Below are positions 1 to 64,000 of a DNA stretch of 64,000 nucleotides, in pieces. Position 1 is the stretch's first letter, and every line of letters starts with the position of its first letter. The stretch lies in contig CAMDCV010000014.1 in assembly GCA_945890645.1 (NCBI GenBank), positions 27,591 to 91,590 on the forward strand, in the 5' to 3' direction. The position numbers and the translations under genes were made by a program. The notes under the pieces were generated by a model that did no database searches, was not told where the DNA came from, and saw only the letters and a list, made by a program, of their open reading frames with translations. The stretch is from Akkermansia muciniphila (GTDB lineage: Bacteria; Verrucomicrobiota; Verrucomicrobiia; Verrucomicrobiales; Akkermansiaceae).

Positions 1-465
1 AGCGCTAGCGACATCGGTCACGTCCCCTGCCGGATCGCCAGCGAGTGCGGGTGCCTCGATTTTGATATCAACGTTGAATGAGGCCTCGGTAATATCCGGC
101 TTCATGACTAATTCCGGATCCTTGAGCTGATCGAGGATTTCAATGTCATCGACGAGCTTTGTGCGATCGGGCTGCGTTACAGGGATTTCCTGATCTGGTG
201 GCGCTTCCACGATAGGCAGGTCATCTTCCACAGGCCGCACGACCACGGGCTCCGTGCGGATTTCCTCGGATAAGGTCCAACCGTAGCCCATTTTGATATG
301 ACCTAAGGAAATAAACAGAATGATATGGAGCACGATCGCACCAAGCAGAGAAATCACCATCCATGAGCCAAAGCGGTCGGGCGGAGGCAAAAACGAATCG
401 CGACCCTGTCTATGCGAGGGTTCATGCCAATCGAAGCGTCCTTCCATGCCGAGATCATACGCCAT
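1..465 (-). CDS. membrane-anchored protein with Pro/acid-rich stalk (3' truncated)
   Basis: This is the N-terminal part of a protein whose end lies beyond the window; it reads open for 155 codons on the minus strand. A cytoplasmic head of about 35 residues is followed by one hydrophobic segment (residues about 36-55) and then a long region rich in Pro, Glu, Asp and Val. That layout resembles TonB-type energy transducers and membrane-anchored von Willebrand-type proteins of PVC bacteria, but no catalytic domain is visible, so the function is unknown. ATG at 465 is the first in frame; ATG at 447 is an alternative. It diverges from the H1-like gene at 528. Confidence 0.6.
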   Translation of the reverse strand, partial: MAYDLGMEGRFDWHEPSHRQGRDSFLPPPDRFGSWMVISLLGAIVLHIILFISLGHIKMGYGWTLSEEIRTEPVVVRPVEDDLPIVEAPPDQEIPVTQPDRTKLVDDIEILDQLKDPELVMKPDITEASFNVDIKIEAPALAGDPAGDVTDVASA

Positions 466-527
466 ACCGCTACAAGATCAATCACCAGTTCTCCAAAATT
501 CGTTTTGGTACGATAATTGCTTATATT

Positions 528-890
528 ATGTTGACTATGAAAGAAAATACTAATGCGGACGGTGCCCCCAAGACGCCTAAAGCGAAGCCAAAGGCTACGG
601 CAAAGGTTGCTCGCAAGACTGCCAAGCCCGTTGCCGAAACTGCTGCTGCGAAGGCTTTGAAAACGCCCAAAAGCAAAAAAGTCAGTGCCGAGACTGCCGT
701 CGCAGAGAAGAAGCCAGTTCGTGTGGCCCGCACAAAAACTACCCTGAAGTCCAGTGCAACATTACCCACTACCGAAGAAGTAGCCGTTGCTGCTTTTCTG
801 AATTGGTGCCAACGCCGCAATCAAGGCTTGCCAGACGATCCGATTGCTGATTGGATTGCGGCGGAGTTGGAAATAGGGTTAGTGAGTTAA
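528..890 (+). CDS. histone H1-like Lys/Ala-rich protein with DUF2934-like C-terminus
   Basis: About 120 residues. Residues 5-80 are Lys/Ala/Pro/Thr-rich, with repeated K-x-K, A-K-A and T-P-K motifs like histone H1 tails and bacterial H1-like proteins. The last 40 residues form a compact segment (AAFLNWCQRR, then ADWIAAELE) resembling the DUF2934 domain found at the end of small basic proteins in several phyla. Nucleoid or nucleic-acid binding is inferred from composition only. An open frame extends up to 363, but the residues before Met-528 are not protein-like and overlap the divergent gene. ATG 528 or ATG 537 is therefore the likely start; an AT-rich promoter-like stretch lies just before it. 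Confidence 0.6.
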   Translation: MLTMKENTNADGAPKTPKAKPKATAKVARKTAKPVAETAAAKALKTPKSKKVSAETAVAEKKPVRVARTKTTLKSSATLPTTEEVAVAAFLNWCQRRNQGLPDDPIADWIAAELEIGLVS

Positions 891-950
891 CCTCAACGTC
901 CGCCCTTGCAACCCATGACCCACACGCTATTTTTTGAAGAATTTGCCACT

Positions 951-966
951 TGGCACAGTCCCTGCT
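951..966 (+). promoter_or_regulatory. sigma-54-type (-24/-12) promoter of glnB
   Basis: TTGGCAC is followed, at the right distance, by TGCT. The GG at 952-953 and the GC at 964-965 are 12 bases apart, as the RpoN consensus TGGCAC-N5-TTGCW requires. The predicted transcription start is near 977, giving a leader of about 16 nt before the glnB ATG at 993. Sigma-54 control of P-II genes is well known elsewhere. No activator-binding site could be identified. Confidence 0.65.
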
Positions 967-986
967 ACTAAAGATATACAACCTGA

Positions 987-1340
<354 letters not shown>

Positions 1341-1368
1341 TTTCTTGTGAGTTAGTATTCGTAATGTC

Positions 1369-1399
1369 AAAAGCCGCTGCACGCAATGCAGCGGCTTTT
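1369..1399 (+). terminator. intrinsic terminator of glnB
   Basis: A perfect 12-bp inverted repeat (AAAAGCCGCTGC at 1369-1380 and its complement at 1388-1399) encloses a 7-nt loop. The downstream arm ends in TTTT. It lies 28 bp after the glnB stop and also covers the first ATG of the next open frame, which argues that the next gene starts further in. Confidence 0.8.
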
Positions 1400-1456
1400 G
1401 TGATTTTACAACAAGAATGCTTGGCGAAATCTTTTCCCTCTCTTACAGTAACCGAG

Positions 1457-1756
1457 ATGGATATTCTTGTTTCAGTTCCCGACTCCGCTAACCCGAGCAC
1501 CTTGCGCTCGGTGCTTTCAGCTCTGCGAGCCCAAAAGCTGGTAGCCACTCACGATCATAAAAATTGGGGCGATTGGATTCGCCTTGAAGGTTGCGAGACC
1601 GTGATCAGCATCGAGGTCGCACACGGGCTTACCAGCACAGCGACCATTGAACATTGTGAAGATGATTCCGAGGACATCATACCAGCGATTTACCGCGCCT
1701 TTCATCACATCGGCTGGATCGGCATAGATGACGATGGCGAATTTCAACTGGTCTGA
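1457..1756 (+). CDS. hypothetical protein
   Basis: 99 residues with no recognised motif. It is acidic, beginning MDILVSVPDS and ending IGWIGIDDDGEFQLV, and probably cytoplasmic. The longest frame begins at 1364, but that start lies inside the glnB terminator, so ATG 1457 is preferred. It sits 20 bp before the NlpC/P60-like gene and may be co-transcribed with it. Function unknown. Confidence 0.5.
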   Translation: MDILVSVPDSANPSTLRSVLSALRAQKLVATHDHKNWGDWIRLEGCETVISIEVAHGLTSTATIEHCEDDSEDIIPAIYRAFHHIGWIGIDDDGEFQLV

Positions 1757-1761
1757 GCGCC

Positions 1762-1770
1762 GGGGAGGAA
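1762..1770 (+). promoter_or_regulatory. strong Shine-Dalgarno deciding a TTG start
   Basis: GGGGAGGAA ends 6 nt before a TTG codon at 1777. No ATG in the same frame is better placed, so this motif fixes the TTG start of the following gene. It stands out because most genes in this window lack a comparable motif. Confidence 0.7.
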
Positions 1771-1776
1771 CACATT

Positions 1777-2595
1777 TTGTCCAAAAAACCCACTAACAAA
1801 GTTTCCAGCAAACGTTCTTACCGAACGATCATCTGGGCTTTGGTGTTAGTGTTAGCAATTGGCACGGGGCTCGCGCTTTATCAAAAACGCGATACCCTTG
1901 CGATGCATTGGTTTCAGTGGGTAGGCACTTTCCCTTCGGAGGAAAAAGACAAAGCCCCAGCACCCGATGCCGCCAAGTGGCGCTTGCTCAGTACCGACTT
2001 GCAGCGTTGGCGCCTGCATTACGCAAAGCTCTATCGTAGCGCGGGCAGCGCTGCGGAAAAAAATGCAGTCATCGCCGATGCGCGTGAATTGTTAGAGCAC
2101 AGCTTACCCGAAATGATGCGTTGCTGGCTAGGCACGCCGTGGGATTTTAACGGAACCGCGACGGAACCCGGTGGAGGAAAAATTGCCTGCGGCTATTTCG
2201 TCACCACCGTGCTCAAAGAAGCGGATTTCGAGATCGAGCGCAACACACTGGCGCAACAGGCCTCGCAACAAATCATCCGCACCTTTTTGCCACAAGACGA
2301 ACTGCGCATTCGCGTGGGGGTGCCCTACAAAACTTTTCGCTTCGAGACCATGCGCGGCAAACCCGGAATTTATTTGATCGGACTCGATAAACATGTGGGA
2401 TTCGTCGTCGTAAAAGACCAGGAGTTCCGTTTCATTCACTCATCGGGATCGCAACCGTGGTGCGTGGTGGATGAAAGTTCGGAAATGGCACTGGTTTTGG
2501 AGCGTTCCAATTATCGCGTGCTAGGCAACATCACGGGCAATGACGAGGTCATACGCCGCTGGCTCCTGGGAGAAAAATTCCCGACTCAGCGATAA
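1777..2595 (+). CDS. membrane-anchored NlpC/P60-like cysteine hydrolase
   Basis: 272 residues. A basic N-terminus is followed by one membrane segment (about 17-35), so the rest is probably periplasmic. The C-terminal half resembles papain-like NlpC/P60 and related amidohydrolases: a Cys in an ACGYF motif (Cys-138) preceded by GTPWDFNG, a His in KHVGFV (His-206), and a further FIHSSG motif (His-221). Such folds usually cut peptide or amide bonds in the cell wall. The substrate here is unknown and the family match is by motif only. It starts at TTG behind a strong Shine-Dalgarno and is convergent with panB. Confidence 0.6.
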   Translation: MSKKPTNKVSSKRSYRTIIWALVLVLAIGTGLALYQKRDTLAMHWFQWVGTFPSEEKDKAPAPDAAKWRLLSTDLQRWRLHYAKLYRSAGSAAEKNAVIADARELLEHSLPEMMRCWLGTPWDFNGTATEPGGGKIACGYFVTTVLKEADFEIERNTLAQQASQQIIRTFLPQDELRIRVGVPYKTFRFETMRGKPGIYLIGLDKHVGFVVVKDQEFRFIHSSGSQPWCVVDESSEMALVLERSNYRVLGNITGNDEVIRRWLLGEKFPTQR

Positions 2596-2608
2596 AGTAA
2601 AATTTTCC

Positions 2609-3376
2609 TCAAGCACCGCACACGCGTTGGCGATAGGCTTTCGCTGCGCTTTTGATGTGCTCTGCGAGATCCGCCTCAGGCTGGGCAAAGGGCGGCACGA
2701 ACCAAGGAAATGAGCCTAACAGATCTGTAATGACTGCTACCTCACCGTCGCAGGTGGTTTCGCCACAGCCGATACCGATAGTGGACACGCCCACCGCTTG
2801 GGTGATTTGTCTGGCGACATCCGGCACGATCGACTCCAGCACGATGGCGCAGACGCCAGCCGCTTCGAGCGCTTGAGCATCGCGTATCAACTGCTCGGCC
2901 GCAGCGGGCGTTTTACCTTTTTTGCGATAGCCGCCTTGCTCGAGCACTTGCTGGGGAAGCATACCAATATGACCAATGACTTCAATCGACGCAGCCCGCA
3001 ATCCGCGAACGGTATCGCTCTGTTCGATACCGCCTTCAAGTTTCACGGCATCGGCTCCAGCGTCGATTAGTTGTTTTGCTGAATCGAGCGCTTGCGAAGC
3101 ACTGTCATAGCTATGGATCGGTAGGTCACCAAGCACCAACGCGCGAGGCTTTGCCCGAGCGACCGCTGCCGTGTGATGCAACATATGTGCCATAGTGACA
3201 TGGGTGGTATCAGGAAAGCCGAGAACGACCATGCCAAGGGAATCCCCCACTAATAGCACATCAATATCCACCTCATCGAGCAAACGAGCCATCGGGTAAT
3301 CATAAGCCGTGAGTGCACTGATGCGAGATTTACCTTTGCAATCGCGCAGCAGTTGTGCTTTTTCGGCGGAGTTCAT
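2609..3376 (-). CDS. panB: 3-methyl-2-oxobutanoate hydroxymethyltransferase
   Basis: 255 residues, near the usual 260. The enzyme transfers a hydroxymethyl group from methylene-tetrahydrofolate to 2-oxoisovalerate, giving ketopantoate, the first committed step of pantothenate and coenzyme A synthesis. Metal and substrate residues are present: VGDSLGM with Asp-45, GDLP with Asp-84, VKLEGG with Lys-112 and Glu-114, GHIGMLPQ at 135-142, and the catalytic Glu-181 in VLES. The other pantothenate genes are not adjacent. Confidence 0.95.
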   Translation of the reverse strand: MNSAEKAQLLRDCKGKSRISALTAYDYPMARLLDEVDIDVLLVGDSLGMVVLGFPDTTHVTMAHMLHHTAAVARAKPRALVLGDLPIHSYDSASQALDSAKQLIDAGADAVKLEGGIEQSDTVRGLRAASIEVIGHIGMLPQQVLEQGGYRKKGKTPAAAEQLIRDAQALEAAGVCAIVLESIVPDVARQITQAVGVSTIGIGCGETTCDGEVAVITDLLGSFPWFVPPFAQPEADLAEHIKSAAKAYRQRVCGA

Positions 3377-3438
3377 AAAGGGATGTTGCGCTACTTGTCT
3401 TGCAACGGCAAGCGAAAGCCATCTTCAGCAACATGCAA

Positions 3439-3478
3439 AAAAACGCCCGCTTCATGAAACATGAATGCGGGCGTTTTT
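3439..3478 (-). terminator. intrinsic terminator of the Ala-rich lipoprotein gene
   Basis: A long inverted repeat pairs AAAACGCCCGC (left) with GCGGGCGTTTT (right). The stem continues inward through TTCATG/CATGAA around a short AAA loop, with one bulged base. A-tracts and T-tracts flank both sides, so it can act on either strand. It lies 19 bp after the minus-strand lipoprotein stop and separates that gene from panB. Confidence 0.85.
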
Positions 3479-3496
3479 AGAAATATCAAAACAGTG

Positions 3497-3838
3497 TTAT
3501 TGGCCGCCTTCAGCAGGCTCAGCAGGTGGTGCTGGTTCCGCAGGCGCAACGACTTCTGCCGCGGCTTCTGCGGCTTTGGCGGCTTCCGCTGCGGCGGTAG
3601 CAGCTGCGGCTTCCGCAGCTTTGGCAGCATCTGCTGCGACGTCTGCCGCGGCTTCGGCTGTCGCGTCTGCGGCAGTGGCAGCAGCGTCAGCTGTTTTTTC
3701 AACAGCTTTTGCAGCGGCGTCTTTGGTCGCTTCAGCGGCAGCAGCGGCGTCGGCAGCTGGTGTGGATGTTTCCTTAGGCTTGCACGATGCGGCAATCACA
3801 GGAAGAGCGGCAATCATAATGATAGTGCTTAGTTTCAT
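3497..3838 (-). CDS. alanine-rich lipoprotein
   Basis: 113 residues. A lipoprotein signal peptide ends in IAASC, with Cys-19 as the lipidation site. Nearly all of the mature protein is Ala interspersed with Glu, Asp, Lys and Thr (residues about 30-95), then a Pro-rich tail. This predicts a single long charged helix, reminiscent of Ala-rich lipoproteins such as Lpp-like spacers or LEA-like proteins. The role is unknown. Long open frames on the opposite strand arise from the GCN repeats and are not considered genes. Confidence 0.7.
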   Translation of the reverse strand: MKLSTIIMIAALPVIAASCKPKETSTPAADAAAAAEATKDAAAKAVEKTADAAATAADATAEAAADVAADAAKAAEAAAATAAAEAAKAAEAAAEVVAPAEPAPPAEPAEGGQ

Positions 3839-3865
3839 ATTCGTAATGGTTGTGTTGATTTAGCT

Positions 3866-3883
3866 GTAAACATCCTTGTTTAC
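3866..3883. repeat. short palindrome in a divergent intergenic region
   Basis: GTAAACA, a 4-nt spacer, then TGTTTAC: a perfect 7-bp inverted repeat 28 bp upstream of the lipoprotein start at 3838. It could be an operator overlapping that promoter, but no regulator is implicated. Confidence 0.35.
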
Positions 3884-3959
3884 TCCTCAACCCTATCCGT
3901 TAGCCCACGCAGTGTCAAAGACAGAGTTGAGTTATTTCGGCGCGATGCCACAATACCGC

Positions 3960-4130
3960 ATGGAGACGAATTTGGTGATGTGTCCGAGTTGTGGAGAAAC
4001 GTTTGAAGTTGTGGGTCCGAGTTTGCATGAGATGCCCACCGAGTGGGATTACGATTGTGAAGTTTGTTGTCGTCCGATGATCATCGTGTTTGAGGAATCG
4101 GGTGCGTATGCCCGAGGCTTAGGTGAATAA
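3960..4130 (+). CDS. CPXCG-motif cysteine-rich protein
   Basis: 56 residues from ATG 3960. Two metal-binding-type Cys clusters are visible, CPSCGE near the N-terminus and DCEVCCRPM near the C-terminus, with an acidic linker. This matches the small Cys-rich CPXCG family (Pfam Cys_rich_CPXG), whose function is not established. Upstream in-frame starts (ATG 3945, TTG 3876) would add residues not typical of the family, so the shorter form is chosen. Confidence 0.7.
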   Translation: METNLVMCPSCGETFEVVGPSLHEMPTEWDYDCEVCCRPMIIVFEESGAYARGLGE

Positions 4131-4146
4131 TGCCCTACATGCTCCT

Positions 4147-5046
4147 CTAACAATTATTCGGGGAATCATCGCGAATCCCCGTGCCCCAGCGATGGATGCC
4201 CGGTAAAAATTTGTAAAGCAGCCGATGATACCAACCGCGTGGCAGCATCCGCCGCAGAGCCCCAAAAAAATGGGCATCGATGCCCACTGGCGCTCGCAAC
4301 GGTGGTTGCGACTGCTCCATGAGACGCAGAATTTTTTTTGCAATGCTTTCCGGTGTGGTGGTCGCTCGCTGCATCAAAGACTCAATGAATCGCCCCATGT
4401 GGAGATAATAGTTAAAATACACTCCTTGATCCCGCACGACCTTCTCGGCGTGATCACTGAGTAAGACACGACGAAACGAATCCGAGCGCACAAATCCCGG
4501 CTGAACGAGAGTCACGTGTATGCCCCAGGGACGCATCTCATACCATAACGACTCACTAATGCCCTCGAGCGCGAATTTGCTGGCACTGTAGATTCCCATC
4601 GTAGGCATCGCCATCATGCCCCCGACCGAGGACACATTGATGATGCGCCCGGCATGTTTCTTCCTCATCTGCGGAAGCGCTAAGCGTGTGAGTAGCAAAG
4701 GGCCGAAAAAATTCGTCTGCATCTGACGATGCTCTTCATCTCTGTGCAAATGCTCCACCACAGTGCGGTAGCTGATACCGGCGTTGTTGATGAGAATATC
4801 AACGCCGCCAAAACGTTGCTCCAGTTCCGACATCAATACGTGACAAGGTTCCTCCTCAAGCAAATCTAAGATGCGATGCTCCACCATAGGCCCACACACT
4901 TGCGACTGCAACTTGGCAAATGATGTTGTCCGCGCTGTAACAATCAGACGGTAGCGATCGGGATGCTGAGCGAGTATTTTTGCCAATGCCAAGCCAATAC
5001 CTGAAGAGGCACCCGTGAGCAAGACAGTGGCAATAGGGGAATTCAT
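4147..5046 (-). CDS. short-chain dehydrogenase/reductase
   Basis: 299 residues from ATG 5046. It has the classical SDR fold: cofactor motif TGASSGIG (11-18), NNAG (87-90), the catalytic VSS serine, and YSASK with Tyr-153 and Lys-157. The C-terminal extension of about 60 residues, including RGWYHRLLYKFLPG, resembles SDRs acting on lipidic substrates, but the substrate cannot be named. An ATG 21 bp upstream (5067) is possible. It is convergent with the CPXCG gene. Confidence 0.85.
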   Translation of the reverse strand: MNSPIATVLLTGASSGIGLALAKILAQHPDRYRLIVTARTTSFAKLQSQVCGPMVEHRILDLLEEEPCHVLMSELEQRFGGVDILINNAGISYRTVVEHLHRDEEHRQMQTNFFGPLLLTRLALPQMRKKHAGRIINVSSVGGMMAMPTMGIYSASKFALEGISESLWYEMRPWGIHVTLVQPGFVRSDSFRRVLLSDHAEKVVRDQGVYFNYYLHMGRFIESLMQRATTTPESIAKKILRLMEQSQPPLRAPVGIDAHFFGALRRMLPRGWYHRLLYKFLPGIHRWGTGIRDDSPNNC

Positions 5047-5220
5047 ATGGGTTTTTCCGCCGATCAATATGCGTCTATCAGATCCACGATGTCGTGTCGA
5101 TGCCAGAAATTCTATCGATCAACCCGCTGTCATTGATCGCAGGAAAAATGACAAATTCTCTGCCTCAATCATTCTTTGATTGGCAAGAACGACCATTTCC
5201 TGTAAGGAGCTTCAGGGAAG

Positions 5221-5559
5221 ATGGTAGCGAAAAAAAAACATACCAAGCAGAATGTCAGGCGTTTAAAAGCGCAAACGACATTTATTCGCGTGACCAATGG
5301 CTTTTTGCTTTCCGTCATTCTCATCGCTGGAGCACTCGGCATTTGTGTTTCGTATTGGCCGCAAAAAAACTTGTACCTGAAAAAACAAGGCGAACTCGCA
5401 GAAGCACGGCAGCGTGAAGAAGAAGCCGAGAGCCAGTATGATTACCTCCGCATCAAATTGGATGCCATTAAAAATGACCCCGCCTATCTGGAGATCCAAG
5501 CCCGCGATCGCTTGCAAGTCTATCGTCCCGGTGAAACCATTTTCCGCATTGAACGATGA
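5221..5559 (+). CDS. septum formation initiator family protein (FtsB/DivIC-like)
   Basis: 112 residues. A basic cytoplasmic tail precedes one membrane segment (about 27-45), then a coiled coil rich in Glu, Ala and Leu (about 55-85), then the family-like ending QARDRLQVYRPGETIFRIE. FtsB/DivIC proteins bridge FtsL and FtsQ in the divisome. AAGGAG lies about 14 nt upstream of the ATG. The stop overlaps the hpt start in ATGA, so the two are probably translationally coupled. Confidence 0.8.
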   Translation: MVAKKKHTKQNVRRLKAQTTFIRVTNGFLLSVILIAGALGICVSYWPQKNLYLKKQGELAEARQREEEAESQYDYLRIKLDAIKNDPAYLEIQARDRLQVYRPGETIFRIER

Positions 5560-6101
5560 TTGCGGATGAGTTGGGTCGCGCTGACGATGTGGAGCGTGTG
5601 TTGATCGATGAAAAGGTAATCGAGAAACGTCTCGATGCCATGGCGGAAGAAATCGACCGCGAATTCCCATCGGGGCCCATCCTCGCCATCGTGCTGTTGA
5701 AAGGAGCTTTTGTTTTTGCCGCCGATTTATTGCGTCGCATTCCCCGTCCTTTGGATATTGAATGCCTAAACGTATCCAGTTATCACGGCGGCACCGAAAG
5801 CAGTGGCGTAGTGAAATTTCTCGATCACAGTCTGCCCGATGTCAAAGGACGGCATGTGCTGGTGCTTGATGACATTCTTGATACAGGGCGCACGCTGAAG
5901 GCGGTTACTGACAGACTTTTGTTAGAGGGATGTGCCGCAGTTCACACCGGTGTGTTGCTGGCAAAAGACCGCCCGCGCGCCGAAGACGTGCAGGCGGATT
6001 ATGTCGGCTTTGAGATCGGTGATGAGTTTGTAGTGGGCTACGGTCTCGATTACAGGGGACGCTACCGTAACTTGCCCTTCGTCGGCGTGCTCAAATCGTG
6101 A
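5556..6101 (+). CDS. hpt: hypoxanthine phosphoribosyltransferase
   Basis: 181 residues. It salvages hypoxanthine or guanine with PRPP to give IMP or GMP in the cytoplasm. The PRPP-binding motif VLVLDDILDTGRTL is at 101-114, a SYHGGTES segment matches the flexible loop, and the C-terminal VGYGLDYRGRYRNLP is diagnostic of the family. The ATG overlaps the preceding stop by 4 bp. In many bacteria hpt sits between tilS and ftsH; pairing with a septum initiator gene keeps a loose link to cell-wall and division genes. Confidence 0.93.
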   Translation: MIADELGRADDVERVLIDEKVIEKRLDAMAEEIDREFPSGPILAIVLLKGAFVFAADLLRRIPRPLDIECLNVSSYHGGTESSGVVKFLDHSLPDVKGRHVLVLDDILDTGRTLKAVTDRLLLEGCAAVHTGVLLAKDRPRAEDVQADYVGFEIGDEFVVGYGLDYRGRYRNLPFVGVLKS

Positions 6102-6105
6102 GACT

Positions 6106-6128
6106 GCCGCACTCAGATTGAGCACGGC
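6106..6128. terminator. weak hairpin between convergent genes
   Basis: GCCG and CTCA pair with TGAG and CGGC around GAT, with an internal CA/CA mismatch. It sits between the convergent hpt and L,D-transpeptidase genes and lacks a T-run, so terminator function is only possible. Confidence 0.3.
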
Positions 6129-6147
6129 GCGCCTTGGTGTTCACTCC

Positions 6148-6774
6148 TCAGTTAAAATTCCACATCTTCCCCTGCTCCATATCTGCGAAAACCTTGCTGC
6201 TCTTCATGTAGGAATCCGGTGGATTGGGAAGCGAGCTATCATCCAAACGGGGCAGCGATGCGCCAATGGTAGAGTCCCATGGCGACGAGGAAGAAACGAT
6301 CACAGGTGTGCCAACGCGGGCCATGTCGAACACCTTGCGGGCAGAATTCAGTGGCATCCGAACGCAGCCATGAGTGGACGGGTACGGTTTCACAAACCCC
6401 CAATGCATTCCGTAGGCTGGACGGTAGAATGACATCCAGTAGGTCATGGGGTATCCGGCACCGGGACTGCTCGCACGGCGGCGATGACGGGTCTTTGAAG
6501 TAATTCTGTGGGAGCCATGAGGTGTGGGAGAGGCTTTGGTGCCGACGCCGACAGGTGTCGCCAGCAGAACTTCGTTTCCTTCCGTCACGTAGAGCTTCCC
6601 AGCACCGGTGCTGATGTGAATCTTTACCGCCGAGGGATTACTTGGCTTCTTGGCCGGAGGGTCGAATGAGAATGCAGTACCGGATTTTGTACTGTTCACG
6701 TTGCCACATGAACTCAGGAAAAGGGCGGCGCTGCTAAGTGCGATGGGGACGAGGGAACGAAGTAATAATTTCAT
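6148..6774 (-). CDS. L,D-transpeptidase (YkuD) lipoprotein
   Basis: 208 residues. The signal peptide ends LSSC with Cys-23 as the lipidation site, so the enzyme is probably envelope-anchored. The YkuD domain covers about 50-160 and holds the catalytic motif HWGF...STHGCVRM with His-124, His-135, Cys-137 and Arg-139. Such enzymes form meso-DAP cross-links in peptidoglycan or attach proteins to it. Ser/Pro-rich stretches lie at both ends. It is the first of three adjacent minus-strand lipoprotein genes. Confidence 0.88.
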   Translation of the reverse strand: MKLLLRSLVPIALSSAALFLSSCGNVNSTKSGTAFSFDPPAKKPSNPSAVKIHISTGAGKLYVTEGNEVLLATPVGVGTKASPTPHGSHRITSKTRHRRRASSPGAGYPMTYWMSFYRPAYGMHWGFVKPYPSTHGCVRMPLNSARKVFDMARVGTPVIVSSSSPWDSTIGASLPRLDDSSLPNPPDSYMKSSKVFADMEQGKMWNFN

Positions 6775-6850
6775 AGGGTTGCTGGAATGGTCTATGGTGA
6801 AAGGATTGATGGATCGTAGGAGTATCTCGGCATGATGATTACTGAACTTC

Positions 6851-7264
6851 TCAGCGAACGGCGGCGTTTCGCTTTACGAGATAATTCTGATATTCAGCCA
6901 AAGTCACTTGGCCATCTTTGTTAGTGTCCGCCTCATCAAAGGACACAGCGAAGGTATTGAAAACCAGCGGGCTGCCCTGTGCTTCCGCAAGGGAGATTTT
7001 GCCACTGCCAGACTTGTTAATTTTTCGGAAATTCTCCGCAGTTCCGCCCGAGGCTAAGAACTCCGCTTCGGTCACAAAGCCGTCACCGTTGTCATCATAC
7101 ATGGCAAATGCATCAGCAATGATCAGGTTGGTCGCCTCGATGCGGCTCACCGTGCCATTACCATCCTTATCCGCCTTCTTGAATTTCTTCTCAGGGGTGG
7201 AAGTGGAAGTAGTGGCGCACCCTGCCAGCAGGAGAATGGGGATGATGTAAATGGTCAATTTCAT
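6851..7264 (-). CDS. EF-hand lipoprotein
   Basis: 137 residues from ATG 7264 (ATG 7270 gives two more). A lipoprotein signal ends LLAGC. Four EF-hand-type loops follow, each with the D-x-D/N-x-D/S-G spacing and a Glu at position 12: DKDGNGTVSRIE, DDNGDGFVTEAE, NKSGSGKISLAE (weaker, Asn and Ser in ligand positions) and DTNKDGQVTLAE. Calcium binding in the periplasm is inferred. Partner unknown. Confidence 0.8.
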   Translation of the reverse strand: MKLTIYIIPILLLAGCATTSTSTPEKKFKKADKDGNGTVSRIEATNLIIADAFAMYDDNGDGFVTEAEFLASGGTAENFRKINKSGSGKISLAEAQGSPLVFNTFAVSFDEADTNKDGQVTLAEYQNYLVKRNAAVR

Positions 7265-7382
7265 GTCCATGAGAGATACTTGAAATGCGGAATTTGTCGA
7301 TCATAAAAAGTGTTATACCCATAATCCGCATTGTGACAAATGGAATGACATCGAATACTCAAGATTTGCCGAGATGATTGAT

Positions 7383-7823
7383 TTACGGTGAGGGAGATTG
7401 CATTCTTTCCCAAGAATCCACTCGCTGGTTTTTGAAAAGTACTGTCGCGCGGCGGTAGGGAATATAAGTGATTTCAGGACTGTAACCGAATGAATTGTAG
7501 TGCCCGTAACCATGGCTGTAACCACCATACCCATAACCAAATTGACTCGAATAGACGGGCTGAGAACCCGTATAATCCCAGCGCTCAGTGGAACTGCCAT
7601 TTTGCATACCGGAATAGCGGCGTGAAGGATTGCCCCAAGCGAGTGTGACAGCCGCCGAGGACATGCCACGACTGATCTCACCTTGTCGCACCAACTCTTG
7701 GTGTTTTGCCGGAAGCGAATCAAATAGTGCAGGATTATTTGCGATGCGAGCTTCCGGCGTCGCGGGTGCACAGGAGTTAAAAAACCAAACGATGGCCGCA
7801 AGCAAGACGGGGACGGTTTTCAT
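7383..7823 (-). CDS. lipoprotein with Gly/Tyr-rich segment
   Basis: 146 residues with a lipoprotein signal (FFNSC, Cys-18). The middle has LVRQGEISRGMSSAAVTLAWGNP, split here only by function: the R-G-M-s and W-G-N-P pattern is like that of SmpA/BamE-type small outer-membrane lipoproteins. A Gly/Tyr/Ser/His-rich stretch follows, then VLFKNQRVDSWE, a typical end of that fold. The assignment is tentative. Confidence 0.6.
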   Translation of the reverse strand: MKTVPVLLAAIVWFFNSCAPATPEARIANNPALFDSLPAKHQELVRQGEISRGMSSAAVTLAWGNPSRRYSGMQNGSSTERWDYTGSQPVYSSQFGYGYGGYSHGYGHYNSFGYSPEITYIPYRRATVLFKNQRVDSWERMQSPSP

Positions 7824-7870
7824 GACACAAATCTTAACTTCGTCAAAACAGAATGCAATCGAACAATTCA

Positions 7871-7893
7871 GAAAAAAATCCCCGATTTTTTTC
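7871..7893. repeat. perfect A/T-tract inverted repeat
   Basis: GAAAAAAATC, CCC, GATTTTTTTC: two perfect 10-bp arms in the divergent region between the lipoprotein at 7823 and the dehydratase gene at 7959. It could be a rigid A-tract operator or a weak bidirectional terminator. Confidence 0.45.
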
Positions 7894-7958
7894 GATTACC
7901 GCTTGCATTCTTTAGAATATCCTACGCAATCTCGCTGTGAAGCCAATCATCACCCATC

Positions 7959-8243
7959 ATGTCCGACCTGTTAGAAAAAGACGAACTCAATTCCGCTCTC
8001 AAAAAATGCCCTGAGTGGGAATACGAAAAGAAAGCCATCATCCGCGTAGTGGAATTCGAAGAGTTCAACGATGCAATCGATTTCGTCAACGGCGTGGCAG
8101 AAATTGTCGAGGAAGCTCAGCACCACCCCGAGATCAACATCAGACACACACGTGTGCTATTGAAGCTCACGACCCACGATGCGGGTGGCGTGACCGATGC
8201 CGACATCGAGTTGGCACAACGCATCGATAACTTGATCGACTAA
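7959..8243 (+). CDS. phhB: 4a-hydroxytetrahydrobiopterin dehydratase (PCD/DCoH family)
   Basis: 94 residues. It dehydrates the 4a-hydroxy-pterin formed by aromatic amino-acid hydroxylases. The family motif with His-55, His-56 and Pro-57 (EAQHHPEINI) and the later TTHDAGGVT with His-73 are present. No phenylalanine hydroxylase is nearby, so the physiological partner is unknown; PCD proteins may also serve in molybdopterin metabolism. Confidence 0.9.
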   Translation: MSDLLEKDELNSALKKCPEWEYEKKAIIRVVEFEEFNDAIDFVNGVAEIVEEAQHHPEINIRHTRVLLKLTTHDAGGVTDADIELAQRIDNLID

Positions 8244-8253
8244 TGCTCCGCGA

Positions 8254-9000
8254 TCAACGGGGCAGCATGAGTTTTTCTTGATCGAGTCCGGTGATGCGGC
8301 GTAATCCGCGCAGCAATCCCCAGAGTGTGAATCCTAGAAAGACCATCAGCGGCAGACCGATGACCAGAAAACCCCAGCCCGTGATCTTCGCCACTTGAGC
8401 GTTGTAGAGTTCCTTGGCATCGGCCGCGTTGTGATTTAGATCGCCAAGGAAATGCATCGCAAGAACAAGGTTCAACACGGTGCTTACTGCGAACGAGCAA
8501 GCGAACAATAAGGTATTGTTCCAAAGCAATTTATCATACGCAAGCTGCTGCTGTTTCTCGGCGACCGTTTGCTCAATGAGAGGGATGTTAAAAATCGAAT
8601 CATTGTAGAGAAAGGCGTTGAGCAATGGCGTCTTACTGCGATGAGAAAAGAGCACGGCGATTCCGAGAACAAATGGAATGCAAGCTTCCTTGATGCCGAA
8701 CAAAATTGCGGCGTTTTCTTTCACGGTGCCATCCTTATTCCACAGGTATATGGTGAGCCCACCCGTGAGCATCACCGAGATCAATCCGAGCAACGAAAAG
8801 AAGTTCATCTTCTTCGTTTTGACAAAAAACCAAATGCCGTAGGCGAGTGGCGGGATGAGCGCCACCATCATCGCTTTCGCAGCGCCAATGTGCCAAATTT
8901 TATCGCCGTCCTTGCTCATAAAGCTGAGCGCGAAAACGGGGATCAAGACGTTGATCAAAATATTGTGTAGCGGATTTTCCTGCTCTTTTTTGGCGTTCAT
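8254..9000 (-). CDS. VC0807-like integral membrane protein
   Basis: 248 residues from ATG 9000; a TTG 12 bp upstream is less likely because it lies in the terminator of the preceding gene. Five or six membrane segments are visible. The N-terminal pattern NILINVLIPVFALS, the phrase SLLGLISVMLTGGL and IKEACIPFVLGIAVLFS match a family of uncharacterised inner-membrane proteins (VC0807 type, distantly like intracellular septation protein YciB). Function unknown. Confidence 0.6.
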   Translation of the reverse strand: MNAKKEQENPLHNILINVLIPVFALSFMSKDGDKIWHIGAAKAMMVALIPPLAYGIWFFVKTKKMNFFSLLGLISVMLTGGLTIYLWNKDGTVKENAAILFGIKEACIPFVLGIAVLFSHRSKTPLLNAFLYNDSIFNIPLIEQTVAEKQQQLAYDKLLWNNTLLFACSFAVSTVLNLVLAMHFLGDLNHNAADAKELYNAQVAKITGWGFLVIGLPLMVFLGFTLWGLLRGLRRITGLDQEKLMLPR

Positions 9001-9010
9001 GGTGATGGAC

Positions 9011-9036
9011 AAAAAAGGCGGGCCGTAGCCCGCCTT
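9011..9036 (-). terminator. intrinsic terminator of fba
   Basis: AAGGCGGGC (9015-9023), loop CGTA, GCCCGCCTT (9028-9036). On the minus strand this gives a 9-bp stem followed by six T residues, 14 bp after the aldolase stop. Confidence 0.88.
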
Positions 9037-9050
9037 AGGGTTAAAATCTG

Positions 9051-10082
9051 TTAGACTGTGCCGTAGATGGTTTTACCGGTGGAAAGAAGGTCATCGCAAG
9101 CGACCTTGAGACGGTTCGCGAGACCAATCTCGGCTTTCTTCAGATAAGAGCGAGGGTCGTAAAGTTTTTTATCACCGACTTCGCCATCAATCTTAAGAAC
9201 TCCTTCAATGTTTTGGCACAGATGGGCAACAATCGGACGAGTGAACGCGTACTGGGTATCCGTATCGATATTCATTTTCACAACGCCATACCCAAGAGTT
9301 TCGCGGATGTCATCGAGATCGGAGCCGGAGCCGCCGTGGAAAACGAGGTCCATCTCGGCTGCCGCGCCGTATTTATCGGTGACGGCTTTTTGGCCATCGC
9401 GCAAGATGGTCGGCTTGAGTTTCACGGCACCGGGTTTGTAGGCACCGTGCACGTTGCCGAAAGTAGCGGCGAAAAGGAATCGACCGAGCGGGCTGAGCGC
9501 CTCATAGACATCGACCATGTCCTCGGGAGTGGTGTAGAGTTTTTCTGCCGGCAGACCGGAAGTGTCGTGACCATCTTCTTCACCACCGACGCAACCAGCT
9601 TCGACTTCGAGGATGATATCGAGTTCCGCGCATTCTTTAAGAAGAACTTTGGAGATCGCGAGGTTTTCTTCAAGCGGTACTACCGAGCCATCGAACATGT
9701 GACTTTGAAACAAGGGACCTTTGCCCTCGGCGATGCGCTCGCGCGAGGCTTGCAACAATGGTTTGAGGAAAGAATCAACAGCTGACGGATGGCAGTGGTC
9801 GGTGTGCAGAGCGATGAGGACATCGTATTTCTCTGCGAGTCTATGAGCAGCCTCGGCGAGCACGATGGCACCGAAGGCTTCATTGCCAACACTGGTGCCG
9901 GAAGCGAATTTACCGCCGCCGGTGGAGACCTGAATGATGCCGTCGGACTTCGATTCGGAAAAAGCACGGAGAGCGCCGTTGATGGTGGTGATGCTGGTGA
10001 CGTTGATCGCAGGGTAGGCGTAGCCGCCTTTCTGAGCAGCATCAAGCATGGCACGGTATTGAGCAGGAGTAGCGATTGGCAT
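9051..10082 (-). CDS. fba: class II fructose-bisphosphate aldolase
   Basis: 343 residues. It is the zinc-dependent glycolytic/gluconeogenic enzyme that cleaves fructose-1,6-bisphosphate. Visible features are LHTDHC with the catalytic Asp-95 and zinc His-96, an EVEAGCVGGEEDG stretch (metal and Glu-loop region), FGNVHGAYKPG and HGGSGS (phosphate binding), and the NIDTDTQYAFT motif typical of the longer class IIA form. It is monocistronic, with its own terminator. Confidence 0.95.
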   Translation of the reverse strand: MPIATPAQYRAMLDAAQKGGYAYPAINVTSITTINGALRAFSESKSDGIIQVSTGGGKFASGTSVGNEAFGAIVLAEAAHRLAEKYDVLIALHTDHCHPSAVDSFLKPLLQASRERIAEGKGPLFQSHMFDGSVVPLEENLAISKVLLKECAELDIILEVEAGCVGGEEDGHDTSGLPAEKLYTTPEDMVDVYEALSPLGRFLFAATFGNVHGAYKPGAVKLKPTILRDGQKAVTDKYGAAAEMDLVFHGGSGSDLDDIRETLGYGVVKMNIDTDTQYAFTRPIVAHLCQNIEGVLKIDGEVGDKKLYDPRSYLKKAEIGLANRLKVACDDLLSTGKTIYGTV

Positions 10083-10220
10083 GACGGCTTTTTCTAAGTC
10101 AGCGAGAGAGTAGTGACAAGCACATAAACCGATGAAAATCAGGCTTCAGAGGTGATAGGTGATGCGGAATGGGCTTGAAATCAACGGAGCTTCTCCTATC
10201 ATCATTTTGTCTTCTAATCC

Positions 10221-12830
10221 ATGAGTCGAAACTACCGCTACTGCATTGCTTTGCTCGCGATCGTGATTGTCATCGCGGGTTCGTGGAGTTTTTTTTATGA
10301 ATCGCCGCGAAATACCGTCACTGTCGACGGGCCAACACGCGTTGTTACTGATGAAAATTTCGCACGAAATGTGTTCAACGTCGCAGGGCAGAAATTTCAA
10401 GTTTCGCTGGAGGGATGTGTCGTTAAGAACGAGAATGGAATCGAAAATTACCAGGAATTTTCACCCCCTGCGACGTGGCAGACACTCTCCCGACGATTGC
10501 GAGAAAAAGGGACTAGTGATCAAGTGTTTCCCGTTCTTTATGCGATAGATTCAGAAGATGTTAAGGAGGGGCGACGCTTGTTGACTTCCCTAGTGACGAT
10601 TCGCTTGCCGGAGGGAATGACACCGGAGCAAGCGGCGCACGCGAGTGGACTAACTTTAATAGAGGTCCCCGACTATGCGCCGGGCTTTGCCATTTATCGG
10701 GCAGCAGATCCTGTGGCCGCGTGGGAAATTTCCGAGCGCCTCATGGCGGAAGGCACGTGGCCCTTGGTTGAACAACAACTCGCAAAACAGCAACAATCCC
10801 GCGCGCTGCCCAACGATACGATGCTCATCGATCAATGGCATTTAAAATACCAAAATCAGAGCATGGTGTCGGCAGGTTCTGACATCAATGTCGAATCCGT
10901 GTGGAACTATGGCGGTAGCGGCATTCGTGGCACTGGCGTGCGTGTTGGTATTATTGATGATGGTTTGCAAGTGAACCATCCCGACATGATCGACAATGTC
11001 GATACAGTGAACGATTACGACTGGAATGGCGTCGACGAAGACCCCTCACCACAGACTGGCAATCGTCACGGCACGGCATGTGCGGGCATTGTGGGCGCGC
11101 GCGGCAATAACAACCAAGGCGTTTCTGGAGTTGCTCCCGAGAGCACCTTGGTCGGCATGCGACTGACAGCTGGACTTACTACAGACACACAGGAAGCGCA
11201 GGCCATGGCGCACAAAAATGACTTGATCGCCGTAAAAAGCAATAGCTGGGGTCCCGAGGACGATGGCGTAACACTGGAAGCACCCGGTCCATTGACGCAG
11301 GCAGCATTGCAAACGGCAGTGACCAGCGGTCGACAGGGCAAAGGCACCATCTTCGTCTGGGCAGGAGGCAACGGGCGCGAAGAAGAGGACAACTCAAATA
11401 AAGATGGCTACGCTAATTCCATTTACACCATCGCTGTGGGCGCGATGGATAGCTTACTTCGTCAATCCCCTTTTAGCGAATCGGGAGCCAATCTTCATTG
11501 TGTCGCGCCTTCCAGCGGCGATGCTACTACAGTCGGAATCACCACAACCGATCGCACAGGATCCATGGGCTATTCTTTAACGGATTACACTTCAACATTT
11601 TCCGGAACCAGTGCCGCATGTCCATCCGTCTCAGGCGTGGTCGCATTGATGTTAGAAAAAAATCCTGCGCTCGGGTGGCGTGATGTGCAGGAAATCATCC
11701 TGCGTTCTTCCACTCGCATCAATACTAACGATCCTGGATGGGCGACGAATAGTGCGGGCCTGCGTTTTCATCACGGCTTTGGCGCAGGACTGATCCACGC
11801 AGCCGCTGCGGTCACCATGGCGGAGTCTTGGGTGAATCGCACGTCCTCGCTGACGCCGATTGTTTCCACTCAAACAAATAGCACGACGATTCTTAATAAT
11901 ACTCCAGCGGGGATCACTCGTTCCTTCGTCATCAACTCATCGATGCGTGTCGAGCATGTAACGATGAAAGTTTCCATCACGCATCCCAACCGTGGTGAGT
12001 TGGTAGTAACGCTAACATCCCCCTCCGGCATGGTGAGCCAACTGTCTGAGGTGCACGGCGATAAAAACGACAACTACACCAATTGGACATTCTCCAGTGT
12101 TCGGCACTGGGGCGAGCAGTCGCAAGGGACATGGTTGCTAAATGTGAAGGATGCCGTTTCCTCGACAAGCGGAACTCTAACGTTTGCAGAGCTAACCTTG
12201 CACGGAGCCGCCGTGCCTACTCCTCAAGTGACGATCACCAGCCCGAGCCATCAATCGATATACGTCGCCCAACAGCCACAACAAATTCAACTCAACGTGC
12301 AGGGAAACATCACCAAAGTCGAGCTGCGTCAAAACGGTAGCGTCGTCGCCACCCGCACCACACCGCCTTATGTTTTCACCCACACCCCGACAGTGCCCAA
12401 CCCCACTTACACGGCCACCGCATACGATACCGATTTATTTTCTACCACATCCTCTCCGGTGACAATCACGCTCGCCACGCCCTTCCAGCAGTGGATTGCG
12501 GGCTTTCCCTCGTTAGAAAATAAAAACCCTACTTCCGACCCTGATGGAGATGGTTTCACCAATGAGCAGGAATTCGCTGCGCAGACAAATCCAGGCTCTG
12601 CCGCATCGGCACTACGCATCATTTCGTTAGAAAAAAATCCAGCGAGCACAAGCATCACCCTTTCGTGGCAGAGTGTCAGTGGCGTTACCTATCAAATCCA
12701 GCAATCCCCCAATCTTTCCACGTGGAGCAACCTCGGCACAGTAGTCACAGCAAACGCCGCGACGACGTCCGCCATGCGCACGATCACACCCGCGACGGCA
12801 AAATTTTTCCGCGTGCAGACGGGACCATGA
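10221..12830 (+). CDS. secreted subtilisin-like (kexin-type) protease with P domain
   Basis: 869 residues. An N-terminal signal or anchor segment (about 8-24) precedes a propeptide-like region to about 200. The S8 catalytic domain has the triad Asp-246 (VGIIDDGLQ), His-283 (NRHGTACAG) and Ser-464 (FSGTSAACPS), with oxyanion Asn-384. The DDGLQ and HGT-x-CAG forms are those of proprotein-convertase/kexin proteases. A P/homo-B beta domain follows (about 560-670), then an Ig-like module and a C-terminal beta domain of the kind verrucomicrobial secreted proteins carry. Probable substrates are extracellular proteins. Its stop abuts the stop of the convergent ABC gene. Confidence 0.88.
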   Translation: MSRNYRYCIALLAIVIVIAGSWSFFYESPRNTVTVDGPTRVVTDENFARNVFNVAGQKFQVSLEGCVVKNENGIENYQEFSPPATWQTLSRRLREKGTSDQVFPVLYAIDSEDVKEGRRLLTSLVTIRLPEGMTPEQAAHASGLTLIEVPDYAPGFAIYRAADPVAAWEISERLMAEGTWPLVEQQLAKQQQSRALPNDTMLIDQWHLKYQNQSMVSAGSDINVESVWNYGGSGIRGTGVRVGIIDDGLQVNHPDMIDNVDTVNDYDWNGVDEDPSPQTGNRHGTACAGIVGARGNNNQGVSGVAPESTLVGMRLTAGLTTDTQEAQAMAHKNDLIAVKSNSWGPEDDGVTLEAPGPLTQAALQTAVTSGRQGKGTIFVWAGGNGREEEDNSNKDGYANSIYTIAVGAMDSLLRQSPFSESGANLHCVAPSSGDATTVGITTTDRTGSMGYSLTDYTSTFSGTSAACPSVSGVVALMLEKNPALGWRDVQEIILRSSTRINTNDPGWATNSAGLRFHHGFGAGLIHAAAAVTMAESWVNRTSSLTPIVSTQTNSTTILNNTPAGITRSFVINSSMRVEHVTMKVSITHPNRGELVVTLTSPSGMVSQLSEVHGDKNDNYTNWTFSSVRHWGEQSQGTWLLNVKDAVSSTSGTLTFAELTLHGAAVPTPQVTITSPSHQSIYVAQQPQQIQLNVQGNITKVELRQNGSVVATRTTPPYVFTHTPTVPNPTYTATAYDTDLFSTTSSPVTITLATPFQQWIAGFPSLENKNPTSDPDGDGFTNEQEFAAQTNPGSAASALRIISLEKNPASTSITLSWQSVSGVTYQIQQSPNLSTWSNLGTVVTANAATTSAMRTITPATAKFFRVQTGP

Positions 12831-14561
12831 TCAACCACGATCCGGTAAAAAGGATTTGCGGCAAAGTTCCGCATACTTGCCATTGAGCGCAAGCAAATCG
12901 GCGTGAGTCCCCTGCTCCACCACCTTGCCGCCATCGAGCACATAAATTTTATCGGCATTCTGAATCGTCGACAGTCGATGCGCGATCACAAACGATGTGC
13001 GGTTCTGCATCAAGTGATCCAGCGCCTGCTGAATCAAACGCTCCGTCTCCGAATCTACGGAAGCAGTCGCTTCATCTAACAACAAAATCGGAGCATTCTT
13101 CAGTAGCGCGCGCGCGATCGAGAGTCGCTGCTTTTCGCCGCCGGAAAGTTTCACGCCACGTTCACCCACGTTCGTATCGAGTCCCTGTGGGAGTTCTCGC
13201 ACAAACGGAGCCGCATACGCCGCTTCTAGTGCTGTCCACATTGCCTCATCCGTGGCATCGCGATGCGCAAGTTGCAAGTTCTCGCGCACAGTACCATTGA
13301 AAAGAAATGCCTCCTGCGTCACATACCCCATACGATCGCGCAACGATGCTTTGGATAGGGTTGCCAGGTCCCGTCCATCCAGCGTGATGCGCCCTTCGGA
13401 GCTTTCATAAAAACGCGCCAGAAGCGAGAGAATCGTGGTCTTTCCCGCACCCGTCGGACCCACCAACGCGACCGTTTGTCCAGGCAATGCCTCCAGGCTA
13501 ACATCTTCCAACGTCGGCTGGTTTTGATACGAGAAACTCACGCTCTCAAAACGCACGTGGCCTTTCACATGTTCCGGCAGCACTTCGCCGCTGCTCGCAT
13601 GAATTTCATCTTCCGTGTCCATGATTTCAAAGACCCGATCCGCCGCCGCACGACCCGACAACACCATTTGATTGAGAGAATTGAGCCGATCAATGGGCTC
13701 GTAAAAAAGCGATAGAAATAGCAAGAAACTCACAAATTCCCCCCCACTCAATTCACCGCGCATCACCGCTTGACCACCAAAGGCTAAGACCAGCACGGAG
13801 CCCGTCATCCGCAACAAGGCCATGCTCGGCGAATACAAGGCCCACCATTTCATCATCCGTAAGTTTGCTTGACGCAGAAGCTCGGAAAATTGGTTAAACC
13901 GTTGCAACTCCTCTTTTTCCGCCGCATACGCCTTGATCTGACGAATGCCGGAAATGTTGTCGTGGAGTAGCGCGTTGAGATCCGATGATGCTTCACGCTG
14001 GTTGCGATAGCGGTCGCGGCCTTTCGTTGAATAAATCCAGGCACCCACTGCTAATAACGGCACCGGCAATGTCGCCCACATGGCGACAGTAGGATTGAGC
14101 CAAAATAAGAATACTCCCACGCCCACAACCTGCAACAATGCAACCAAGCCTTGCTCAATGCCATCAATGAGCACTCGCTCCATATTGGTTACATCCTCGA
14201 CCACTCGCGTCATGACGTCGCCGGTGCGCTTGCTGTCGAACCACCGCAGGGGCAAGCGCTGGATTTTTTCGTAAAGGTCCGAGCGGATATCGTAGATGAC
14301 TTTCTGTTCGAAAATATTATTGACCGTGATGCGAAGGCTATTCAGACCGGAATTGAGGAAATAACCGACAAATGAAATCGCCACCCAGAAAGCAAACTCG
14401 TGATGCCGCTCCGGGAACGGGATGATATGATCGATCACATGACGCGTCGCATTCGGAAAAACAAAGACCGCCATGGTCATGCCGATCGCGCAAACCAACT
14501 GCCCCGCGGCATGGAATGGATAGTGTTTCAGATAGGAAAATACACGCAAGATCGACTTCAT
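12831..14561 (-). CDS. ABC exporter, fused membrane and ATPase domains (MsbA-like)
   Basis: About 576 residues from ATG 14561; the frame is open further upstream, but that part is not conserved-looking. The type I exporter membrane domain (about 1-310, six helices) includes the coupling motif DVTNMERVLIDG. The ATPase domain has Walker A GPTGAGKT (about 367), signature LSGGEKQR (about 470), Walker B ILLLDEATASVD (about 490) and the switch His in AHRLST. The family includes the lipid A flippase MsbA and multidrug exporters; as a half-transporter it should dimerise. The substrate is not determinable from context. Confidence 0.88.
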   Translation of the reverse strand: MKSILRVFSYLKHYPFHAAGQLVCAIGMTMAVFVFPNATRHVIDHIIPFPERHHEFAFWVAISFVGYFLNSGLNSLRITVNNIFEQKVIYDIRSDLYEKIQRLPLRWFDSKRTGDVMTRVVEDVTNMERVLIDGIEQGLVALLQVVGVGVFLFWLNPTVAMWATLPVPLLAVGAWIYSTKGRDRYRNQREASSDLNALLHDNISGIRQIKAYAAEKEELQRFNQFSELLRQANLRMMKWWALYSPSMALLRMTGSVLVLAFGGQAVMRGELSGGEFVSFLLFLSLFYEPIDRLNSLNQMVLSGRAAADRVFEIMDTEDEIHASSGEVLPEHVKGHVRFESVSFSYQNQPTLEDVSLEALPGQTVALVGPTGAGKTTILSLLARFYESSEGRITLDGRDLATLSKASLRDRMGYVTQEAFLFNGTVRENLQLAHRDATDEAMWTALEAAYAAPFVRELPQGLDTNVGERGVKLSGGEKQRLSIARALLKNAPILLLDEATASVDSETERLIQQALDHLMQNRTSFVIAHRLSTIQNADKIYVLDGGKVVEQGTHADLLALNGKYAELCRKSFLPDRG

Positions 14562-14712
14562 CGGCGGGATACATCGCCTTTTGTCCCTGCTTTGTAAAGA
14601 CGGGTTGCAAATTTCTGATTTTCCTATTGCGCTCCCGAAGAATTTTCCATTAGTGTGTGCGGCAGGCCAACCTTTCTCAAAACAGAAAAAATCCATCCAC
14701 GCAAAACACCCT

Positions 14713-15627
14713 ATGCAGACTACTCTCGGAATCTTAACAGCGCTTGTGTTCGTTGTATCCGCTTTCCTCGGATACAAAAACATGGAGAAATACAAGGAGC
14801 AAATCGAAATGCGCCAAGCGGAGGAATCCAAGCGCGATAATGTGCTGCGTCCTAAGTTGAAAAAGACGCTCGATCAGCGCGACCTCACTAAGACAGAAAA
14901 AGAAGAACAACAAAAAGCAGCCGAGGCCAAGACTGCGGAAGTCGTCGCACAGCAAGAGAAGCTGGAGAGTTTGAAAAAAGAAATCGCCGATAAGGAAAAT
15001 CAGGTGCGCGAGCAGAAAGCCAGCATTGATGCTCTTGCCGATCAGTTGAAAGAATTGGGCGACGTTAAAGAACTCGTTACCAAGATGCGTCGCATGAGCG
15101 ATGAGTTGGTGCAGTTGCAGAGTGATATCGATCAAACCACCACCAAGCTCAACAATTTGATCTCGGAAAAAAATCGCACAGCTGCCATTATTTCCTCCTT
15201 CGAAGAAGAAAATGGCTGGCGCAATGCGAACCTTTCCAATCCGAAACTGAGCACGCGCATCAGTTCAATCTTCGATACCTATGGATTCGTCACTCTTCCT
15301 GTCGGCAATAACGGTGGTATCGTCGGCGGTTCCTCTCTCGATGTCGTCCGCGATGGCGAGGTCATTGCAAAACTCCTCGTCAAGACTGTCGAAGCTAGCA
15401 CCTCGGCCGCAGAGGTAATCCCTGACACCCTTCGCGCTGATACAGTTCTCATGGTAGGCGATGAAATCCGCGCCACTGCCGCAAGCAAGCCGATCCCCGC
15501 GCCCACACCGCCAGCACCGACTCCCCTCGTGGACGAAGCGCCTGCGGATGCAGCACCTGCGGAAGAACCCGCCCCAGCAGAAGCACCTGCCGAACAGCCA
15601 CCAGCAGAATCTGATCCGTTTCAGTAA
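14713..15627 (+). CDS. coiled-coil membrane protein with C-terminal beta domain (paralogue A)
   Basis: 304 residues from ATG 14713. One membrane segment at the N-terminus (about 3-20) is followed by a highly charged coiled coil (about 30-165). A compact C-terminal domain contains YGFVTLPVGNNGG, LDVVRDGEVIAKLLV and MVGDEIRA, and the protein ends in a Pro/Ala/Glu tail. The C-terminal domain is clearly related to that of the next gene (YGFV/WGFV, VRDG/VKRNG, VGDEI/VGDRV). The layout recalls MreC or other envelope scaffold proteins, but no named family is recognised. It diverges from the ABC exporter. Confidence 0.65.
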   Translation: MQTTLGILTALVFVVSAFLGYKNMEKYKEQIEMRQAEESKRDNVLRPKLKKTLDQRDLTKTEKEEQQKAAEAKTAEVVAQQEKLESLKKEIADKENQVREQKASIDALADQLKELGDVKELVTKMRRMSDELVQLQSDIDQTTTKLNNLISEKNRTAAIISSFEEENGWRNANLSNPKLSTRISSIFDTYGFVTLPVGNNGGIVGGSSLDVVRDGEVIAKLLVKTVEASTSAAEVIPDTLRADTVLMVGDEIRATAASKPIPAPTPPAPTPLVDEAPADAAPAEEPAPAEAPAEQPPAESDPFQ

Positions 15628-15669
15628 ACCCTTTCTCTCGCTTTCTAAAAACCACTTGAAACACCATTC

Positions 15670-16470
15670 ATGAAACCACTTCTCAACATCCTAGTTATCG
15701 TCATCGGTGCCGCTGGCGTGTTCTTTGCCCAGCAAAGCAACGTGAAGCACAAAGAGCAAAAGTCGATCTATGAGACGACCGTTGCACAAAACGTCAAACT
15801 CGATGCCGACATCCGCAAAGCGGAAAAAGAATTGTCGGACGAACAAGCAGGCCTCGCTGCAGCCAAGTCGGACTTCGATGAGCAAGTCGCTAAGCTCGAA
15901 GCTGCCATCTCCACCGAGAAAACCATGCAACGCCAACTGGCAGAGAGCGAAGCAACTCTCGAGGAGCAAGCCGCCCAAATCGCTGCGCAGAAGAAATTGG
16001 TGGAAGAAGCCACCGCCATCCTCGGACCTGGCGTGACGATCGACAACCTCGCGGAAAAAATCGCTGAGATCGAAGCCAAGAAAAAAGATCAAACCAAGAA
16101 ATTGGAAGAACTGACCACACTTGCCGATGGTGCCACCAACGATGTCACCAAAAACAAAGCATCCATTGCCGACCTCTCCGCTCGCAAGGCAAAACGTGAT
16201 GAGCGCATCCGCGGCAATGCTAAGGAAGCCGTAATTACCGCAGTCGAAGCCGAATGGGGCTTTGTCATCATCGGTGCTGGCAGCAATTCTGGCTTCACAC
16301 CGCAAACCAAGTTGCTCGTGAAGCGCAACGGCGTTCTTATTGGGCGTGTCAATCCTACATCGATCGAGCCATCACAAACGATTGCCGAAATCGATCGATC
16401 CAGCATGGCCATTGGTGCCTCGTTGCAAGTCGGTGACCGCGTGATACTTGCCGTGCCCGCCACACAGTAA
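15670..16470 (+). CDS. coiled-coil membrane protein with C-terminal beta domain (paralogue B)
   Basis: 266 residues. An N-terminal membrane segment precedes a long coiled coil (about 25-185) and a C-terminal domain with EWGFVIIGAGSNSGF, LLVKRNGVLIGRV and LQVGDRVILAV. The GFV, R-N/D-G and VGDRV elements recur in the preceding gene, so the two arose by duplication with loss of the Pro-rich tail here. They are 42 bp apart and share one downstream terminator. Probably an envelope scaffold; function unknown. Confidence 0.65.
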   Translation: MKPLLNILVIVIGAAGVFFAQQSNVKHKEQKSIYETTVAQNVKLDADIRKAEKELSDEQAGLAAAKSDFDEQVAKLEAAISTEKTMQRQLAESEATLEEQAAQIAAQKKLVEEATAILGPGVTIDNLAEKIAEIEAKKKDQTKKLEELTTLADGATNDVTKNKASIADLSARKAKRDERIRGNAKEAVITAVEAEWGFVIIGAGSNSGFTPQTKLLVKRNGVLIGRVNPTSIEPSQTIAEIDRSSMAIGASLQVGDRVILAVPATQ

Positions 16471-16492
16471 GAAAAACTTTTTTCACTCAATC

Positions 16493-16525
16493 AACCCCGC
16501 ACGCTTGCAAGCTGCGGGGTTTTTT
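16493..16525 (+). terminator. intrinsic terminator after the coiled-coil gene pair
   Basis: AACCCCGCA (16493-16501) pairs with TGCGGGGTT (16513-16521), with a further inner GCTTG/CAAGC pairing, and is followed by a run of T. It ends the transcript of the two coiled-coil genes. Confidence 0.88.
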
Positions 16526-16538
16526 GTATCATAGACCC

Positions 16539-16721
16539 ATGATGAAACACTTGCTTCTGCTATTGGTCGTATTCGCTGCGCCCTTCCTCAGCTCTTGCGC
16601 TGAGGAGGAACCAGAGCGCAAGCCGGTGCCACCCACCTCTTCCACAAGCAAAATGCCGTGGAATCGACCGATGCCGGGTGAAGGTAGTGGCCAGTTTGGT
16701 GGCATGCTTCAGCGCCGTTAA
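16539..16721 (+). CDS. micro-lipoprotein, copy 1
   Basis: 60 residues from ATG 16539 (a second Met follows immediately). The lipoprotein signal ends LSSC with Cys-20. The mature part of 41 residues is Pro/Arg-rich, with EPERKPVPPTS, MPWNRP, then GEGSGQFGGMLQRR at the end. The next gene repeats this pattern, which supports it being real. Because the product is so short, it may be a structural peptide of the outer membrane. No family recognised. Confidence 0.7.
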   Translation: MMKHLLLLLVVFAAPFLSSCAEEEPERKPVPPTSSTSKMPWNRPMPGEGSGQFGGMLQRR

Positions 16722-16756
16722 TTGGTTGCGAAAGATCCATCGGCTCCGAAATTTTC

Positions 16757-16936
16757 ATGAAACTCGTCTTACTCAGTTTGATCGCCTGCGCGGCACCGCT
16801 ATTCAGTTCGTGCAGTGAGGCGGAACCAGAGAGAAAAGCCGTGCCGCCCACTTCTCCGACGGGTAATATCCCATGGAATATTCGATCGCCCCATGAAGGC
16901 ACGGGGCAATTTGGCGGCATGCTTGAGCGCCGCTGA
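16757..16936 (+). CDS. micro-lipoprotein, copy 2
   Basis: 59 residues, starting MKLVLLSLIACAAP. The lipobox is FSSC. The mature part has EPERKAVPPTS, IPWNIR, then GTGQFGGMLERR, matching copy 1 position by position except for one residue of length. The two genes are separated by 35 bp and are a clear tandem duplication. About half the mature residues are identical, with EPERK, VPPTS, PWN and GQFGGML all kept. It is convergent with yicC. Function unknown. Confidence 0.7.
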   Translation: MKLVLLSLIACAAPLFSSCSEAEPERKAVPPTSPTGNIPWNIRSPHEGTGQFGGMLERR

Positions 16937-16941
16937 GCCTC

Positions 16942-17823
16942 TCACTCGATGTTCTGAACCTGCTCGCGGATTTTTTCCAATTCCGTTTTGGCAAGCACCA
17001 CTGCTTGTGCGATCGCAGAGTCCGATGCCTTGGACCCGATGGTGTTAAACTCGCGATGAATTTCTTGGCATAGAAAATCAAGTGCTCGGCCGGGCGCTTC
17101 ACTTTCTTCCAGATACTGATGAAATTTTGCCAAGTGACAATCCAGACGTGTGATCTCTTCACTCACATCGCAGCGATCCGCAAACAGCGCGATTTCTTTG
17201 CAAACGCGCTCGTCCTCCGCAGAGATGGGACAATCCAGATCCGCCAGACGTTTGCGAAGCGTTTCGGCTTGCTTCGCGGCTCTGCCTGCGGCGGCACTTT
17301 CGATTTGTTTTAGAGTGTTCTCTAACACCTGCAAGCGCTGCAAAAAATCCTGCAACAGTGTCTGCCCCTCCTGACGACGCGCTTCTTGAAAATGCGCCAT
17401 CGCTTCATGAAGCGCCGGCTCTATCACTTCCCACGCTTGCTCTACTTCCAATGCAGACTCTTGCACACGAATGATGCCAGGCACGCGCAGGAAGTCCGAA
17501 GCACCCGGCACAATGTCCCGACCCGTTTCTAACGAAATTTTCCGATAAGCTTCCTCCAAGGCTCGCACCATACTAAGGTCCACATCCAATGGCCCCGCAT
17601 CCGCCGCCACGCGGGTGACATGCAAGGTCACTTGCAATCGACCACGGCTAATGCACTGCAAGGCAAACTGCCGAATTCGCGGCTCTAACGTGCTGAGATC
17701 GCGCGAGGCAGAAAAGGCAAGTTCCGCCTGCTTGCGATTGACCGAAGACAATTCAACGGTGGCATGGTACAAAGGGCTATGGTGCGTGCTGCGACCAAAG
17801 CCAGTCATCGAGTGAATCGGCAT
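16942..17823 (-). CDS. yicC: YicC/YloC family endoribonuclease-like protein
   Basis: 293 residues from ATG 17823. It begins with the family hallmark SMTGFGR. The N-terminal YicC domain (to about 160) and the C-terminal DUF1732 domain are both complete, the latter with LDFLCQEIHREFNTIGSK and the terminal KTELEKIREQVQNIE. Family members are reported as Mn-dependent endoribonucleases involved in RNA turnover. Upstream ATG codons (17835, 17874) are not supported by family length. In other bacteria yicC often precedes gmk; here it does not. Confidence 0.9.
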   Translation of the reverse strand: MPIHSMTGFGRSTHHSPLYHATVELSSVNRKQAELAFSASRDLSTLEPRIRQFALQCISRGRLQVTLHVTRVAADAGPLDVDLSMVRALEEAYRKISLETGRDIVPGASDFLRVPGIIRVQESALEVEQAWEVIEPALHEAMAHFQEARRQEGQTLLQDFLQRLQVLENTLKQIESAAAGRAAKQAETLRKRLADLDCPISAEDERVCKEIALFADRCDVSEEITRLDCHLAKFHQYLEESEAPGRALDFLCQEIHREFNTIGSKASDSAIAQAVVLAKTELEKIREQVQNIE

Positions 17824-18002
17824 CGCCGTCAGCATAGAGTTGCCCAATGCACAACTCCACACCATTTTTTGCATTTGTAGAGGATTGCAGAATTTCGTGC
17901 GTATCCGCCATCAATGACTCATCATTTCAAGAACAGCGTTCGCCTTGATAGACTCTGATTTGGCTTGCGCTGATGATAGAGCTTCCCTATGAACAGCCGC
18001 AC

Positions 18003-18611
18003 ATGAGCTCTTCGATGCACCTCTATGAACGCTTACAACTCTTCCCGACGGGCCTGGCGCTCGGCGTGTTTTTGATTGTAGCTCATGCATTTCTGTTACT
18101 AAAGACAGAGACTTGTCAGAATTTCCTGCGCAAATTTCCCCGAAATCAAAAGCTTGGTCAGGTTCTTTTGGGGATTGGTATGTTCTGGTTCTGGCTACTG
18201 ATCGCACCCGAAGGCAATGGCTTTATCAGTTTTCTTGCGATGGATATGACAGAATTTAACGCCGCGAAACCGATCTTACGCTTCTTGTTGCCGATTATTT
18301 TTGTGCTGGTCGCCATGTCGATCACGGAATTCCTTTCGGTGCGAGCCTTTGGTATGCTAGGGCTCTTAGTGGCCCAGCCATTGCTGGAAGCCGCTTTCCT
18401 TCGCGAACCAAGTAGCCGTTTGCTTATCCCGATTTGGGCCTACGCGCTTGTTACGGCCTCGCTCTTTTGTGTGGGAATGCCGTTTTTGTTCCGCGATGCG
18501 GTGACTTGGGTATCCGCCAACTCTGCTCGATGGAAGGCTTTTTGTGGCGCGGGAGTGCTCTATGGCGTGGCGATCATTGTCTGCGCTTTTAGTTTTTGGC
18601 GCGGCCAATAA
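18003..18611 (+). CDS. polytopic membrane protein of unknown function
   Basis: 202 residues from ATG 18003; an upstream in-frame start at 17973 adds ten unconvincing residues. Five or six membrane segments are visible, with short loops and few charged residues. No recognised motif. It precedes the Fur-type regulator by 69 bp, in a region that carries the regulator's presumed operator. Confidence 0.6.
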   Translation: MSSSMHLYERLQLFPTGLALGVFLIVAHAFLLLKTETCQNFLRKFPRNQKLGQVLLGIGMFWFWLLIAPEGNGFISFLAMDMTEFNAAKPILRFLLPIIFVLVAMSITEFLSVRAFGMLGLLVAQPLLEAAFLREPSSRLLIPIWAYALVTASLFCVGMPFLFRDAVTWVSANSARWKAFCGAGVLYGVAIIVCAFSFWRGQ

Positions 18612-18628
18612 TTTTTAGTAATAAAAAT

Positions 18629-18641
18629 AAGAATCATTCTT
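18629..18641. promoter_or_regulatory. Fur/PerR-like palindromic operator
   Basis: AAGAAT-C-ATTCTT is a perfect 6-1-6 palindrome set in an AT-rich tract, 39 bp before the regulator's ATG. It has the size and AT-rich arms of Fur-family boxes (GATAAT-n-ATTATC type). Autoregulation and control of the suf genes behind it are inferred. Confidence 0.5.
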
Positions 18642-18652
18642 GATTTCTGGCG

Positions 18653-18682
18653 ATGTTGGGCTAGTTTTCGCCCTCCCAACAT
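18653..18682 (+). promoter_or_regulatory. hairpin enclosing the regulator's start codon
   Basis: ATGTTGGG (18653-18660) and CCCAACAT (18675-18682) are perfect 8-bp complements around a 14-nt loop. The last two bases of the right arm are the first two bases of the ATG start codon. If it forms in the mRNA it would hide the start. A role in translational control is inferred. Confidence 0.45.
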
Positions 18683-19109
18683 GGTCAGCAACACACAAGA
18701 TACCCCCAAACCGGACGATTTCCCTCAGGAAATCAATGGCTTGCGCATGACCCGGCAACGTCGGGAAGTATACAAGTCGCTGATGGCAAATCGCGTTCAC
18801 CCGACAGCACAAGACGTGTTTCTCGAAGTGAAGGACAAGCTTCCCCAGATTTCCCTAGCGACCGTTTACAACTGCCTCGAAGCTCTCACGCAGCACGGCA
18901 TCATTCGCCAAGTGCATTTTGATCGCGAGTCCTGCCGCTATTGCCCGAACCTCCACGAGCACGGCCACTTTCACGATCAGTCCACTGGAAAAATCCACGA
19001 CATTACATTCAAACCGGGCGTCAGGCTCGAAGATGTGCTCGAACTCCCACCCGGCACGACCATTTCCAACATCGAACTCACCCTGCGCGGCATCATTGCC
19101 AATCACTAA
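18681..19109 (+). CDS. Fur family transcriptional regulator, atypical metal site
   Basis: 142 residues. The winged-helix part is typical: [20 protein letters not shown], and [13 protein letters not shown] as recognition helix. The dimerisation part has the His cluster [11 protein letters not shown], but where most Fur and PerR proteins have a CxxC zinc site after the His cluster, this protein reads [10 protein letters not shown]. Only Cys-85 and Cys-88 (CRYC) lie just before. The lost CxxC is seen in some Fur relatives such as Irr. It is 11 bp upstream of sufC, so control of Fe-S assembly by iron, heme or peroxide is the likely role. Confidence 0.85.
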
Positions 19110-19120
19110 CATTCTCCATT

Positions 19121-19873
19121 ATGTCCTTACTCATCGAAAATCTGCACGCCACCCTCGAAGACGGCACCCCCATCCTCAACGGTGTAAACCTTGAAATTCC
19201 CGCTGGCGAAGTCCATGCCATCATGGGCCCCAACGGCTCGGGCAAGTCAACGCTGTCGAAAGTGATTGCTGGTCACGAAGGCTACCTCGTTACCGCGGGC
19301 TCGGTGACCTTGGATGGCGTTGATCTGTTAGAGATGGACATCGATCAACGCTCGCGCGCTGGTGTGTTTCTCGCCTTCCAGTATCCCGCCGAAGTTCCGG
19401 GTGTATCGAATGCCAATTTTATCCGCGCCGCGCTGCAAGCTCGGTTGCCTAAAGGCCAAGACATTGATGCCGTCGGCTACTACAAAAATCTCTACGCAAA
19501 AATGGATTTGTTAGAGATGGATCGCAAATTCACCGCACGCTCCGTCAACGAAGGCTTTTCTGGTGGTGAGAAAAAACGCAACGAGATCCTGCAACTCATG
19601 ATGCTCGAGCCGAAGTATTCCATCCTTGATGAGACTGACTCTGGCCTCGACATTGATGCGCTAAAAATCGTCGCCAAAGGGGTAAACGCCATGCGTTCTC
19701 CTGATCGCGGCTTCCTGATGATCACTCACTACCAGCGACTGCTCGACTACATCGCACCAGACTACGTGCACGTCATGTCTGCGGGACAGATCGTTCGTTC
19801 CGGTGGCCCCGACCTCGCGCTTGAGCTCGAAGAGCACGGCTACGACTTCTTAAAAGAACTGACACCAGCGTAA
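19121..19873 (+). CDS. sufC: Fe-S cluster assembly ATPase SufC
   Basis: 250 residues from ATG 19121. It is a soluble ABC-type ATPase that drives the SufBCD scaffold. Walker [10 protein letters not shown] is at 36-44, the SufC-specific signature [11 protein letters not shown] at 146-156, and Walker [13 protein letters not shown] at 166-177. The SufC-type [14 protein letters not shown] follows the Q-loop. The gene lies directly behind the Fur-type regulator, in the order C-B-D rather than the commoner B-C-D. Confidence 0.95.
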
Positions 19874-19911
19874 CACGCCAGTTGGCTCTCAATTTCTAAC
19901 ATCTTTTTACT

Positions 19912-21351
19912 ATGTCTCTCGATCTCCTTCCTGAAACTCTCGACACCGAAACCGCCGAAGCCGTCAATATCGACCGCTCCATCGGTGACTTCACCTTTCC
20001 TGAACGCAATAAATTTGATGCGGGTCGTGGTCTCTCGGAAAAAACGGTGGACTACATCTGCGACGTCAAAAACGATCCACAATGGGTGCGCGAGTTCCGC
20101 CACCGCGCGCTGAAAGTTTTCCGCGATAAACCCATGCCTACCAACTGGGCAACGGAGGATCTCAATAACATTGACTTCGATCAGATCCGCTATTATCTCT
20201 CCGATGGAGAAAAGCCCAAGCGCTCATGGGACGATGTACCCGCGGATGTGTTAGAGACCTTTGAACGTCTCGGCATCCCGCAGCAAGAGCGCGCGTTCCT
20301 CGCCGGCGTGGAAGCGCAGTTCGATTCGGAAGCGGCCTACTCGAACGTCAAAGAAGAACTCAGCAAACAAGGAGTGATCTTTGTCAACTCGGCTGAGGGT
20401 TTAAAAGAACACGAAGAAATTTTCCGACCCTGGTTCGGCAAAGTCATTCCTACGGGCGACAACAAATTTTCCGCTCTTAACTCGGCGGTGTTTTCCGGTG
20501 GTTCGTTTATCTACATACCCAAGGGCTTAAAACTCAAGCAACCGCTCCAGGCGTATTTCCGCATCAACTCGGAATCGTTTGGTCAATTCGAGCGTACCCT
20601 CATCATCGCCGACGAAGGCTCGGAGATTATGTACATGGAAGGCTGCACCGCACCGAAATTCGAGACCGCTACCTTGCACTCAGCGGTGGTGGAATTGGTC
20701 GCACTGAAAGGTGCCAAAATCCAATACGTAACCGTGCAAAACTGGTCGTCGAACGTGTTTAACCTCGTCACCAAACGCGGTATCGCAATGGAAGATGCGG
20801 AAGTGCGTTGGATCGATTGCAACATCGGTTCTCGTCTCACCATGAAATATCCGGGCGTGGTGATGAAAGGTCGTCGCGCTCGCGGCGAAGTGATTTCCAT
20901 CGCCTTGGCGAACACCGGCCAGCACCAAGATACCGGAGCCAAAATGATACACGCCGCCGATGAAACTACTAGCAACGTAGTATCTAAATCAATCTCCGTG
21001 GGCACGGGTCGTTCGACTTATCGCGGTCAAGTGCACATCCCTAAACACCTCAAGGGGTGCAAGAACAACACCGAGTGCGATGCCCTTTTGATCAACACAA
21101 AATCGCGCACCGATACCTACCCGGCCATCACCGTAAAAGGCAATCAACACGCTACGCAGCACGAGGCCAGCGTCAGTCAGGTCTCGCAAGAAATGCTTTT
21201 CTACATGATGCAGCGCGGCATCAGCGAAGGCGCAGCCATGTCACTCGCGGTCAACGGTTTCATCAACGACCTCGTGCGCGAGTTCCCGATGGAATACAGC
21301 GTCGAACTCAAGCGCCTGATCGACCTCGAGATGGAAGGTAGCGTTGGATAA
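19912..21351 (+). CDS. sufB: Fe-S cluster scaffold protein SufB
   Basis: 479 residues, the usual length. It forms the SufBC2D complex on which Fe-S clusters are built. The conserved N-terminal region ([16 protein letters not shown]), [17 protein letters not shown], the beta-helix core with EGCTAP, and the C-terminal [24 protein letters not shown] are all present. A Cys in [14 protein letters not shown] matches the functionally important SufB region. It starts 38 bp after sufC and shows no clear Shine-Dalgarno. Confidence 0.96.
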
Positions 21352-21390
21352 GCTGTTATCGTCCATTGCAAATTTTTGATTTTTTCTGCC

Positions 21391-22686
21391 ATGCCTACTG
21401 CCATTTCGTTACCATCGATTCTCGACAAACCTGTATCCACTTCAGCGATCTTGCCGGAGTGGTTCGCGACAGCCCAAGCGGATGCTTGGAAACAATTCCA
21501 GACTCTGCCCGCACCAAAACGCGGTGACGAGCCATGGCGTTTTTCTACGATTTCGGCGCTAGATTTTTCTGCTTTTACAAGAACAGAATTTCGTGGCGAT
21601 GCGAGTGAATGGATTGCGCGTTCGAAAGGTGTAGCCACTGCCGCCGCGATTCTGATATTCGTCAATGATCAGCTCGTACACGCGGAAAACAAGGTGCCGG
21701 ATGGCGTGATTTGCCTGCCTTTGGCCGAGGCATTGATCGCGCATGCTGATCTGGTTAAGCAATATTTCATGCGTCACCCGGTGACTCTTGGCTCGGCAAA
21801 ATTCAGCGCCCTCCATGCCGCACATTTGAGCAATGGTGTGTTTCTCTTCGTCCCTGCTGGTGTCGCTATCGCTGATCCCGTGCAGATCTTTCATTGGGTC
21901 GATGGACAGCACAATACCATCTTGCCCCACACGTTGATCGTTACGGGTGAAGGTGCATCGGTGCGAGTCATCGAAACTTTTCAATCGACGAATGAGCGCG
22001 CCGCGACTCTCACGATTGCGGTCAATGACTTGATTGCGGAAAAAAAATCCACACTCGATTATGTCCTAATCCAGGCGCTGAATGAGAAAAGCAAAATCAT
22101 TTCGATCAATGCGAGTGATGTTGCCGCGGCGGCTACTTCCACGAGTTTCCTACTGAGCACGGGTGCCGAATGGGCGCGCAGCGAATCAATCTCACGCCTA
22201 ACGGGCGAAGAAGCTCGTTCCTACATGCTTGCCGTCTCGGTTCCGAACGATGAACAGGAATACGATCAACGAACCTTCCAACATCACATTTCTCCGGGTG
22301 CGTATTCGGATTTGTTATACAAAAATTCTCTTTACGATGAAGCCCGCACGATTTTCTCCGGCTTGATTTCTGTCGATGAAGGAGCCCACCGCACCGATGC
22401 CTATCAGACTTGCCGCAACTTGCTCATGTCGAACGCCTGCGAAGCGAATTCGATGCCTGGTCTAGAGATCAATGCCGACGATGTGAAATGCAGTCACGGC
22501 AGCACCAGCGCCCAGATCAGTGACGATGAAATTTTCTACCTTCGCGCCCGTGGTATCGATTCAGAAACCGCACGACAACTCATCGCGCGTGGCTTTTCCA
22601 TCGAAGTGATTTCCCGCCTCAATCACGAGCCAATAGAAGAGCTTGTTCTGAGCTATCTCGATCAGAAATTTTCGACACTTCGTTGA
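21391..22686 (+). CDS. sufD: Fe-S cluster assembly protein SufD
   Basis: 431 residues from ATG 21391; the frame opens at a TTG 15 bp earlier, which is less likely. It is a SufB paralogue and the third member of the complex. The beta-helix core holds GVFLFVPAGVAIADPVQ and the C-terminal part holds KCSHGSTSAQISDDEIFYLRARG, with the conserved His of SufD. No sufS, sufE or sufU follows, so the cysteine desulfurase must be elsewhere in the genome. Confidence 0.93.
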   Translation: MPTAISLPSILDKPVSTSAILPEWFATAQADAWKQFQTLPAPKRGDEPWRFSTISALDFSAFTRTEFRGDASEWIARSKGVATAAAILIFVNDQLVHAENKVPDGVICLPLAEALIAHADLVKQYFMRHPVTLGSAKFSALHAAHLSNGVFLFVPAGVAIADPVQIFHWVDGQHNTILPHTLIVTGEGASVRVIETFQSTNERAATLTIAVNDLIAEKKSTLDYVLIQALNEKSKIISINASDVAAAATSTSFLLSTGAEWARSESISRLTGEEARSYMLAVSVPNDEQEYDQRTFQHHISPGAYSDLLYKNSLYDEARTIFSGLISVDEGAHRTDAYQTCRNLLMSNACEANSMPGLEINADDVKCSHGSTSAQISDDEIFYLRARGIDSETARQLIARGFSIEVISRLNHEPIEELVLSYLDQKFSTLR

Positions 22687-22732
22687 GAAGCAGATGGCTT
22701 GCTCCTTCGTGAAAACTGGCTAGGGTATTTCT

Positions 22733-23500
22733 GTGAATGAGGGGCCTGAGGCAATATTGGAATTTTCCGTGATCGATGAGAGTGAAGACTACATCGTCAT
22801 TGCGAAGCCTGCGCCGCTGATCGTTCATCCCTCGAACGGGCGGGTAGAACCGACATTGTTATGCGGTCTCGAGGGATTGTTAGCATTTGAAATCGCGAAT
22901 GGCCACAAGCCTGCGATCATCACGCGGCTTGACCGTGAAACCAGTGGGTTGGTGTTAGTCGCGAAGCACACGGATGCCGCACGACAACTGGCAATGAGTT
23001 TGCAAAACCGGCGTGCAGAAAAAGAATATCTCGCGATTGTGCACGGTCATCCGGAGTGGGAGGAAATCGAAGTCGATCAACCAATCATCCGTCAGGGCCT
23101 AGTGCAGGAAAGCGCGATCTGGCTGAAACGCACTGTGCATCCACAGGGACGAGAAAGTTTCACGCAGTTTCGTTGCCTTCGTCGTTGGGAAAATGCGCGT
23201 GGTCGTTTCAGCGAAATTTCCTGTCTGCCACTGACGGGGCGAACGCACCAGATCCGCGTGCATCTCGCGCATCTCGGCTATGCGATCGTGGGCGACAAAA
23301 TTTATGGCGCAGAGGAAAGTACATTTCTGGAATTCATCGAAACTGGGTGGACCGAAGCGCTTCGCGAACGCATGATGCTGCCCCGACAAGCCTTGCATGC
23401 CTTGCGATTGAGCCTGCCGTGGCAGGGACAAGTGCGCGAGTGGAGTTGCCCGCTCGCCCGTGACATGATCGAATTTCGAGATGACACGAGCGACGGATAA
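22733..23500 (+). CDS. RluA-family RNA pseudouridine synthase
   Basis: 255 residues starting at GTG. It isomerises uridine to pseudouridine in rRNA or tRNA. The catalytic motif TRLDRETSG has Asp-67; HPSNG and LTGRTHQIRVHLAHLGYAIVGDKIYG are the usual RluA motifs. There is no N-terminal S4 domain, so it resembles the shorter RluA/RluE/TruC group; the exact target is not predictable. It is 46 bp after sufD and convergent with the giant cytochrome gene. Confidence 0.88.
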   Translation: MNEGPEAILEFSVIDESEDYIVIAKPAPLIVHPSNGRVEPTLLCGLEGLLAFEIANGHKPAIITRLDRETSGLVLVAKHTDAARQLAMSLQNRRAEKEYLAIVHGHPEWEEIEVDQPIIRQGLVQESAIWLKRTVHPQGRESFTQFRCLRRWENARGRFSEISCLPLTGRTHQIRVHLAHLGYAIVGDKIYGAEESTFLEFIETGWTEALRERMMLPRQALHALRLSLPWQGQVREWSCPLARDMIEFRDDTSDG

Positions 23501-23507
23501 GTTCCAA

Positions 23508-26500
23508 TCAATTGCGGGGCTTAAATGCCGCGCCGAGACAAACAACGGCCCATAGGCCAAAGAGCCCCACGGCCCATAAAGGCAGACCGATGCGATCGCT
23601 CAGGCTGAGCACGATAGGTGCGACATTTACTGCAGCTGTACCATCACCACTGACAGGTGCTGCCACAACCGGCGCGACAGGTGTTGTAAGTTCCGCGGCG
23701 GTAATCATCGGTTTGCCGACTTCGGTGCGCAGGGCGGCGACTTGATCGGCAGTCACAGCGCTGGCCTTATTACCGAAACTGTTGCGAATGAAGGTAAGAA
23801 CGGCCGCAATTTGTTCATCATTTTGGTGCGCTTGCGGAGGCATGATGAGGTTATACTCAGTGCCCTTGACCTTGATCGGTCCTTGCAGGCCCCGCAATTG
23901 AATGAGAATCAGATTTTCTACTGGTCCCGTAACCCATTCAGAGCCCGCGAGGGGAGGACCAACACCGGCGGCGCCACCACCGTCCATGCCGTGACAGGCC
24001 ATGCACGCCGCGTATTGTGTTTTGCCGAGTGCCATCATCTCGGGAGTAGGCTCGGCTGCAGCCGCAGTGACGGGCGCTGCGGCAGCTGGTGCTACTGCGG
24101 TGGGTGCTGCTGCAGCTGGCACTTCAGCGGCGGCAGGTGCAGCGACGGGTTGGACGGGAGTCGCTACTGGAGTTGCTGCGGCAACTTCTTTCACCGGTTC
24201 CGTGAGCGTTTGACTGATTAACATAGGAACAACTTTTTTTTCGCTCTTCTTCATTTTCGCCGCTTTGTTCAAGCTTGTTAACCAAGCGACCAAGTCACGG
24301 GCTTCGCGAGGCTTGAGCAATCCAGTCATTGGCGGCATCGCAGAGATTGGCGGGGTCATTTCCTTAATGTCAGCACGTTTGACACGAGTAATCGTCTCAC
24401 CCACATCAACGTCGATCGAGTCCTTAGTTGCCGCTGCCAAGATGCCGCCTATGGATTTGCCATCGCTCAGTGTGACCGATACCACACCAAAACCATCAGC
24501 CACCTTGGCACCCGGGACCATCATGGATTCTAACATAAACCGGTGATCGCCACGCAAACCAATACCCGCGAGATTCGGTCCGGCCTCCCCACCGGCTTCG
24601 TGGCCCTCACCCGCGCGATGACAGCGCATGCACTCGGCAGGGTGAGACAAATAAATTTGTTCCCCTCGTTTCGCGTCGCCTCCTTCAAGAGCAATGGTCC
24701 ATGCAGCCAGCGGATCATCCGCAGCGAGGGAAGATTTCCATGCGGCCACGGCAGTTTTGACCGAATCCTCGGTGCGTGCTTCCGCAGTCTCTAACAATTC
24801 GATGGCGTAGGGCAGTGCACCTTTCGCAGAGGTGAGTTCTTTAACACCGGCAGCTATGTAGTCAGCAGCGGCAACGCCGGGGACTTTCGCTAGCAAGGTC
24901 CACGCACCCTGTGAAAGTGCAGGCTGATTTTTTTCCAATGCCGATTGAATTGGTGCGAGGGCCATTTCCGGTTGGCTCGACACGATGGCCGTCAAGGCGG
25001 CGATCGCAAGTGGGGCATCGGAATCAGCAGCCCATCGAGTGAGAGCAGTATTCATGTCGGGTGCCTTCGATTGCACGAAAAGCTCAAGAGCTTTGGCGCG
25101 AGCTTTGCCGGGGAGTGTGGCATTATCGATGATCGCTTGCATATCCGCAGAGGTCAGTGCATCGAGATTCAAGTGATATTGATCCACCAAGCCGAGAGCG
25201 CTGGCGAGGGTATCGCCACTAGCACGGATTAAGTCAGGAAGACCTTTTTCCAGCACCTGTTTGATTTCATCAGCCGAACGCTCAGGCAGTGGTGCCCAGA
25301 AGCCAATGGATTGATCGACAGGAAATGGTTTAGGCCAATTCGCAAGAAGGCGGATGGCTTCCAGGCGTACTTTAACGGGTAGTTCCTGAGCGGCAGCAGC
25401 GGACAGCAGGCGCGCGGCATTCACCTGGCCACCTAGACGGTAGGCACTGTGAAGGATGCGACGCCACATCATTTCCGTGCGCTCGACGCCCGTAGTTTTC
25501 TCTAACAATTCTGCCACTGCAGGGCGCGACGTTTCGAGGAAAAGATCGTGAATCGCGCGAATCGCTTCGTCGGCCACCCGTGGTGTGACATCGGTCACAA
25601 ACTCTTGTAACAGTGGGCTCTTGATGCGGCGAAGTGCCACCACCATCGCAAGGCGCGCGGAAGGATCCGTCTCGGCACGTAGTGCGTTGAATTGCTGCTC
25701 CGGCAAAATTTCCGCAAGGGCATAGGCACCCGCATGACGCAAGAACGGATCCTGATCCTGATTCGCTTTGAGCATCTCGACAATCTGCGGTGCCAAGAAC
25801 GAAGATTTTTGTTTGGCAATCAATAGCGCTGCATGAAAAGCAACGCGCTTCGATTCATCTTTGAGTAGACCACCAATGGGCAACGAGGCAACAGGAAGGT
25901 TTTTCACATCGGCCAGCATGCGCAGTGCCTGCGTGCGAGTTTCCGCATCGGGATCCTTCAGCAAAGGAGTGAGTAAATCCGTTGCCTGCTTGATCTTGGA
26001 GGCATCCGGTAATGAAGCAAAACCATCGGCATTGGGAGCGGAGGTGATGCCACGACGAGCGATGATGCCGATGCCCCAGATCGAATGCAGGCGCTCGACT
26101 TCACTGCGCGATTGCAGACCAGTTTGGAAAAACGATAGCCCATCTTGGCGACGGGTGAGTTCGATTTGCGCACGCAGGCGCACGCGCATGTCGGGATGAG
26201 CCAGCATTGTGGCCAACTCTGCTGAAGGGCGTTGGGTGAAACCCTCCGCAAACCATTGCTTGGTTTGTTTCACCGCATCAGCACGATACATGTTATCGCC
26301 CGCATCTAACGAATAAATGCGACCATCATCATGCGAAGTCCAACCGCCGATGAAATCAGCGACAACGAGTTTCCCATCGTAAGAGTATTCGACGTCAGTA
26401 GCAGCAACACCCCAATTGAATTCACGCGCATCGACCAACTTCATGCCTGCGCCTTCCGAGGCCACAGCAAAGGAATAAATCCCGGACTTCGAAGCGCCAC

Positions 26501-28127
26501 CGCGGTAATCGCAGATGAGAAAGCGTCCGACTTCCGACTCAAGAAAACCAACTCCCGGGTGATATGTGAGACCCGATGGACCACTCGTGAGATTGGCCAT
26601 AGCTGGCACAATGAACGCTGGTTGCTCATCGTTTTGCGGCTCCCACATGCGTTCCACCATCCAACGACCCACTGGATGAGCATCGAGGCCGATTTGTTTG
26701 TAAAAAGTGTGCATCGCCTGATGCTCCATCTGCCAACCGGTATCGCCGCCGGGCACGATGTAGACCACGCGTGCTTTATCGCCTTGGTCGGAGTTGTTAT
26801 CGACGCTGATGGCATTGCCATACATATCGAAGGCGATTTCCTTAGGATTTCGCAATCCAGTGTGGATCAGCTCGAAGTTGGAGCCATCGGGTTCAAAACG
26901 AAACGCAGTGCCTTCATTGGGATAGTGATACACTTTGCCTTCTTTCGTTGTGAAGCTTAGTCCACGGTCGCCGATCGTTCCATAGATCATGCCATCAGGG
27001 CCTAACGCAAATCCATTAAGGTCATGGCCGCTAAGAGAAATACGTACACCGAAACCATCTTGGATGACTTTTTTCTCATCGGAAATGCCATCACCATTCT
27101 TATCGCGCAGGGCCCATACTTTTGGGATGCTCGCAAGGTAGACTGTTCCTTCGAGCGCGAATACTCCTGCTGCAGTGCCATCTAACAAATCGTTAAATCC
27201 ATCGGCAAATACTTGGCTAGTCTCGAAAACACCATCCCCATCTTTATCGGCGAGCATTCTGACGATCTCCGTTTTTTCCGTCATGCCTTCTAAGGGAAGC
27301 TTGGCCTGCCATTTTTCGTGAAGCTTGCGACGATCTTCGACCCTCTGCGCAGCGAGGTCATCGAGATACCAGTAGAGGTGATTGCGGTCGTCCTCAATAC
27401 CGAAACGGAAACGATGAGTCTCAGAGACGTAGATATTACCCTTTTCATCGAAACACAGCGCCGTGGGCGAAATGACTTTTTGATTCTTCGAATCAGCCAT
27501 GATTTTCAGCGTCGTGCCCTCGGGAATGGTCACACCGGGCAATACATCGGTGGAAACGAGTCCCGCCGTGTAGGGCTTGCCGTCCTTGGTTGGTGCAGGC
27601 ATTTTTTCATTGGCGTAGTCAGAGAAAACAAAATGGTCGGCCGCGATGAATCCCCACTCCCCTGTGGCTTGATCGATCACGCGCAGGCGGACTTTTTTAC
27701 CTTTGAACTCGGCGAGATCCCACGTGACCGTATCACAGCGGAGAGAATTTTTTCCGGTAGCCTCGCGGGCGACCTTGCCATCGATTAGCAACTGCACCGC
27801 CGCTTTACCCGGCTGATTGCCACCGCCGATGAGGAATGTGATGTATTGATGATTCAGAGCAAATTCCTCGGAAGTCAGCGAGCCAAGCGCGTCAGTGCCA
27901 CCCTGAGCCGAGCAAGCGAGGCTGCCATCGGCGTAGTTCGTGAATTCCTGCTTCGTACCCTGAACCACACCCGGCACGGGACCTTTGCCAAATCCGGTGC
28001 CTTCTTCTTGCCAAGTGCCGAATCCATCACCCTCAAAGGTTTCATAAACCTTGGGCGCCGCCATCGCAGGCACGGATAAGAATAAACTGAACAGCGCGAG
28101 AGATTCTACAGGGCGTTTCATAGGCAC
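23508..28127 (-). CDS. giant PVC-type dehydrogenase / HEAT / di-heme cytochrome c protein
   Basis: 1539 residues. After a signal peptide (ending PAMAA) comes a beta-sandwich (about 25-170) like the extra domain of bacterial levanases: FEGDGFGTW, then FLIGGG. A sugar-dehydrogenase-like beta-propeller follows (about 190-620), then HEAT-type repeats (about 640-1100). A PVC heme-binding module has CMRCH (1166-1170). After an Ala/Pro-rich linker a second cytochrome c domain has CMACH (1375-1379) and an MPP heme-ligand motif. A last membrane segment ends in a basic tail. It is likely a periplasmic, membrane-tethered redox enzyme for carbohydrate-type substrates. ATG 28121 is an equally good start. 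Confidence 0.85.
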   Translation of the reverse strand: MPMKRPVESLALFSLFLSVPAMAAPKVYETFEGDGFGTWQEEGTGFGKGPVPGVVQGTKQEFTNYADGSLACSAQGGTDALGSLTSEEFALNHQYITFLIGGGNQPGKAAVQLLIDGKVAREATGKNSLRCDTVTWDLAEFKGKKVRLRVIDQATGEWGFIAADHFVFSDYANEKMPAPTKDGKPYTAGLVSTDVLPGVTIPEGTTLKIMADSKNQKVISPTALCFDEKGNIYVSETHRFRFGIEDDRNHLYWYLDDLAAQRVEDRRKLHEKWQAKLPLEGMTEKTEIVRMLADKDGDGVFETSQVFADGFNDLLDGTAAGVFALEGTVYLASIPKVWALRDKNGDGISDEKKVIQDGFGVRISLSGHDLNGFALGPDGMIYGTIGDRGLSFTTKEGKVYHYPNEGTAFRFEPDGSNFELIHTGLRNPKEIAFDMYGNAISVDNNSDQGDKARVVYIVPGGDTGWQMEHQAMHTFYKQIGLDAHPVGRWMVERMWEPQNDEQPAFIVPAMANLTSGPSGLTYHPGVGFLESEVGRFLICDYRGGASKSGIYSFAVASEGAGMKLVDAREFNWGVAATDVEYSYDGKLVVADFIGGWTSHDDGRIYSLDAGDNMYRADAVKQTKQWFAEGFTQRPSAELATMLAHPDMRVRLRAQIELTRRQDGLSFFQTGLQSRSEVERLHSIWGIGIIARRGITSAPNADGFASLPDASKIKQATDLLTPLLKDPDAETRTQALRMLADVKNLPVASLPIGGLLKDESKRVAFHAALLIAKQKSSFLAPQIVEMLKANQDQDPFLRHAGAYALAEILPEQQFNALRAETDPSARLAMVVALRRIKSPLLQEFVTDVTPRVADEAIRAIHDLFLETSRPAVAELLEKTTGVERTEMMWRRILHSAYRLGGQVNAARLLSAAAAQELPVKVRLEAIRLLANWPKPFPVDQSIGFWAPLPERSADEIKQVLEKGLPDLIRASGDTLASALGLVDQYHLNLDALTSADMQAIIDNATLPGKARAKALELFVQSKAPDMNTALTRWAADSDAPLAIAALTAIVSSQPEMALAPIQSALEKNQPALSQGAWTLLAKVPGVAAADYIAAGVKELTSAKGALPYAIELLETAEARTEDSVKTAVAAWKSSLAADDPLAAWTIALEGGDAKRGEQIYLSHPAECMRCHRAGEGHEAGGEAGPNLAGIGLRGDHRFMLESMMVPGAKVADGFGVVSVTLSDGKSIGGILAAATKDSIDVDVGETITRVKRADIKEMTPPISAMPPMTGLLKPREARDLVAWLTSLNKAAKMKKSEKKVVPMLISQTLTEPVKEVAAATPVATPVQPVAAPAAAEVPAAAAPTAVAPAAAAPVTAAAAEPTPEMMALGKTQYAACMACHGMDGGGAAGVGPPLAGSEWVTGPVENLILIQLRGLQGPIKVKGTEYNLIMPPQAHQNDEQIAAVLTFIRNSFGNKASAVTADQVAALRTEVGKPMITAAELTTPVAPVVAAPVSGDGTAAVNVAPIVLSLSDRIGLPLWAVGLFGLWAVVCLGAAFKPRN

Positions 28128-28253
28128 GACAATCTATGCACATCCCCCATTCGCGCAAGGGCGGAATAACATATAAAATCAGATTTTCTTGAGCAGAGCA
28201 CCGGAAGACAAGCGTCCTCGCCTGTCTCAGCAGACATCCGTCACGCTTGTCCT

Positions 28254-29141
28254 TCAAATGCAGCATCCATCAAAATCTCGGCGAGCAGGACGTCGCGGCC
28301 ACAATTTTTCCAGAAGCAACATCGCTGGAAATACTGCCAAGAGTCCATAGCCCGCGCAACGACACACAAAGATGGCCCATTCTGGCGGCGACTTCCACCA
28401 TGGCGGAGTGCCCGCAAACGATCCCGGTAGTCCAATATAGATCCCTAGAAGCTCATCATCGATCAAAAGTGACACACGATCGTTCTCAAGGTCATCACGC
28501 TCGTCAATAAATGGGATGTCGCTCCTGTAAATAATCTCTCGCTTCAATTCCGCATCCTTATAGGCCTTATCGATCTCCTCCAGTCGCACATCGATTTGTT
28601 TTACCCATCCCTCGCTATATTTTGCCCGTACACGTGGCACCACCTCCTTGGCAGCTTCCTGAAAGGCATCAGACAAATCATCTCTTCCTATGTCAGAATG
28701 GCATGTGTAAAACACGGTCATTTCATCATTAAATTGTTTGGGTACCTCCTTCGTGTCCAAATAAATCCGAGAACGAATCCACCAAAGTGGCGTTTTTAAG
28801 ATGGCACCATCCTGATCGAGGTGGCTTTGAACTTTCCTCAATGTGGCATCGCTTCCCAATTCACCCCGCATGTCTGCGAGAAAGGTTTTCGCATCGGCGT
28901 TGTGCGGTATGCACCCCACTCGAATATGCTCCTCGACCGTTTCGTTTTTTTTCAAAAATACAAAAACTAACACCAGACCCGTCAACAGCCCTAACAGCGG
29001 ACCTATCCACAAAAGAGCGCCCCATCGCCAAATGAGACGAGCAGGCAACCACCGTCCAGCATCACCCAGAATGGCTTCAGGCCCAGCCAATAAGGTATCA
29101 TGTTTCGAATTTTCAGCTTCGTCGTGTGGAGATTTCATCAT
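28254..29141 (-). CDS. two-TM membrane protein, polysaccharide co-polymerase-like topology
   Basis: 295 residues. There is one membrane segment near residues 42-63, a charged periplasmic region of about 190 residues with helical stretches, and a second segment near 262-282, with a short basic C-terminal tail. That topology is shared with Wzz-type chain-length regulators, and the N-terminal TM is similarly placed. No conserved Wzz motif is seen and no polysaccharide genes are adjacent, so the function is unknown. Confidence 0.55.
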   Translation of the reverse strand: MMKSPHDEAENSKHDTLLAGPEAILGDAGRWLPARLIWRWGALLWIGPLLGLLTGLVLVFVFLKKNETVEEHIRVGCIPHNADAKTFLADMRGELGSDATLRKVQSHLDQDGAILKTPLWWIRSRIYLDTKEVPKQFNDEMTVFYTCHSDIGRDDLSDAFQEAAKEVVPRVRAKYSEGWVKQIDVRLEEIDKAYKDAELKREIIYRSDIPFIDERDDLENDRVSLLIDDELLGIYIGLPGSFAGTPPWWKSPPEWAIFVCRCAGYGLLAVFPAMLLLEKLWPRRPARRDFDGCCI

Positions 29142-29248
29142 CGATTCACGAATGCATCTAACGTCTTACAGATGAAAAGTGCCCCATTCCATCCCACGCG
29201 GCAATCTCTATATTGCTCGTGACGTATGAACATGACGACGATCAACGG

Positions 29249-29881
29249 TTAAAACCGACACTCCATCTCCACCGCCTCGCGCAATCGGCGCAGATACTCG
29301 AGGCGAGGAATCTCAATCGCGCCAAGTGACTCGGTGTGATCATTGGTGGCTTGCACATCGAACAACACAAAACCGCACTCGCGCAGGTGATCGATCAGAT
29401 ACGTGAGTGCCATTTTGGAACCATCGCTGATGCGAGAAAACATCGATTCCCCGGCAAACAGTCCACCACAGGCCACACCATATATACCTCCAACCAGTTC
29501 GCCATCGCACCAACACTCGACACTGTGTGCGTGGCCTATTCGATGCAGTTCGATGTAAGCTGCGACCAATCGATCACCCAGCCATGTTTCGCCACGCTCT
29601 TCACTCGGCTCCGCACAGGCGCGGATCACATCGGCAAAGGCCTGATCGCGGGTGAAAGAAAATTTTCCCTGCCGCATCTTGCGCCGTAAGCGACTGGTGG
29701 CATGAAACATTTCCATCTCGATGATTCCGCGTGGATCCGGTGACCACCAAGTGAGCGGCGTATCCGACCACGGGAAAATCCCTTGTCGATACGCGTGCAT
29801 CAGCGTCTCGCTCTGGAGATTGCCGCCGAGCGCGAGCAGTCCATCAGGTGAGGCCTCGGCGGGGTCGGGGAACTCGATCAT
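29249..29881 (-). CDS. aat: leucyl/phenylalanyl-tRNA-protein transferase
   Basis: 210 residues. The enzyme adds Leu or Phe from charged tRNA to N-terminal Arg or Lys of proteins, marking them for ClpS/ClpAP degradation (N-degron pathway). Diagnostic motifs are FPDPAEA with LLALGG, YRQGIFPWSD, WWSPDPRG, HSVECW, GGIYGVACGGLFAGESMF, and FDVQATNDHTESLGA. It is the last gene of an apparent asd-ispA-aat operon, 21 bp after ispA. Confidence 0.95.
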   Translation of the reverse strand: MIEFPDPAEASPDGLLALGGNLQSETLMHAYRQGIFPWSDTPLTWWSPDPRGIIEMEMFHATSRLRRKMRQGKFSFTRDQAFADVIRACAEPSEERGETWLGDRLVAAYIELHRIGHAHSVECWCDGELVGGIYGVACGGLFAGESMFSRISDGSKMALTYLIDHLRECGFVLFDVQATNDHTESLGAIEIPRLEYLRRLREAVEMECRF

Positions 29882-29902
29882 CGCACATGGATAGTAAGGA
29901 AA

Positions 29903-30793
29903 TTAGTATTCCCTCCCTAACAAGAAATCAGCGAGCTGGTGCAGATGCTCGCCTTTTTTGCCGAAGACGGCGATCGAATGCATCGCTTTTTGTGTGAGCA
30001 CCGCCGCTTCCTTGCGCGATTTTTCTAAGCCCACGATGGCGGGATAAGTAGCCTTAGCGACGTTGGCATCTTTGCCAGCGGTCTTGCCTAACACTTCGGT
30101 GCTTTGTGTGACGTCGAGAATGTCATCGATGATTTGAAAAGCTAAGCCGAGAGACTGGCCAAAAGTTGTTAGCGCTTCAATCTTGGCGGGCGTGGCATTG
30201 ACAGCCATCGCGCCGAGTCGCAGGGAGGTGGTCAATAGCGCGGCAGTTTTCGCTTTATGAATAAGAATCAATTGCGCCTTGGTAAGTGACTTGCCTTCGC
30301 CCTCAAGGTCCATCACTTGACCACCGATGAGATGGCGACTGCCGCTGGTGAGCGCGAGTTCCTTGATGAAGGCATCCATACGGTAACGCGGCGTCTGCAT
30401 CGTTTGGGCAAGAATCAAAAAAGCCTCGGTCAATAGCGCATCGCCGCAAAGAACCGCCATTCCATCGCCGAAGACCTTGTGGCAAGTCGGACGACCACGG
30501 CGCAAATCATCATCGTCCATGCATGGCAAGTCATCGTGGACCAGCGAGTAAGTGTGCAGGACTTCTACCGCGCAAGCAGCAGGCATGGCGCGTTCGATCT
30601 CACCGCCACAAGCCTCTGCAGCCGCAAGGCATAGGATCGGACGTAAACGCTTACCACCGGCAAACACCGAATAGCGCATCGCCTTGTGAATCGTCGTGGG
30701 CGCGATTTTTTCCTTGGGCAGAAATCCATCGAGCGCACGGTCCACGTGCTTTGCGGTGTCGCTGAGATACTTGGTAAATGAGGGGGTTGACAT
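29903..30793 (-). CDS. ispA: polyprenyl synthetase (farnesyl diphosphate synthase-like)
   Basis: 296 residues from ATG 30793. It condenses isopentenyl and allylic diphosphates. The first Asp-rich motif is DDLPCMDDDD (87-96), followed by RRGRPTCHKVFG; the second is IIDDILDVT. GGKRLRP at about 47-53 is the diphosphate-binding region. Length and motifs fit the IspA-type short-chain group making farnesyl or geranylgeranyl diphosphate. It starts 10 bp after asd. Confidence 0.9.
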   Translation of the reverse strand: MSTPSFTKYLSDTAKHVDRALDGFLPKEKIAPTTIHKAMRYSVFAGGKRLRPILCLAAAEACGGEIERAMPAACAVEVLHTYSLVHDDLPCMDDDDLRRGRPTCHKVFGDGMAVLCGDALLTEAFLILAQTMQTPRYRMDAFIKELALTSGSRHLIGGQVMDLEGEGKSLTKAQLILIHKAKTAALLTTSLRLGAMAVNATPAKIEALTTFGQSLGLAFQIIDDILDVTQSTEVLGKTAGKDANVAKATYPAIVGLEKSRKEAAVLTQKAMHSIAVFGKKGEHLHQLADFLLGREY

Positions 30794-30803
30794 AAAATTT
30801 CCG

Positions 30804-31805
30804 TTAGAGTAGCTCAGCGATCTGCACGGCATTGAGCGCGGCTCCCTTGCGCACCTGATCGCCAACGACCCAAAGGTCGAGCGCGTTATCGAGCACGAGG
30901 TTTTTGCGGATGCGGCCGACCAAACAATCATCTTTGCCAGTGGTATCGAGTGGCACGGGGAAAATTCCGTTCGCAGGGTCATCGACGAGTTTTACTCCCG
31001 CCTTCCCAGCATAGACCGAGCGAGCCGCCTCGACTGTGATCGGTTTTTCAAAAACGGCAGTGATCGATACCGAATGCGAGCGATAGACCGGCACGCGAAC
31101 GCAGGTGCAGGAAACTTTTAGTTCGGGAAGTGAGAGAATTTTCCGACCTTCGTTGAGCATTTTCAGCTCTTCTTTCGTGTAACCATTATCAGTAAAACTA
31201 TCGACTTGCGGGATCACATTAAAGGCGATCTGACGCGAATAGACTTTTTGCTCCAGCGGCAGACCGTGGGTAAGCGCATGGACTTGTTGTTCCAGCTCAG
31301 CAATACCCTGCGCGCCGCTGCCGGAAACCGCTTGATACGACGATGCGATAATCGATTTCAATCCGAACTCCGCGTGCAAAGGAGCGAGCGCCATCAGCGA
31401 GATGATTGTCGTGCAATTGGGATTGGCGATGATGTTTTTAGGGTGATCCAAAGCGGCTTGCGGATTGATTTCCGGCACCACCAAGGGTACACCTTCGTCC
31501 ATGCGAAAAGCGGAAGAATTATCAATGACAACACATCCCGCGGCAGCTGCCGAAGGGCCGAATTCTTTGGAAATCGACCCACCAGCACTGAACAAGGCAA
31601 TGTCCACACCGGCAAAGCTCTCATGTGTCAATTCCTCGACTGCGATCTCTTGACCCCGAAAAGAAAAAGTTTTGCCCACGGAGCGTTTCGATGCCAGCAA
31701 GGTCAATTTTCCCAGCGGAAAATTCCGTTGTTCAAGGCATAAACGCATTTCTTCTCCTACAGCACCAGTGGCACCGACGATCGCTACATGTTTCAATTCG
31801 CTCAT
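30804..31805 (-). CDS. asd: aspartate-semialdehyde dehydrogenase
   Basis: 333 residues. It reduces aspartyl phosphate to aspartate semialdehyde, the branch point to lysine/diaminopimelate, threonine and methionine. The NADP motif GATGAVG is at 11-17, the active-site Cys-131 in ANPNCTT, a conserved Gln in SSYQAVSGSG, and the catalytic His in VYRSHS. It is the first gene of the asd-ispA-aat run, with a 282-bp upstream region shared with the divergent gene at 32088. Confidence 0.95.
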   Translation of the reverse strand: MSELKHVAIVGATGAVGEEMRLCLEQRNFPLGKLTLLASKRSVGKTFSFRGQEIAVEELTHESFAGVDIALFSAGGSISKEFGPSAAAAGCVVIDNSSAFRMDEGVPLVVPEINPQAALDHPKNIIANPNCTTIISLMALAPLHAEFGLKSIIASSYQAVSGSGAQGIAELEQQVHALTHGLPLEQKVYSRQIAFNVIPQVDSFTDNGYTKEELKMLNEGRKILSLPELKVSCTCVRVPVYRSHSVSITAVFEKPITVEAARSVYAGKAGVKLVDDPANGIFPVPLDTTGKDDCLVGRIRKNLVLDNALDLWVVGDQVRKGAALNAVQIAELL

Positions 31806-32087
31806 AGAATTTGGGTCAGGGGGAGGCGCATTTTAGCTTCTTTCCTGCCGCTGGCAAATGAATTTCGTAGTATATCCAACAATGGCAGAAGTAAGAAGTT
31901 AGTGAAAGTGCCTGTAACAATAACACCATCAGCGTTGTCAATTTTCTGCTTTTGTCGCAACAAACATTTAACCCGCCACTTTCTGCACTCATCGTTATTT
32001 GATCGACATCGCTAACGAAAATGTGTCAATTTGCATTGTTCGATTATTGCTAGATTTGATTGATTTCACTCTCCACTAACTAAACGT

Positions 32088-32477
32088 ATGCCATCCCTAT
32101 CCAACGATTACAAACGCTGTAAGCTCTTTAATATGGCTTCCGCACCGAACGGACGCGGTCCGTTTTTTATCAGGCAACTAGGCACCTCGCCGGGAAATCT
32201 GTCGATCAGCAATGATCCCTATCTGCTGCGCAAGGACGGTGTGTGGGTGCTAAACTTGCGGGTTTTTTCGCTAAGTGAAGCGGAACAACACGAATTTATG
32301 TATGCTACCACAGCAGAGGTCATGCAAATGCTCGATGGCCTCGAAGGTCCTCCCGTAATCGAAGATCAAGTTCCTGATGGTGTGACCCGTCAAGAGCTTC
32401 TCAGCAAAGCAGAAGTCGCCCTCTCCCGCATGGTGACCGCTATGAAAAATGCCAAGCCTTTCGTCATGCCTTCCTGA
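32088..32477 (+). CDS. hypothetical protein upstream of ppk2
   Basis: 129 residues with no signal peptide or membrane segment. It contains GRGPFFIRQLGTSPG and DPYLLRKDGVWVLNLRVF, and no named domain is recognised. It is 26 bp upstream of ppk2 and so probably in the same transcript. A role in phosphate or nucleotide metabolism would be guilt by association only. Confidence 0.6.
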   Translation: MPSLSNDYKRCKLFNMASAPNGRGPFFIRQLGTSPGNLSISNDPYLLRKDGVWVLNLRVFSLSEAEQHEFMYATTAEVMQMLDGLEGPPVIEDQVPDGVTRQELLSKAEVALSRMVTAMKNAKPFVMPS

Positions 32478-32503
32478 CTTAATCCAATTCAATTACTACG
32501 CGT

Positions 32504-33406
32504 ATGAAAAAAGACCTCATCAAAAAAGCTCGTGCGTTTGCCGATCCTTATAAAATCACGAACGGCAAAAAATTTCGCCTGCGCGATTATGATCCAGCTG
32601 ACACCTTGCACCTAGTGTCGGAAGACAAACCCCGGGCCAAGGAGGGCTTGCAAATGGGCGTTGATGCCCTAGCGGAACTGCAAGATGTTCTTTACGCCCA
32701 AGACAAATGGTCGGTGCTGCTGATATTTCAAGCCATGGATGCCGCGGGCAAAGACGGTGCGATCAAACATGTGATGTCGGGCGTCAATCCGCAAGGTTGC
32801 CAAGTTTATTCGTTCAAAGCACCCACTAGTGACGACCTCGACCACGATTATCTCTGGCGCTGCATGAAGTGTCTGCCCGAGCGTGGACGCATCGGCATTT
32901 TCAACCGCAGTTACTACGAAGAAACGTTAGTCGTCCGAGTCCATCCCGAGTATCTGCAAAAGCAAAAGCTGCCGCAGGAACTGATTACCAAAAACATTTG
33001 GAAACAACGCTACGAAGACATTGCCGCATTCGAACGCTATCTCCATCGCAATGGCGTGTTAGTGCTAAAATTTTTCCTCCATGTCTCCGAGGAAGAGCAA
33101 AAGAAACGCTTTCTGGAACGCATCGACAACAAAAACAAGAACTGGAAATTATCGTCGGCCGACGCCAAGGAACGCGCCTACTGGAAGGACTACATGAAAG
33201 CCTACGAAGAAACCATCCAGAACACGGCTACCAAAGAATCACCCTGGTATGTCGTTCCTGCGGACAATAAATGGTTCACACGATTGGTCGTCGCGGGTGC
33301 CGTGATTGATGCCTTGGATTCGCTGAATCTTGAATATCCGAAAGTAAGTGCCCAACAGAAAGCTGATCTAGCCGCCGTGAAACAAGCACTCGTCTCTAGT
33401 TCCTAA
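32504..33406 (+). CDS. ppk2: polyphosphate kinase 2 family phosphotransferase
   Basis: 300 residues. PPK2 enzymes transfer phosphate between polyphosphate and nucleotides. The P-loop-like motif FQAMDAAGKDG has the Walker A at 79-85, and the lid/Walker B region is GIFNRSYYEE (131-140). The DNKWFTRLVVAGAVIDAL ending is the family C-terminus. Length and a single PPK2 domain fit the short forms (classes I to III), but the nucleotide preference cannot be read from the sequence. It lies next to the pst operon, consistent with phosphate storage. Confidence 0.9.
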   Translation: MKKDLIKKARAFADPYKITNGKKFRLRDYDPADTLHLVSEDKPRAKEGLQMGVDALAELQDVLYAQDKWSVLLIFQAMDAAGKDGAIKHVMSGVNPQGCQVYSFKAPTSDDLDHDYLWRCMKCLPERGRIGIFNRSYYEETLVVRVHPEYLQKQKLPQELITKNIWKQRYEDIAAFERYLHRNGVLVLKFFLHVSEEEQKKRFLERIDNKNKNWKLSSADAKERAYWKDYMKAYEETIQNTATKESPWYVVPADNKWFTRLVVAGAVIDALDSLNLEYPKVSAQQKADLAAVKQALVSSS

Positions 33407-33438
33407 CGCTTATCTGATCGTATGATCTTCAGAATGTT

Positions 33439-34620
33439 TCAGAAATAAAACCGCACACCTGTAAGTGCAGTAGTACCGCGGTAGACAGCATCTTCATCAC
33501 GGGTCAATTGCGACCATTCGACGCCCATCATCCACTTGAGCTTGTCGCCATAGAAAAAATACTCGGCCCCCACATACATCGAGTGATACTCATCACCACG
33601 ATAACGATTCGTTGCCACTCCTGGAATGGCTTCCTGTTCATAACGCGATTGTGCGAGCAAGCTTTCAGAGCCATTTCCTAACGAAAAACTATAACGTCCC
33701 ACCAGCTTCCAGCGATCGGGAACCAAATCATAGGTCGGCATTAGATAACCGCCGAGAACATCGCCATGATCACCGCCGGATGCATGATAAGCTTCGAAGA
33801 CGAATTGCCAACGATCCCGACGGATTAACCAGGTGCTGCTGATCACGTCATCATAACGAGATAATACCAAATCACCGACCTTAGGTTCGCTGTGCAACCA
33901 ATCTATGCGCCAACTAGTTCGATCAGCCGGAGCCGCCATTTTCCACTCATAGCCAAATCCTGCTCCGAAGGATAGGCCCCCATCAAGCTCGCCCCATTCG
34001 CCATCGCCCCAGCGCCCACTGCCTCCCGTATGGGGTGGCGTGGCATTCGAGTACAAACCCGCTTGCCATGAAAACCCATCCTGAGATCCCTCGATCACCA
34101 CGCCAGTCGCGCGGTTCACCTGCAGCTGATTGAAAACTTGCGAACGCTCGAAAAGCGGCAACTCATTCACCGTGGTCATCCATTCATGATAGGCAATCCG
34201 GGGTTGTTGTTTCCCAATGGTCACGGACCAAGTATCGGACGGCACCCAACGCAGGTAGGCATCCACCAAACCATCATAAAAATCTTCAAAGCCATCATTA
34301 CTCTGAAAATCCATGCGGATTTCAAGCTGCCGGTCCCACAATGCCGCATCAAAGCCAAAACGCGACCGCCGGTCTTCCCATCCACTCGCACTCCCCTGCT
34401 TCGCATCGAGGTCATGATATTGTCCATGATAGCGACCGCGCCATTTGAAGTCTTGCAGGATGGGATTTTGATCGTCGTGATAGATTGTCGCCCGTCGCCA
34501 GAGTGACTCATAGCGGGAAAACTCCTGAGCACTGACCGAACCCAATGGAGCACTGCACAACAATGATACAAAGCCCGCAAAATAGCGGCAATGCAGCGAA
34601 TGACCCAGCGCATTTGTCAT
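33439..34620 (-). CDS. OprP/OprO-like phosphate-selective porin
   Basis: 393 residues from ATG 34620 (ATG 34626 also possible). A signal peptide ends SVSAQ. The rest is built of amphipathic beta strands with Trp, Tyr and Phe, with FDAALWDRQLEIRMDFQSND and a terminal TALTGVRFYF ending in Phe, as outer-membrane barrels do. The pattern fits the Porin_O_P family, which takes up phosphate or polyphosphate. It is divergent from pstS and shares an intergenic region of about 200 bp with it, which supports a phosphate role. Confidence 0.8.
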   Translation of the reverse strand: MTNALGHSLHCRYFAGFVSLLCSAPLGSVSAQEFSRYESLWRRATIYHDDQNPILQDFKWRGRYHGQYHDLDAKQGSASGWEDRRSRFGFDAALWDRQLEIRMDFQSNDGFEDFYDGLVDAYLRWVPSDTWSVTIGKQQPRIAYHEWMTTVNELPLFERSQVFNQLQVNRATGVVIEGSQDGFSWQAGLYSNATPPHTGGSGRWGDGEWGELDGGLSFGAGFGYEWKMAAPADRTSWRIDWLHSEPKVGDLVLSRYDDVISSTWLIRRDRWQFVFEAYHASGGDHGDVLGGYLMPTYDLVPDRWKLVGRYSFSLGNGSESLLAQSRYEQEAIPGVATNRYRGDEYHSMYVGAEYFFYGDKLKWMMGVEWSQLTRDEDAVYRGTTALTGVRFYF

Positions 34621-34732
34621 TGCCATGTGACGAATATTGTAACGAAAAGGCAGCACTTAGGAAGTGCGTTTTGCTGGTCTTTTTGTCAGGATTGGCTCGC
34701 CCCTACTGGCAACTTCACACACTCACTTCCCC

Positions 34733-34756
34733 CATTGTGACGGATTCGTCACAATG
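34733..34756. promoter_or_regulatory. perfect palindrome between porin and pstS genes
   Basis: CATTGTGACG, GATT, CGTCACAATG: two perfect 10-bp arms, 72 bp before the pstS ATG and about 110 bp before the porin start. Downstream, TCAC-containing words recur at about 11-bp steps to 34797, as in Pho boxes, but the match is not strict. It is a plausible operator for both genes; the regulator is not identified. Confidence 0.5.
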
Positions 34757-34828
34757 CGTAACTTCACCGATGTCACACAACAGCGTAGCTTTTGTGAGTC
34801 TCGGCGACGAGCGCAACCACAAGCCACT

Positions 34829-35797
34829 ATGAAATTCCAACACACCATCAAAGGCCTCATGATTGCAGGACTTTTTGTCCTGCCCGCAGCAAACGCGCAA
34901 GAGTCCCATCTCGACCCGAAACTGCCGGAATACAAGTCCGTAAGCGGCGTGACCGGCAACTTGAACTCGATTGGCTCCGATACTCTCAACAACCTCATGA
35001 CCCTGTGGGCAGAAGGTTTCAAAAAATCTTACCCCAACGTCAACATTCAGATCGAAGGCAAAGGTAGCTCGACCGCTCCACCAGCCTTGATCGAAGGCAC
35101 CGCCCAGCTTGGTCCGATGAGCCGACTCATGAAAGGGGAAGAAATCGACGCATTTGAGAAAAAATTTGGCTACAAGCCGATGGAAGTGCGTGTTGGCATC
35201 GATGCTCTTGCCGTTTTCGCTCACAAAGACAACCCGCTCAAGGGAATCACGATGGCTCAGGTAGACGGAATTTTCTCCAGCACCCGCAAGCGCGGTGCCG
35301 ATGACATCGTGGAGTGGGGCCAGCTCGGTTTGGACGCATGGAAAAATCGCAAGATTTCCCTCTACGGCCGTAACTCCGCCTCGGGCACCTACGGTTTCTT
35401 TAAGGATCATGCACTCGACAAAGGCGATTTCCGCAACACCGTCAAAGAGCAGCCCGGTTCCTCCGCCGTAGTGCAGGGTGTCGGCGCGGACCAATATGCA
35501 CTGGGCTACTCCGGCATTGGATACAAAACCTCTGCGGTGCGCGCTCTTCCCATCGGCGAGAAAGAAGGAACATTTTTCGAAGCCAACTACGACAACTGCC
35601 TCTCCGGTGAGTATCCACTCGCACGTTTCTTGGTGATCTACGTCAACAAGAATCCCCGCCAACCGATGGACACCCTCACCAAAGAATTCCTGACCTACGT
35701 CGTGTCGAAAGAAGGTCAGGCCATCGTCGAGAAAGACGGCTACTTCCCCATGCCCGCTGAGGTCGCAAAAGAAGTGGTCGAGAGCTTGACGAAATAA
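34829..35797 (+). CDS. pstS: phosphate ABC transporter, substrate-binding protein
   Basis: 322 residues from ATG 34829. A signal peptide ends PAANAQ. The protein is of the PstS/PBP-like type, with GSDTLNNLMTLWAEGF, an EGKGSSTAPPALIEG loop, and a phosphate-site-like GRNSASGTYGFF. It delivers phosphate from the periplasm to PstC/PstA. The open frame extends upstream but lacks a signal sequence there. It is the first gene of pstSCAB, followed by a hairpin before pstC. Confidence 0.93.
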   Translation: MKFQHTIKGLMIAGLFVLPAANAQESHLDPKLPEYKSVSGVTGNLNSIGSDTLNNLMTLWAEGFKKSYPNVNIQIEGKGSSTAPPALIEGTAQLGPMSRLMKGEEIDAFEKKFGYKPMEVRVGIDALAVFAHKDNPLKGITMAQVDGIFSSTRKRGADDIVEWGQLGLDAWKNRKISLYGRNSASGTYGFFKDHALDKGDFRNTVKEQPGSSAVVQGVGADQYALGYSGIGYKTSAVRALPIGEKEGTFFEANYDNCLSGEYPLARFLVIYVNKNPRQPMDTLTKEFLTYVVSKEGQAIVEKDGYFPMPAEVAKEVVESLTK

Positions 35798-35829
35798 TTT
35801 TTCTATCAAACACTCACCGCGCCTCACGT

Positions 35830-35870
35830 GCCGGGATCACGCCCAAAAGCTGATCCCGGCTTGTTCGTTT
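35830..35870 (+). terminator. pstS-pstC intergenic terminator/attenuator hairpin
   Basis: GCCGGGATCA (35830-35839) and TGATCCCGGC (35851-35860) form a perfect 10-bp stem with an 11-nt loop, followed by a T-rich stretch. Located between pstS and pstC, it could terminate part of the transcripts or protect the pstS mRNA end, so that the binding protein exceeds the permease. Confidence 0.75.
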
Positions 35871-35885
35871 CCATCCTAACATTGC

Positions 35886-38180
35886 ATGAAAGAATCCACC
35901 AAGCGCATCCCGGATCCCAAGCGTTTTGAAGTGTCGCAGGGCACTTTATTGCTGGATCGGCTCATGACTTGGGTGATCCGGATTGGCGGATTGGGCGTGA
36001 TTGTGGCAGTGTTCAGTATTTTCTTTTTTATCTTCATTGAGATCTTGCCGCTGTTCCGCAATGCTGATGTGCAAACGCGCGATGAGTGGGCACTCACAAC
36101 GGCCGCATCAACTCAGGCTAGCAGCGCGGTGATCGTTGGCGCTGACGAATGGGGGGAAATGCCGTTTGTCTATCTCGGCGGCGATCAAATTCTATTTTAC
36201 GCCAAAGGGCAGGAACAACAAACCGTTCTGCGCGTAGGAGAGCTCAGCGAGGTCACGGTCAGAAGTGCACACTTTGATGCGGTGAACAAACGCATCTCTG
36301 TCGGCGCGGCCGATGGTCGTGTCGGTTCGTTTTTAGTCGATTATGATGTCACCTTCGATGCGAACAATCAGCGCGTTTTGGCACCCAAAGTTACGTTTGA
36401 AAAATGGCTAGATGCCCCGGCCAGCGCGGGCGAAGTCATATCCGTTTCCTATGGCGACAGTGGTAGCGACCGCACCGTCATCAGCGAACGACTCGTCGAC
36501 GGCAAGGCCACGGTGACCATCGACAAGATGGCGCAAAAGAAGACCCTGATGGGCACGGGCAAACTCGAGATCACGGGCAGCTACGATGTCACCAGCGAAC
36601 TTTCCGCTAAACCGATGCTCGTCCGATCATCGCCAAACGGTACCATGGCACTTGTCGCGTGCGAGGATGGCACAATCGATTACTTCATCACCGAAGGTCG
36701 CGAAAAACCGGAGAAACGGCAGAGCTTCCAAGCGTTTCCCAATCAAAAGATCGCGGAAATGGATTTCCTGTTCGGCGGCGTGTCGGTGGTCATCACGGCA
36801 GCCTCGGGACAACAAGAAGTCTGGAGTTTGTTGCGCCCAACAGGGGAAAACACCCGCGTGTTCGCGCGCACCAAAACATTCCCAACGATGCCCGCTGGCG
36901 AAATGACCTTTGCCGCCAGTCAACGCAATAAGGCGTTTTTTACTGTCAGTAACACCAGTGCCTCGTTGCGATACAGCACAACCGAAAAAATTCGTTGGTC
37001 GGGCACGCTGCCATTTGTGCCCGTTGCCGCAAGTTTCGATGGCAAATCGGAGCACGTCTTTCTCGCCAACGCCGAGGGACGGTTGTTGATGCTCGATCTA
37101 CACGACCCGCATCCGGAAGCTGGCTGGCAGGCCTTCTTTGGCAAGGTGTGGTATGAGGGCGCAAGCAAGCCAGAATACACATGGCAATCGACCGGTGGTT
37201 CGGATGAATTCGAACCCAAGCTCTCGCAGATTCCGTTGATCATCGGTTCACTCAAAGGCACCTTTTACGCCTTGTTGTTCTCTCTGCCAATTGCACTGCT
37301 AGCCGCCGTATTTTCCGCAAACTTTTTGCCCGCCTCCGCAAAACGCGTTTTGAAGCCGACGATGGAAATTATGGCATCGCTGCCTTCCGTCGTACTAGGT
37401 TTCCTCGCCGGTCTGTGGTTGGCACCCTTAATCGAAACGAAAGTACCGTCGATCCTGTTAGTTTGTCTTTCCATACCCATCACTGCATTACTTTGCGGAG
37501 TCATCGCTTCACGACTCCCGCGCACGATGCGCAATCGCATTGAGGGTGGCAGAGAATGGATCGTATTACTGCCCTTGCTGGCAGCAGCCTTTTTTCTAGC
37601 GTGGCAGCTCGGCCCGGCTCTGGAACGTTTGTTATTCGTTTATAAAGATCCCAGTTCCGGCGAAGCGATCGCTGACTTCCGCCTGTGGTGGCCTCAGTTC
37701 ACCGGACTTCCCTATGACCAACGGAACTCGATGGTCGTTGGTTTCATGATGGGCTTCGCCGTAATCCCGATCATTTTCACCATCGCCGAAGATTCACTCA
37801 GCAACGTGCCGAAGTCCCTCACCGCAGCGTCTGCCGCACTGGGTGCCAGCCGTTGGCAGGTTGTGCGCACGATCGTACTGCCCATCGCCTCACCAGGAAT
37901 TTTCTCCGCCATTATGATAGGCCTTGGACGCGCCGTGGGCGAAACGATGATCGTCGTCATGGCCAGCGGTAACACGCCACTCACGGAATGGAATATGTTC
38001 AACGGCATGCGCCCGCTCTCAGCGAACATTGCGGTCGAGCTGCCAGAAGCGGCCATGGGTTCCACGCATTATCGCACACTGTTCCTCGGTGCTCTTTTGT
38101 TATTCCTTTTCACTTTCGCGCTCAATACAGTAGCAGAAATTTTCCGTGACCGCCTGCGCAATCGCTACAAGCTGGTCTAA
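35886..38180 (+). CDS. pstC: phosphate ABC transporter permease PstC with large propeller-like insertion
   Basis: 764 residues, more than twice the usual 310-330. One membrane segment (about 28-53) is followed by a soluble region of some 390 residues with repeated beta-strand patterns (VALVACEDGTIDYF, HVFLANAEGRLLML) that looks like a WD/beta-propeller. The standard permease domain covers about 450-760, with the EAA-type loop AASAALGASRWQVVRTIVLPIASPGI in two halves. Long PstC proteins with such an insertion are known in some proteobacteria. The soluble part should lie in the periplasm, where it could contact PstS. Confidence 0.88.
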   Translation: MKESTKRIPDPKRFEVSQGTLLLDRLMTWVIRIGGLGVIVAVFSIFFFIFIEILPLFRNADVQTRDEWALTTAASTQASSAVIVGADEWGEMPFVYLGGDQILFYAKGQEQQTVLRVGELSEVTVRSAHFDAVNKRISVGAADGRVGSFLVDYDVTFDANNQRVLAPKVTFEKWLDAPASAGEVISVSYGDSGSDRTVISERLVDGKATVTIDKMAQKKTLMGTGKLEITGSYDVTSELSAKPMLVRSSPNGTMALVACEDGTIDYFITEGREKPEKRQSFQAFPNQKIAEMDFLFGGVSVVITAASGQQEVWSLLRPTGENTRVFARTKTFPTMPAGEMTFAASQRNKAFFTVSNTSASLRYSTTEKIRWSGTLPFVPVAASFDGKSEHVFLANAEGRLLMLDLHDPHPEAGWQAFFGKVWYEGASKPEYTWQSTGGSDEFEPKLSQIPLIIGSLKGTFYALLFSLPIALLAAVFSANFLPASAKRVLKPTMEIMASLPSVVLGFLAGLWLAPLIETKVPSILLVCLSIPITALLCGVIASRLPRTMRNRIEGGREWIVLLPLLAAAFFLAWQLGPALERLLFVYKDPSSGEAIADFRLWWPQFTGLPYDQRNSMVVGFMMGFAVIPIIFTIAEDSLSNVPKSLTAASAALGASRWQVVRTIVLPIASPGIFSAIMIGLGRAVGETMIVVMASGNTPLTEWNMFNGMRPLSANIAVELPEAAMGSTHYRTLFLGALLLFLFTFALNTVAEIFRDRLRNRYKLV

Positions 38181-38192
38181 CTTTTTTCTCCC

Positions 38193-39821
38193 ATGTCCGC
38201 CACCACTTCCACATTCGCCACCGATGCGCGTTGCCGCAAGGGAGAATCATTTGTCTGGCTGACGGCTGCCGGCCTTACCGCGGGAATCACAATGACCATC
38301 GCGCTACTGCTCTTCTTGGTCTATCAGGGCCTCAGCTCATTTTGGCCTAACTCCATTCAAGTTCTTGAACTACAAATCGATGGAGCACCCAGCAAAGTCG
38401 CCGGCATCGTAGTAGACCAGCGCACGCGCAAAACATCGGATGGAATCGAAAAACGTGAATGGCAAATTTTCCGTGGCAATAAAGACCTCAACGGCGAAGC
38501 GTTTCTCTTCGTGGAGGAAAAAAGTATCACCGCCACCAGCAGCCCGACAGAATATTGGATCATCGAGCGCATGGAGTATGGCAATGCCATCGGTACACCG
38601 AAACTCTACACCAATACAGATGGTTCTACGGTGATAGCCAGTGATACAAATTTCACGACGCACATAAACAATCGCATTGAATACGTGGCAGGCAAACGTG
38701 ATCTATTATTAGAGATCGAGCGCAAAAAAATCGGCAAAATCAATCGCGAACTGGATAAAATTGCACTGGCAGTCAAAGGCAATCGCCTTACCGCCGAAGC
38801 TGCTGATTCCCAACGCCAACAATGGCAACAGCAATACGAAACCCTTGCACTCGAAGCACGCACGCTGCGCGAAGAAATCGCCAAGGAGAGCCTGCAAGTG
38901 CAAACCGTCGATGACAAGGAGTTGACAATTCCCCTATCACAACTCATCCATTTCTACGCCCCGAACCAAGGCGGTTTTTTCTCGAAGCTTGGCGAGGCCT
39001 TGCACCGCATCTGGAACTTTGTGAGTGAAGAACCACGTGAGGCAAATACCGAGGGCGGCGTTTTTCCCGCGATCTTCGGCACGGTGATCATGACCTTGTT
39101 GATGAGCTTGTTTGTCACGCCGCTCGGCGTCGTCGCCGCGATTTATTTGCGCGAATACGCCAAGCAAGGTCTGCTAGTCAAAGCCGTGCGCATCTCGGTC
39201 AACAACCTCGCCGGTGTGCCCTCGATTGTTTTCGGTGTCTTCGGCGTTGCCTTCTTCATTTACTCGATCGGCAGCAGCGTCGACGCCTTCTTTTTCTCGG
39301 ATAAACTCCCCACCCCCACCTACGGCACGGGCGGCATATTTTGGGCCTCGTTGACCCTCGCCTTGCTGACATTGCCCGTAGTGATCGTTGCGACCGAGGA
39401 AGCCATCGCCGCCGTCCCACGTGGCGTGCGCGAGGCCGCCCTCGCCTGCGGTGCCTCGAAGTGGCAAATGATTCAGCGTGTTGTTTTACCGGCTTCCATT
39501 CCCGGTATTCTGACTGGCGTGATTCTCGCCATGGCGCGCGGTGCGGGCGAGGTCGCGCCCCTCATGATTGTGGGTGTCGTGAAGCTCGCGCCCTCATTGC
39601 CGCTTGATGACATTTCTCCTTACATCCACCCCGAGCGCAAGTTCATGCATCTGGGTTTCCATATTTACGACCTCGGCTTCCAATCGCCTGATGCCGAGGC
39701 CGCCAAGCCGATGGTTTATGCTACCACGCTACTACTCATCCTGATTGTCATTGTGATGAACCTCACCGCGATCACCCTACGCAATCGCATTCGCAAAAAA
39801 TTTGCGTCGAACACTTTCTAA
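38193..39821 (+). CDS. pstA: phosphate ABC transporter permease PstA, long form
   Basis: 542 residues against the usual 280-300. The first membrane segment (about 22-47) is followed by a soluble region of about 240 residues with a coiled coil (about 168-238, rich in Glu, Gln and Arg). The permease core then begins at about 288 with [16 protein letters not shown] and carries the EAA-type loop [26 protein letters not shown], again in two parts. It follows pstC by 12 bp. The extra periplasmic domain parallels that of PstC, so the two probably co-evolved. Confidence 0.9.
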
Positions 39822-39823
39822 CG

Positions 39824-40594
39824 ATGTCCTCCTCTCATAAACACGATTTCATTTCTGTGGAAAACTTCAGTTTTTTCTACGGCGAGAAACAGGCGTTGTA
39901 TGACATCAACATGAAGGTACCAGAGCATCAGGTGACGGCCTTGATCGGCCCTTCGGGTTGTGGGAAGTCCACTTTATTGCGCAACATGAACCGCCTGAAT
40001 GACCTGATCGAGGGCACCCGTCACCAGGGCGACATCATCCTTAACGGTAGTAGCCTCTACGACCCGCTCGTCAATGTGATCTCTCTGCGCAAACGTGTGG
40101 GTATGGTGTTCCAAAAATACAACCCCTTCGCAAAGTCGATTTACGAAAATGTCGTCTTCAGTCTACGTGTGTCTGGTCGCAATCAGCGCGCGCTACTCGA
40201 TGACGTGGTCGAAGAAAGTTTGCGCAATGCCGCGCTTTGGGATGAAGTGAAAGACAGGCTGCATGACAGTGCCTTCGGCCTCTCTGGCGGTCAGCAGCAA
40301 CGACTCTGCATCGCACGGGCCATCGCGAACCAACCAGAAATTTTGTTGATGGATGAGCCCTGCGCCGCGCTCGATCCGCTGGCCACTCTCAAGATTGAAG
40401 AATTGATCCAAGACTTAAAAAAACAGTTCACGATTGTGATCGTAACTCACAACATGGCACAAGCCACCCGTTGCTCGGACAAAACTGCGTTCATGTATTT
40501 GGGCAAATTGATCGAGTTCGATGACACCAAAACGATCTTCACCCATCCGAAGGAAAAGCAAACCGAGCAATACATCACCGGCAGTTTCGGGTAA
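39824..40594 (+). CDS. pstB: phosphate ABC transporter ATP-binding protein
   Basis: 256 residues. Walker [10 protein letters not shown], the PstB-type [12 protein letters not shown]-loop [15 protein letters not shown], signature [14 protein letters not shown], and Walker [14 protein letters not shown] are present. It powers phosphate import with PstC and PstA. It starts 2 bp after the pstA stop. No phoU follows, as it does in many pst operons; the next gene is convergent. Confidence 0.95.
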
Positions 40595-40624
40595 ATGCTG
40601 CGTTCCGCATCGGGGCAACGGCTC

Positions 40625-42763
40625 TCACTCGGGAGTGAATTCAATTTCATCACCTGTTTCCTCGGCATCTTCTTCGACGGGAATTGCACGGCGAATTTCT
40701 TCTTCGGGCTGATCGTCTTCTTCCATCACCACGTCCGATTCACCATCGGTCACGGGTTCTGCGGCAGGAATTTCGGAGTCATTGGAATCACCCTCTTCAA
40801 TCGGCACAGGCACAGCTTTTGGCACGCCGTCCACTTCCACATCGGGCTCGACCGGAGTGGCGCGCACGGGACCATCATCCAGCATTGTCGTGGGCGAAGG
40901 GCTGCCCTCCACCACCATGGCTTTTTTCGGCGGCGTGATGATCTCTTCGATTTCTTTGCGCAAGGGATTGAAAAACGCCTGCACCATCGGCGCGGCCATG
41001 CGTCCACCGCTTACCGTTTGTCCGGGGCGCCCTTCATAGACCACGGCATACGCGAAACGCGGATTATCAAACGGAAAAAATCCTGCGAACCACGCAAGTC
41101 GTTGATTTTTCGAGGGCGGACCCCACTGCGCGGTTCCCGTTTTACCACACATCTTCGTCCAGCTCATGCTCGCACTGCGACCCGTGCCATACCCTTCATT
41201 GACCACATCTCGCATGCCTTTGTGTATTGCCACCACGGCCTCCTCCGTGACTCCCAGATTGGTGCGCACTTCCGGCACCGATTGCGTCATCACGCGTCCC
41301 CTGCCGTCCTGCACCTGACGAATCAACTGCAATTTCGGTAACACCTGACCATTGCCGATTGCTGCCATGCCCTGTGCCACTTGCAAAGGTGTCGCCAACA
41401 GAACACCTTGACCGATCGACATGTTGGCCGAGTCGCCATTCATGAAACGACGTTTGTGGTTGGTGATCATCCACTCATTCGTGGGAATCAAACCCGGTGC
41501 CTCACCGACCAAGGGCAAGCCCGTTTTTTCACCATAGCCTACGCGGCGTGCCATCGAAAGAAAGGTCGTCGGTCCCGTATTAATGCCCACTTGTGCGAAC
41601 CACGTATTGCACGAGCGCGCCATCGCATACTTCACCGCGATGCTGCCCTCTTCCCGACCCGAGGCATTGCGCACTTTGTGTCCAGGAAATTGCAAGAACG
41701 CCGGTGCATAGACCGTGGTGTTTTCATCGATCGTGCCCGATTGCAAGGCCGCCAATCCCACTACCGCTTTGAAGGTCGAAGCCGGAGGATACTGGGCCGA
41801 AAACGCCCGCGCAAACAAAGGCGCCGCGGGATCTTCATTCAATTCCTTGAAGCGCGCCGTACTGATGCCACCAATGAATTCCATCAAGTCAAAACTCGGA
41901 CGCGATGCCATCACGAGCACCTCGCCCGTGGTCACATCAAGCACAACAAAAGCCCCGCGTTGGCAACCTTCTTTCAGGACTTTTTCGGCACGTTCTTGCC
42001 AGCGCTTATTCAGCGTGGTGACGACGTTGCCACCCGCGATGGGACGTCGCACGATTTCCTCTTGCAGCTTCACGCCATCGTTGTTGTAGAGAATGCGCTT
42101 CATGCCCGGCGTGCCGGAAAGTTGTTTATCGTAGAGCATTTCGAGGCCCGCCTTGCCTTCGGTGGGCTCCCACAATGGGTCGTTAAAATTGATAGGTCCA
42201 GTCGGCAATTTGCCCGCACTGCCGGTGTAGCCGATGATGTGCGCGGCTAAAGTAGCGCCCGGATAAAAACGAGAATAAACCGGCACCAAAATGAGGTCAT
42301 CGCGCTTGCCGAGTTTCTGCGAGAGATTCACTGCTCCAGATCCACTGATAAAACCAGTTAAGTAAAGCGGCAACCAACGGCGGTCTTTGTAATGGGACCA
42401 TAATTCCGCATCGTCCTTATCCCAACTTTTTGGCATCACGATTTTCAGCTCGCCCAAACGCTTGCGCGCCCAGCTCACCACGAAATCCTGCGTCGCATTC
42501 TCGAATTGCGGGAATTGCAAAGCCACTTGATAGCTCACCCGGTTCTGCGCCAAGGGCGAACCCTCGCGATCAACGATCTGCCCACGCGGCGCGGGAATTG
42601 CCAAACTGATAACGCGGGCGTTTTTCAAACCCTTGATCGATGCGTCATTCAAGGCACTGTCAGCCGTAGGCGCGGCCTCCTGTGCCGAGGCCCATCCCGC
42701 AAAACTCAGGGCCACCCGGCACAGCGCGGGCAGCAAGGCGGTCGTAGTTCGGGAGGCACTCAT
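40625..42763 (-). CDS. mrdA: class B penicillin-binding protein 2
   Basis: 712 residues. The transpeptidase domain has SxxK at 329-332 (PPASTFK), SxN at 384-386 (ARSCNTW) and KTG at 541-543 (CGKTGTAQ). The N-terminal dimerisation domain shows RGQIVDREGSPLA. PBP2 cross-links peptidoglycan during elongation with RodA. Two oddities: the N-terminus looks like a cleavable signal peptide (FAGWASAQ) rather than the usual anchor, and a tail of about 100 residues is rich in Pro, Glu and Asp. No mre or rodA gene is adjacent. Confidence 0.88.
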   Translation of the reverse strand: MSASRTTTALLPALCRVALSFAGWASAQEAAPTADSALNDASIKGLKNARVISLAIPAPRGQIVDREGSPLAQNRVSYQVALQFPQFENATQDFVVSWARKRLGELKIVMPKSWDKDDAELWSHYKDRRWLPLYLTGFISGSGAVNLSQKLGKRDDLILVPVYSRFYPGATLAAHIIGYTGSAGKLPTGPINFNDPLWEPTEGKAGLEMLYDKQLSGTPGMKRILYNNDGVKLQEEIVRRPIAGGNVVTTLNKRWQERAEKVLKEGCQRGAFVVLDVTTGEVLVMASRPSFDLMEFIGGISTARFKELNEDPAAPLFARAFSAQYPPASTFKAVVGLAALQSGTIDENTTVYAPAFLQFPGHKVRNASGREEGSIAVKYAMARSCNTWFAQVGINTGPTTFLSMARRVGYGEKTGLPLVGEAPGLIPTNEWMITNHKRRFMNGDSANMSIGQGVLLATPLQVAQGMAAIGNGQVLPKLQLIRQVQDGRGRVMTQSVPEVRTNLGVTEEAVVAIHKGMRDVVNEGYGTGRSASMSWTKMCGKTGTAQWGPPSKNQRLAWFAGFFPFDNPRFAYAVVYEGRPGQTVSGGRMAAPMVQAFFNPLRKEIEEIITPPKKAMVVEGSPSPTTMLDDGPVRATPVEPDVEVDGVPKAVPVPIEEGDSNDSEIPAAEPVTDGESDVVMEEDDQPEEEIRRAIPVEEDAEETGDEIEFTPE

Positions 42764-43063
42764 GCGTCGTGAGTGAAAACGTAGCCGACACCCCCGCTCC
42801 GGTCAATCTCTCTTTGCGGCAAGCATGGAGCGATTACTTACATCTGTCGAAGCGGAAGCGGGCTCTTTTGTGCGGCATTATAGAACCTTTTCCACAGCTC
42901 GCACATTTTCGGCCTCTCATCGCTGGAATGCTTTGACGGCAACTTAGCTTGGCGCGGCCTTCTCACAATTCACTCGGCATTGTTCGCGATGATCGATTGC
43001 ACAGCCAAAGATTACGAACTTTCCCATGAGTGGAGATGAAAAAATGATAATTCAAACTTCCTA
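42764..43063. other. 300-bp gene-free region
   Basis: This is the upstream region of the PBP2 gene and the region following the TM2 gene. I see no reading frame of protein-like composition, no RNA gene and no clear hairpin. It presumably contains the promoter of mrdA, but no convincing -35/-10 pair could be chosen. Confidence 0.4.
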
Positions 43064-43441
43064 TCACCCCTCTGCCAGTTGCTCATTCAGCGTAAACAAG
43101 TCATAGATCCAGCCGATGCCGAACAGACCGGCGGTGAAGAGCCACAGTAATCCCGTGCCCCATTTTCCTTGGTAAAAGCGATGGATTCCAAAAAGACCGA
43201 GAAAGACCAGCAGCAACCATGCGATCGTCGGATCCTGTTTCGCCTGCGGGTAGCGCTCGTTGGCCTCGCGGACCATGCCGGGCACGAGGAATACATCGAT
43301 CAACCATCCGATACCGAGCAAGCCGCCGGTGAGCGCCCACAGCGCCCCGGTTTTCTTGCGACCGGTATAAAAGCGATGCAATCCGACGAAGCCAAAAATC
43401 CAAAAGACATAAGCGAGCAAAGTATCGTGTGTGTTTTTCAT
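43064..43441 (-). CDS. double TM2-domain membrane protein
   Basis: 125 residues made of two TM2 domains in tandem, residues about 9-53 and 72-117. Each has the hallmark aromatic-rich start (FGFVGLHRFYTGRKKTG and LGLFGIHRFYQGKWGTG), two membrane helices, and a terminal GIGWLIDVF or GIGWIYDLF. TM2 proteins are widespread, with no agreed function in bacteria. Confidence 0.85.
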   Translation of the reverse strand: MKNTHDTLLAYVFWIFGFVGLHRFYTGRKKTGALWALTGGLLGIGWLIDVFLVPGMVREANERYPQAKQDPTIAWLLLVFLGLFGIHRFYQGKWGTGLLWLFTAGLFGIGWIYDLFTLNEQLAEG

Positions 43442-43542
43442 GCGCGGAGGATAGGGTCATGCCCGCTTTTCTGCGATGAGAATTTATGATTCTCTTTGGA
43501 ATCGAACTTGCAGTCACCGAGCAAAGGATTAGCGTTTTCACT

Positions 43543-44544
43543 ATGACTCATCCCTCTTGGAATCGTCGCACCTTTCTCGCTGGCTCTGCCGCGTTGTTTT
43601 CGCAAATGACTGCCGCGCGGGCCGCAGAGACTCCACCGCCCGTGGTACCCACACCATTTCGCAATCCGAACGTCTATCGCTTTCAAATCGGCGACATTGA
43701 GGCATTTTCGATCAGCGATGGTCACTCGCTCATGCGTTCCGGCATAGCCATGATGCATCCCGAGGGTGATCGACCCCAGATGAAAACAGTCATGGAGTCG
43801 AACTATGAACGGCTCGATGGCATACCGCTTTATATTAACATTCTCGTCCTGCGCAAAGGCAAAGAAGTGGCGATTTTCGACGCTGGGTTCGGCAAGTGGC
43901 CCAACCCGAACTTCGGCTGGTTTTTTGATACTTTGGCCTCAGTGGGCATTCAGCGAGGCGACGTGACGGCAGCCTTTCTCAGTCACGCCCATGTGGATCA
44001 CATCGGCGGCTTTGTGACTGATGACGCCATCACTTTTCCGAATGCTCAATTTTTCTGCACCCAGCCAGAGCTCGACTTCTGGTTCTCCCCTGAGCCGGAC
44101 TTTTCTAAATCCAAGCGCGATAAAAAAGAACTTCCTGGGCTGACACGCGACAATCGCAAGCGTTTCGAAATTCTTAAGCCCGTCACCCAAGTGCTCAAGG
44201 ATGGCAGCAGCGTGTGGGATGGTGATATCAAAATCGAACTGGCACCCGGCCACACCGCTGGACATGCGATCTTTCACATCCAGTCGAAAGGCGAAAAACT
44301 GTTGCACATCATGGACCTCGTTCATCACCACTTGCTAATGTTTGAAAATGTCAATTGGACCATCGCTTTCGATCACGATCCCGAGCTCGCGGTGGTGACG
44401 CGAAAAAAAGTATTTGCTCAAGTTATGAGTGAAAAGCCGAGGCTCTATGGTTTCCATCTTCCTTGGCCGGGACTGGGCCATCTTGCGAGCAAATCAGCCC
44501 ATTCCTTTTCATGGATTCCCGAGCGCTATTCTTGGGGATCGTGA
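43543..44544 (+). CDS. exported metallo-beta-lactamase-fold hydrolase
   Basis: 333 residues from ATG 43543. A twin-arginine signal (NRRTFLAGSAALFS) suggests export in folded form. The zinc motif SHAHVDHIGG gives HxHxDH at 148-153; a later GHTAGHA and a C-terminal region with YGFHLPWPGLGH complete the site. The closest known groups are quorum-quenching lactonase-like and other MBL-fold hydrolases; the substrate is unknown. The in-frame extension to 43486 would bury the Tat motif and is rejected. Confidence 0.82.
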   Translation: MTHPSWNRRTFLAGSAALFSQMTAARAAETPPPVVPTPFRNPNVYRFQIGDIEAFSISDGHSLMRSGIAMMHPEGDRPQMKTVMESNYERLDGIPLYINILVLRKGKEVAIFDAGFGKWPNPNFGWFFDTLASVGIQRGDVTAAFLSHAHVDHIGGFVTDDAITFPNAQFFCTQPELDFWFSPEPDFSKSKRDKKELPGLTRDNRKRFEILKPVTQVLKDGSSVWDGDIKIELAPGHTAGHAIFHIQSKGEKLLHIMDLVHHHLLMFENVNWTIAFDHDPELAVVTRKKVFAQVMSEKPRLYGFHLPWPGLGHLASKSAHSFSWIPERYSWGS

Positions 44545-44575
44545 ATCATGCGCATTTTTTTCTGCGAATTTAGAC

Positions 44576-44688
44576 AAAAATTGGCGGTTCCGGCGATTTC
44601 TTATACGAAAGCTTTCGTCTGGTTTTATGGGTTTTTCCAACGATTGCTATCAAACCAAGAGCGGGTTGGCACACAGTGTCAGCCCGCT
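44576..44688 (+). repeat. decayed copy (unit 0) of the downstream sRNA-like repeat
   Basis: It aligns with the two units at 44755 and 44947. It starts with AAAAATTGGCGG where they have AAAAGTTGGCACG, and keeps a GGTTTT-AT-GGGTTTTTCCAA version of their core. It ends in a hairpin with arms AGCGGG and CCCGCT. The -24/-12 spacing is lost and no T-run follows the hairpin. The perfect palindrome ACGAAAGCTTTCGT (44605-44618) lies inside it. Probably a non-functional or diverged relative. Confidence 0.45.
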
Positions 44689-44760
44689 TCACGTTATAAG
44701 GGGTAATGTTTTTTCTGGAGAAATAAGAAAAACATTCATGTGTAAAATTTCGCCAAAAGT

Positions 44761-44776
44761 TGGCACGCCATGCGCT
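44761..44776 (+). promoter_or_regulatory. sigma-54-like promoter of sRNA candidate 1
   Basis: TGGCACG at 44761-44767 and GCT at 44774-44776; GG and GC are 12 bases apart as sigma-54 requires. The predicted start is near 44787. The same element occurs at the same place in the second unit although the bases between the two boxes differ. Confidence 0.55.
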
Positions 44777-44786
44777 ATACATCTGA

Positions 44787-44877
44787 TGTCATTGATTGGT
44801 TTTGGGTTTTCCGACAATGGCGCTAAAGAGGGTGGTGAATCGATCATAGATCAAAGGATTCGCCGCCCTCTTTTTTT
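44787..44877 (+). ncRNA. candidate sigma-54-dependent small RNA, copy 1
   Basis: Predicted transcript of about 91 nt with no plausible reading frame. About 10 nt from the start lies the core TTGGTTTTGGGTT plus TCCGACAATG (44796-44819), shared with copy 2 except for two bases. It ends in a terminator hairpin: GAGGGTGGTGAATC (44828-44841) pairs with GATTCGCCGCCCTC (44857-44870) with two G-U pairs, then seven T. The loop carries GATC and ATCAAAG, also shared. A short G/U-rich unpaired region plus strong terminator is the usual build of base-pairing sRNAs. The transcript itself is inferred. Confidence 0.55.
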
Positions 44878-44952
44878 GTTTCCCGCGTCTTTTATCATGC
44901 CTTTTGGTTCGTTTTGACGAATATCTTTCATAATCGCATTTCAGATAAAAGT

Positions 44953-44968
44953 TGGCACGAGTTCCGCT
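44953..44968 (+). promoter_or_regulatory. sigma-54-like promoter of sRNA candidate 2
   Basis: TGGCACG at 44953-44959 and GCT at 44966-44968, with the same 12-base GG to GC spacing as in copy 1 and in front of glnB. The predicted start is near 44979. Confidence 0.55.
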
Positions 44969-44978
44969 ATTCAATGGT

Positions 44979-45066
44979 GTTGCTGTTTGGTTTTGGGTTA
45001 TCCGACAGTGACACAAAAAGGGGCGGCGAATCGATCGTGTATCAAAGGATTCGCCGCCCTCTTTTC
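44979..45066 (+). ncRNA. candidate sigma-54-dependent small RNA, copy 2
   Basis: Predicted transcript of about 88 nt. The core (44987-45010) starts 8-9 nt from the predicted 5' end, as in copy 1, and differs from it by two bases. The terminator stem GGGCGGCGAATC (45021-45032) with GATTCGCCGCCC (45048-45059) has G-C pairs where copy 1 has G-U, so pairing is kept while sequence changes. CTTTTCTTTTT follows. The repeats are 192 bp apart, with unrelated sequence between units. The downstream neighbour is convergent. Confidence 0.55.
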
Positions 45067-45140
45067 TTTTTGTGGAATAGACGAATTAACATTCAAAATA
45101 GGGGAGCATTTCAAACCACTGATGACTGCTCACTTCACAC

Positions 45141-45947
45141 TTACACTTCATTCCCCACCATCCAAACTCCCAATACTTCGCCGCGCTGCCACTCACCGTC
45201 CTTTTTTTCTACAAGGCCTACGCGCAATTCACGCCCCTGCCACTCGCACCAATACGCTGCACCCGGTGGCATAAAGGACCCGCTATTGACGACCATGATC
45301 GATTGATCATTCCAAATGCCACTGCGATGGAAATGACCGCAAATCACAATCTCGCACTCCGGAAAATACCGCTCGGTAAGCTCGCGCGTGCGATGTACCA
45401 TCGTCGCCCATGCCGTGAGCATGCGCCACGCCCGACCCGGGGGCGTGACCGCATCCCAAATCCGCGCAATAATCTTCTTACTATGCGCATAGTAGGGTGG
45501 AGCAAGCATGCGCGAAACCTTACGCGCGAGGGCAAAGCGCTGCGCAATCGTGGCTTGCGGTGTGCCATCGATCAAGGCATGGATTTCTTTCTCTTTCAGC
45601 ATCGCCATACGGCTCCAAGGCGCAACTTCGGGGAATACGCAGTCGCCATGCATGATGACGATTTTTCCTTCCGCCAGTGCGACGTAATCACGATTCCCCA
45701 TACCAGGATCGTGATTGCCGGGAAGTGCCACGATGTCGATTCCCATTGTCTGACAGAGTGCCTGCAAGTCATTCCATAGGCGCAAACCATCATCGCGAAA
45801 CTCGCGTGCTAGTTCCTGCCACGTATCGCCATTCAGGACAAGCGTCCCAGCACCGCGCAACAATGGTTCGAGAGCGGCGACGTCATCGATCGAAGACGCC
45901 TTATGGCCCAAGTGCAAATCCGAAAGAATGAGCACTGGCTCTTTCAT
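45141..45947 (-). CDS. calcineurin-like metallophosphoesterase (LpxH-like)
   Basis: 268 residues. The five metallophosphoesterase motifs are present: SDLHLGH (Asp-10, His-12), LNGDTW, LPGNHD, HGD, and GHFHRSG. LpxH-type enzymes cleave UDP-2,3-diacylglucosamine in lipid A synthesis, and UDP-sugar diphosphatases of this fold are common, but specific LpxH residues could not be confirmed. Its start overlaps the stop of the upstream methyltransferase gene by 4 bp, so the two are co-translated. Confidence 0.75.
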   Translation of the reverse strand: MKEPVLILSDLHLGHKASSIDDVAALEPLLRGAGTLVLNGDTWQELAREFRDDGLRLWNDLQALCQTMGIDIVALPGNHDPGMGNRDYVALAEGKIVIMHGDCVFPEVAPWSRMAMLKEKEIHALIDGTPQATIAQRFALARKVSRMLAPPYYAHSKKIIARIWDAVTPPGRAWRMLTAWATMVHRTRELTERYFPECEIVICGHFHRSGIWNDQSIMVVNSGSFMPPGAAYWCEWQGRELRVGLVEKKDGEWQRGEVLGVWMVGNEV

Positions 45948-46558
45948 GACATCTTGCGCTGGCGCACCACTTCATACAGGCAGATGCCCGTTGCCACGGA
46001 GACGTTGAGACACTCGACTTTTCCTGCCATCGGCAATTTGCAGAGGAAATCACAATTTTCTTCCGTCAAGCGCCGCATGCCCTTGCCCTCAGCGCCCATG
46101 ACCAAAGCAACCGGACCTTTCAAGTCCATTTGGTAAATCGATTTGTCGCACTTATCGGAAGTGCCCACAATCCACACGCCGACCTCTTTCAATCGTTCCA
46201 TGAAACGCGCTAAATTGGTCACTTGAAAAAAGGGTACCCAATCCGCAGCACCGGTGGAAACGCGTCGCACCGTCTCCGTGATGGACGCAGCTTTGTCTTT
46301 CGGTGCCACCACCGCCGTCACCCCGGCCCCATCGGCCGTGCGAAGAATCGCACCGAGATTGTGCACATCTTGAATGCAGTCGAGAATCAACACCAGCGGC
46401 GTCTTGGCCGCAGACAGCAGATCCCATACATCGTCTTCATTGCGCGCGGGTATTGCCTCGGACTCGGGCGCGAGCGTGCGCACATGACGGTTCTCACGAG
46501 CCCCTTCCGGGCGATCGCGCATTGGCTTGCGGAAATTCTTCACGTGCTCAGCCTGCAA
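45944..46558 (-). CDS. TrmH/SpoU-family RNA 2'-O-methyltransferase
   Basis: 204 residues. The SPOUT knot is complete: motif 1 DVHNLGAILRTADGAGV, motif 2 VALVMGAEGKGM, motif 3 CLNVSVATGICLYE. It resembles RlmB (23S rRNA Gm2251) but lacks a full N-terminal substrate-binding domain; the first 40 residues are basic and low-complexity instead. The target RNA is unknown. It is coupled to the metallophosphoesterase downstream. Confidence 0.87.
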   Translation of the reverse strand: MQAEHVKNFRKPMRDRPEGARENRHVRTLAPESEAIPARNEDDVWDLLSAAKTPLVLILDCIQDVHNLGAILRTADGAGVTAVVAPKDKAASITETVRRVSTGAADWVPFFQVTNLARFMERLKEVGVWIVGTSDKCDKSIYQMDLKGPVALVMGAEGKGMRRLTEENCDFLCKLPMAGKVECLNVSVATGICLYEVVRQRKMS

Positions 46559-46621
46559 TATTTTTCAGCCACTGGCAACCATCACTCCTCCAAAAAACCT
46601 AACAAAAAATCCGCTGAAATT

Positions 46622-46636
46622 GGGAGATGTGCTCCC
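46622..46636 (-). terminator. possible short terminator after pdxJ
   Basis: GGGAG, ATGTG, CTCCC form a 5-bp stem just past the pdxJ stop. On the minus strand a T-run (TTTTTT) comes only about 15 nt later, so this is weak. Confidence 0.3.
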
Positions 46637-46637
46637 T

Positions 46638-47390
46638 TTATTTTGATGACGAATAACTTTCCATCAGAGCCTTCATCTCACGCACGGCTTGTTCCAGCCC
46701 GACGCGCATCGCGCGAGCAACGATGCTATGACCAATATTGTACTCCGTCAGATACGACACTGCTTCGAGCAAGCGGCAGTTGAGATAATTGATCCCGTGC
46801 CCGGCATTCACCTGCAGGCCAACCTCGTGCCCCACACGTGCTGCGGCAGCGAGACGTTCGATTTCTGCGTCCACCGTTGCTGGCGTGGCGTTTCCGAAAC
46901 AGCCGGTGTGAAGCTCAATCATCTCCGCGCCGAGCTCGGCCGCGCATCGCACTTGCTCGATTTCAGGATCGATGAACAAACTCACGCGAATGCCCGCCTT
47001 TTGCATCACGCGGATGCAGTCGCCCACGTCACGACGACGGCTCACCACGTCGAGCCCACCTTCAGTCGTAACTTCTTCACGCGTTTCGGGAACCAAACAA
47101 ACAAACTCTGGCTGCAAGCTAAGGGCGATGGCGATCATTTCCGCCGTCACGCCCATTTCCAAATTCAGCGGCACTTTGATGGCGTCCTTGATGCGAAAGG
47201 CATCGGCCTCCTGCATGTGACGTCGATCCCCGCGGACATGGATTGTGATGGAATCCGCACCGCCAGCAATGGCATCCAGAGACGCCTGCACGGGGCAGGG
47301 TTCCGCATTGGGCGAATCAGGCAACAACGCATAGCGCGCCTGACGCAAGGTGGCGACATGATCGACATTCACTCCGAGCAACAAAGACAT
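46638..47390 (-). CDS. pdxJ: pyridoxine 5'-phosphate synthase
   Basis: 250 residues from ATG 47390; the family start LLLGVNVDHVATLRQAR follows directly. It condenses 3-amino-1-hydroxyacetone phosphate with deoxyxylulose phosphate in the DXP-dependent vitamin B6 pathway. The TIM-barrel signature HVRGDRRHM, NLEMG, CLVPETREEVTTEGGLDV, and HTGCF with the later LQVNAGHGINYLN are all present. It is divergent from fabV. Confidence 0.95.
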   Translation of the reverse strand: MSLLLGVNVDHVATLRQARYALLPDSPNAEPCPVQASLDAIAGGADSITIHVRGDRRHMQEADAFRIKDAIKVPLNLEMGVTAEMIAIALSLQPEFVCLVPETREEVTTEGGLDVVSRRRDVGDCIRVMQKAGIRVSLFIDPEIEQVRCAAELGAEMIELHTGCFGNATPATVDAEIERLAAAARVGHEVGLQVNAGHGINYLNCRLLEAVSYLTEYNIGHSIVARAMRVGLEQAVREMKALMESYSSSK

Positions 47391-47520
47391 GCCGCAATGA
47401 ACATCCCCTAGCACACTTTGGCAACCACTGATTGAACGCGTACGCCAAGTAGGCAAGCTCCGGAAAAAACGGCAAATCAGGATTGCCAGCGCGTTGCGTA
47501 ATCTTCACAGTAGGGGCGTT

Positions 47521-48717
47521 ATGATCATTGCTCCGAAAATTCGTGGATTCATTTGCACCACCGCTCACCCGGAAGGCTGCGCGGCACACGTCGCCGAACA
47601 AATCGCCGTCGTAAAAGGACGCGGCGCTATCGCAAATGGCCCGAAGAAAGTGTTAGTGATCGGCTCCTCCACCGGCTACGGCTTGTCCTCGCGTATCGCT
47701 GCTGCTTTTGGATCGAATGCCGCCACGATGGGAGTATTTTTCGAAAAACCCGCGGAAGCCGACCGCTGCGGCACCGCCGGTTGGTATAACTCCGCCGCTT
47801 TGGAAAAAGCCGCCGCCGCCGAAGGTCTCTACGCTCGCTCGTTCAATGGCGATGCCTTTTCTGATGCCATGAAAGCGGAAGTCTGTGCTGCGATCAAAGC
47901 CGATCTTGGTCAGGTCGATTGCATCATTTATAGTCTCGCTTCCCCTCGTCGCACCGATCCGAAAACCGGCGAGGTGTATAAATCGGTCCTGAAGTCCATC
48001 GGCCAACCTTACACCAACAAAAATCTCAACACCACGAGCGGCGTGGTCGATGAAGTCACCATTCCCCCCGCTGAGGGAGACGACGTGAAAAACACGGTCG
48101 CAGTGATGGGTGGCGAAGATTGGGAAATGTGGATCGATGCCCTGCTTGCGGAAAATCTCATCGCTCCCGGCACCCAAACGGTGGCGTATTCTTACATTGG
48201 ACCTGAACTAACCTGGCCGATCTACAAAAACGGCACCATCGGCGCAGCGAAAGAAGATGTCGAACGCGTACAGCGAACCCTCGATGCCAAGCTCGCCCCG
48301 CTAGGTGGCAAAGCCTGGGTTTCGGTGAACAAGGCACTCGTCACCCAAGCGAGTTCCGCGATTCCCGTGGTGCCCCTCTATATTTCTCTTCTTTATAAAG
48401 TGATGAAAGCCGAGGGCACGCATGAAGACACCATCGAGCAAATGGATCGTCTGTTTCGCGAGCGTCTTTACAACGGCCACCCACAACCCGATGAAGCCGG
48501 TCGCATCCGCGTCGATGACTGGGAAATGGCTCCCGCCGTGCAAGCGCTCGTAGCCGAGCGTTGGGACAAAGTCAGCAGCGAAAATCTCAGCGAATTGGCA
48601 GACTTCGATGGCTACCAATCGAGTTTCTTGCGTCTCTTCGGCTTTGGTTTAGCGGGCGTCGATTACGCCGCCGAGACCGATCCGAATGTTGCGGTGCCTT
48701 CATTAAAGCATGAATGA
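47521..48717 (+). CDS. fabV: enoyl-[acyl-carrier-protein] reductase FabV
   Basis: 398 residues from ATG 47521. It performs the last reduction of type II fatty acid synthesis; this form is a long SDR known for insensitivity to triclosan. It has MIIAPKIRGFICTTAHPEGC, the cofactor loop VLVIGSSTGYGLSSRIA, IYSLASPRRTDP, and the FabV-type Tyr-x8-Lys site in PIYKNGTIGAAK. The frame continues 27 bp upstream, but the family start is at this ATG. FabV and the related trans-2-enoyl-CoA reductase cannot be told apart here. Confidence 0.93.
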   Translation: MIIAPKIRGFICTTAHPEGCAAHVAEQIAVVKGRGAIANGPKKVLVIGSSTGYGLSSRIAAAFGSNAATMGVFFEKPAEADRCGTAGWYNSAALEKAAAAEGLYARSFNGDAFSDAMKAEVCAAIKADLGQVDCIIYSLASPRRTDPKTGEVYKSVLKSIGQPYTNKNLNTTSGVVDEVTIPPAEGDDVKNTVAVMGGEDWEMWIDALLAENLIAPGTQTVAYSYIGPELTWPIYKNGTIGAAKEDVERVQRTLDAKLAPLGGKAWVSVNKALVTQASSAIPVVPLYISLLYKVMKAEGTHEDTIEQMDRLFRERLYNGHPQPDEAGRIRVDDWEMAPAVQALVAERWDKVSSENLSELADFDGYQSSFLRLFGFGLAGVDYAAETDPNVAVPSLKHE

Positions 48718-48724
48718 TGAGCTT

Positions 48725-48779
48725 GGAGTGCGGCGACATGTCGACCTGTCCAGAAAGCGCGGACATGTCCGCGCACTCC
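48725..48779. repeat. long palindrome between convergent fabV and pseudouridine synthase genes
   Basis: GGAGTGCG-n-n-GACATGTC (from 48725) is complemented by GACATGTCC-GCGCACTCC (to 48779), about 18 bp per arm with two mismatches. The inner GACATGTC is itself palindromic, and a GACCTGTC relative lies between. There is no T-run. It resembles REP-type intergenic elements and may act as a bidirectional terminator. Confidence 0.6.
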
Positions 48780-48788
48780 GAAGGTCTT

Positions 48789-49676
48789 TCAATACTTCCG
48801 CGGGCGTTTGGCGGTCGCGCGACTGCCTTTTTTGGCAGGTGGCTCGTTGTCGATTCGGCGCTTGAACGCGGTCTTGCGGGACGACTTTTTCGCCATCGGC
48901 TTCGCCCCTTTGCGAGCGAATTTTTTGGCGGCAGGTTTGCCTTCTTTGCGCACGAGGGATTTCGGCGCGACCGTTTCGGGATTGGTGCTAGCTTTGAGAA
49001 TTTCCTCAGGGCCGAGTAAAACAAAGCGTCCGACATCCAAATCTCCACCCCAGAGCATACCGATGCGCACACGCACGAGCTTCAGAACCTGATAGCCGAG
49101 TGTTTCATGCATCACGCGGATCTGACGTTTCGCGCCTTGATCGAGCACCATCGAGATACGCCGCGCGCTCATGCGTCGCAGGGATTTCGCACTGAGCTTT
49201 CCTTCCTTGCTGTAAACGCCCGACAAGAATAAATCAAGATGCTCCTGTGTGTAGGGCTGATTGCAGGTAACGAGATATTCTTTCTCGATCTTATTGCGCG
49301 GATGCATCAGGCGCTGCGTGAGATCGCCGTCGTTCGTGAGCAGCAGCAGACCTTCCGAATCGGCATCGAGCCTGCCAACGTGATGCAAGTGCTGCATGGC
49401 GACGGGTAGAAGCGTGTAGATCGTTTCGCGGCCGAGTTCGTCATCCTTCGAGCAAACCAAACCTCGTGGTTTATTGAGCAAAATCGTGGTCGTGCGCAGC
49501 ATCGTGACACGTTTGCCATCGACGCGGACATGATCGCCTTCTTTTACTTGCGTGCCGGGCTTGAGACAAGGATGTCCGTTCACCTCGACGTGGCCTTCTA
49601 AAATCAATGCATCGCAACCGCGACGCGAGTCCACGCCGCAGGAGGCCAGGTACTTGTTTAAACGTGTTTGTTCCAT
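48789..49676 (-). CDS. RsuA/RluB-family pseudouridine synthase with basic tail
   Basis: 295 residues from ATG 49676. An S4 RNA-binding domain (RLNKYLASCGVDSRRGCDALI, split: residues about 4-60) precedes the catalytic domain with LNKPRGLVCS and the active Asp in VGRLDADSEGLLLLTNDG. Family members modify 16S or 23S rRNA. The last 65 residues are rich in Lys, Arg and Ala, an extra RNA-binding tail often seen in RluB-type proteins. It lies downstream of the small basic protein gene. Confidence 0.88.
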   Translation of the reverse strand: MEQTRLNKYLASCGVDSRRGCDALILEGHVEVNGHPCLKPGTQVKEGDHVRVDGKRVTMLRTTTILLNKPRGLVCSKDDELGRETIYTLLPVAMQHLHHVGRLDADSEGLLLLTNDGDLTQRLMHPRNKIEKEYLVTCNQPYTQEHLDLFLSGVYSKEGKLSAKSLRRMSARRISMVLDQGAKRQIRVMHETLGYQVLKLVRVRIGMLWGGDLDVGRFVLLGPEEILKASTNPETVAPKSLVRKEGKPAAKKFARKGAKPMAKKSSRKTAFKRRIDNEPPAKKGSRATAKRPRKY

Positions 49677-49693
49677 GATGGGACGGGCTACCA

Positions 49694-49728
49694 AGAAAAA
49701 AGGCGCGGATCCAAAGAGACCCGCGCTT
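49694..49728 (-). terminator. intrinsic terminator of the small basic protein gene
   Basis: On the minus strand AAGCGCGG pairs with CCGCGCCTT around a 12-nt loop and is followed by TTTTTC. It lies 55 bp after the stop at 49783 and just before the pseudouridine synthase gene. Confidence 0.7.
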
Positions 49729-49782
49729 GAGGAAAATCGAGAGTAGCGAATCGAGGCACGACGTGACCGCCGCGCCTGCGGA

Positions 49783-49938
49783 TTACGCTTCGTGCTTGGT
49801 CTTAGGCAGGCCGATCGGGCTGCGACCTTGTTTCCATTGACCGCGCTCTTTCATGAGCTTCACGCGTTCAAAGCGCTTGAGAACGGAACGCTTGCCACCC
49901 ACTGTGGAAGCTGATTTGAGACTGTTGTGCTTGGACAT
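49783..49938 (-). CDS. Chlamydiae/Verrucomicrobia-specific small basic protein
   Basis: 51 residues from ATG 49938, beginning MSKHNSLKSASTVGGKRSVL, then KRFERVKLMKERGQWKQG and a short SPIGLPKTKHEA end. This matches a small, very basic protein family (TIGR04137 as I recall) restricted to these phyla and thought to associate with the ribosome. The upstream in-frame start (49995) would add 19 unconserved residues. It has its own terminator. It is the best lineage marker in the window. Confidence 0.85.
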   Translation of the reverse strand: MSKHNSLKSASTVGGKRSVLKRFERVKLMKERGQWKQGRSPIGLPKTKHEA

Positions 49939-50066
49939 AAAAAGGGCAGAAGTTGGTGTTGCGGGGCGCGAAGCTAGGAGAATGTGCCAACCCACGCAAG
50001 CGTAAAATTGGTTTTTTTAGAACTTTTGCGCAGGCTCACGAAACTTCATGTTTCTTTACAAAAATT

Positions 50067-51197
50067 TTAAACTCCTACCAAGTTCCGCCATCGGGGTTCG
50101 GCCGCTGCTACCTGACTTTCTAATAACTCCGCCGCGCGGCGCATGGTTTCCTCAAGAGGTAAGCCGAGTGAAATGAGGTCGATCGCATCATCGAAGCAAT
50201 TGCCAGCACCCTCACTGCATACGCCCGCCACGGCCACGCAGGGGATTCCGAGTTCGCGACACAAGCGCGCAATCCCGACCGGACCTTTTCCCGCGAGCGA
50301 TTGAGCATCGAGTGAACCCTCGCCCGTGATCACCAAGTCCGCCGCCGCAAAACGATCGCGCAAGGCACAGACCTCGGACACCATCGCAAAGCCCGAAACG
50401 AGACGCGCATCCGCAAAGGCCATCAACCCGAAACCTAGCCCGCCCGCAGCTCCCGCGCCGGGAATATCGGCGAGCGATTGCGCATCGGATGCCCGCACCA
50501 GATAGTGCAGAAATTTTTCGAGCATGATCACCTGCTCGGGGCTTGCCCCTTTTTGCGGGCCATAGATCGCACTCGCGCCGCGTTCGCCACAGAGCGGATT
50601 GTCTACATCGCAAGCCACTTGCATCGACGGCAATTCCATGCGTTGCGAAAAATCGACGCGAGATAAATCACGCAGGCCACGAGGCGATGGCTCTAACACA
50701 TTTCCTGCCGCATCAAAAAATCGCACGCCCAATGCCGCCGCCATGCCAGCACCGCCATCGTTCGTCGCCGATCCGCCGATGCCGAGAATGATCTCATCGA
50801 TGCCGTGTTGTTCAATCGTATGACGAATCAACTCACCCGTGCCATAGGTATTCGCGCCTTCAATGTCGCGCTCCGCGGCATCAATGCGCCACATCCCGCT
50901 GGCGGCCGCCATTTCGATCACGGCGATGGTTTTTCCCTCACGCCGCACGATTCCATAATCCGCCATGATCGTACGACCTAAGGCATCGTGACATGGCGCG
51001 CTGACGATCTCGCCCTGCATCGCAGCGATCATGGTGGCGACAAACCCCTCACCGCCATCCGCAATCGGGCAAAAATCAACCAGCCAGCCATCACCCAGGC
51101 CCCGCGCTACCGCCGCACAGGCATCGCTGGCGGAGAGCGAACCTTTGAACTTATCGCAGGCGATGACGGCACGAGGGATGGATGGCGATTTCATCAC
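50067..51197 (-). CDS. glycerate kinase (GarK type)
   Basis: 376 residues. It phosphorylates D-glycerate, usually giving 2-phosphoglycerate in this family. DKFKGSLSA near the N-terminus, PIADGGEGF, GIGGSATNDGGAGMAAALG and TGEGSLDAQSLAGKGPVGIARL are diagnostic. It begins 6 bp after the FG-GAP gene, so it is co-transcribed with the sulfatase cluster; that context suggests use of sugars or sugar acids from sulfated polymers. Confidence 0.92.
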   Translation of the reverse strand: MMKSPSIPRAVIACDKFKGSLSASDACAAVARGLGDGWLVDFCPIADGGEGFVATMIAAMQGEIVSAPCHDALGRTIMADYGIVRREGKTIAVIEMAAASGMWRIDAAERDIEGANTYGTGELIRHTIEQHGIDEIILGIGGSATNDGGAGMAAALGVRFFDAAGNVLEPSPRGLRDLSRVDFSQRMELPSMQVACDVDNPLCGERGASAIYGPQKGASPEQVIMLEKFLHYLVRASDAQSLADIPGAGAAGGLGFGLMAFADARLVSGFAMVSEVCALRDRFAAADLVITGEGSLDAQSLAGKGPVGIARLCRELGIPCVAVAGVCSEGAGNCFDDAIDLISLGLPLEETMRRAAELLESQVAAAEPRWRNLVGV

Positions 51198-51203
51198 TTT
51201 TCG

Positions 51204-52094
51204 CTAGGGCGTCGGGGCGCTTTGCTGGAAATAGACCGGTTGTAAAAAAATCGGCATGTGCTCGCGATACGTGCCTGTGTGCTCCACCCATGCGACACGT
51301 CCTTCCGCATCGCCCACAATCAAATCGAGATCGCCGTCGCGATCCCAATCAAAGGCAGTCGGCACAATATGCTTGGAGCGCGTGGAAATTTCTTTTCCTT
51401 GCACATCATGCAATGGCTTTCCTGCTGCATACAGAGGCTCAGAGTTTGTATTACTATTTTCGTAGTAAATAAACCCACCATCCGCACTGACGCAGAGTAG
51501 ATCGAGATCGTCATCGACATCGAAATTGGCAAAGTTCGGCCTGGGAAGCTGTGTTGTGAAGATCGGTTTGCCTTCCACCATCACCGAAAATAGTTTGGCA
51601 AAAGTTCCATCAGCGCGACCGCAGAAAACTTGAATCGCTGATCCGATACGCCCCTGCAACCGTAGTGCTGCTTCATCAAATGCTCTGCTCACAATCAGGT
51701 CCTGGTGACCATCACCATTAAAATCGGCATAGCTCCATTGTTGTGGGCCTTGTGTAAGACCTGCGATCGCGGGCAACAATTTTTTATCCATCAATCCACG
51801 ACTGTCACAGCGCAAAAATTCTACTCCGGGCGCGAGGACTCGCAATTTCCCCTCGACGTAACTCGGCATCACATGGATTACCGCATCACCCAAACGACGC
51901 GGCGCACGAAACAGATTCTTTTTTTCCGCGCCGGCATGCTCCCAAAGATACAGCCCAGGATCTTTGCCTTCACTGACTGAAACAAGCAGATCACCGTTCG
52001 CTTGTAGAGGTATCACTACAGTCGATGCCGCTGCCTGCGCCATCAAAAATGCCCAGCAAGCAAACACTCCGAATAATAAATTTTTTCTCCCCAT
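51204..52094 (-). CDS. secreted FG-GAP/VCBS-repeat protein
   Basis: 296 residues from ATG 52094. A signal peptide ends AQAAAS. The body has at least three VCBS/FG-GAP-like units with the Asp-rich loops DFNGDGHQDLIV, NFDVDDDLDLLCV and DWDRDGDLDLIV, giving a predicted calcium-binding beta-propeller. Such proteins are frequent partners of sulfatases in PVC bacteria. It lies 2 bp after the sulfatase stop. Confidence 0.82.
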   Translation of the reverse strand: MGRKNLLFGVFACWAFLMAQAAASTVVIPLQANGDLLVSVSEGKDPGLYLWEHAGAEKKNLFRAPRRLGDAVIHVMPSYVEGKLRVLAPGVEFLRCDSRGLMDKKLLPAIAGLTQGPQQWSYADFNGDGHQDLIVSRAFDEAALRLQGRIGSAIQVFCGRADGTFAKLFSVMVEGKPIFTTQLPRPNFANFDVDDDLDLLCVSADGGFIYYENSNTNSEPLYAAGKPLHDVQGKEISTRSKHIVPTAFDWDRDGDLDLIVGDAEGRVAWVEHTGTYREHMPIFLQPVYFQQSAPTP

Positions 52095-52096
52095 CG

Positions 52097-53584
52097 TCAA
52101 TTCGCTTTGGCTTTCGGTTTCTGCTTTGGCTTGGCTACTGGCCCGATCTGCGGCTTAGCCTCGGGCATTTGATGCAGCAGGGCGGCCAGAGTTTTCACCA
52201 TCTCGGGCTGACTTGACGCAAGGTTCTTGGTTTCACCAGGATCTGTGAGATAATCATAGAGCTCGTATTCTGCCGTCGATGCTGCGGCACCCGGTTTTTT
52301 CCACTCGACCAATCGGTAGCGTTCATTGCGAAGGGCCCGACCTAACAGATCTTTGCGTGGATAAACATGGACCACATGCGGACGATGCGCGTATTGCGAA
52401 TCAAAAATGTGCTTAGCAAAGCTCTTGCCATCAAGTCCCGCGTGTGGCGGGATGCCGGCCAGTTCAGCGATTGTCGGATAAAGATCGACTGTTTCCACGA
52501 AAGCCATCGAGCGCGCAGAGGGAGCCCCGGGTGCGGCGATGAGCAAGGGAATGCGCGTAGCCTGTTCGTAATTCGTGTGCTTGCACCACATGCCGTGATC
52601 GCCGAGATGCCAACCATGATCGCCCCACAGCACAACAATCGTGTTTTTTTCTAGATCTAACTTTTTTAACTCATCGAGCACTTTCCCCATCTGCGCGTCC
52701 ATGTAACTCGTGGCGGCATAGTAGCCGTGTATCAAATGCCGCGTGAGCTCTTCGGGAAGTGGCTCGTTGCCCTTCGGCATGCCGGCGTAGTTGCGTAGCT
52801 CGCCGCCAAATTGCGGAGCATACGAAGGCGCACCATCGGGTGGGGTGTGACGCATGGGTTGCGGCAGTTTGCTAGGATCATGCATGTCCCAGTAGCGCTT
52901 CGGAGCTACAAAGGGTAAGTGCGGCTTGAGAAAACCCACGGCGATAAAAAAAGGCTTGGCGTCACTTTTCGCGGCTTGCAGACGACGCATCGCTTCCTGA
53001 GCAATCTTCCCATCACTGTAAGTTTCATCCGAAACATCCGCTGCTTCCGTGGCCGCACCGCGCGGCAGTTGATCCGGGCGTTTGTTATCAAATAAGGCCC
53101 CTTCACGCGAGGGAGCTTGATTTTTCTTCAGCGCATAACCAATGGTTTTGCCACCGAAATGCGGCACATCCCACGACGCAGCGTCTTCGCCGTTACCGTG
53201 ACCGACGTGCATGATTTTTCCTAACGCCTGCGTCTTGTAGCCATGCTGATGTAAATGCTGCGCCATCGTCACCGCATCCGGACGCGACTTACGAAAATTC
53301 GTAGCCAGATCATAAATCCCCAAGGTCTCCGGCCGCAAGCTGGTCATCAATGCATTGCGCGACGGTGCGCAGACCGCCTGATTGCAGTAGGCACGTTCGA
53401 ACATCACCGCACGTTTGGCCAATGCATCAATGTTCGGCGTTTTTGCAAAGGCATCGCCATAGCATCCGATCGTTGGTTTCAAGTCATCCACGCAGATGAG
53501 TAGGACATTCTTCTTGATTGCATCCGCAGCCGAGAGAGTGGACACAAAAAAAAGACCCCAATAAATCGGCAATAGTCGTTTCAT
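52097..53584 (-). CDS. type I sulfatase (iduronate-2-sulfatase-like)
   Basis: 495 residues from ATG 53584. A signal peptide ends TLSAA. Metal residues DD at 33-34 and the formylglycine motif CAPSR (Cys-72) with TSLRP are present, with WGDHGWHLGDHGMW as the second metal region. KPHLPFVAPKRYWDMHD is typical of the iduronate-2-sulfatase-like group (family S1). A Lys/Pro-rich tail ends the protein. Activation needs a formylglycine- or anaerobic sulfatase-maturing enzyme, not seen here. Confidence 0.88.
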   Translation of the reverse strand: MKRLLPIYWGLFFVSTLSAADAIKKNVLLICVDDLKPTIGCYGDAFAKTPNIDALAKRAVMFERAYCNQAVCAPSRNALMTSLRPETLGIYDLATNFRKSRPDAVTMAQHLHQHGYKTQALGKIMHVGHGNGEDAASWDVPHFGGKTIGYALKKNQAPSREGALFDNKRPDQLPRGAATEAADVSDETYSDGKIAQEAMRRLQAAKSDAKPFFIAVGFLKPHLPFVAPKRYWDMHDPSKLPQPMRHTPPDGAPSYAPQFGGELRNYAGMPKGNEPLPEELTRHLIHGYYAATSYMDAQMGKVLDELKKLDLEKNTIVVLWGDHGWHLGDHGMWCKHTNYEQATRIPLLIAAPGAPSARSMAFVETVDLYPTIAELAGIPPHAGLDGKSFAKHIFDSQYAHRPHVVHVYPRKDLLGRALRNERYRLVEWKKPGAAASTAEYELYDYLTDPGETKNLASSQPEMVKTLAALLHQMPEAKPQIGPVAKPKQKPKAKAN

Positions 53585-53597
53585 AGCAGTAAATGCG

Positions 53598-55079
53598 TTA
53601 TACCATTTCCGCATACTCGAGCAAGCCCTGCTTACCGCCTTCCCGACCAAAGCCCGATTCCTTGTAGCCGCCGAAAGGAGATGTCGGATCAAATTTATTG
53701 TAGGTATTCGCCCACACGACACCCGCTTTCAGCTCGCTGGACATTTTCAGAATCAGCGAACCTTTATCCGTCCAAACTCCAGCGCTCAGACCGAAAGGCG
53801 TGTTGTTCGCTTTCTCCACCGCCTCTTCGGGCGTGCGGAAGGTAAGCACCGATAGCACCGGGCCAAAAATCTCCTCCTGCGCGATACGATGACTCAGGCT
53901 GACATTGGTAAAAATACTAGCTGCATAGTAATAACCACGCTGCGGCAACACACACGGTGCTTGGTAAAGCTCCGCCCCCTCCGCAACACCGGTCTTCACC
54001 AGTTCATCGATTTTCTCCCACTGCTTGAGCGAATTGATCGCGCCAATGTCTGTGTTTTTGTCCATTGGATCGCCGACACGAAGGCTGCGCAGACGAATTT
54101 TTAGTTTCTGCAATACAGAGGACGCGATCGACTCCTGCACCAGCAGTCGCGATCCCGCGCAGCAGACGTGGCCCTGATTGAAGAAGATGCCATTCACGAT
54201 GCCTTCCACTGCTTGGTCGATGGCGGCATCCTCGAAGATGATATTCGCCGCCTTGCCGCCCAGCTCCAGCGTGAGCTTTTTTCCCGATCCCGCGAGTGCG
54301 CGCTGGATGCCTTTACCGACAGCCGTCGAACCCGTGAATGCAATTTTTTTTGCCAGCGGATGATTCACCACAGCAGCACCCGTTTCACCAGCCCCTGTGA
54401 CAAAGTTCACCACGCCAGGCGGTAGTCCAGCTTCCTGCAAAATCGTCGCAAATTTTAGGCAAGTGATCGACGTCGTTTCCGCCGGTTTCAGCACCACCGT
54501 ATTGCCACAAGCCAGCGCCGGTGCCAGTTTCCACGCCAGCATGAGCAAAGGAAAATTCCACGGAATGATCTGCCCGACCACGCCCAGCGGAGCCAGCTTT
54601 TTGCCGGGCATGACGCAATCGAGTTTGTCCGCCCAACCGGCATGATAGAAAAAATGTGCGGCCGCCATCGGCACATCGAAGTCGCGCGATTCCTTGATCG
54701 GCTTGCCACCATCGAGCGTCTCCGCCACCGCAAATTCCCGCGCCCGGTCTTGCAGCAGTCGCGCGATGCGATAGAGATATTTCCCTCGTTCTGCACCCGG
54801 TAACTTGCTCCATGCCGGAAAGGCAGCCGCTGCAGATTGATACGCGGCATCCACATCCGCCGCTCCGGCTTGCCCGATTTCCGCAAGAATTTCCCCATTG
54901 CGCGGGCTGATCGAGGGGAAAAATTTCTTCGTTTTCGGAGCCACCCACTTGCCATTCACAAACAGCGTGTAGCGATCCTGCAGATGCGGCGAAGCCGTCT
55001 CCGGTGCCGGATCGTACTCCCACAAATTTCCAAAAAGCAGTTCACGGGCAGGCGTGCGAGTGCGAGACTTGGCGGACAT
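53598..55079 (-). CDS. NAD(P)-dependent aldehyde dehydrogenase
   Basis: 493 residues. The oxyanion Asn-174 (PWNFP), the general base Glu-272 (LELGGK), the catalytic Cys-306 (NQGHVCCAGSR), and the C-terminal PFGGYKESGFGREGG are all present. The substrate aldehyde is unknown. It begins the minus-strand run of four genes that also holds the sulfatase, FG-GAP protein and glycerate kinase, with gaps of 13 bp or less, so together they look like one catabolic operon. Confidence 0.92.
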   Translation of the reverse strand: MSAKSRTRTPARELLFGNLWEYDPAPETASPHLQDRYTLFVNGKWVAPKTKKFFPSISPRNGEILAEIGQAGAADVDAAYQSAAAAFPAWSKLPGAERGKYLYRIARLLQDRAREFAVAETLDGGKPIKESRDFDVPMAAAHFFYHAGWADKLDCVMPGKKLAPLGVVGQIIPWNFPLLMLAWKLAPALACGNTVVLKPAETTSITCLKFATILQEAGLPPGVVNFVTGAGETGAAVVNHPLAKKIAFTGSTAVGKGIQRALAGSGKKLTLELGGKAANIIFEDAAIDQAVEGIVNGIFFNQGHVCCAGSRLLVQESIASSVLQKLKIRLRSLRVGDPMDKNTDIGAINSLKQWEKIDELVKTGVAEGAELYQAPCVLPQRGYYYAASIFTNVSLSHRIAQEEIFGPVLSVLTFRTPEEAVEKANNTPFGLSAGVWTDKGSLILKMSSELKAGVVWANTYNKFDPTSPFGGYKESGFGREGGKQGLLEYAEMV

Positions 55080-55207
55080 GCTCTATTCACTAGCCGCAAG
55101 CCCGACAAACGACAAGGCGGAAGTCGTTATTCGAGAGAGGCTTTTGCGCAACCGACCATCACTTTACAATTGCGCGGTAAGTCGACTGTGACAGCATTCG
55201 GCCATTG

Positions 55208-56347
55208 ATGATTACTAAGAAAAAAATCTGGCTCGCTTGTGGCATTCCGTTGATCCTCATTGGCGGATTGTTCTTATGGCTCGCCCTGTGGGCGAATCAC
55301 TGGGAAAACAAATGGGAAACTTTCAAACGCGATACGGAAGAGCAGGGGGAATCGTTTGCGATCGGTTTTGCTAAACCGCGCGTGCCGGATGAAGAGAATT
55401 TTTTGGAGCATCCGTGGGTGAAAAGTGTTTACGTTGAAAATCGCCATCTGCCAGTGGATGGCGATAACAAAAAAATCGAACGATTGCTGTTTCAAATTCG
55501 GGGCAATGAAGACGAAAAGCCGGAGCCATTGGAGAACCCAGAACAATGGATTGCTGAAGCAAAAATTGTGTTAGATATCTATCGGAATGACTTGGTCGGA
55601 ATGAAAGAGAGCGCAGCACGTCCTGCATGTTGGCGTGATCTATCCAATGGCGAGGGCGGCAGCGATCCCTGGTTTTCCTTGCAACATTGGTGGAACGTTC
55701 TCGAATTGCAATACTGGTATCACGCGCAACGAAATGATCTGGACCCAATGATCGAAGCTGCGGAAATTTTTCTGCAAATGGCGGAGCATGCTCACAGGGA
55801 GCCACAACTTGTCACTCAATGGTTGGCTTTATCGATGAGAAACTATGGGTATCGATTCATTCAAGCGGATATGGAAAAATATCCCTCTGATCCCGAGCGC
55901 AACAAGCAATGGTTGAAATTGCTGTCGCAGCAGAAGACTTGGTATGATGAAATTCTGATTGCTCTGATCCGCTATGAACGCAAGGAATGTTTAAAACATC
56001 TATCTAAAACAAAAAATCAAAAGAATTTGATGAATGGAACCAATCAGTTCGAAGATTTGTGGCAAAAAAACCTTTTTGTAAAAAGAACGTTGCTGGCGCG
56101 GAATCAACTCGCATTGTGCGAAGATTTTCAGTCAACCATTTTAACTCCCTCGTTAAGGGGCCAAAAAATTAAGGATACGAATTTTCAAAATTACTTTAAT
56201 GCGAGGGATCGACGGCTCCATCAAGATTCGCCCTATGAAAAATTTGCTCTTGAATGGAATAACACCCTATCAAGTTTTTTAACAGAAATCGAAGTTGATG
56301 AAACTACCCGCAACGACCTCATCCAGCAACTTTCTCAAAGTCCATAA
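55208..56347 (+). CDS. hypothetical membrane-anchored protein
   Basis: 379 residues from ATG 55208 (TTG 55205 is an alternative). One membrane segment (about 7-27) precedes a soluble, mostly helical region with many Trp, Glu and Lys residues. No family recognised. Its GC content falls below that of its neighbours toward the 3' end (for example 56021-56300, AT-rich by eye). The 3' end overlaps the convergent gene by 13 bp. Confidence 0.65.
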   Translation: MITKKKIWLACGIPLILIGGLFLWLALWANHWENKWETFKRDTEEQGESFAIGFAKPRVPDEENFLEHPWVKSVYVENRHLPVDGDNKKIERLLFQIRGNEDEKPEPLENPEQWIAEAKIVLDIYRNDLVGMKESAARPACWRDLSNGEGGSDPWFSLQHWWNVLELQYWYHAQRNDLDPMIEAAEIFLQMAEHAHREPQLVTQWLALSMRNYGYRFIQADMEKYPSDPERNKQWLKLLSQQKTWYDEILIALIRYERKECLKHLSKTKNQKNLMNGTNQFEDLWQKNLFVKRTLLARNQLALCEDFQSTILTPSLRGQKIKDTNFQNYFNARDRRLHQDSPYEKFALEWNNTLSSFLTEIEVDETTRNDLIQQLSQSP

Positions 56348-57696
56348 TTTCTCCCAGGCTCGGGCACGATGGCCTCGGTGCTGGGGAGTTTTTCTTTGAG
56401 CTGGGCCGCGAACCAGGCTACGGCATCATCGTCGCCGTGGACGAGGAAGGTTTTCTTTGGTTTGACGCGCAGGATGTAGTCGAGCAATTCCTCACGCGTG
56501 GCGTGGCCGGAGAAGTCGAAGGTATCGACATCGCAGAGCAGTGGCACGGCGGGCAGTCGTTCATCCATTTTCACCAATTCGCCGCGCTGCGCCGCTTTGA
56601 TGCGATAACCGGGCGTGGCAGAATCGGTGTAGCCGACAAAATAAATCGCATTCTTTTTGTTCTCCATGAACCCTTGCGCGGCAAAAGTGTTAGACACAGT
56701 GTTTTCCGACATCATGCCGCTCGATAGCGCATAGATGCAGCCAGGATGCAAGGGAATCGGGCCACGGCGTTTGCGGTTGCCAGTTTCCAGTTGCATGTCT
56801 TCCAAAATTTCGAAGTCAGGGAAATGACGGCGTGAACCCTTGAGGTGGCGATCGTAAATCATCGTCATCTTGGTGCTCAGGCCACCGATATACACGGGCG
56901 TCTTGCGCGGGATGAGTTTCTTTTTCTTGAATTGATCGATCATCGTCAAGAGCTCCTGCGTTTTGCCAATGGCGAAAACCGGAATGAGAACCGAGCCGCG
57001 TCGATCAATCACATCACGAATTTGTTCCGCGAGACGCGCTTCTTCCGCCACGCGTGTGTAGTCAGGTCGGCGCACTTGCGCACCGCGTGTGGTCTCAATG
57101 ATCAAGGCATCGACGGGTGTGTCAGGCATGAGAGCGCCCTTTAACAAAGTATGACCACCGAAGTTTAAGTCTCCTGTGTAGAGAATCTTTTTTCCCTCCG
57201 CTTCCATGGTGATCGCGACCGACCCAAGGATGTGCCCGGCATCATGAAAAGTGCCACGCACCGTTCCCGCAGCATCAAGATCAAAAGGACGCTCATAGCC
57301 TCGTGTTTCGAAGCGCGGTTCCAGTTCTTCGAGTTCCTCGTGGGTAAAAAAGGGATAATCCGTAATGCCCAGCTCAATGCGCTTGCTGCTCATCACGTTC
57401 ACCGAGTTGTGAAGCATCGCTTTGGCGAGATCGGCGGTGGCGGGAGTCATGTAAATCGGAGCCTGCGGGTGACGGCGCAATAAAAGCGGCACAGTGCCCG
57501 TGTGATCAAGGTGAGCGTGTGTCAACACCGCGGCATCGACTGAGCCATCCTCAACAAATTCAAAATGCGGGGTCGCTTCTTCGCCCTCGTGTTTCGGGTG
57601 CATGCCCGAGTCCAACACGATTTTGGCTTTTCCCGTATCAATCAGATACGAATTGGCACCTATTCCTGCGTGCCGACACAAACTTTTAAAAATCAT
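56335..57696 (-). CDS. MBL-fold, beta-CASP RNA exonuclease-like protein
   Basis: 453 residues. The zinc motif THAHLDHTG (His-60, His-62, Asp-64, His-65) starts the MBL core; FHDAGHILGS and YTGDLNFGG follow. A beta-CASP region with RRGSVLIPVFAIGKTQELL and SGHATREELLDYI comes next, and the last metal His is in FLVHGDDDAV. This is the build of the CPSF-like/RNase J-related exonucleases acting on RNA. The usual E-P-T-x-G motif is varied here (IETTRG). Specific substrate unknown. Confidence 0.85.
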   Translation of the reverse strand: MIFKSLCRHAGIGANSYLIDTGKAKIVLDSGMHPKHEGEEATPHFEFVEDGSVDAAVLTHAHLDHTGTVPLLLRRHPQAPIYMTPATADLAKAMLHNSVNVMSSKRIELGITDYPFFTHEELEELEPRFETRGYERPFDLDAAGTVRGTFHDAGHILGSVAITMEAEGKKILYTGDLNFGGHTLLKGALMPDTPVDALIIETTRGAQVRRPDYTRVAEEARLAEQIRDVIDRRGSVLIPVFAIGKTQELLTMIDQFKKKKLIPRKTPVYIGGLSTKMTMIYDRHLKGSRRHFPDFEILEDMQLETGNRKRRGPIPLHPGCIYALSSGMMSENTVSNTFAAQGFMENKKNAIYFVGYTDSATPGYRIKAAQRGELVKMDERLPAVPLLCDVDTFDFSGHATREELLDYILRVKPKKTFLVHGDDDAVAWFAAQLKEKLPSTEAIVPEPGRNYGL

Positions 57697-57784
57697 TCGA
57701 TGTATATCCTAACTCGCGGCTAACGTGGTGCGACATAGGGAAAATGTCAACTGAGGAAACATAGGTCTCTCGTAAGGCTATTCT

Positions 57785-60223
57785 TCACTCGCGTAGTGTG
57801 CCTTCGGTGACGCCGAGTTTTTCCACGACTTCGAGTTCTTGCTGGAGTGCGGTCGGGCTGCACTGGCCAGCGAGCAGGTCCTGGTAGAGTGAGAGGGTGT
57901 GGGCGGCTTCGGCGCGGGATTCGGCTAGCAACTCGACGCGGAAATGGCGTAGGCCGCTGCCGAGCAAGGCGGGCAGGAAGCGGGCACCGGTTTGGGCGCG
58001 ACCATTGAATAAGGTATTGCGACAGCCGACATCGGCACTGAGGCGATGAAGTTGTCCGACGCGATCACGCAAGTGGACAACGTGCGTTTCGCAGGGACGA
58101 CCACAGTTTTTGTAATCGGTGCCCTCTGATAAAAACGTGCAGAAAACGCAGTGCTCCATGTGAAACATCGGCATGTGCTGGTGCAAGGTCAGCTCTAGCC
58201 AGGCAGGCGGAGTGCTGGCAAGCAGGTCGAGCACTTGGCCGATGTTGAGATCGTAGGAAATTGTCATGCGCTCGAGCGAACTGGCTTCACTCAATAACTG
58301 CGCGGTGAGTGGATTCGCAATGTTCAGCGAAAAGTCGCCGATCTGGCGCAAATTACTATGTTTGTAGTATTGAAGCGCGGCGAGGTTGCGGATGAGAATG
58401 CCTTGGGTGCCGCTGCGTTCGATGAGCTTCAAGTAGCCTTCCTCGCCGGGCTTGAGAATCCGTGGGGTGGCAACAAAGACTTGAGGACACAGGGCCACTG
58501 CTTCTTTGTAGTGACGCGGGTCTTCGAAGTCGCAATAAATGTTCGGCACGCTGCGTTCCATCGCGGCTTCGAGCTGTTCCATCGTGCGACAGAGCACACT
58601 CAATTGCGGCAGTGAGGTGGCGGGCTCGCGGCTGTCTTGTGGCAGCAGACGCGAGAAGTCGGGCATCGCGCCGATGGTTGGCTCGGGTTCTTGGCGTTGT
58701 TCATCGAGCAACTGCACGAGTTGACGGCGCAGGCGATTGAGCTCCGATACGGCGATATGACAAGAGCCGGAAAGTTGGTTGTCGATGCTAGCGAGTTCGT
58801 AATCAGTATCGCCGAGCCGTGAGAGCTGGGCGTACAAGGTTTCCGAGGAAAGTGGATGTTTTTCCGCAATGCCGAGCTCTTGCGCCGAGTGAACAGTATG
58901 TCCCTCGCAGGTGAGGCTGAGCGGTTGCCCCGCTGCGCCGGTGACAGTAATCTGCAAAAGCGTTTTCTTAGGCTGTAATTTGGTTTGTTGCCACGCCTTG
59001 CGCAGTTCGGTTTCGAGTTTTGGGTCGGAAGTTTTCCAAACTTGATGGCCGATGCGAATGCGCTCCCAATCGAGAGGAGAGAACGTTTTGTGGAAATAGA
59101 TGCGCGTGCCTTCGATCTTCCAAATGCGACCGCCTTGCTCGTGGTTGCGGTCTTCCCCGGCATCGAAGACTACGCCATCGCCTGCTTGCAAGGGTAGCGG
59201 ATGCGTTTGCGCAAGCTCGATCCAACCACTGCCGCTGGCGATGATTTTCCCTAACAAGGCACCACGTTTTTTGCCGAATTTTCCGTGCGTGAGATAAGGG
59301 TGATTCGTGCCCGCCAACCAGCCCGTGGAGAGGCCTCGCGAAAATGTCATTTCTAACGAATAGCGATCGTGATCGGTGATGGCCGCGGGGCGATCGGCCA
59401 TCGCGGCATCGAGCGCTTTGCGATAGACGCGAGTCACTGCGGCGACGTATTCAGGCGATTTGAGGCGTCCTTCGATCTTGAACGACTTCACGCCGGCCTG
59501 CACGAGATCGGGAATCAGATCGACCGCGGCAAGGTCCTGCGGAGAGAGCAAATAGCGCACCTCGCCGAGCGGTCGCACGATGCCATCGACCAATAGATCA
59601 TACGGCATGCGGCAGGCCTGCGCGCATTCGCCACGGTTCGCCGAGCGTTGGCCCAGGCTTTCGCTGGTGAGGCATTGGCCGGAATACGCGACGCATAAGG
59701 CACCGTGCACAAAAACTTCCAGCGGCGCATGAGGCTCAACGGTGGCTCGTGAAAAACGATGCAATTCCTTGACCGAAAGTTCGCGTGCCAGTACCGCGCG
59801 TTCGAGAGGGAACAGAGATTCCACAAAGGCCAGTCCCTCGGGCGAGGTGATCGTCATTTGCGTGGAAGCATGCAGAGCGAGCTTCGGCGCAATGGTGTGC
59901 GCGAGTTTTGCAAGACCGAGGTCCTGCACGATGATGGCATCGACCTTGCAGGCTTCGAGCCAAAGAAGTTGTCGCGCGGCATCCTCGATTTCAGCGGGGA
60001 AAATCAGGGTATTCATCGTGACGAAACCCTTCACGCCATGACGGTGGAGAAATTTCACCAATTCCGGCAGATCCTCTTCCGTGAAGTTATCAGCGCGCAA
60101 ACGGGCATTGAAACGCGATAGTCCAAAGAATATCGCATCGGCTCCATTGGCCACGGCAGCGCGGGCGCAGTCCCAGTTGCCAGCGGGCGAGAGAAGTTCG
60201 GGAGTGGTGTCCGGTGGAAGCAT
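57785..60223 (-). CDS. U32 family peptidase/RNA hydroxylation protein with DUF3656 region
   Basis: 812 residues. The U32 signature is complete: EVFVHGALCVAYSGQC, then SANRGECAQACRMPY. ELLSPAGNWDCARAAVANGAD is the family start. A DUF3656-like C-terminal part contains additional Cys groups (HCVFCTFL and NCGRPCETHVVHLRDR). Family members such as RlhA and TrhP hydroxylate 23S rRNA or tRNA using an Fe-S cluster; others were called collagenases. An RNA-modifying role is more likely than proteolysis, but this is inference. Confidence 0.87.
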   Translation of the reverse strand: MLPPDTTPELLSPAGNWDCARAAVANGADAIFFGLSRFNARLRADNFTEEDLPELVKFLHRHGVKGFVTMNTLIFPAEIEDAARQLLWLEACKVDAIIVQDLGLAKLAHTIAPKLALHASTQMTITSPEGLAFVESLFPLERAVLARELSVKELHRFSRATVEPHAPLEVFVHGALCVAYSGQCLTSESLGQRSANRGECAQACRMPYDLLVDGIVRPLGEVRYLLSPQDLAAVDLIPDLVQAGVKSFKIEGRLKSPEYVAAVTRVYRKALDAAMADRPAAITDHDRYSLEMTFSRGLSTGWLAGTNHPYLTHGKFGKKRGALLGKIIASGSGWIELAQTHPLPLQAGDGVVFDAGEDRNHEQGGRIWKIEGTRIYFHKTFSPLDWERIRIGHQVWKTSDPKLETELRKAWQQTKLQPKKTLLQITVTGAAGQPLSLTCEGHTVHSAQELGIAEKHPLSSETLYAQLSRLGDTDYELASIDNQLSGSCHIAVSELNRLRRQLVQLLDEQRQEPEPTIGAMPDFSRLLPQDSREPATSLPQLSVLCRTMEQLEAAMERSVPNIYCDFEDPRHYKEAVALCPQVFVATPRILKPGEEGYLKLIERSGTQGILIRNLAALQYYKHSNLRQIGDFSLNIANPLTAQLLSEASSLERMTISYDLNIGQVLDLLASTPPAWLELTLHQHMPMFHMEHCVFCTFLSEGTDYKNCGRPCETHVVHLRDRVGQLHRLSADVGCRNTLFNGRAQTGARFLPALLGSGLRHFRVELLAESRAEAAHTLSLYQDLLAGQCSPTALQQELEVVEKLGVTEGTLRE

Positions 60224-60330
60224 GTCGAGAGGCGGAAGGTAGCATGAATCATGGGCGAGTCATAGCGAACTTTTGCCTGATAATTGGAGGGCGTTTGTTG
60301 CGTATGAGGGAAACCGCTCTTTGCTCTCTT

Positions 60331-63300
60331 ATGCGTAAAATTTTCCGCTACTGTCCTCTTCTGATCGTTCCATGGCTATTCGTGGCCTGTGATTCGGCAT
60401 CGAAGTCCGTGGCGGTAGCGACTTCATCGGAAAAAATTGACTTCAATCGCCATGTGCGACCGATCCTCTCGGACCGCTGTTTTGCTTGTCACGGACCCGA
60501 CAGCAATAAAGGACGCGAAGCGGGATTGCGGCTCGATACCTTTGAAGGCGCGACTGCGAAACTCGAAAGTGGCAATCACGCGATCGTGCCGGGCGACTTG
60601 GCCGCCAGCGAAATGGTCAAGCGCATGCACACGCACGATGCCGATGACATCATGCCGCCGCACAAGTTGAATCGTCCGCTCACGGATGCCGAGCGCAGCA
60701 TTCTGGAAAGCTGGATCAAACAAGGTGCAGAATATCAACCGCACTGGGCCTTTGTCGCGCCGCAGAAACAAAAGCCACCCATCGTAAAAAATGATGCATG
60801 GTGCAAGGACGACATTGATCGTTTCACGCTCGCGAAAATCGAAGGAGCCGGAATGGTGCCGAATCCTCCTGCTGATCCGGCGACCTTGCTGCGTCGCATT
60901 TCCCTGACTCTCACTGGACTGCCACCATCGCCGACCGAGGTGCAAAGTTTTCTCGCGGATCCATCGCCAGAAGCGTTAGAGAAACGAGTCGATACGATGC
61001 TGGCTTCGCCGCGCTATGGCGAACGCATGGCGCAGGACTGGCTCGATGTGGCGCGCTTCGCCGATACCTTTGGCTATCAGACTGATAAAGCGAGTTTCGT
61101 ATGGCCGTGGCGCGATTGGGTGATTAAGTCGTTTAATGATAACTTGCCCTTTGATCAATTCGCTACGTGGCAGATCGCCGGAGATTTATTGCCCAATGCC
61201 ACGCAAGAGCAAAAGCTAGCGACGATGTTCAATCGCCTGCACCGCCAAACCGAAGAAGGAGGTTCCATCGCCGAAGAGTTTCGCATGGAAAACGTATCCG
61301 ACCGCGTGCACACATTCGGCACAGCCTTTCTGGGACTGACGATGGAATGCTCGAAATGCCACGACCACAAATACGACCCGATCCCGCAGACGGATTATTA
61401 CAGCATGGCATCGATGTTTGGGCAGATCGATGAAACAGGGCTGATGCCCTATTCCATTTCGACCAGCGCACCACCGCCGTCGATGCATTTGATGACCCCG
61501 GAACAAGAAACGGAAACTGTAAAACGTCGGGCCGTACTTGATGCCGCGAGTGATGCGTATCAAAAATTGTTAGAAAATCGCGATACTGCCTTTGACACAT
61601 GGTTAGCGAATACCCCGAATATTGCGATTTCTCCACCCGTGGCGCAGTATCCGCTCGATGTCATCGAGGGCAATAAAACGCCAAACACTGTAGCAGGTGC
61701 AGCCGCTGCTACGCTGGCAGGTGGTGGTATCACAAGCGTACCGGGCGCGGTGGGTCAAGGCATCGAATTTGATGGCGACACCGTGTTGCAACTCGAAGGT
61801 GTGACCGGGGTAACGCGTCACGATCCACTCAGTATCTCGATGCGAATTTTTTCCCCCGAGGTAAAAGACCGCGCGGCAATCTTGCACAGTGGAGCGGGCT
61901 TGTATTCGCAATCGGCAGATGCCTCGGGCTTTGAGATTTTGTTAGAACGCGGCAAGCTGCGTTGGAGCTGCATTCATCTCTGGCCTGGTTGCGCGGCATC
62001 CATCGAAACCGTAGAACCATTTCCGATCGGCAAGTGGGTGCAGGTCACGTTCACCTACGATGGCACATCGCGTGCGGAGGGGATGAAATTGTATTACGAT
62101 GGCAAGCTCGCGGCGACCCTGGTGCTGTATGACCATCTCGATAAAACCATCGTCAGCAATGTTTTCCGTGTCGGCGCACGTCCGCGCGATGACAGGGGAT
62201 TTGCTCAGGGAAAAATCGATGACCTCACGATCTTCCGCAAAGCCCTTACCGCGGCAGAAGTCGCAGAGCTCGCAGGAAACCCTCTCGATACCACCTTCCA
62301 ACTCGCCAAAAAAGGCGACACACCAGCCAAGGCACTGGTGAAGGAATATTATATCGCCCACGTCGATCCCGATCTCACAGCCGCACGACTCGCGGTGACA
62401 AATGCGACGATGCAATTGTATGATCAGCATTTGGAAAAACTTCCGCTGGTCATGTGCATGGAGGAAACCAAGCGTCCGATCCCGTATCACGTGCTCACTC
62501 GCGGTGACTATGCCTCACCAGACCTCAGCAAACCCGTAAAGCCCGCGCCGCCATCGGCTGTGATGCCATTTCCTGATTCACTTCCAAAAAACCGTCTCGG
62601 TCTCGCGCAATGGACGACCGATCCGCAAAATCCGTTAGTCGCGCGCGTCACGGTCAATCGCTTGTGGATGATGTGCTTCGGCAATGGCATCGTGCCCACG
62701 CAGGAGAACTTCGGCTTGCAGGGCGATGCCCCCACGCATCAGGAATTGTTAGACACACTCGCGCGTGATTTTGTGGATTCTGGTTGGGATGTGAAAAAGA
62801 TGATGAAGCGCATCGTCATGAGCCAGACCTTTCAGCAGTCGTCATCGCTCACCGAGGAAAAACTCGAACGCGATCCGAAGAATTTGCTGTTGGCGCGCGG
62901 TCCGAGTTATCGACTTTCCAGCGAAGCCATTCGTGATCAGGCGCTCTACGCGGCGGGCTTGCTGGTAGAAAAAATCGGTGGCCCCAGTGTGAAGCCGTGG
63001 CAACCGCCCGGAGTGTGGTCAGAAGCAGGAGCCTCGGGCGGCGACTACAAGCCGGATACGGGTGAAGGACTGTATCGCCGCAGCCTCTACACTTTCATCA
63101 AACGCACCGCACCGCCGCCGATGATGATCACGCTCGATGCTGGTAGCCGCGAAATTTGCCAACCACGCCGACTGAGCACCAACACGCCCTTGCAACCGCT
63201 GATTTTCCTCAACGACCAAGGGTTCTTTGAGTGCGCGCGCAAGCTCACCGATCGCTGCATCACTGAAAAACCAGAAAGCCCTGCCGCACAATACACGCAC

Positions 63301-63504
63301 GCCTTTCAAATCCTCACCTGCCGTCCTCCGCGCGAGGGCGAACAAAAAGCGTTAGAAGAACTCTATGCCGCACAACTTGCCCTTTATCAAAAAGATCCCG
63401 CCGCTACGAAATCGGTCAGCGGAAGTGAAGACCCGCATCGCGCGGCTTTGATCATCCTGTGCTCGACGCTGCTCACCTCTGATGCCGTCATCACGAATCG
63501 TTAA
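60331..63504 (+). CDS. PVC cytochrome protein: PSCyt1, DUF1549, LamG-like, DUF1553
   Basis: 1057 residues from ATG 60331. A lipoprotein signal ends LFVAC (Cys-20). The planctomycete cytochrome c domain has CFACHG (50-54). DUF1549 (about 150-360) holds a second heme-like motif CSKCHDH (340-344). A concanavalin-like LamG domain (about 470-640) is inserted before the C-terminal DUF1553 (about 750-1030). Proteins of this type are abundant in PVC genomes and thought to act in polysaccharide breakdown. They are normally followed by a DUF1501 gene, which is absent here. Confidence 0.85.
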   Translation: MRKIFRYCPLLIVPWLFVACDSASKSVAVATSSEKIDFNRHVRPILSDRCFACHGPDSNKGREAGLRLDTFEGATAKLESGNHAIVPGDLAASEMVKRMHTHDADDIMPPHKLNRPLTDAERSILESWIKQGAEYQPHWAFVAPQKQKPPIVKNDAWCKDDIDRFTLAKIEGAGMVPNPPADPATLLRRISLTLTGLPPSPTEVQSFLADPSPEALEKRVDTMLASPRYGERMAQDWLDVARFADTFGYQTDKASFVWPWRDWVIKSFNDNLPFDQFATWQIAGDLLPNATQEQKLATMFNRLHRQTEEGGSIAEEFRMENVSDRVHTFGTAFLGLTMECSKCHDHKYDPIPQTDYYSMASMFGQIDETGLMPYSISTSAPPPSMHLMTPEQETETVKRRAVLDAASDAYQKLLENRDTAFDTWLANTPNIAISPPVAQYPLDVIEGNKTPNTVAGAAAATLAGGGITSVPGAVGQGIEFDGDTVLQLEGVTGVTRHDPLSISMRIFSPEVKDRAAILHSGAGLYSQSADASGFEILLERGKLRWSCIHLWPGCAASIETVEPFPIGKWVQVTFTYDGTSRAEGMKLYYDGKLAATLVLYDHLDKTIVSNVFRVGARPRDDRGFAQGKIDDLTIFRKALTAAEVAELAGNPLDTTFQLAKKGDTPAKALVKEYYIAHVDPDLTAARLAVTNATMQLYDQHLEKLPLVMCMEETKRPIPYHVLTRGDYASPDLSKPVKPAPPSAVMPFPDSLPKNRLGLAQWTTDPQNPLVARVTVNRLWMMCFGNGIVPTQENFGLQGDAPTHQELLDTLARDFVDSGWDVKKMMKRIVMSQTFQQSSSLTEEKLERDPKNLLLARGPSYRLSSEAIRDQALYAAGLLVEKIGGPSVKPWQPPGVWSEAGASGGDYKPDTGEGLYRRSLYTFIKRTAPPPMMITLDAGSREICQPRRLSTNTPLQPLIFLNDQGFFECARKLTDRCITEKPESPAAQYTHAFQILTCRPPREGEQKALEELYAAQLALYQKDPAATKSVSGSEDPHRAALIILCSTLLTSDAVITNR

Positions 63505-63853
63505 GTTTTATATTTTTCAAATGATTTTGGCCCCTGTCAGCTTCCCTGTAGACTTCCCACTTGAGAAAAAATGGTATCGTGCAAGATCTGACAAAAATGA
63601 CTGAAAATCATTGAAATTACCGTGATTTCCCAGCCAAACAAGAAGTCAAAATGTTACCGCGCGAGGACCGACTCTAGAGACGGTTTCTCGCAACCTACCA
63701 TCCTAGCTTAATCTAGCCTGCTGCTGGTCTAGTTTTAGGGTCCAGCTCAGGCTATGAAAAAAATCCAAAAAAAATTTATTGCCATAACACGCCCAGTTGT
63801 TTTTTATTTTCATATTGAATTGCCAGTGCAATTTAATAATTCCATTAACTCAA
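63505..63853. other. AT-rich gene-free region
   Basis: About 350 bp after the DUF1553 gene, visibly richer in A and T than the rest of the window. No protein-like frame is seen. An imperfect hairpin (AGCCTG...GCTGG against CCAGCT-CAGGCT) lies at 63715-63753, followed by A-rich sequence. It may be the boundary of an inserted element. Confidence 0.35.
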
Positions 63854-64000
63854 TTAAGGCTTGCTGAAAAAGTTTAAAACCGATTTCAGCATAGTGAGCA
63901 ATTTAGATTTTTCTGGCTCTGCGGCCTGGGTGACGTTGATGGAAATGATTCGTGTGCATACTCTTTCTTTGCTTGGGCGCTGGGTGGCATCGCCCAGCTG
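63854..64000 (-). CDS. C-terminal fragment of an unidentified, possibly transposase, gene
   Basis: The last 48 codons of a minus-strand frame are open to the window edge and end at TAA (63854-63856). The sequence includes RVCTRIISINVTQAAEPEKS and ends VLNFFSKP, protein-like in composition. An IS-type transposase C-terminus is possible given the AT-rich flank, but I recognise no family, and a frame of this length can arise by chance. Confidence 0.35.
   Translation of the reverse strand, partial: QLGDATQRPSKERVCTRIISINVTQAAEPEKSKLLTMLKSVLNFFSKP

Follow-up and report, generated by a model that had tools for sequence, protein, structure and literature searches.

Tandem predicted sigma-54-dependent small RNA genes of Akkermansia muciniphila carry a hairpin loop found in other predicted RNAs

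Two similar stretches of DNA lie between a metallo-β-lactamase-fold gene (43486-44544, plus strand) and a calcineurin-like phosphoesterase gene (45141-45947, minus strand) of Akkermansia muciniphila, raising the question of what they encode and how their products might work. The window, meaning the whole 64,000-nucleotide stretch of DNA that was analysed, belongs to contig C14 of a 3.82-Mb genome in 66 contigs (97.55% complete). A preliminary description made from the letters of the window had read the two stretches as a pair of candidate sigma-54-driven small RNA (sRNA) genes. Our analysis points to tandem predicted sigma-54-switched sRNA genes whose conserved UUUUGGGUUUU loop is likely to serve in trans as a seed that pairs with other RNAs, a reading to which we assign slightly better than even odds (about 0.55).

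Layout, fold and recurrence of the two units

The gene-free region, described as about 600 bp long, is the intergenic gap 44544-45141. Its two units of about 120 bp occupy 44755-44877 and 44947-45071, and their aligned parts are 80-81% identical. Both start with AAAAGTTGGCACG (at 44755 and 44947, 192 bp apart), both have GG and GC at a distance of 12, and the 24-nt core TTGGTTTTGGGTTTTCCGACAATG differs between them at two positions. A terminator-type hairpin with a T run closes each unit, and pairing in the terminator stem is retained between the units through G-U to G-C exchanges. The original observation of tandem units with box, core and terminator hairpin is confirmed. Two copies of the core were found in the window at up to two mismatches and still two at up to four, whereas 10 Markov-1 random windows did not contain a single one.

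Both units follow one plan, TTGGCACG-N6-GCT followed by a 34-nt 5′ hairpin and the terminator, all on the plus strand. In unit 1, the upstream element AGAAAAACATTCAT (44726-44739) contains TTCAT at 44735-44739, 25 bases before TTGG, and precedes the sigma-54-type −24/−12 box TTGGCACGCCATGCGCT (44760-44776). The 5′ hairpin GUCAUUG-A-UUGG[UUUUGGGUUUU]CCGA-CAAUGGC (44788-44821), indicated by folding and covariation, presents the loop UUUUGGGUUUU (44800-44810), which is common to other RNAs, and is followed by the terminator hairpin with its T run (44825-44877). Unit 2 repeats this arrangement with the upstream element CGAATATCTTTCAT (44918-44931; TTCAT at 44927-44931), the box TTGGCACGAGTTCCGCT (44952-44968), the 5′ hairpin GUUGCUG-U-UUGG[UUUUGGGUUAU]CCGA-CAGUGAC (44979-45012) with the loop UUUUGGGUUAU (44991-45001), and the terminator hairpin with T run (45015-45071). 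With GG set at −25/−24, the transcript start predicted from box spacing coincides with the G that opens the 5′ hairpin or precedes it by one base, at about 44787/44788 in unit 1 and about 44979 in unit 2.

A BLASTN search of 57 genomes gave matches in six, every one in the genus. The covariance-model search of related genomes that the preliminary description had proposed was run with a model (R1) of the box and the 5′ hairpin made from 16 units, and it revealed 19 units in nine of the 10 genus genomes: two each in the own genome, G001, G006 and G008, three each in G003, G007 and G009, and one each in G004 and G005, with none found in G002, where RpoN is present. The three units of G003 were outside the training set, yet they were recovered with the fold retained. 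Nineteen occurrences of the complete unit, in nine of the 10 genus genomes, are more than chance would give. By the criterion of the preliminary description, homologues keeping neither the −24/−12 element nor the hairpin would have refuted its reading. The reading withstood this check: the box is present in all 19 units and the 5′ hairpin covaries, with the qualification that R1 includes the box, so that copies without it score lower.

Outside the genus, R1 gave seven matches at E ≤ 1e-3 in the other 250 genomes of the family, all of which proved on inspection to be bare sigma-54 boxes without the shared hairpin, and none at E ≤ 1e-5 in the 386 genomes of the order; both searches used stricter filters, with which weak matches are lost. 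One extragenus match (in L044) with a partial GGUUUUG was judged to be due to chance. Within the genus, some copies are syntenic in several genomes, where they adjoin the gene families F1 and F2, and G006 and G007 also have ectopic copies beside other genes. The ectopic G006 unit (L017 12200-12600) is about 5 kb from a minus-strand sequence that by eye resembles a 16S rRNA gene, and the neighbourhood of the ectopic G007 unit includes, at a distance of a few hundred bases, a gene for what by eye is an RRM-type RNA-binding protein (MDIYVGNLPF...; L018 ~5130-5400).

The 5′ hairpin covaries. Across the 19 units, in an alignment fitted to the model and thus leaning towards structure, 83.7% of 202 cells are paired compared to at most 54.1% when slid, with 31 double-change cells versus 12.3 in shuffles and both-sided changes in eight of the 11 pairs. 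In a sequence alignment of 16 units, the values are similar (80.6% of 170 cells; slid, at most 54.6%). The innermost GG/CC column is unformed as aligned in six of the 19 units, which is partly an alignment artefact, since the U run varies in length. All 19 loops have the form GG-U..GGGUU..-CC, are 10-12 nt long and vary in the number of U residues before GGG. Most units have near-identical terminator sequences, and those of G005, G008, one unit of G007 and one of G003 are unrelated to them; therefore, the terminator is kept as structure.

Promoter elements and sigma-54 machinery

The preliminary reading as a sigma-54-driven sRNA pair is supported by the features that it predicts in the DNA: TTGGCA and GCT at −24/−12 spacing in 19 of 19 units, a covarying 5′ hairpin and retained terminators. 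Upstream of the box, TTCAT occurs in 15 of the 19 promoters and is missing from four. It starts exactly 25 bases upstream of TTGG in 13 of the 15, 26 bases upstream in another and 20 in the last; mono-nucleotide shuffles reach at most three in any 3-wide window. In the 14 aligned sites, the AAA ahead of TTCAT is invariant or nearly so. A search of the 10 genomes for TTCAT, 19-21 bases and the box found 15 places (none with the reversed control), of which 14 are sigma-54 units and the fifteenth is at the start of a protein gene in G003. The site is located at about −52 from the predicted start and is likely to be bound by a regulator.

The machinery also favours this reading. The RpoN DNA-binding domain is present in nine of the 10 genus genomes; it was not found in G007, although this genome is listed as 98% complete and contains three sigma-54-type units along with two strong activators. 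The own genome likewise encodes two strong activators, each with a receiver and a sigma-54 domain. One is a receiver-AAA protein of 458 aa (L103 2779-4155) that has GSFTGA and in which no DNA-binding domain was recognised at E ≤ 1e-3, and the other is a 465-aa receiver-AAA-Fis protein with GAFTGA encoded beside a PAS-histidine kinase; we take these motifs to have the role generally ascribed to them in such activators. By eye, the gene at L103 2779-4155 adjoins a uracil phosphoribosyltransferase-like gene.

A strict sigma-54 box pattern matched the own genome six times. Two of these matches are units 1 and 2, and the other four are not convincing promoters. Within the window, a sigma-54-like box, TTGGCACAGTCCCTGCT (958-974), lies shortly before the gene for a P-II nitrogen regulatory protein (993-1340, PF00543), and no TTCAT element precedes this box. 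Sigma-54 is generally associated with nitrogen control, and this association, together with the P-II gene box, does no more than suggest that the units may be under nitrogen control.

Predicted RNAs with the same loop and its possible mode of action

The preliminary description had recorded the core and overlooked that it forms a hairpin loop, which predicted RNAs lacking a sigma-54 box also carry, as well as a diverged third copy nearby. This copy (class B, 44600-44690, plus strand) comprises a hairpin with the loop UUUUAUGGGUUUUU (44623-44636) followed by a strong hairpin, which is also the plan of the sigma-54 units. It is directly 3′ of the metallo-β-lactamase-fold gene, without a clear promoter, and has similar copies in L014, L015, L019 and L065, which are also behind genes of the F2 family. 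A box-like sequence at 44578 (AAAAATTGGCGGTTCCGGCG) was not counted as a third sigma-54 unit, because in L014, L015 and L019 the class B copies lack a box at this place.

The predicted class C RNA, which extends across the family, was reached through a search for sites complementary to the loop, as its opposite strand bears GAAAAACCCAAAACC across genomes. Its promoter has TTGAC (28 of 35 copies) about 17 bases before a −10-like hexamer, and the RNA consists of a 5′ mini-hairpin and a terminator stem with the loop GG-UUUU(U)GGGUUUUU-CC. The own genome has a copy at L135 2802-2897 (G000:C42:16301-16396, minus strand) with the promoter TTGACG and the loop GGUUUUGGGUUUUUCC, and in several genus genomes a second copy is nearby. 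A model of class C made from eight genus sequences (R2) matched 111 of the 386 order genomes at E ≤ 1e-3, including every one of the 10 genus genomes, 88 from three further genera (16 in g7, nine in g10 and 63 in g13), one in g3 and 12 weak matches in other families, with up to 10 matches in one genome.

The class C sequences inspected were those of the 10 genus genomes and of the 20 best-scoring extragenus genomes, which are 20 of the 88 in g7, g10 and g13. Three of their 38 matches read an already counted hairpin on its opposite strand and were discarded, and 35 were retained. The stems of these 35 copies covary (841 of 871 cells paired, slid at most 51%; as for the 19 units, the pair counts are from an alignment fitted to the model), and the loop shows almost no variation in GGG and the U tracts, with one U optional. 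The loops of the sigma-54 units have the same form, GG-U(3-5)GGGUU..-CC, and the loop UUUUGGGUUUU is common to the sigma-54 units, class B and, almost to the letter, class C. In contrast, the class C scaffold (a GUCGC 5′ mini-hairpin and a GGCGG..CCGC terminator stem holding the loop) has no convincing match in the sigma-54 units (best R2 score 18.5 bits, E 0.013); hence, the loop is shared and the scaffold is not.

The loop is likely to be the part that regulates, and to do so without Hfq, which was not found in any of the 10 genus genomes (PF17209; as a control, the same search is positive in five of 14 well-known genomes). Action in trans through the loop is suggested because the neighbouring genes vary, the promoters and terminators are the RNAs' own, and the loop stays while the stems change. 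The units would thus be sigma-54-controlled members of a loop-sharing sRNA family that act in trans, probably by base pairing and possibly as a protein decoy. Pairing is favoured because known multicopy loop or seed families, also beyond the Bacteroides FopS family, mostly pair, and because the loop contains UUGG, a U-turn-type motif. UUGG is of the YUNR type, which is described as able to present bases for fast RNA-RNA contact (PMC6562991).

In the proposed mechanism, RpoN polymerase and an enhancer-binding activator would begin transcription at the base of the 5′ hairpin, TTCAT being the probable regulator site, and the terminator would free a short RNA. When the sigma-54 signal is on, the released RNA would supplement the dose of loop provided by class C, and the GGG in the loop centre may make the first, Hfq-free contact with target RNAs bearing CCC.

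Several results count against this explanation: leaders are not enriched for complements of the loop, G007 has three units and no RpoN found, G002 conversely has RpoN and no unit found, and four of the 19 promoters have no TTCAT. The varying number of U residues before GGG additionally counts against a long fixed pairing. The complement pattern GGAAAACCCAAAACC at up to two mismatches matched the 10 genomes 202 times versus 122 for the reversed control, an excess that is due in part to the opposite strands of the loop RNAs themselves. The conserved GAAAAACCCAAAACC matches, considered as targets, were rejected as the opposite strand of class C. Among the matches listed, five of 80 further sites inspected were in leaders, compared to 550 of 6400 random places (8.6%), hence there is no leader enrichment, and in 232 start regions loop pairing was no better than with shuffled loops. 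The odds on pairing were assigned with knowledge of the null leader result. One of the five leader sites, GGAAAACCCAAACCC (L193 647-661, G008), is 29 bases before a 161-aa EF-hand gene (691-1173) and could form 12 contiguous pairs with the loop (−20.8 kcal/mol); it is a possible target and serves as a lead, not as evidence.

A serious rival, which we nevertheless consider unlikely, is that the loop binds an RNA-binding regulator and that the induced sigma-54 units add decoy sites in the style of RsmX/Y/Z and RsmA/CsrA. The many copies in single genomes (class C matches reach 10), the fixed GGG beside a U run of varying length, the lack of enrichment of complementary sites in leaders and the failure to find Hfq in the 10 genus genomes are all in line with such a decoy. 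CsrA/RsmA binds GGA in hairpin loops, and GGA is absent from the loop in all 19 units, which argues against a decoy. Moreover, known multicopy families such as FopS are described as working by pairing (PMC11697453).

It is very improbable that the hairpins belong to neighbouring genes, as their terminators, attenuators or processed 3′ ends, and are not trans-acting RNAs. Class B would fit such an origin, being right behind the metallo-β-lactamase-fold gene without a clear promoter and, in the four related loci, behind F2 genes. Units 1 and 2, on the other hand, have their own box and terminator with no same-strand gene between or after them, the ectopic copies of G006 and G007 adjoin other genes, and the 5′ hairpin covaries separately from the terminator. 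Even less probable is a selfish or mobile palindromic repeat with a chance promoter: copies do occur at several unrelated places, and class C is repeated up to 10 times per genome, yet several genomes retain the syntenic copy by the F1/F2 genes, there is conservation of promoter, TTCAT element, loop and stem pairing alike, and viral contigs gave no match to either of two exact patterns. A gene for a small peptide is hardly credible and was rejected, since the open frames of 20-35 codons through some units yield no peptide shared across the 19 units, whichever of the three frames is followed from the core, indels in loop and terminator shift the frame and move the stops, and conservation tracks base pairing.

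Taking pairing or decoy action of the loop together, a broader proposal, on which we would put somewhat less than even odds, is that Hfq-less Verrucomicrobiota have a post-transcriptional network around UUUUGGGUUUU. In such a network, an RNA with a housekeeping promoter would serve many genera and the sigma-54 copies in one genus would give nutrient or stress control, with a dedicated RNA partner or RNA-binding protein and no matching curated RNA family.

Comparison with known systems

No Rfam family matched the window at gathering score. Rfam scans by E-value gave no match in L001, which holds both units, and across seven loci only chance-level matches beside a tRNA and its overlaps. RsmX/Y/Z are redundant RNAs that repeat one loop motif and titrate RsmA/CsrA. 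The RNAs described here resemble them in redundancy and in the single repeated loop motif, and differ in the loop centre, which is GGG between U tracts instead of GGA.

The preliminary description had also drawn a parallel to the Vibrio Qrr RNAs. The parallel is an analogy of function, between predicted tandem sRNAs with a sigma-54 promoter, and not one of family membership, because there is no Rfam match and Hfq was not found. As described for qrr1 of V. fischeri, Qrr RNAs are short, have sigma-54 promoters and an upstream activator site, and have siblings in several Vibrio species (PMC10162802). The corresponding sigma-54 promoter directly upstream is seen, by sequence only, in 19 of 19 units with the 12-base GG-GC spacing. 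In contrast to the 13-bp LuxO site TTGCAWWWTGCAA, placed at −175 to −60 in qrr1 (PMC10162802), the units have TTCAT, which is fixed in position and closer to the start. The gene context and core sequence are also unlike those of Qrr.

Myxobacterial Pxr is presented as a stable RNA of several stem-loops with apparent sigma-54 promoters and tandem paralogs in Cystobacter, adjoining the sigma-54-dependent response regulator gene nla19 (PMC5568312). No such neighbour was seen at the units, which are set apart from Pxr by this gene context and by the absent Rfam match. The Bacteroides GibS RNA and the 14-copy FopS family offer a further likeness, with one conserved element in many paralogs and one differently promoted RNA (PMC11697453). 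The R1 seed of FopS is reported there to be single-stranded at the 5′ end and to bind RbpB, whereas the element described here is a closed hairpin loop and one of its branches appears to be sigma-54 driven.

Few sRNAs have been catalogued outside the Proteobacteria and the Terrabacteria group, and an Rfam survey lists eight distinct sRNAs for the whole PVC group compared to 345 for Proteobacteria (PMC9029176). Within the partial coverage of our literature search, titles and abstracts do not describe sRNAs of this kind in Verrucomicrobiota. An RNA family with a near-invariant loop is thus seen across several genera, without an Rfam match, in genomes where Hfq was not found and with one branch apparently wired to sigma-54, and sRNA action in Hfq-less Verrucomicrobiota therefore becomes testable. 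One loop under two kinds of promoter would be a natural experiment in the rewiring of a seed or a decoy. Placed in none of the Rfam families tested, the two units would yet appear to work like the sigma-54 sRNAs Qrr and Pxr and like the same-seed families of GibS and FopS.
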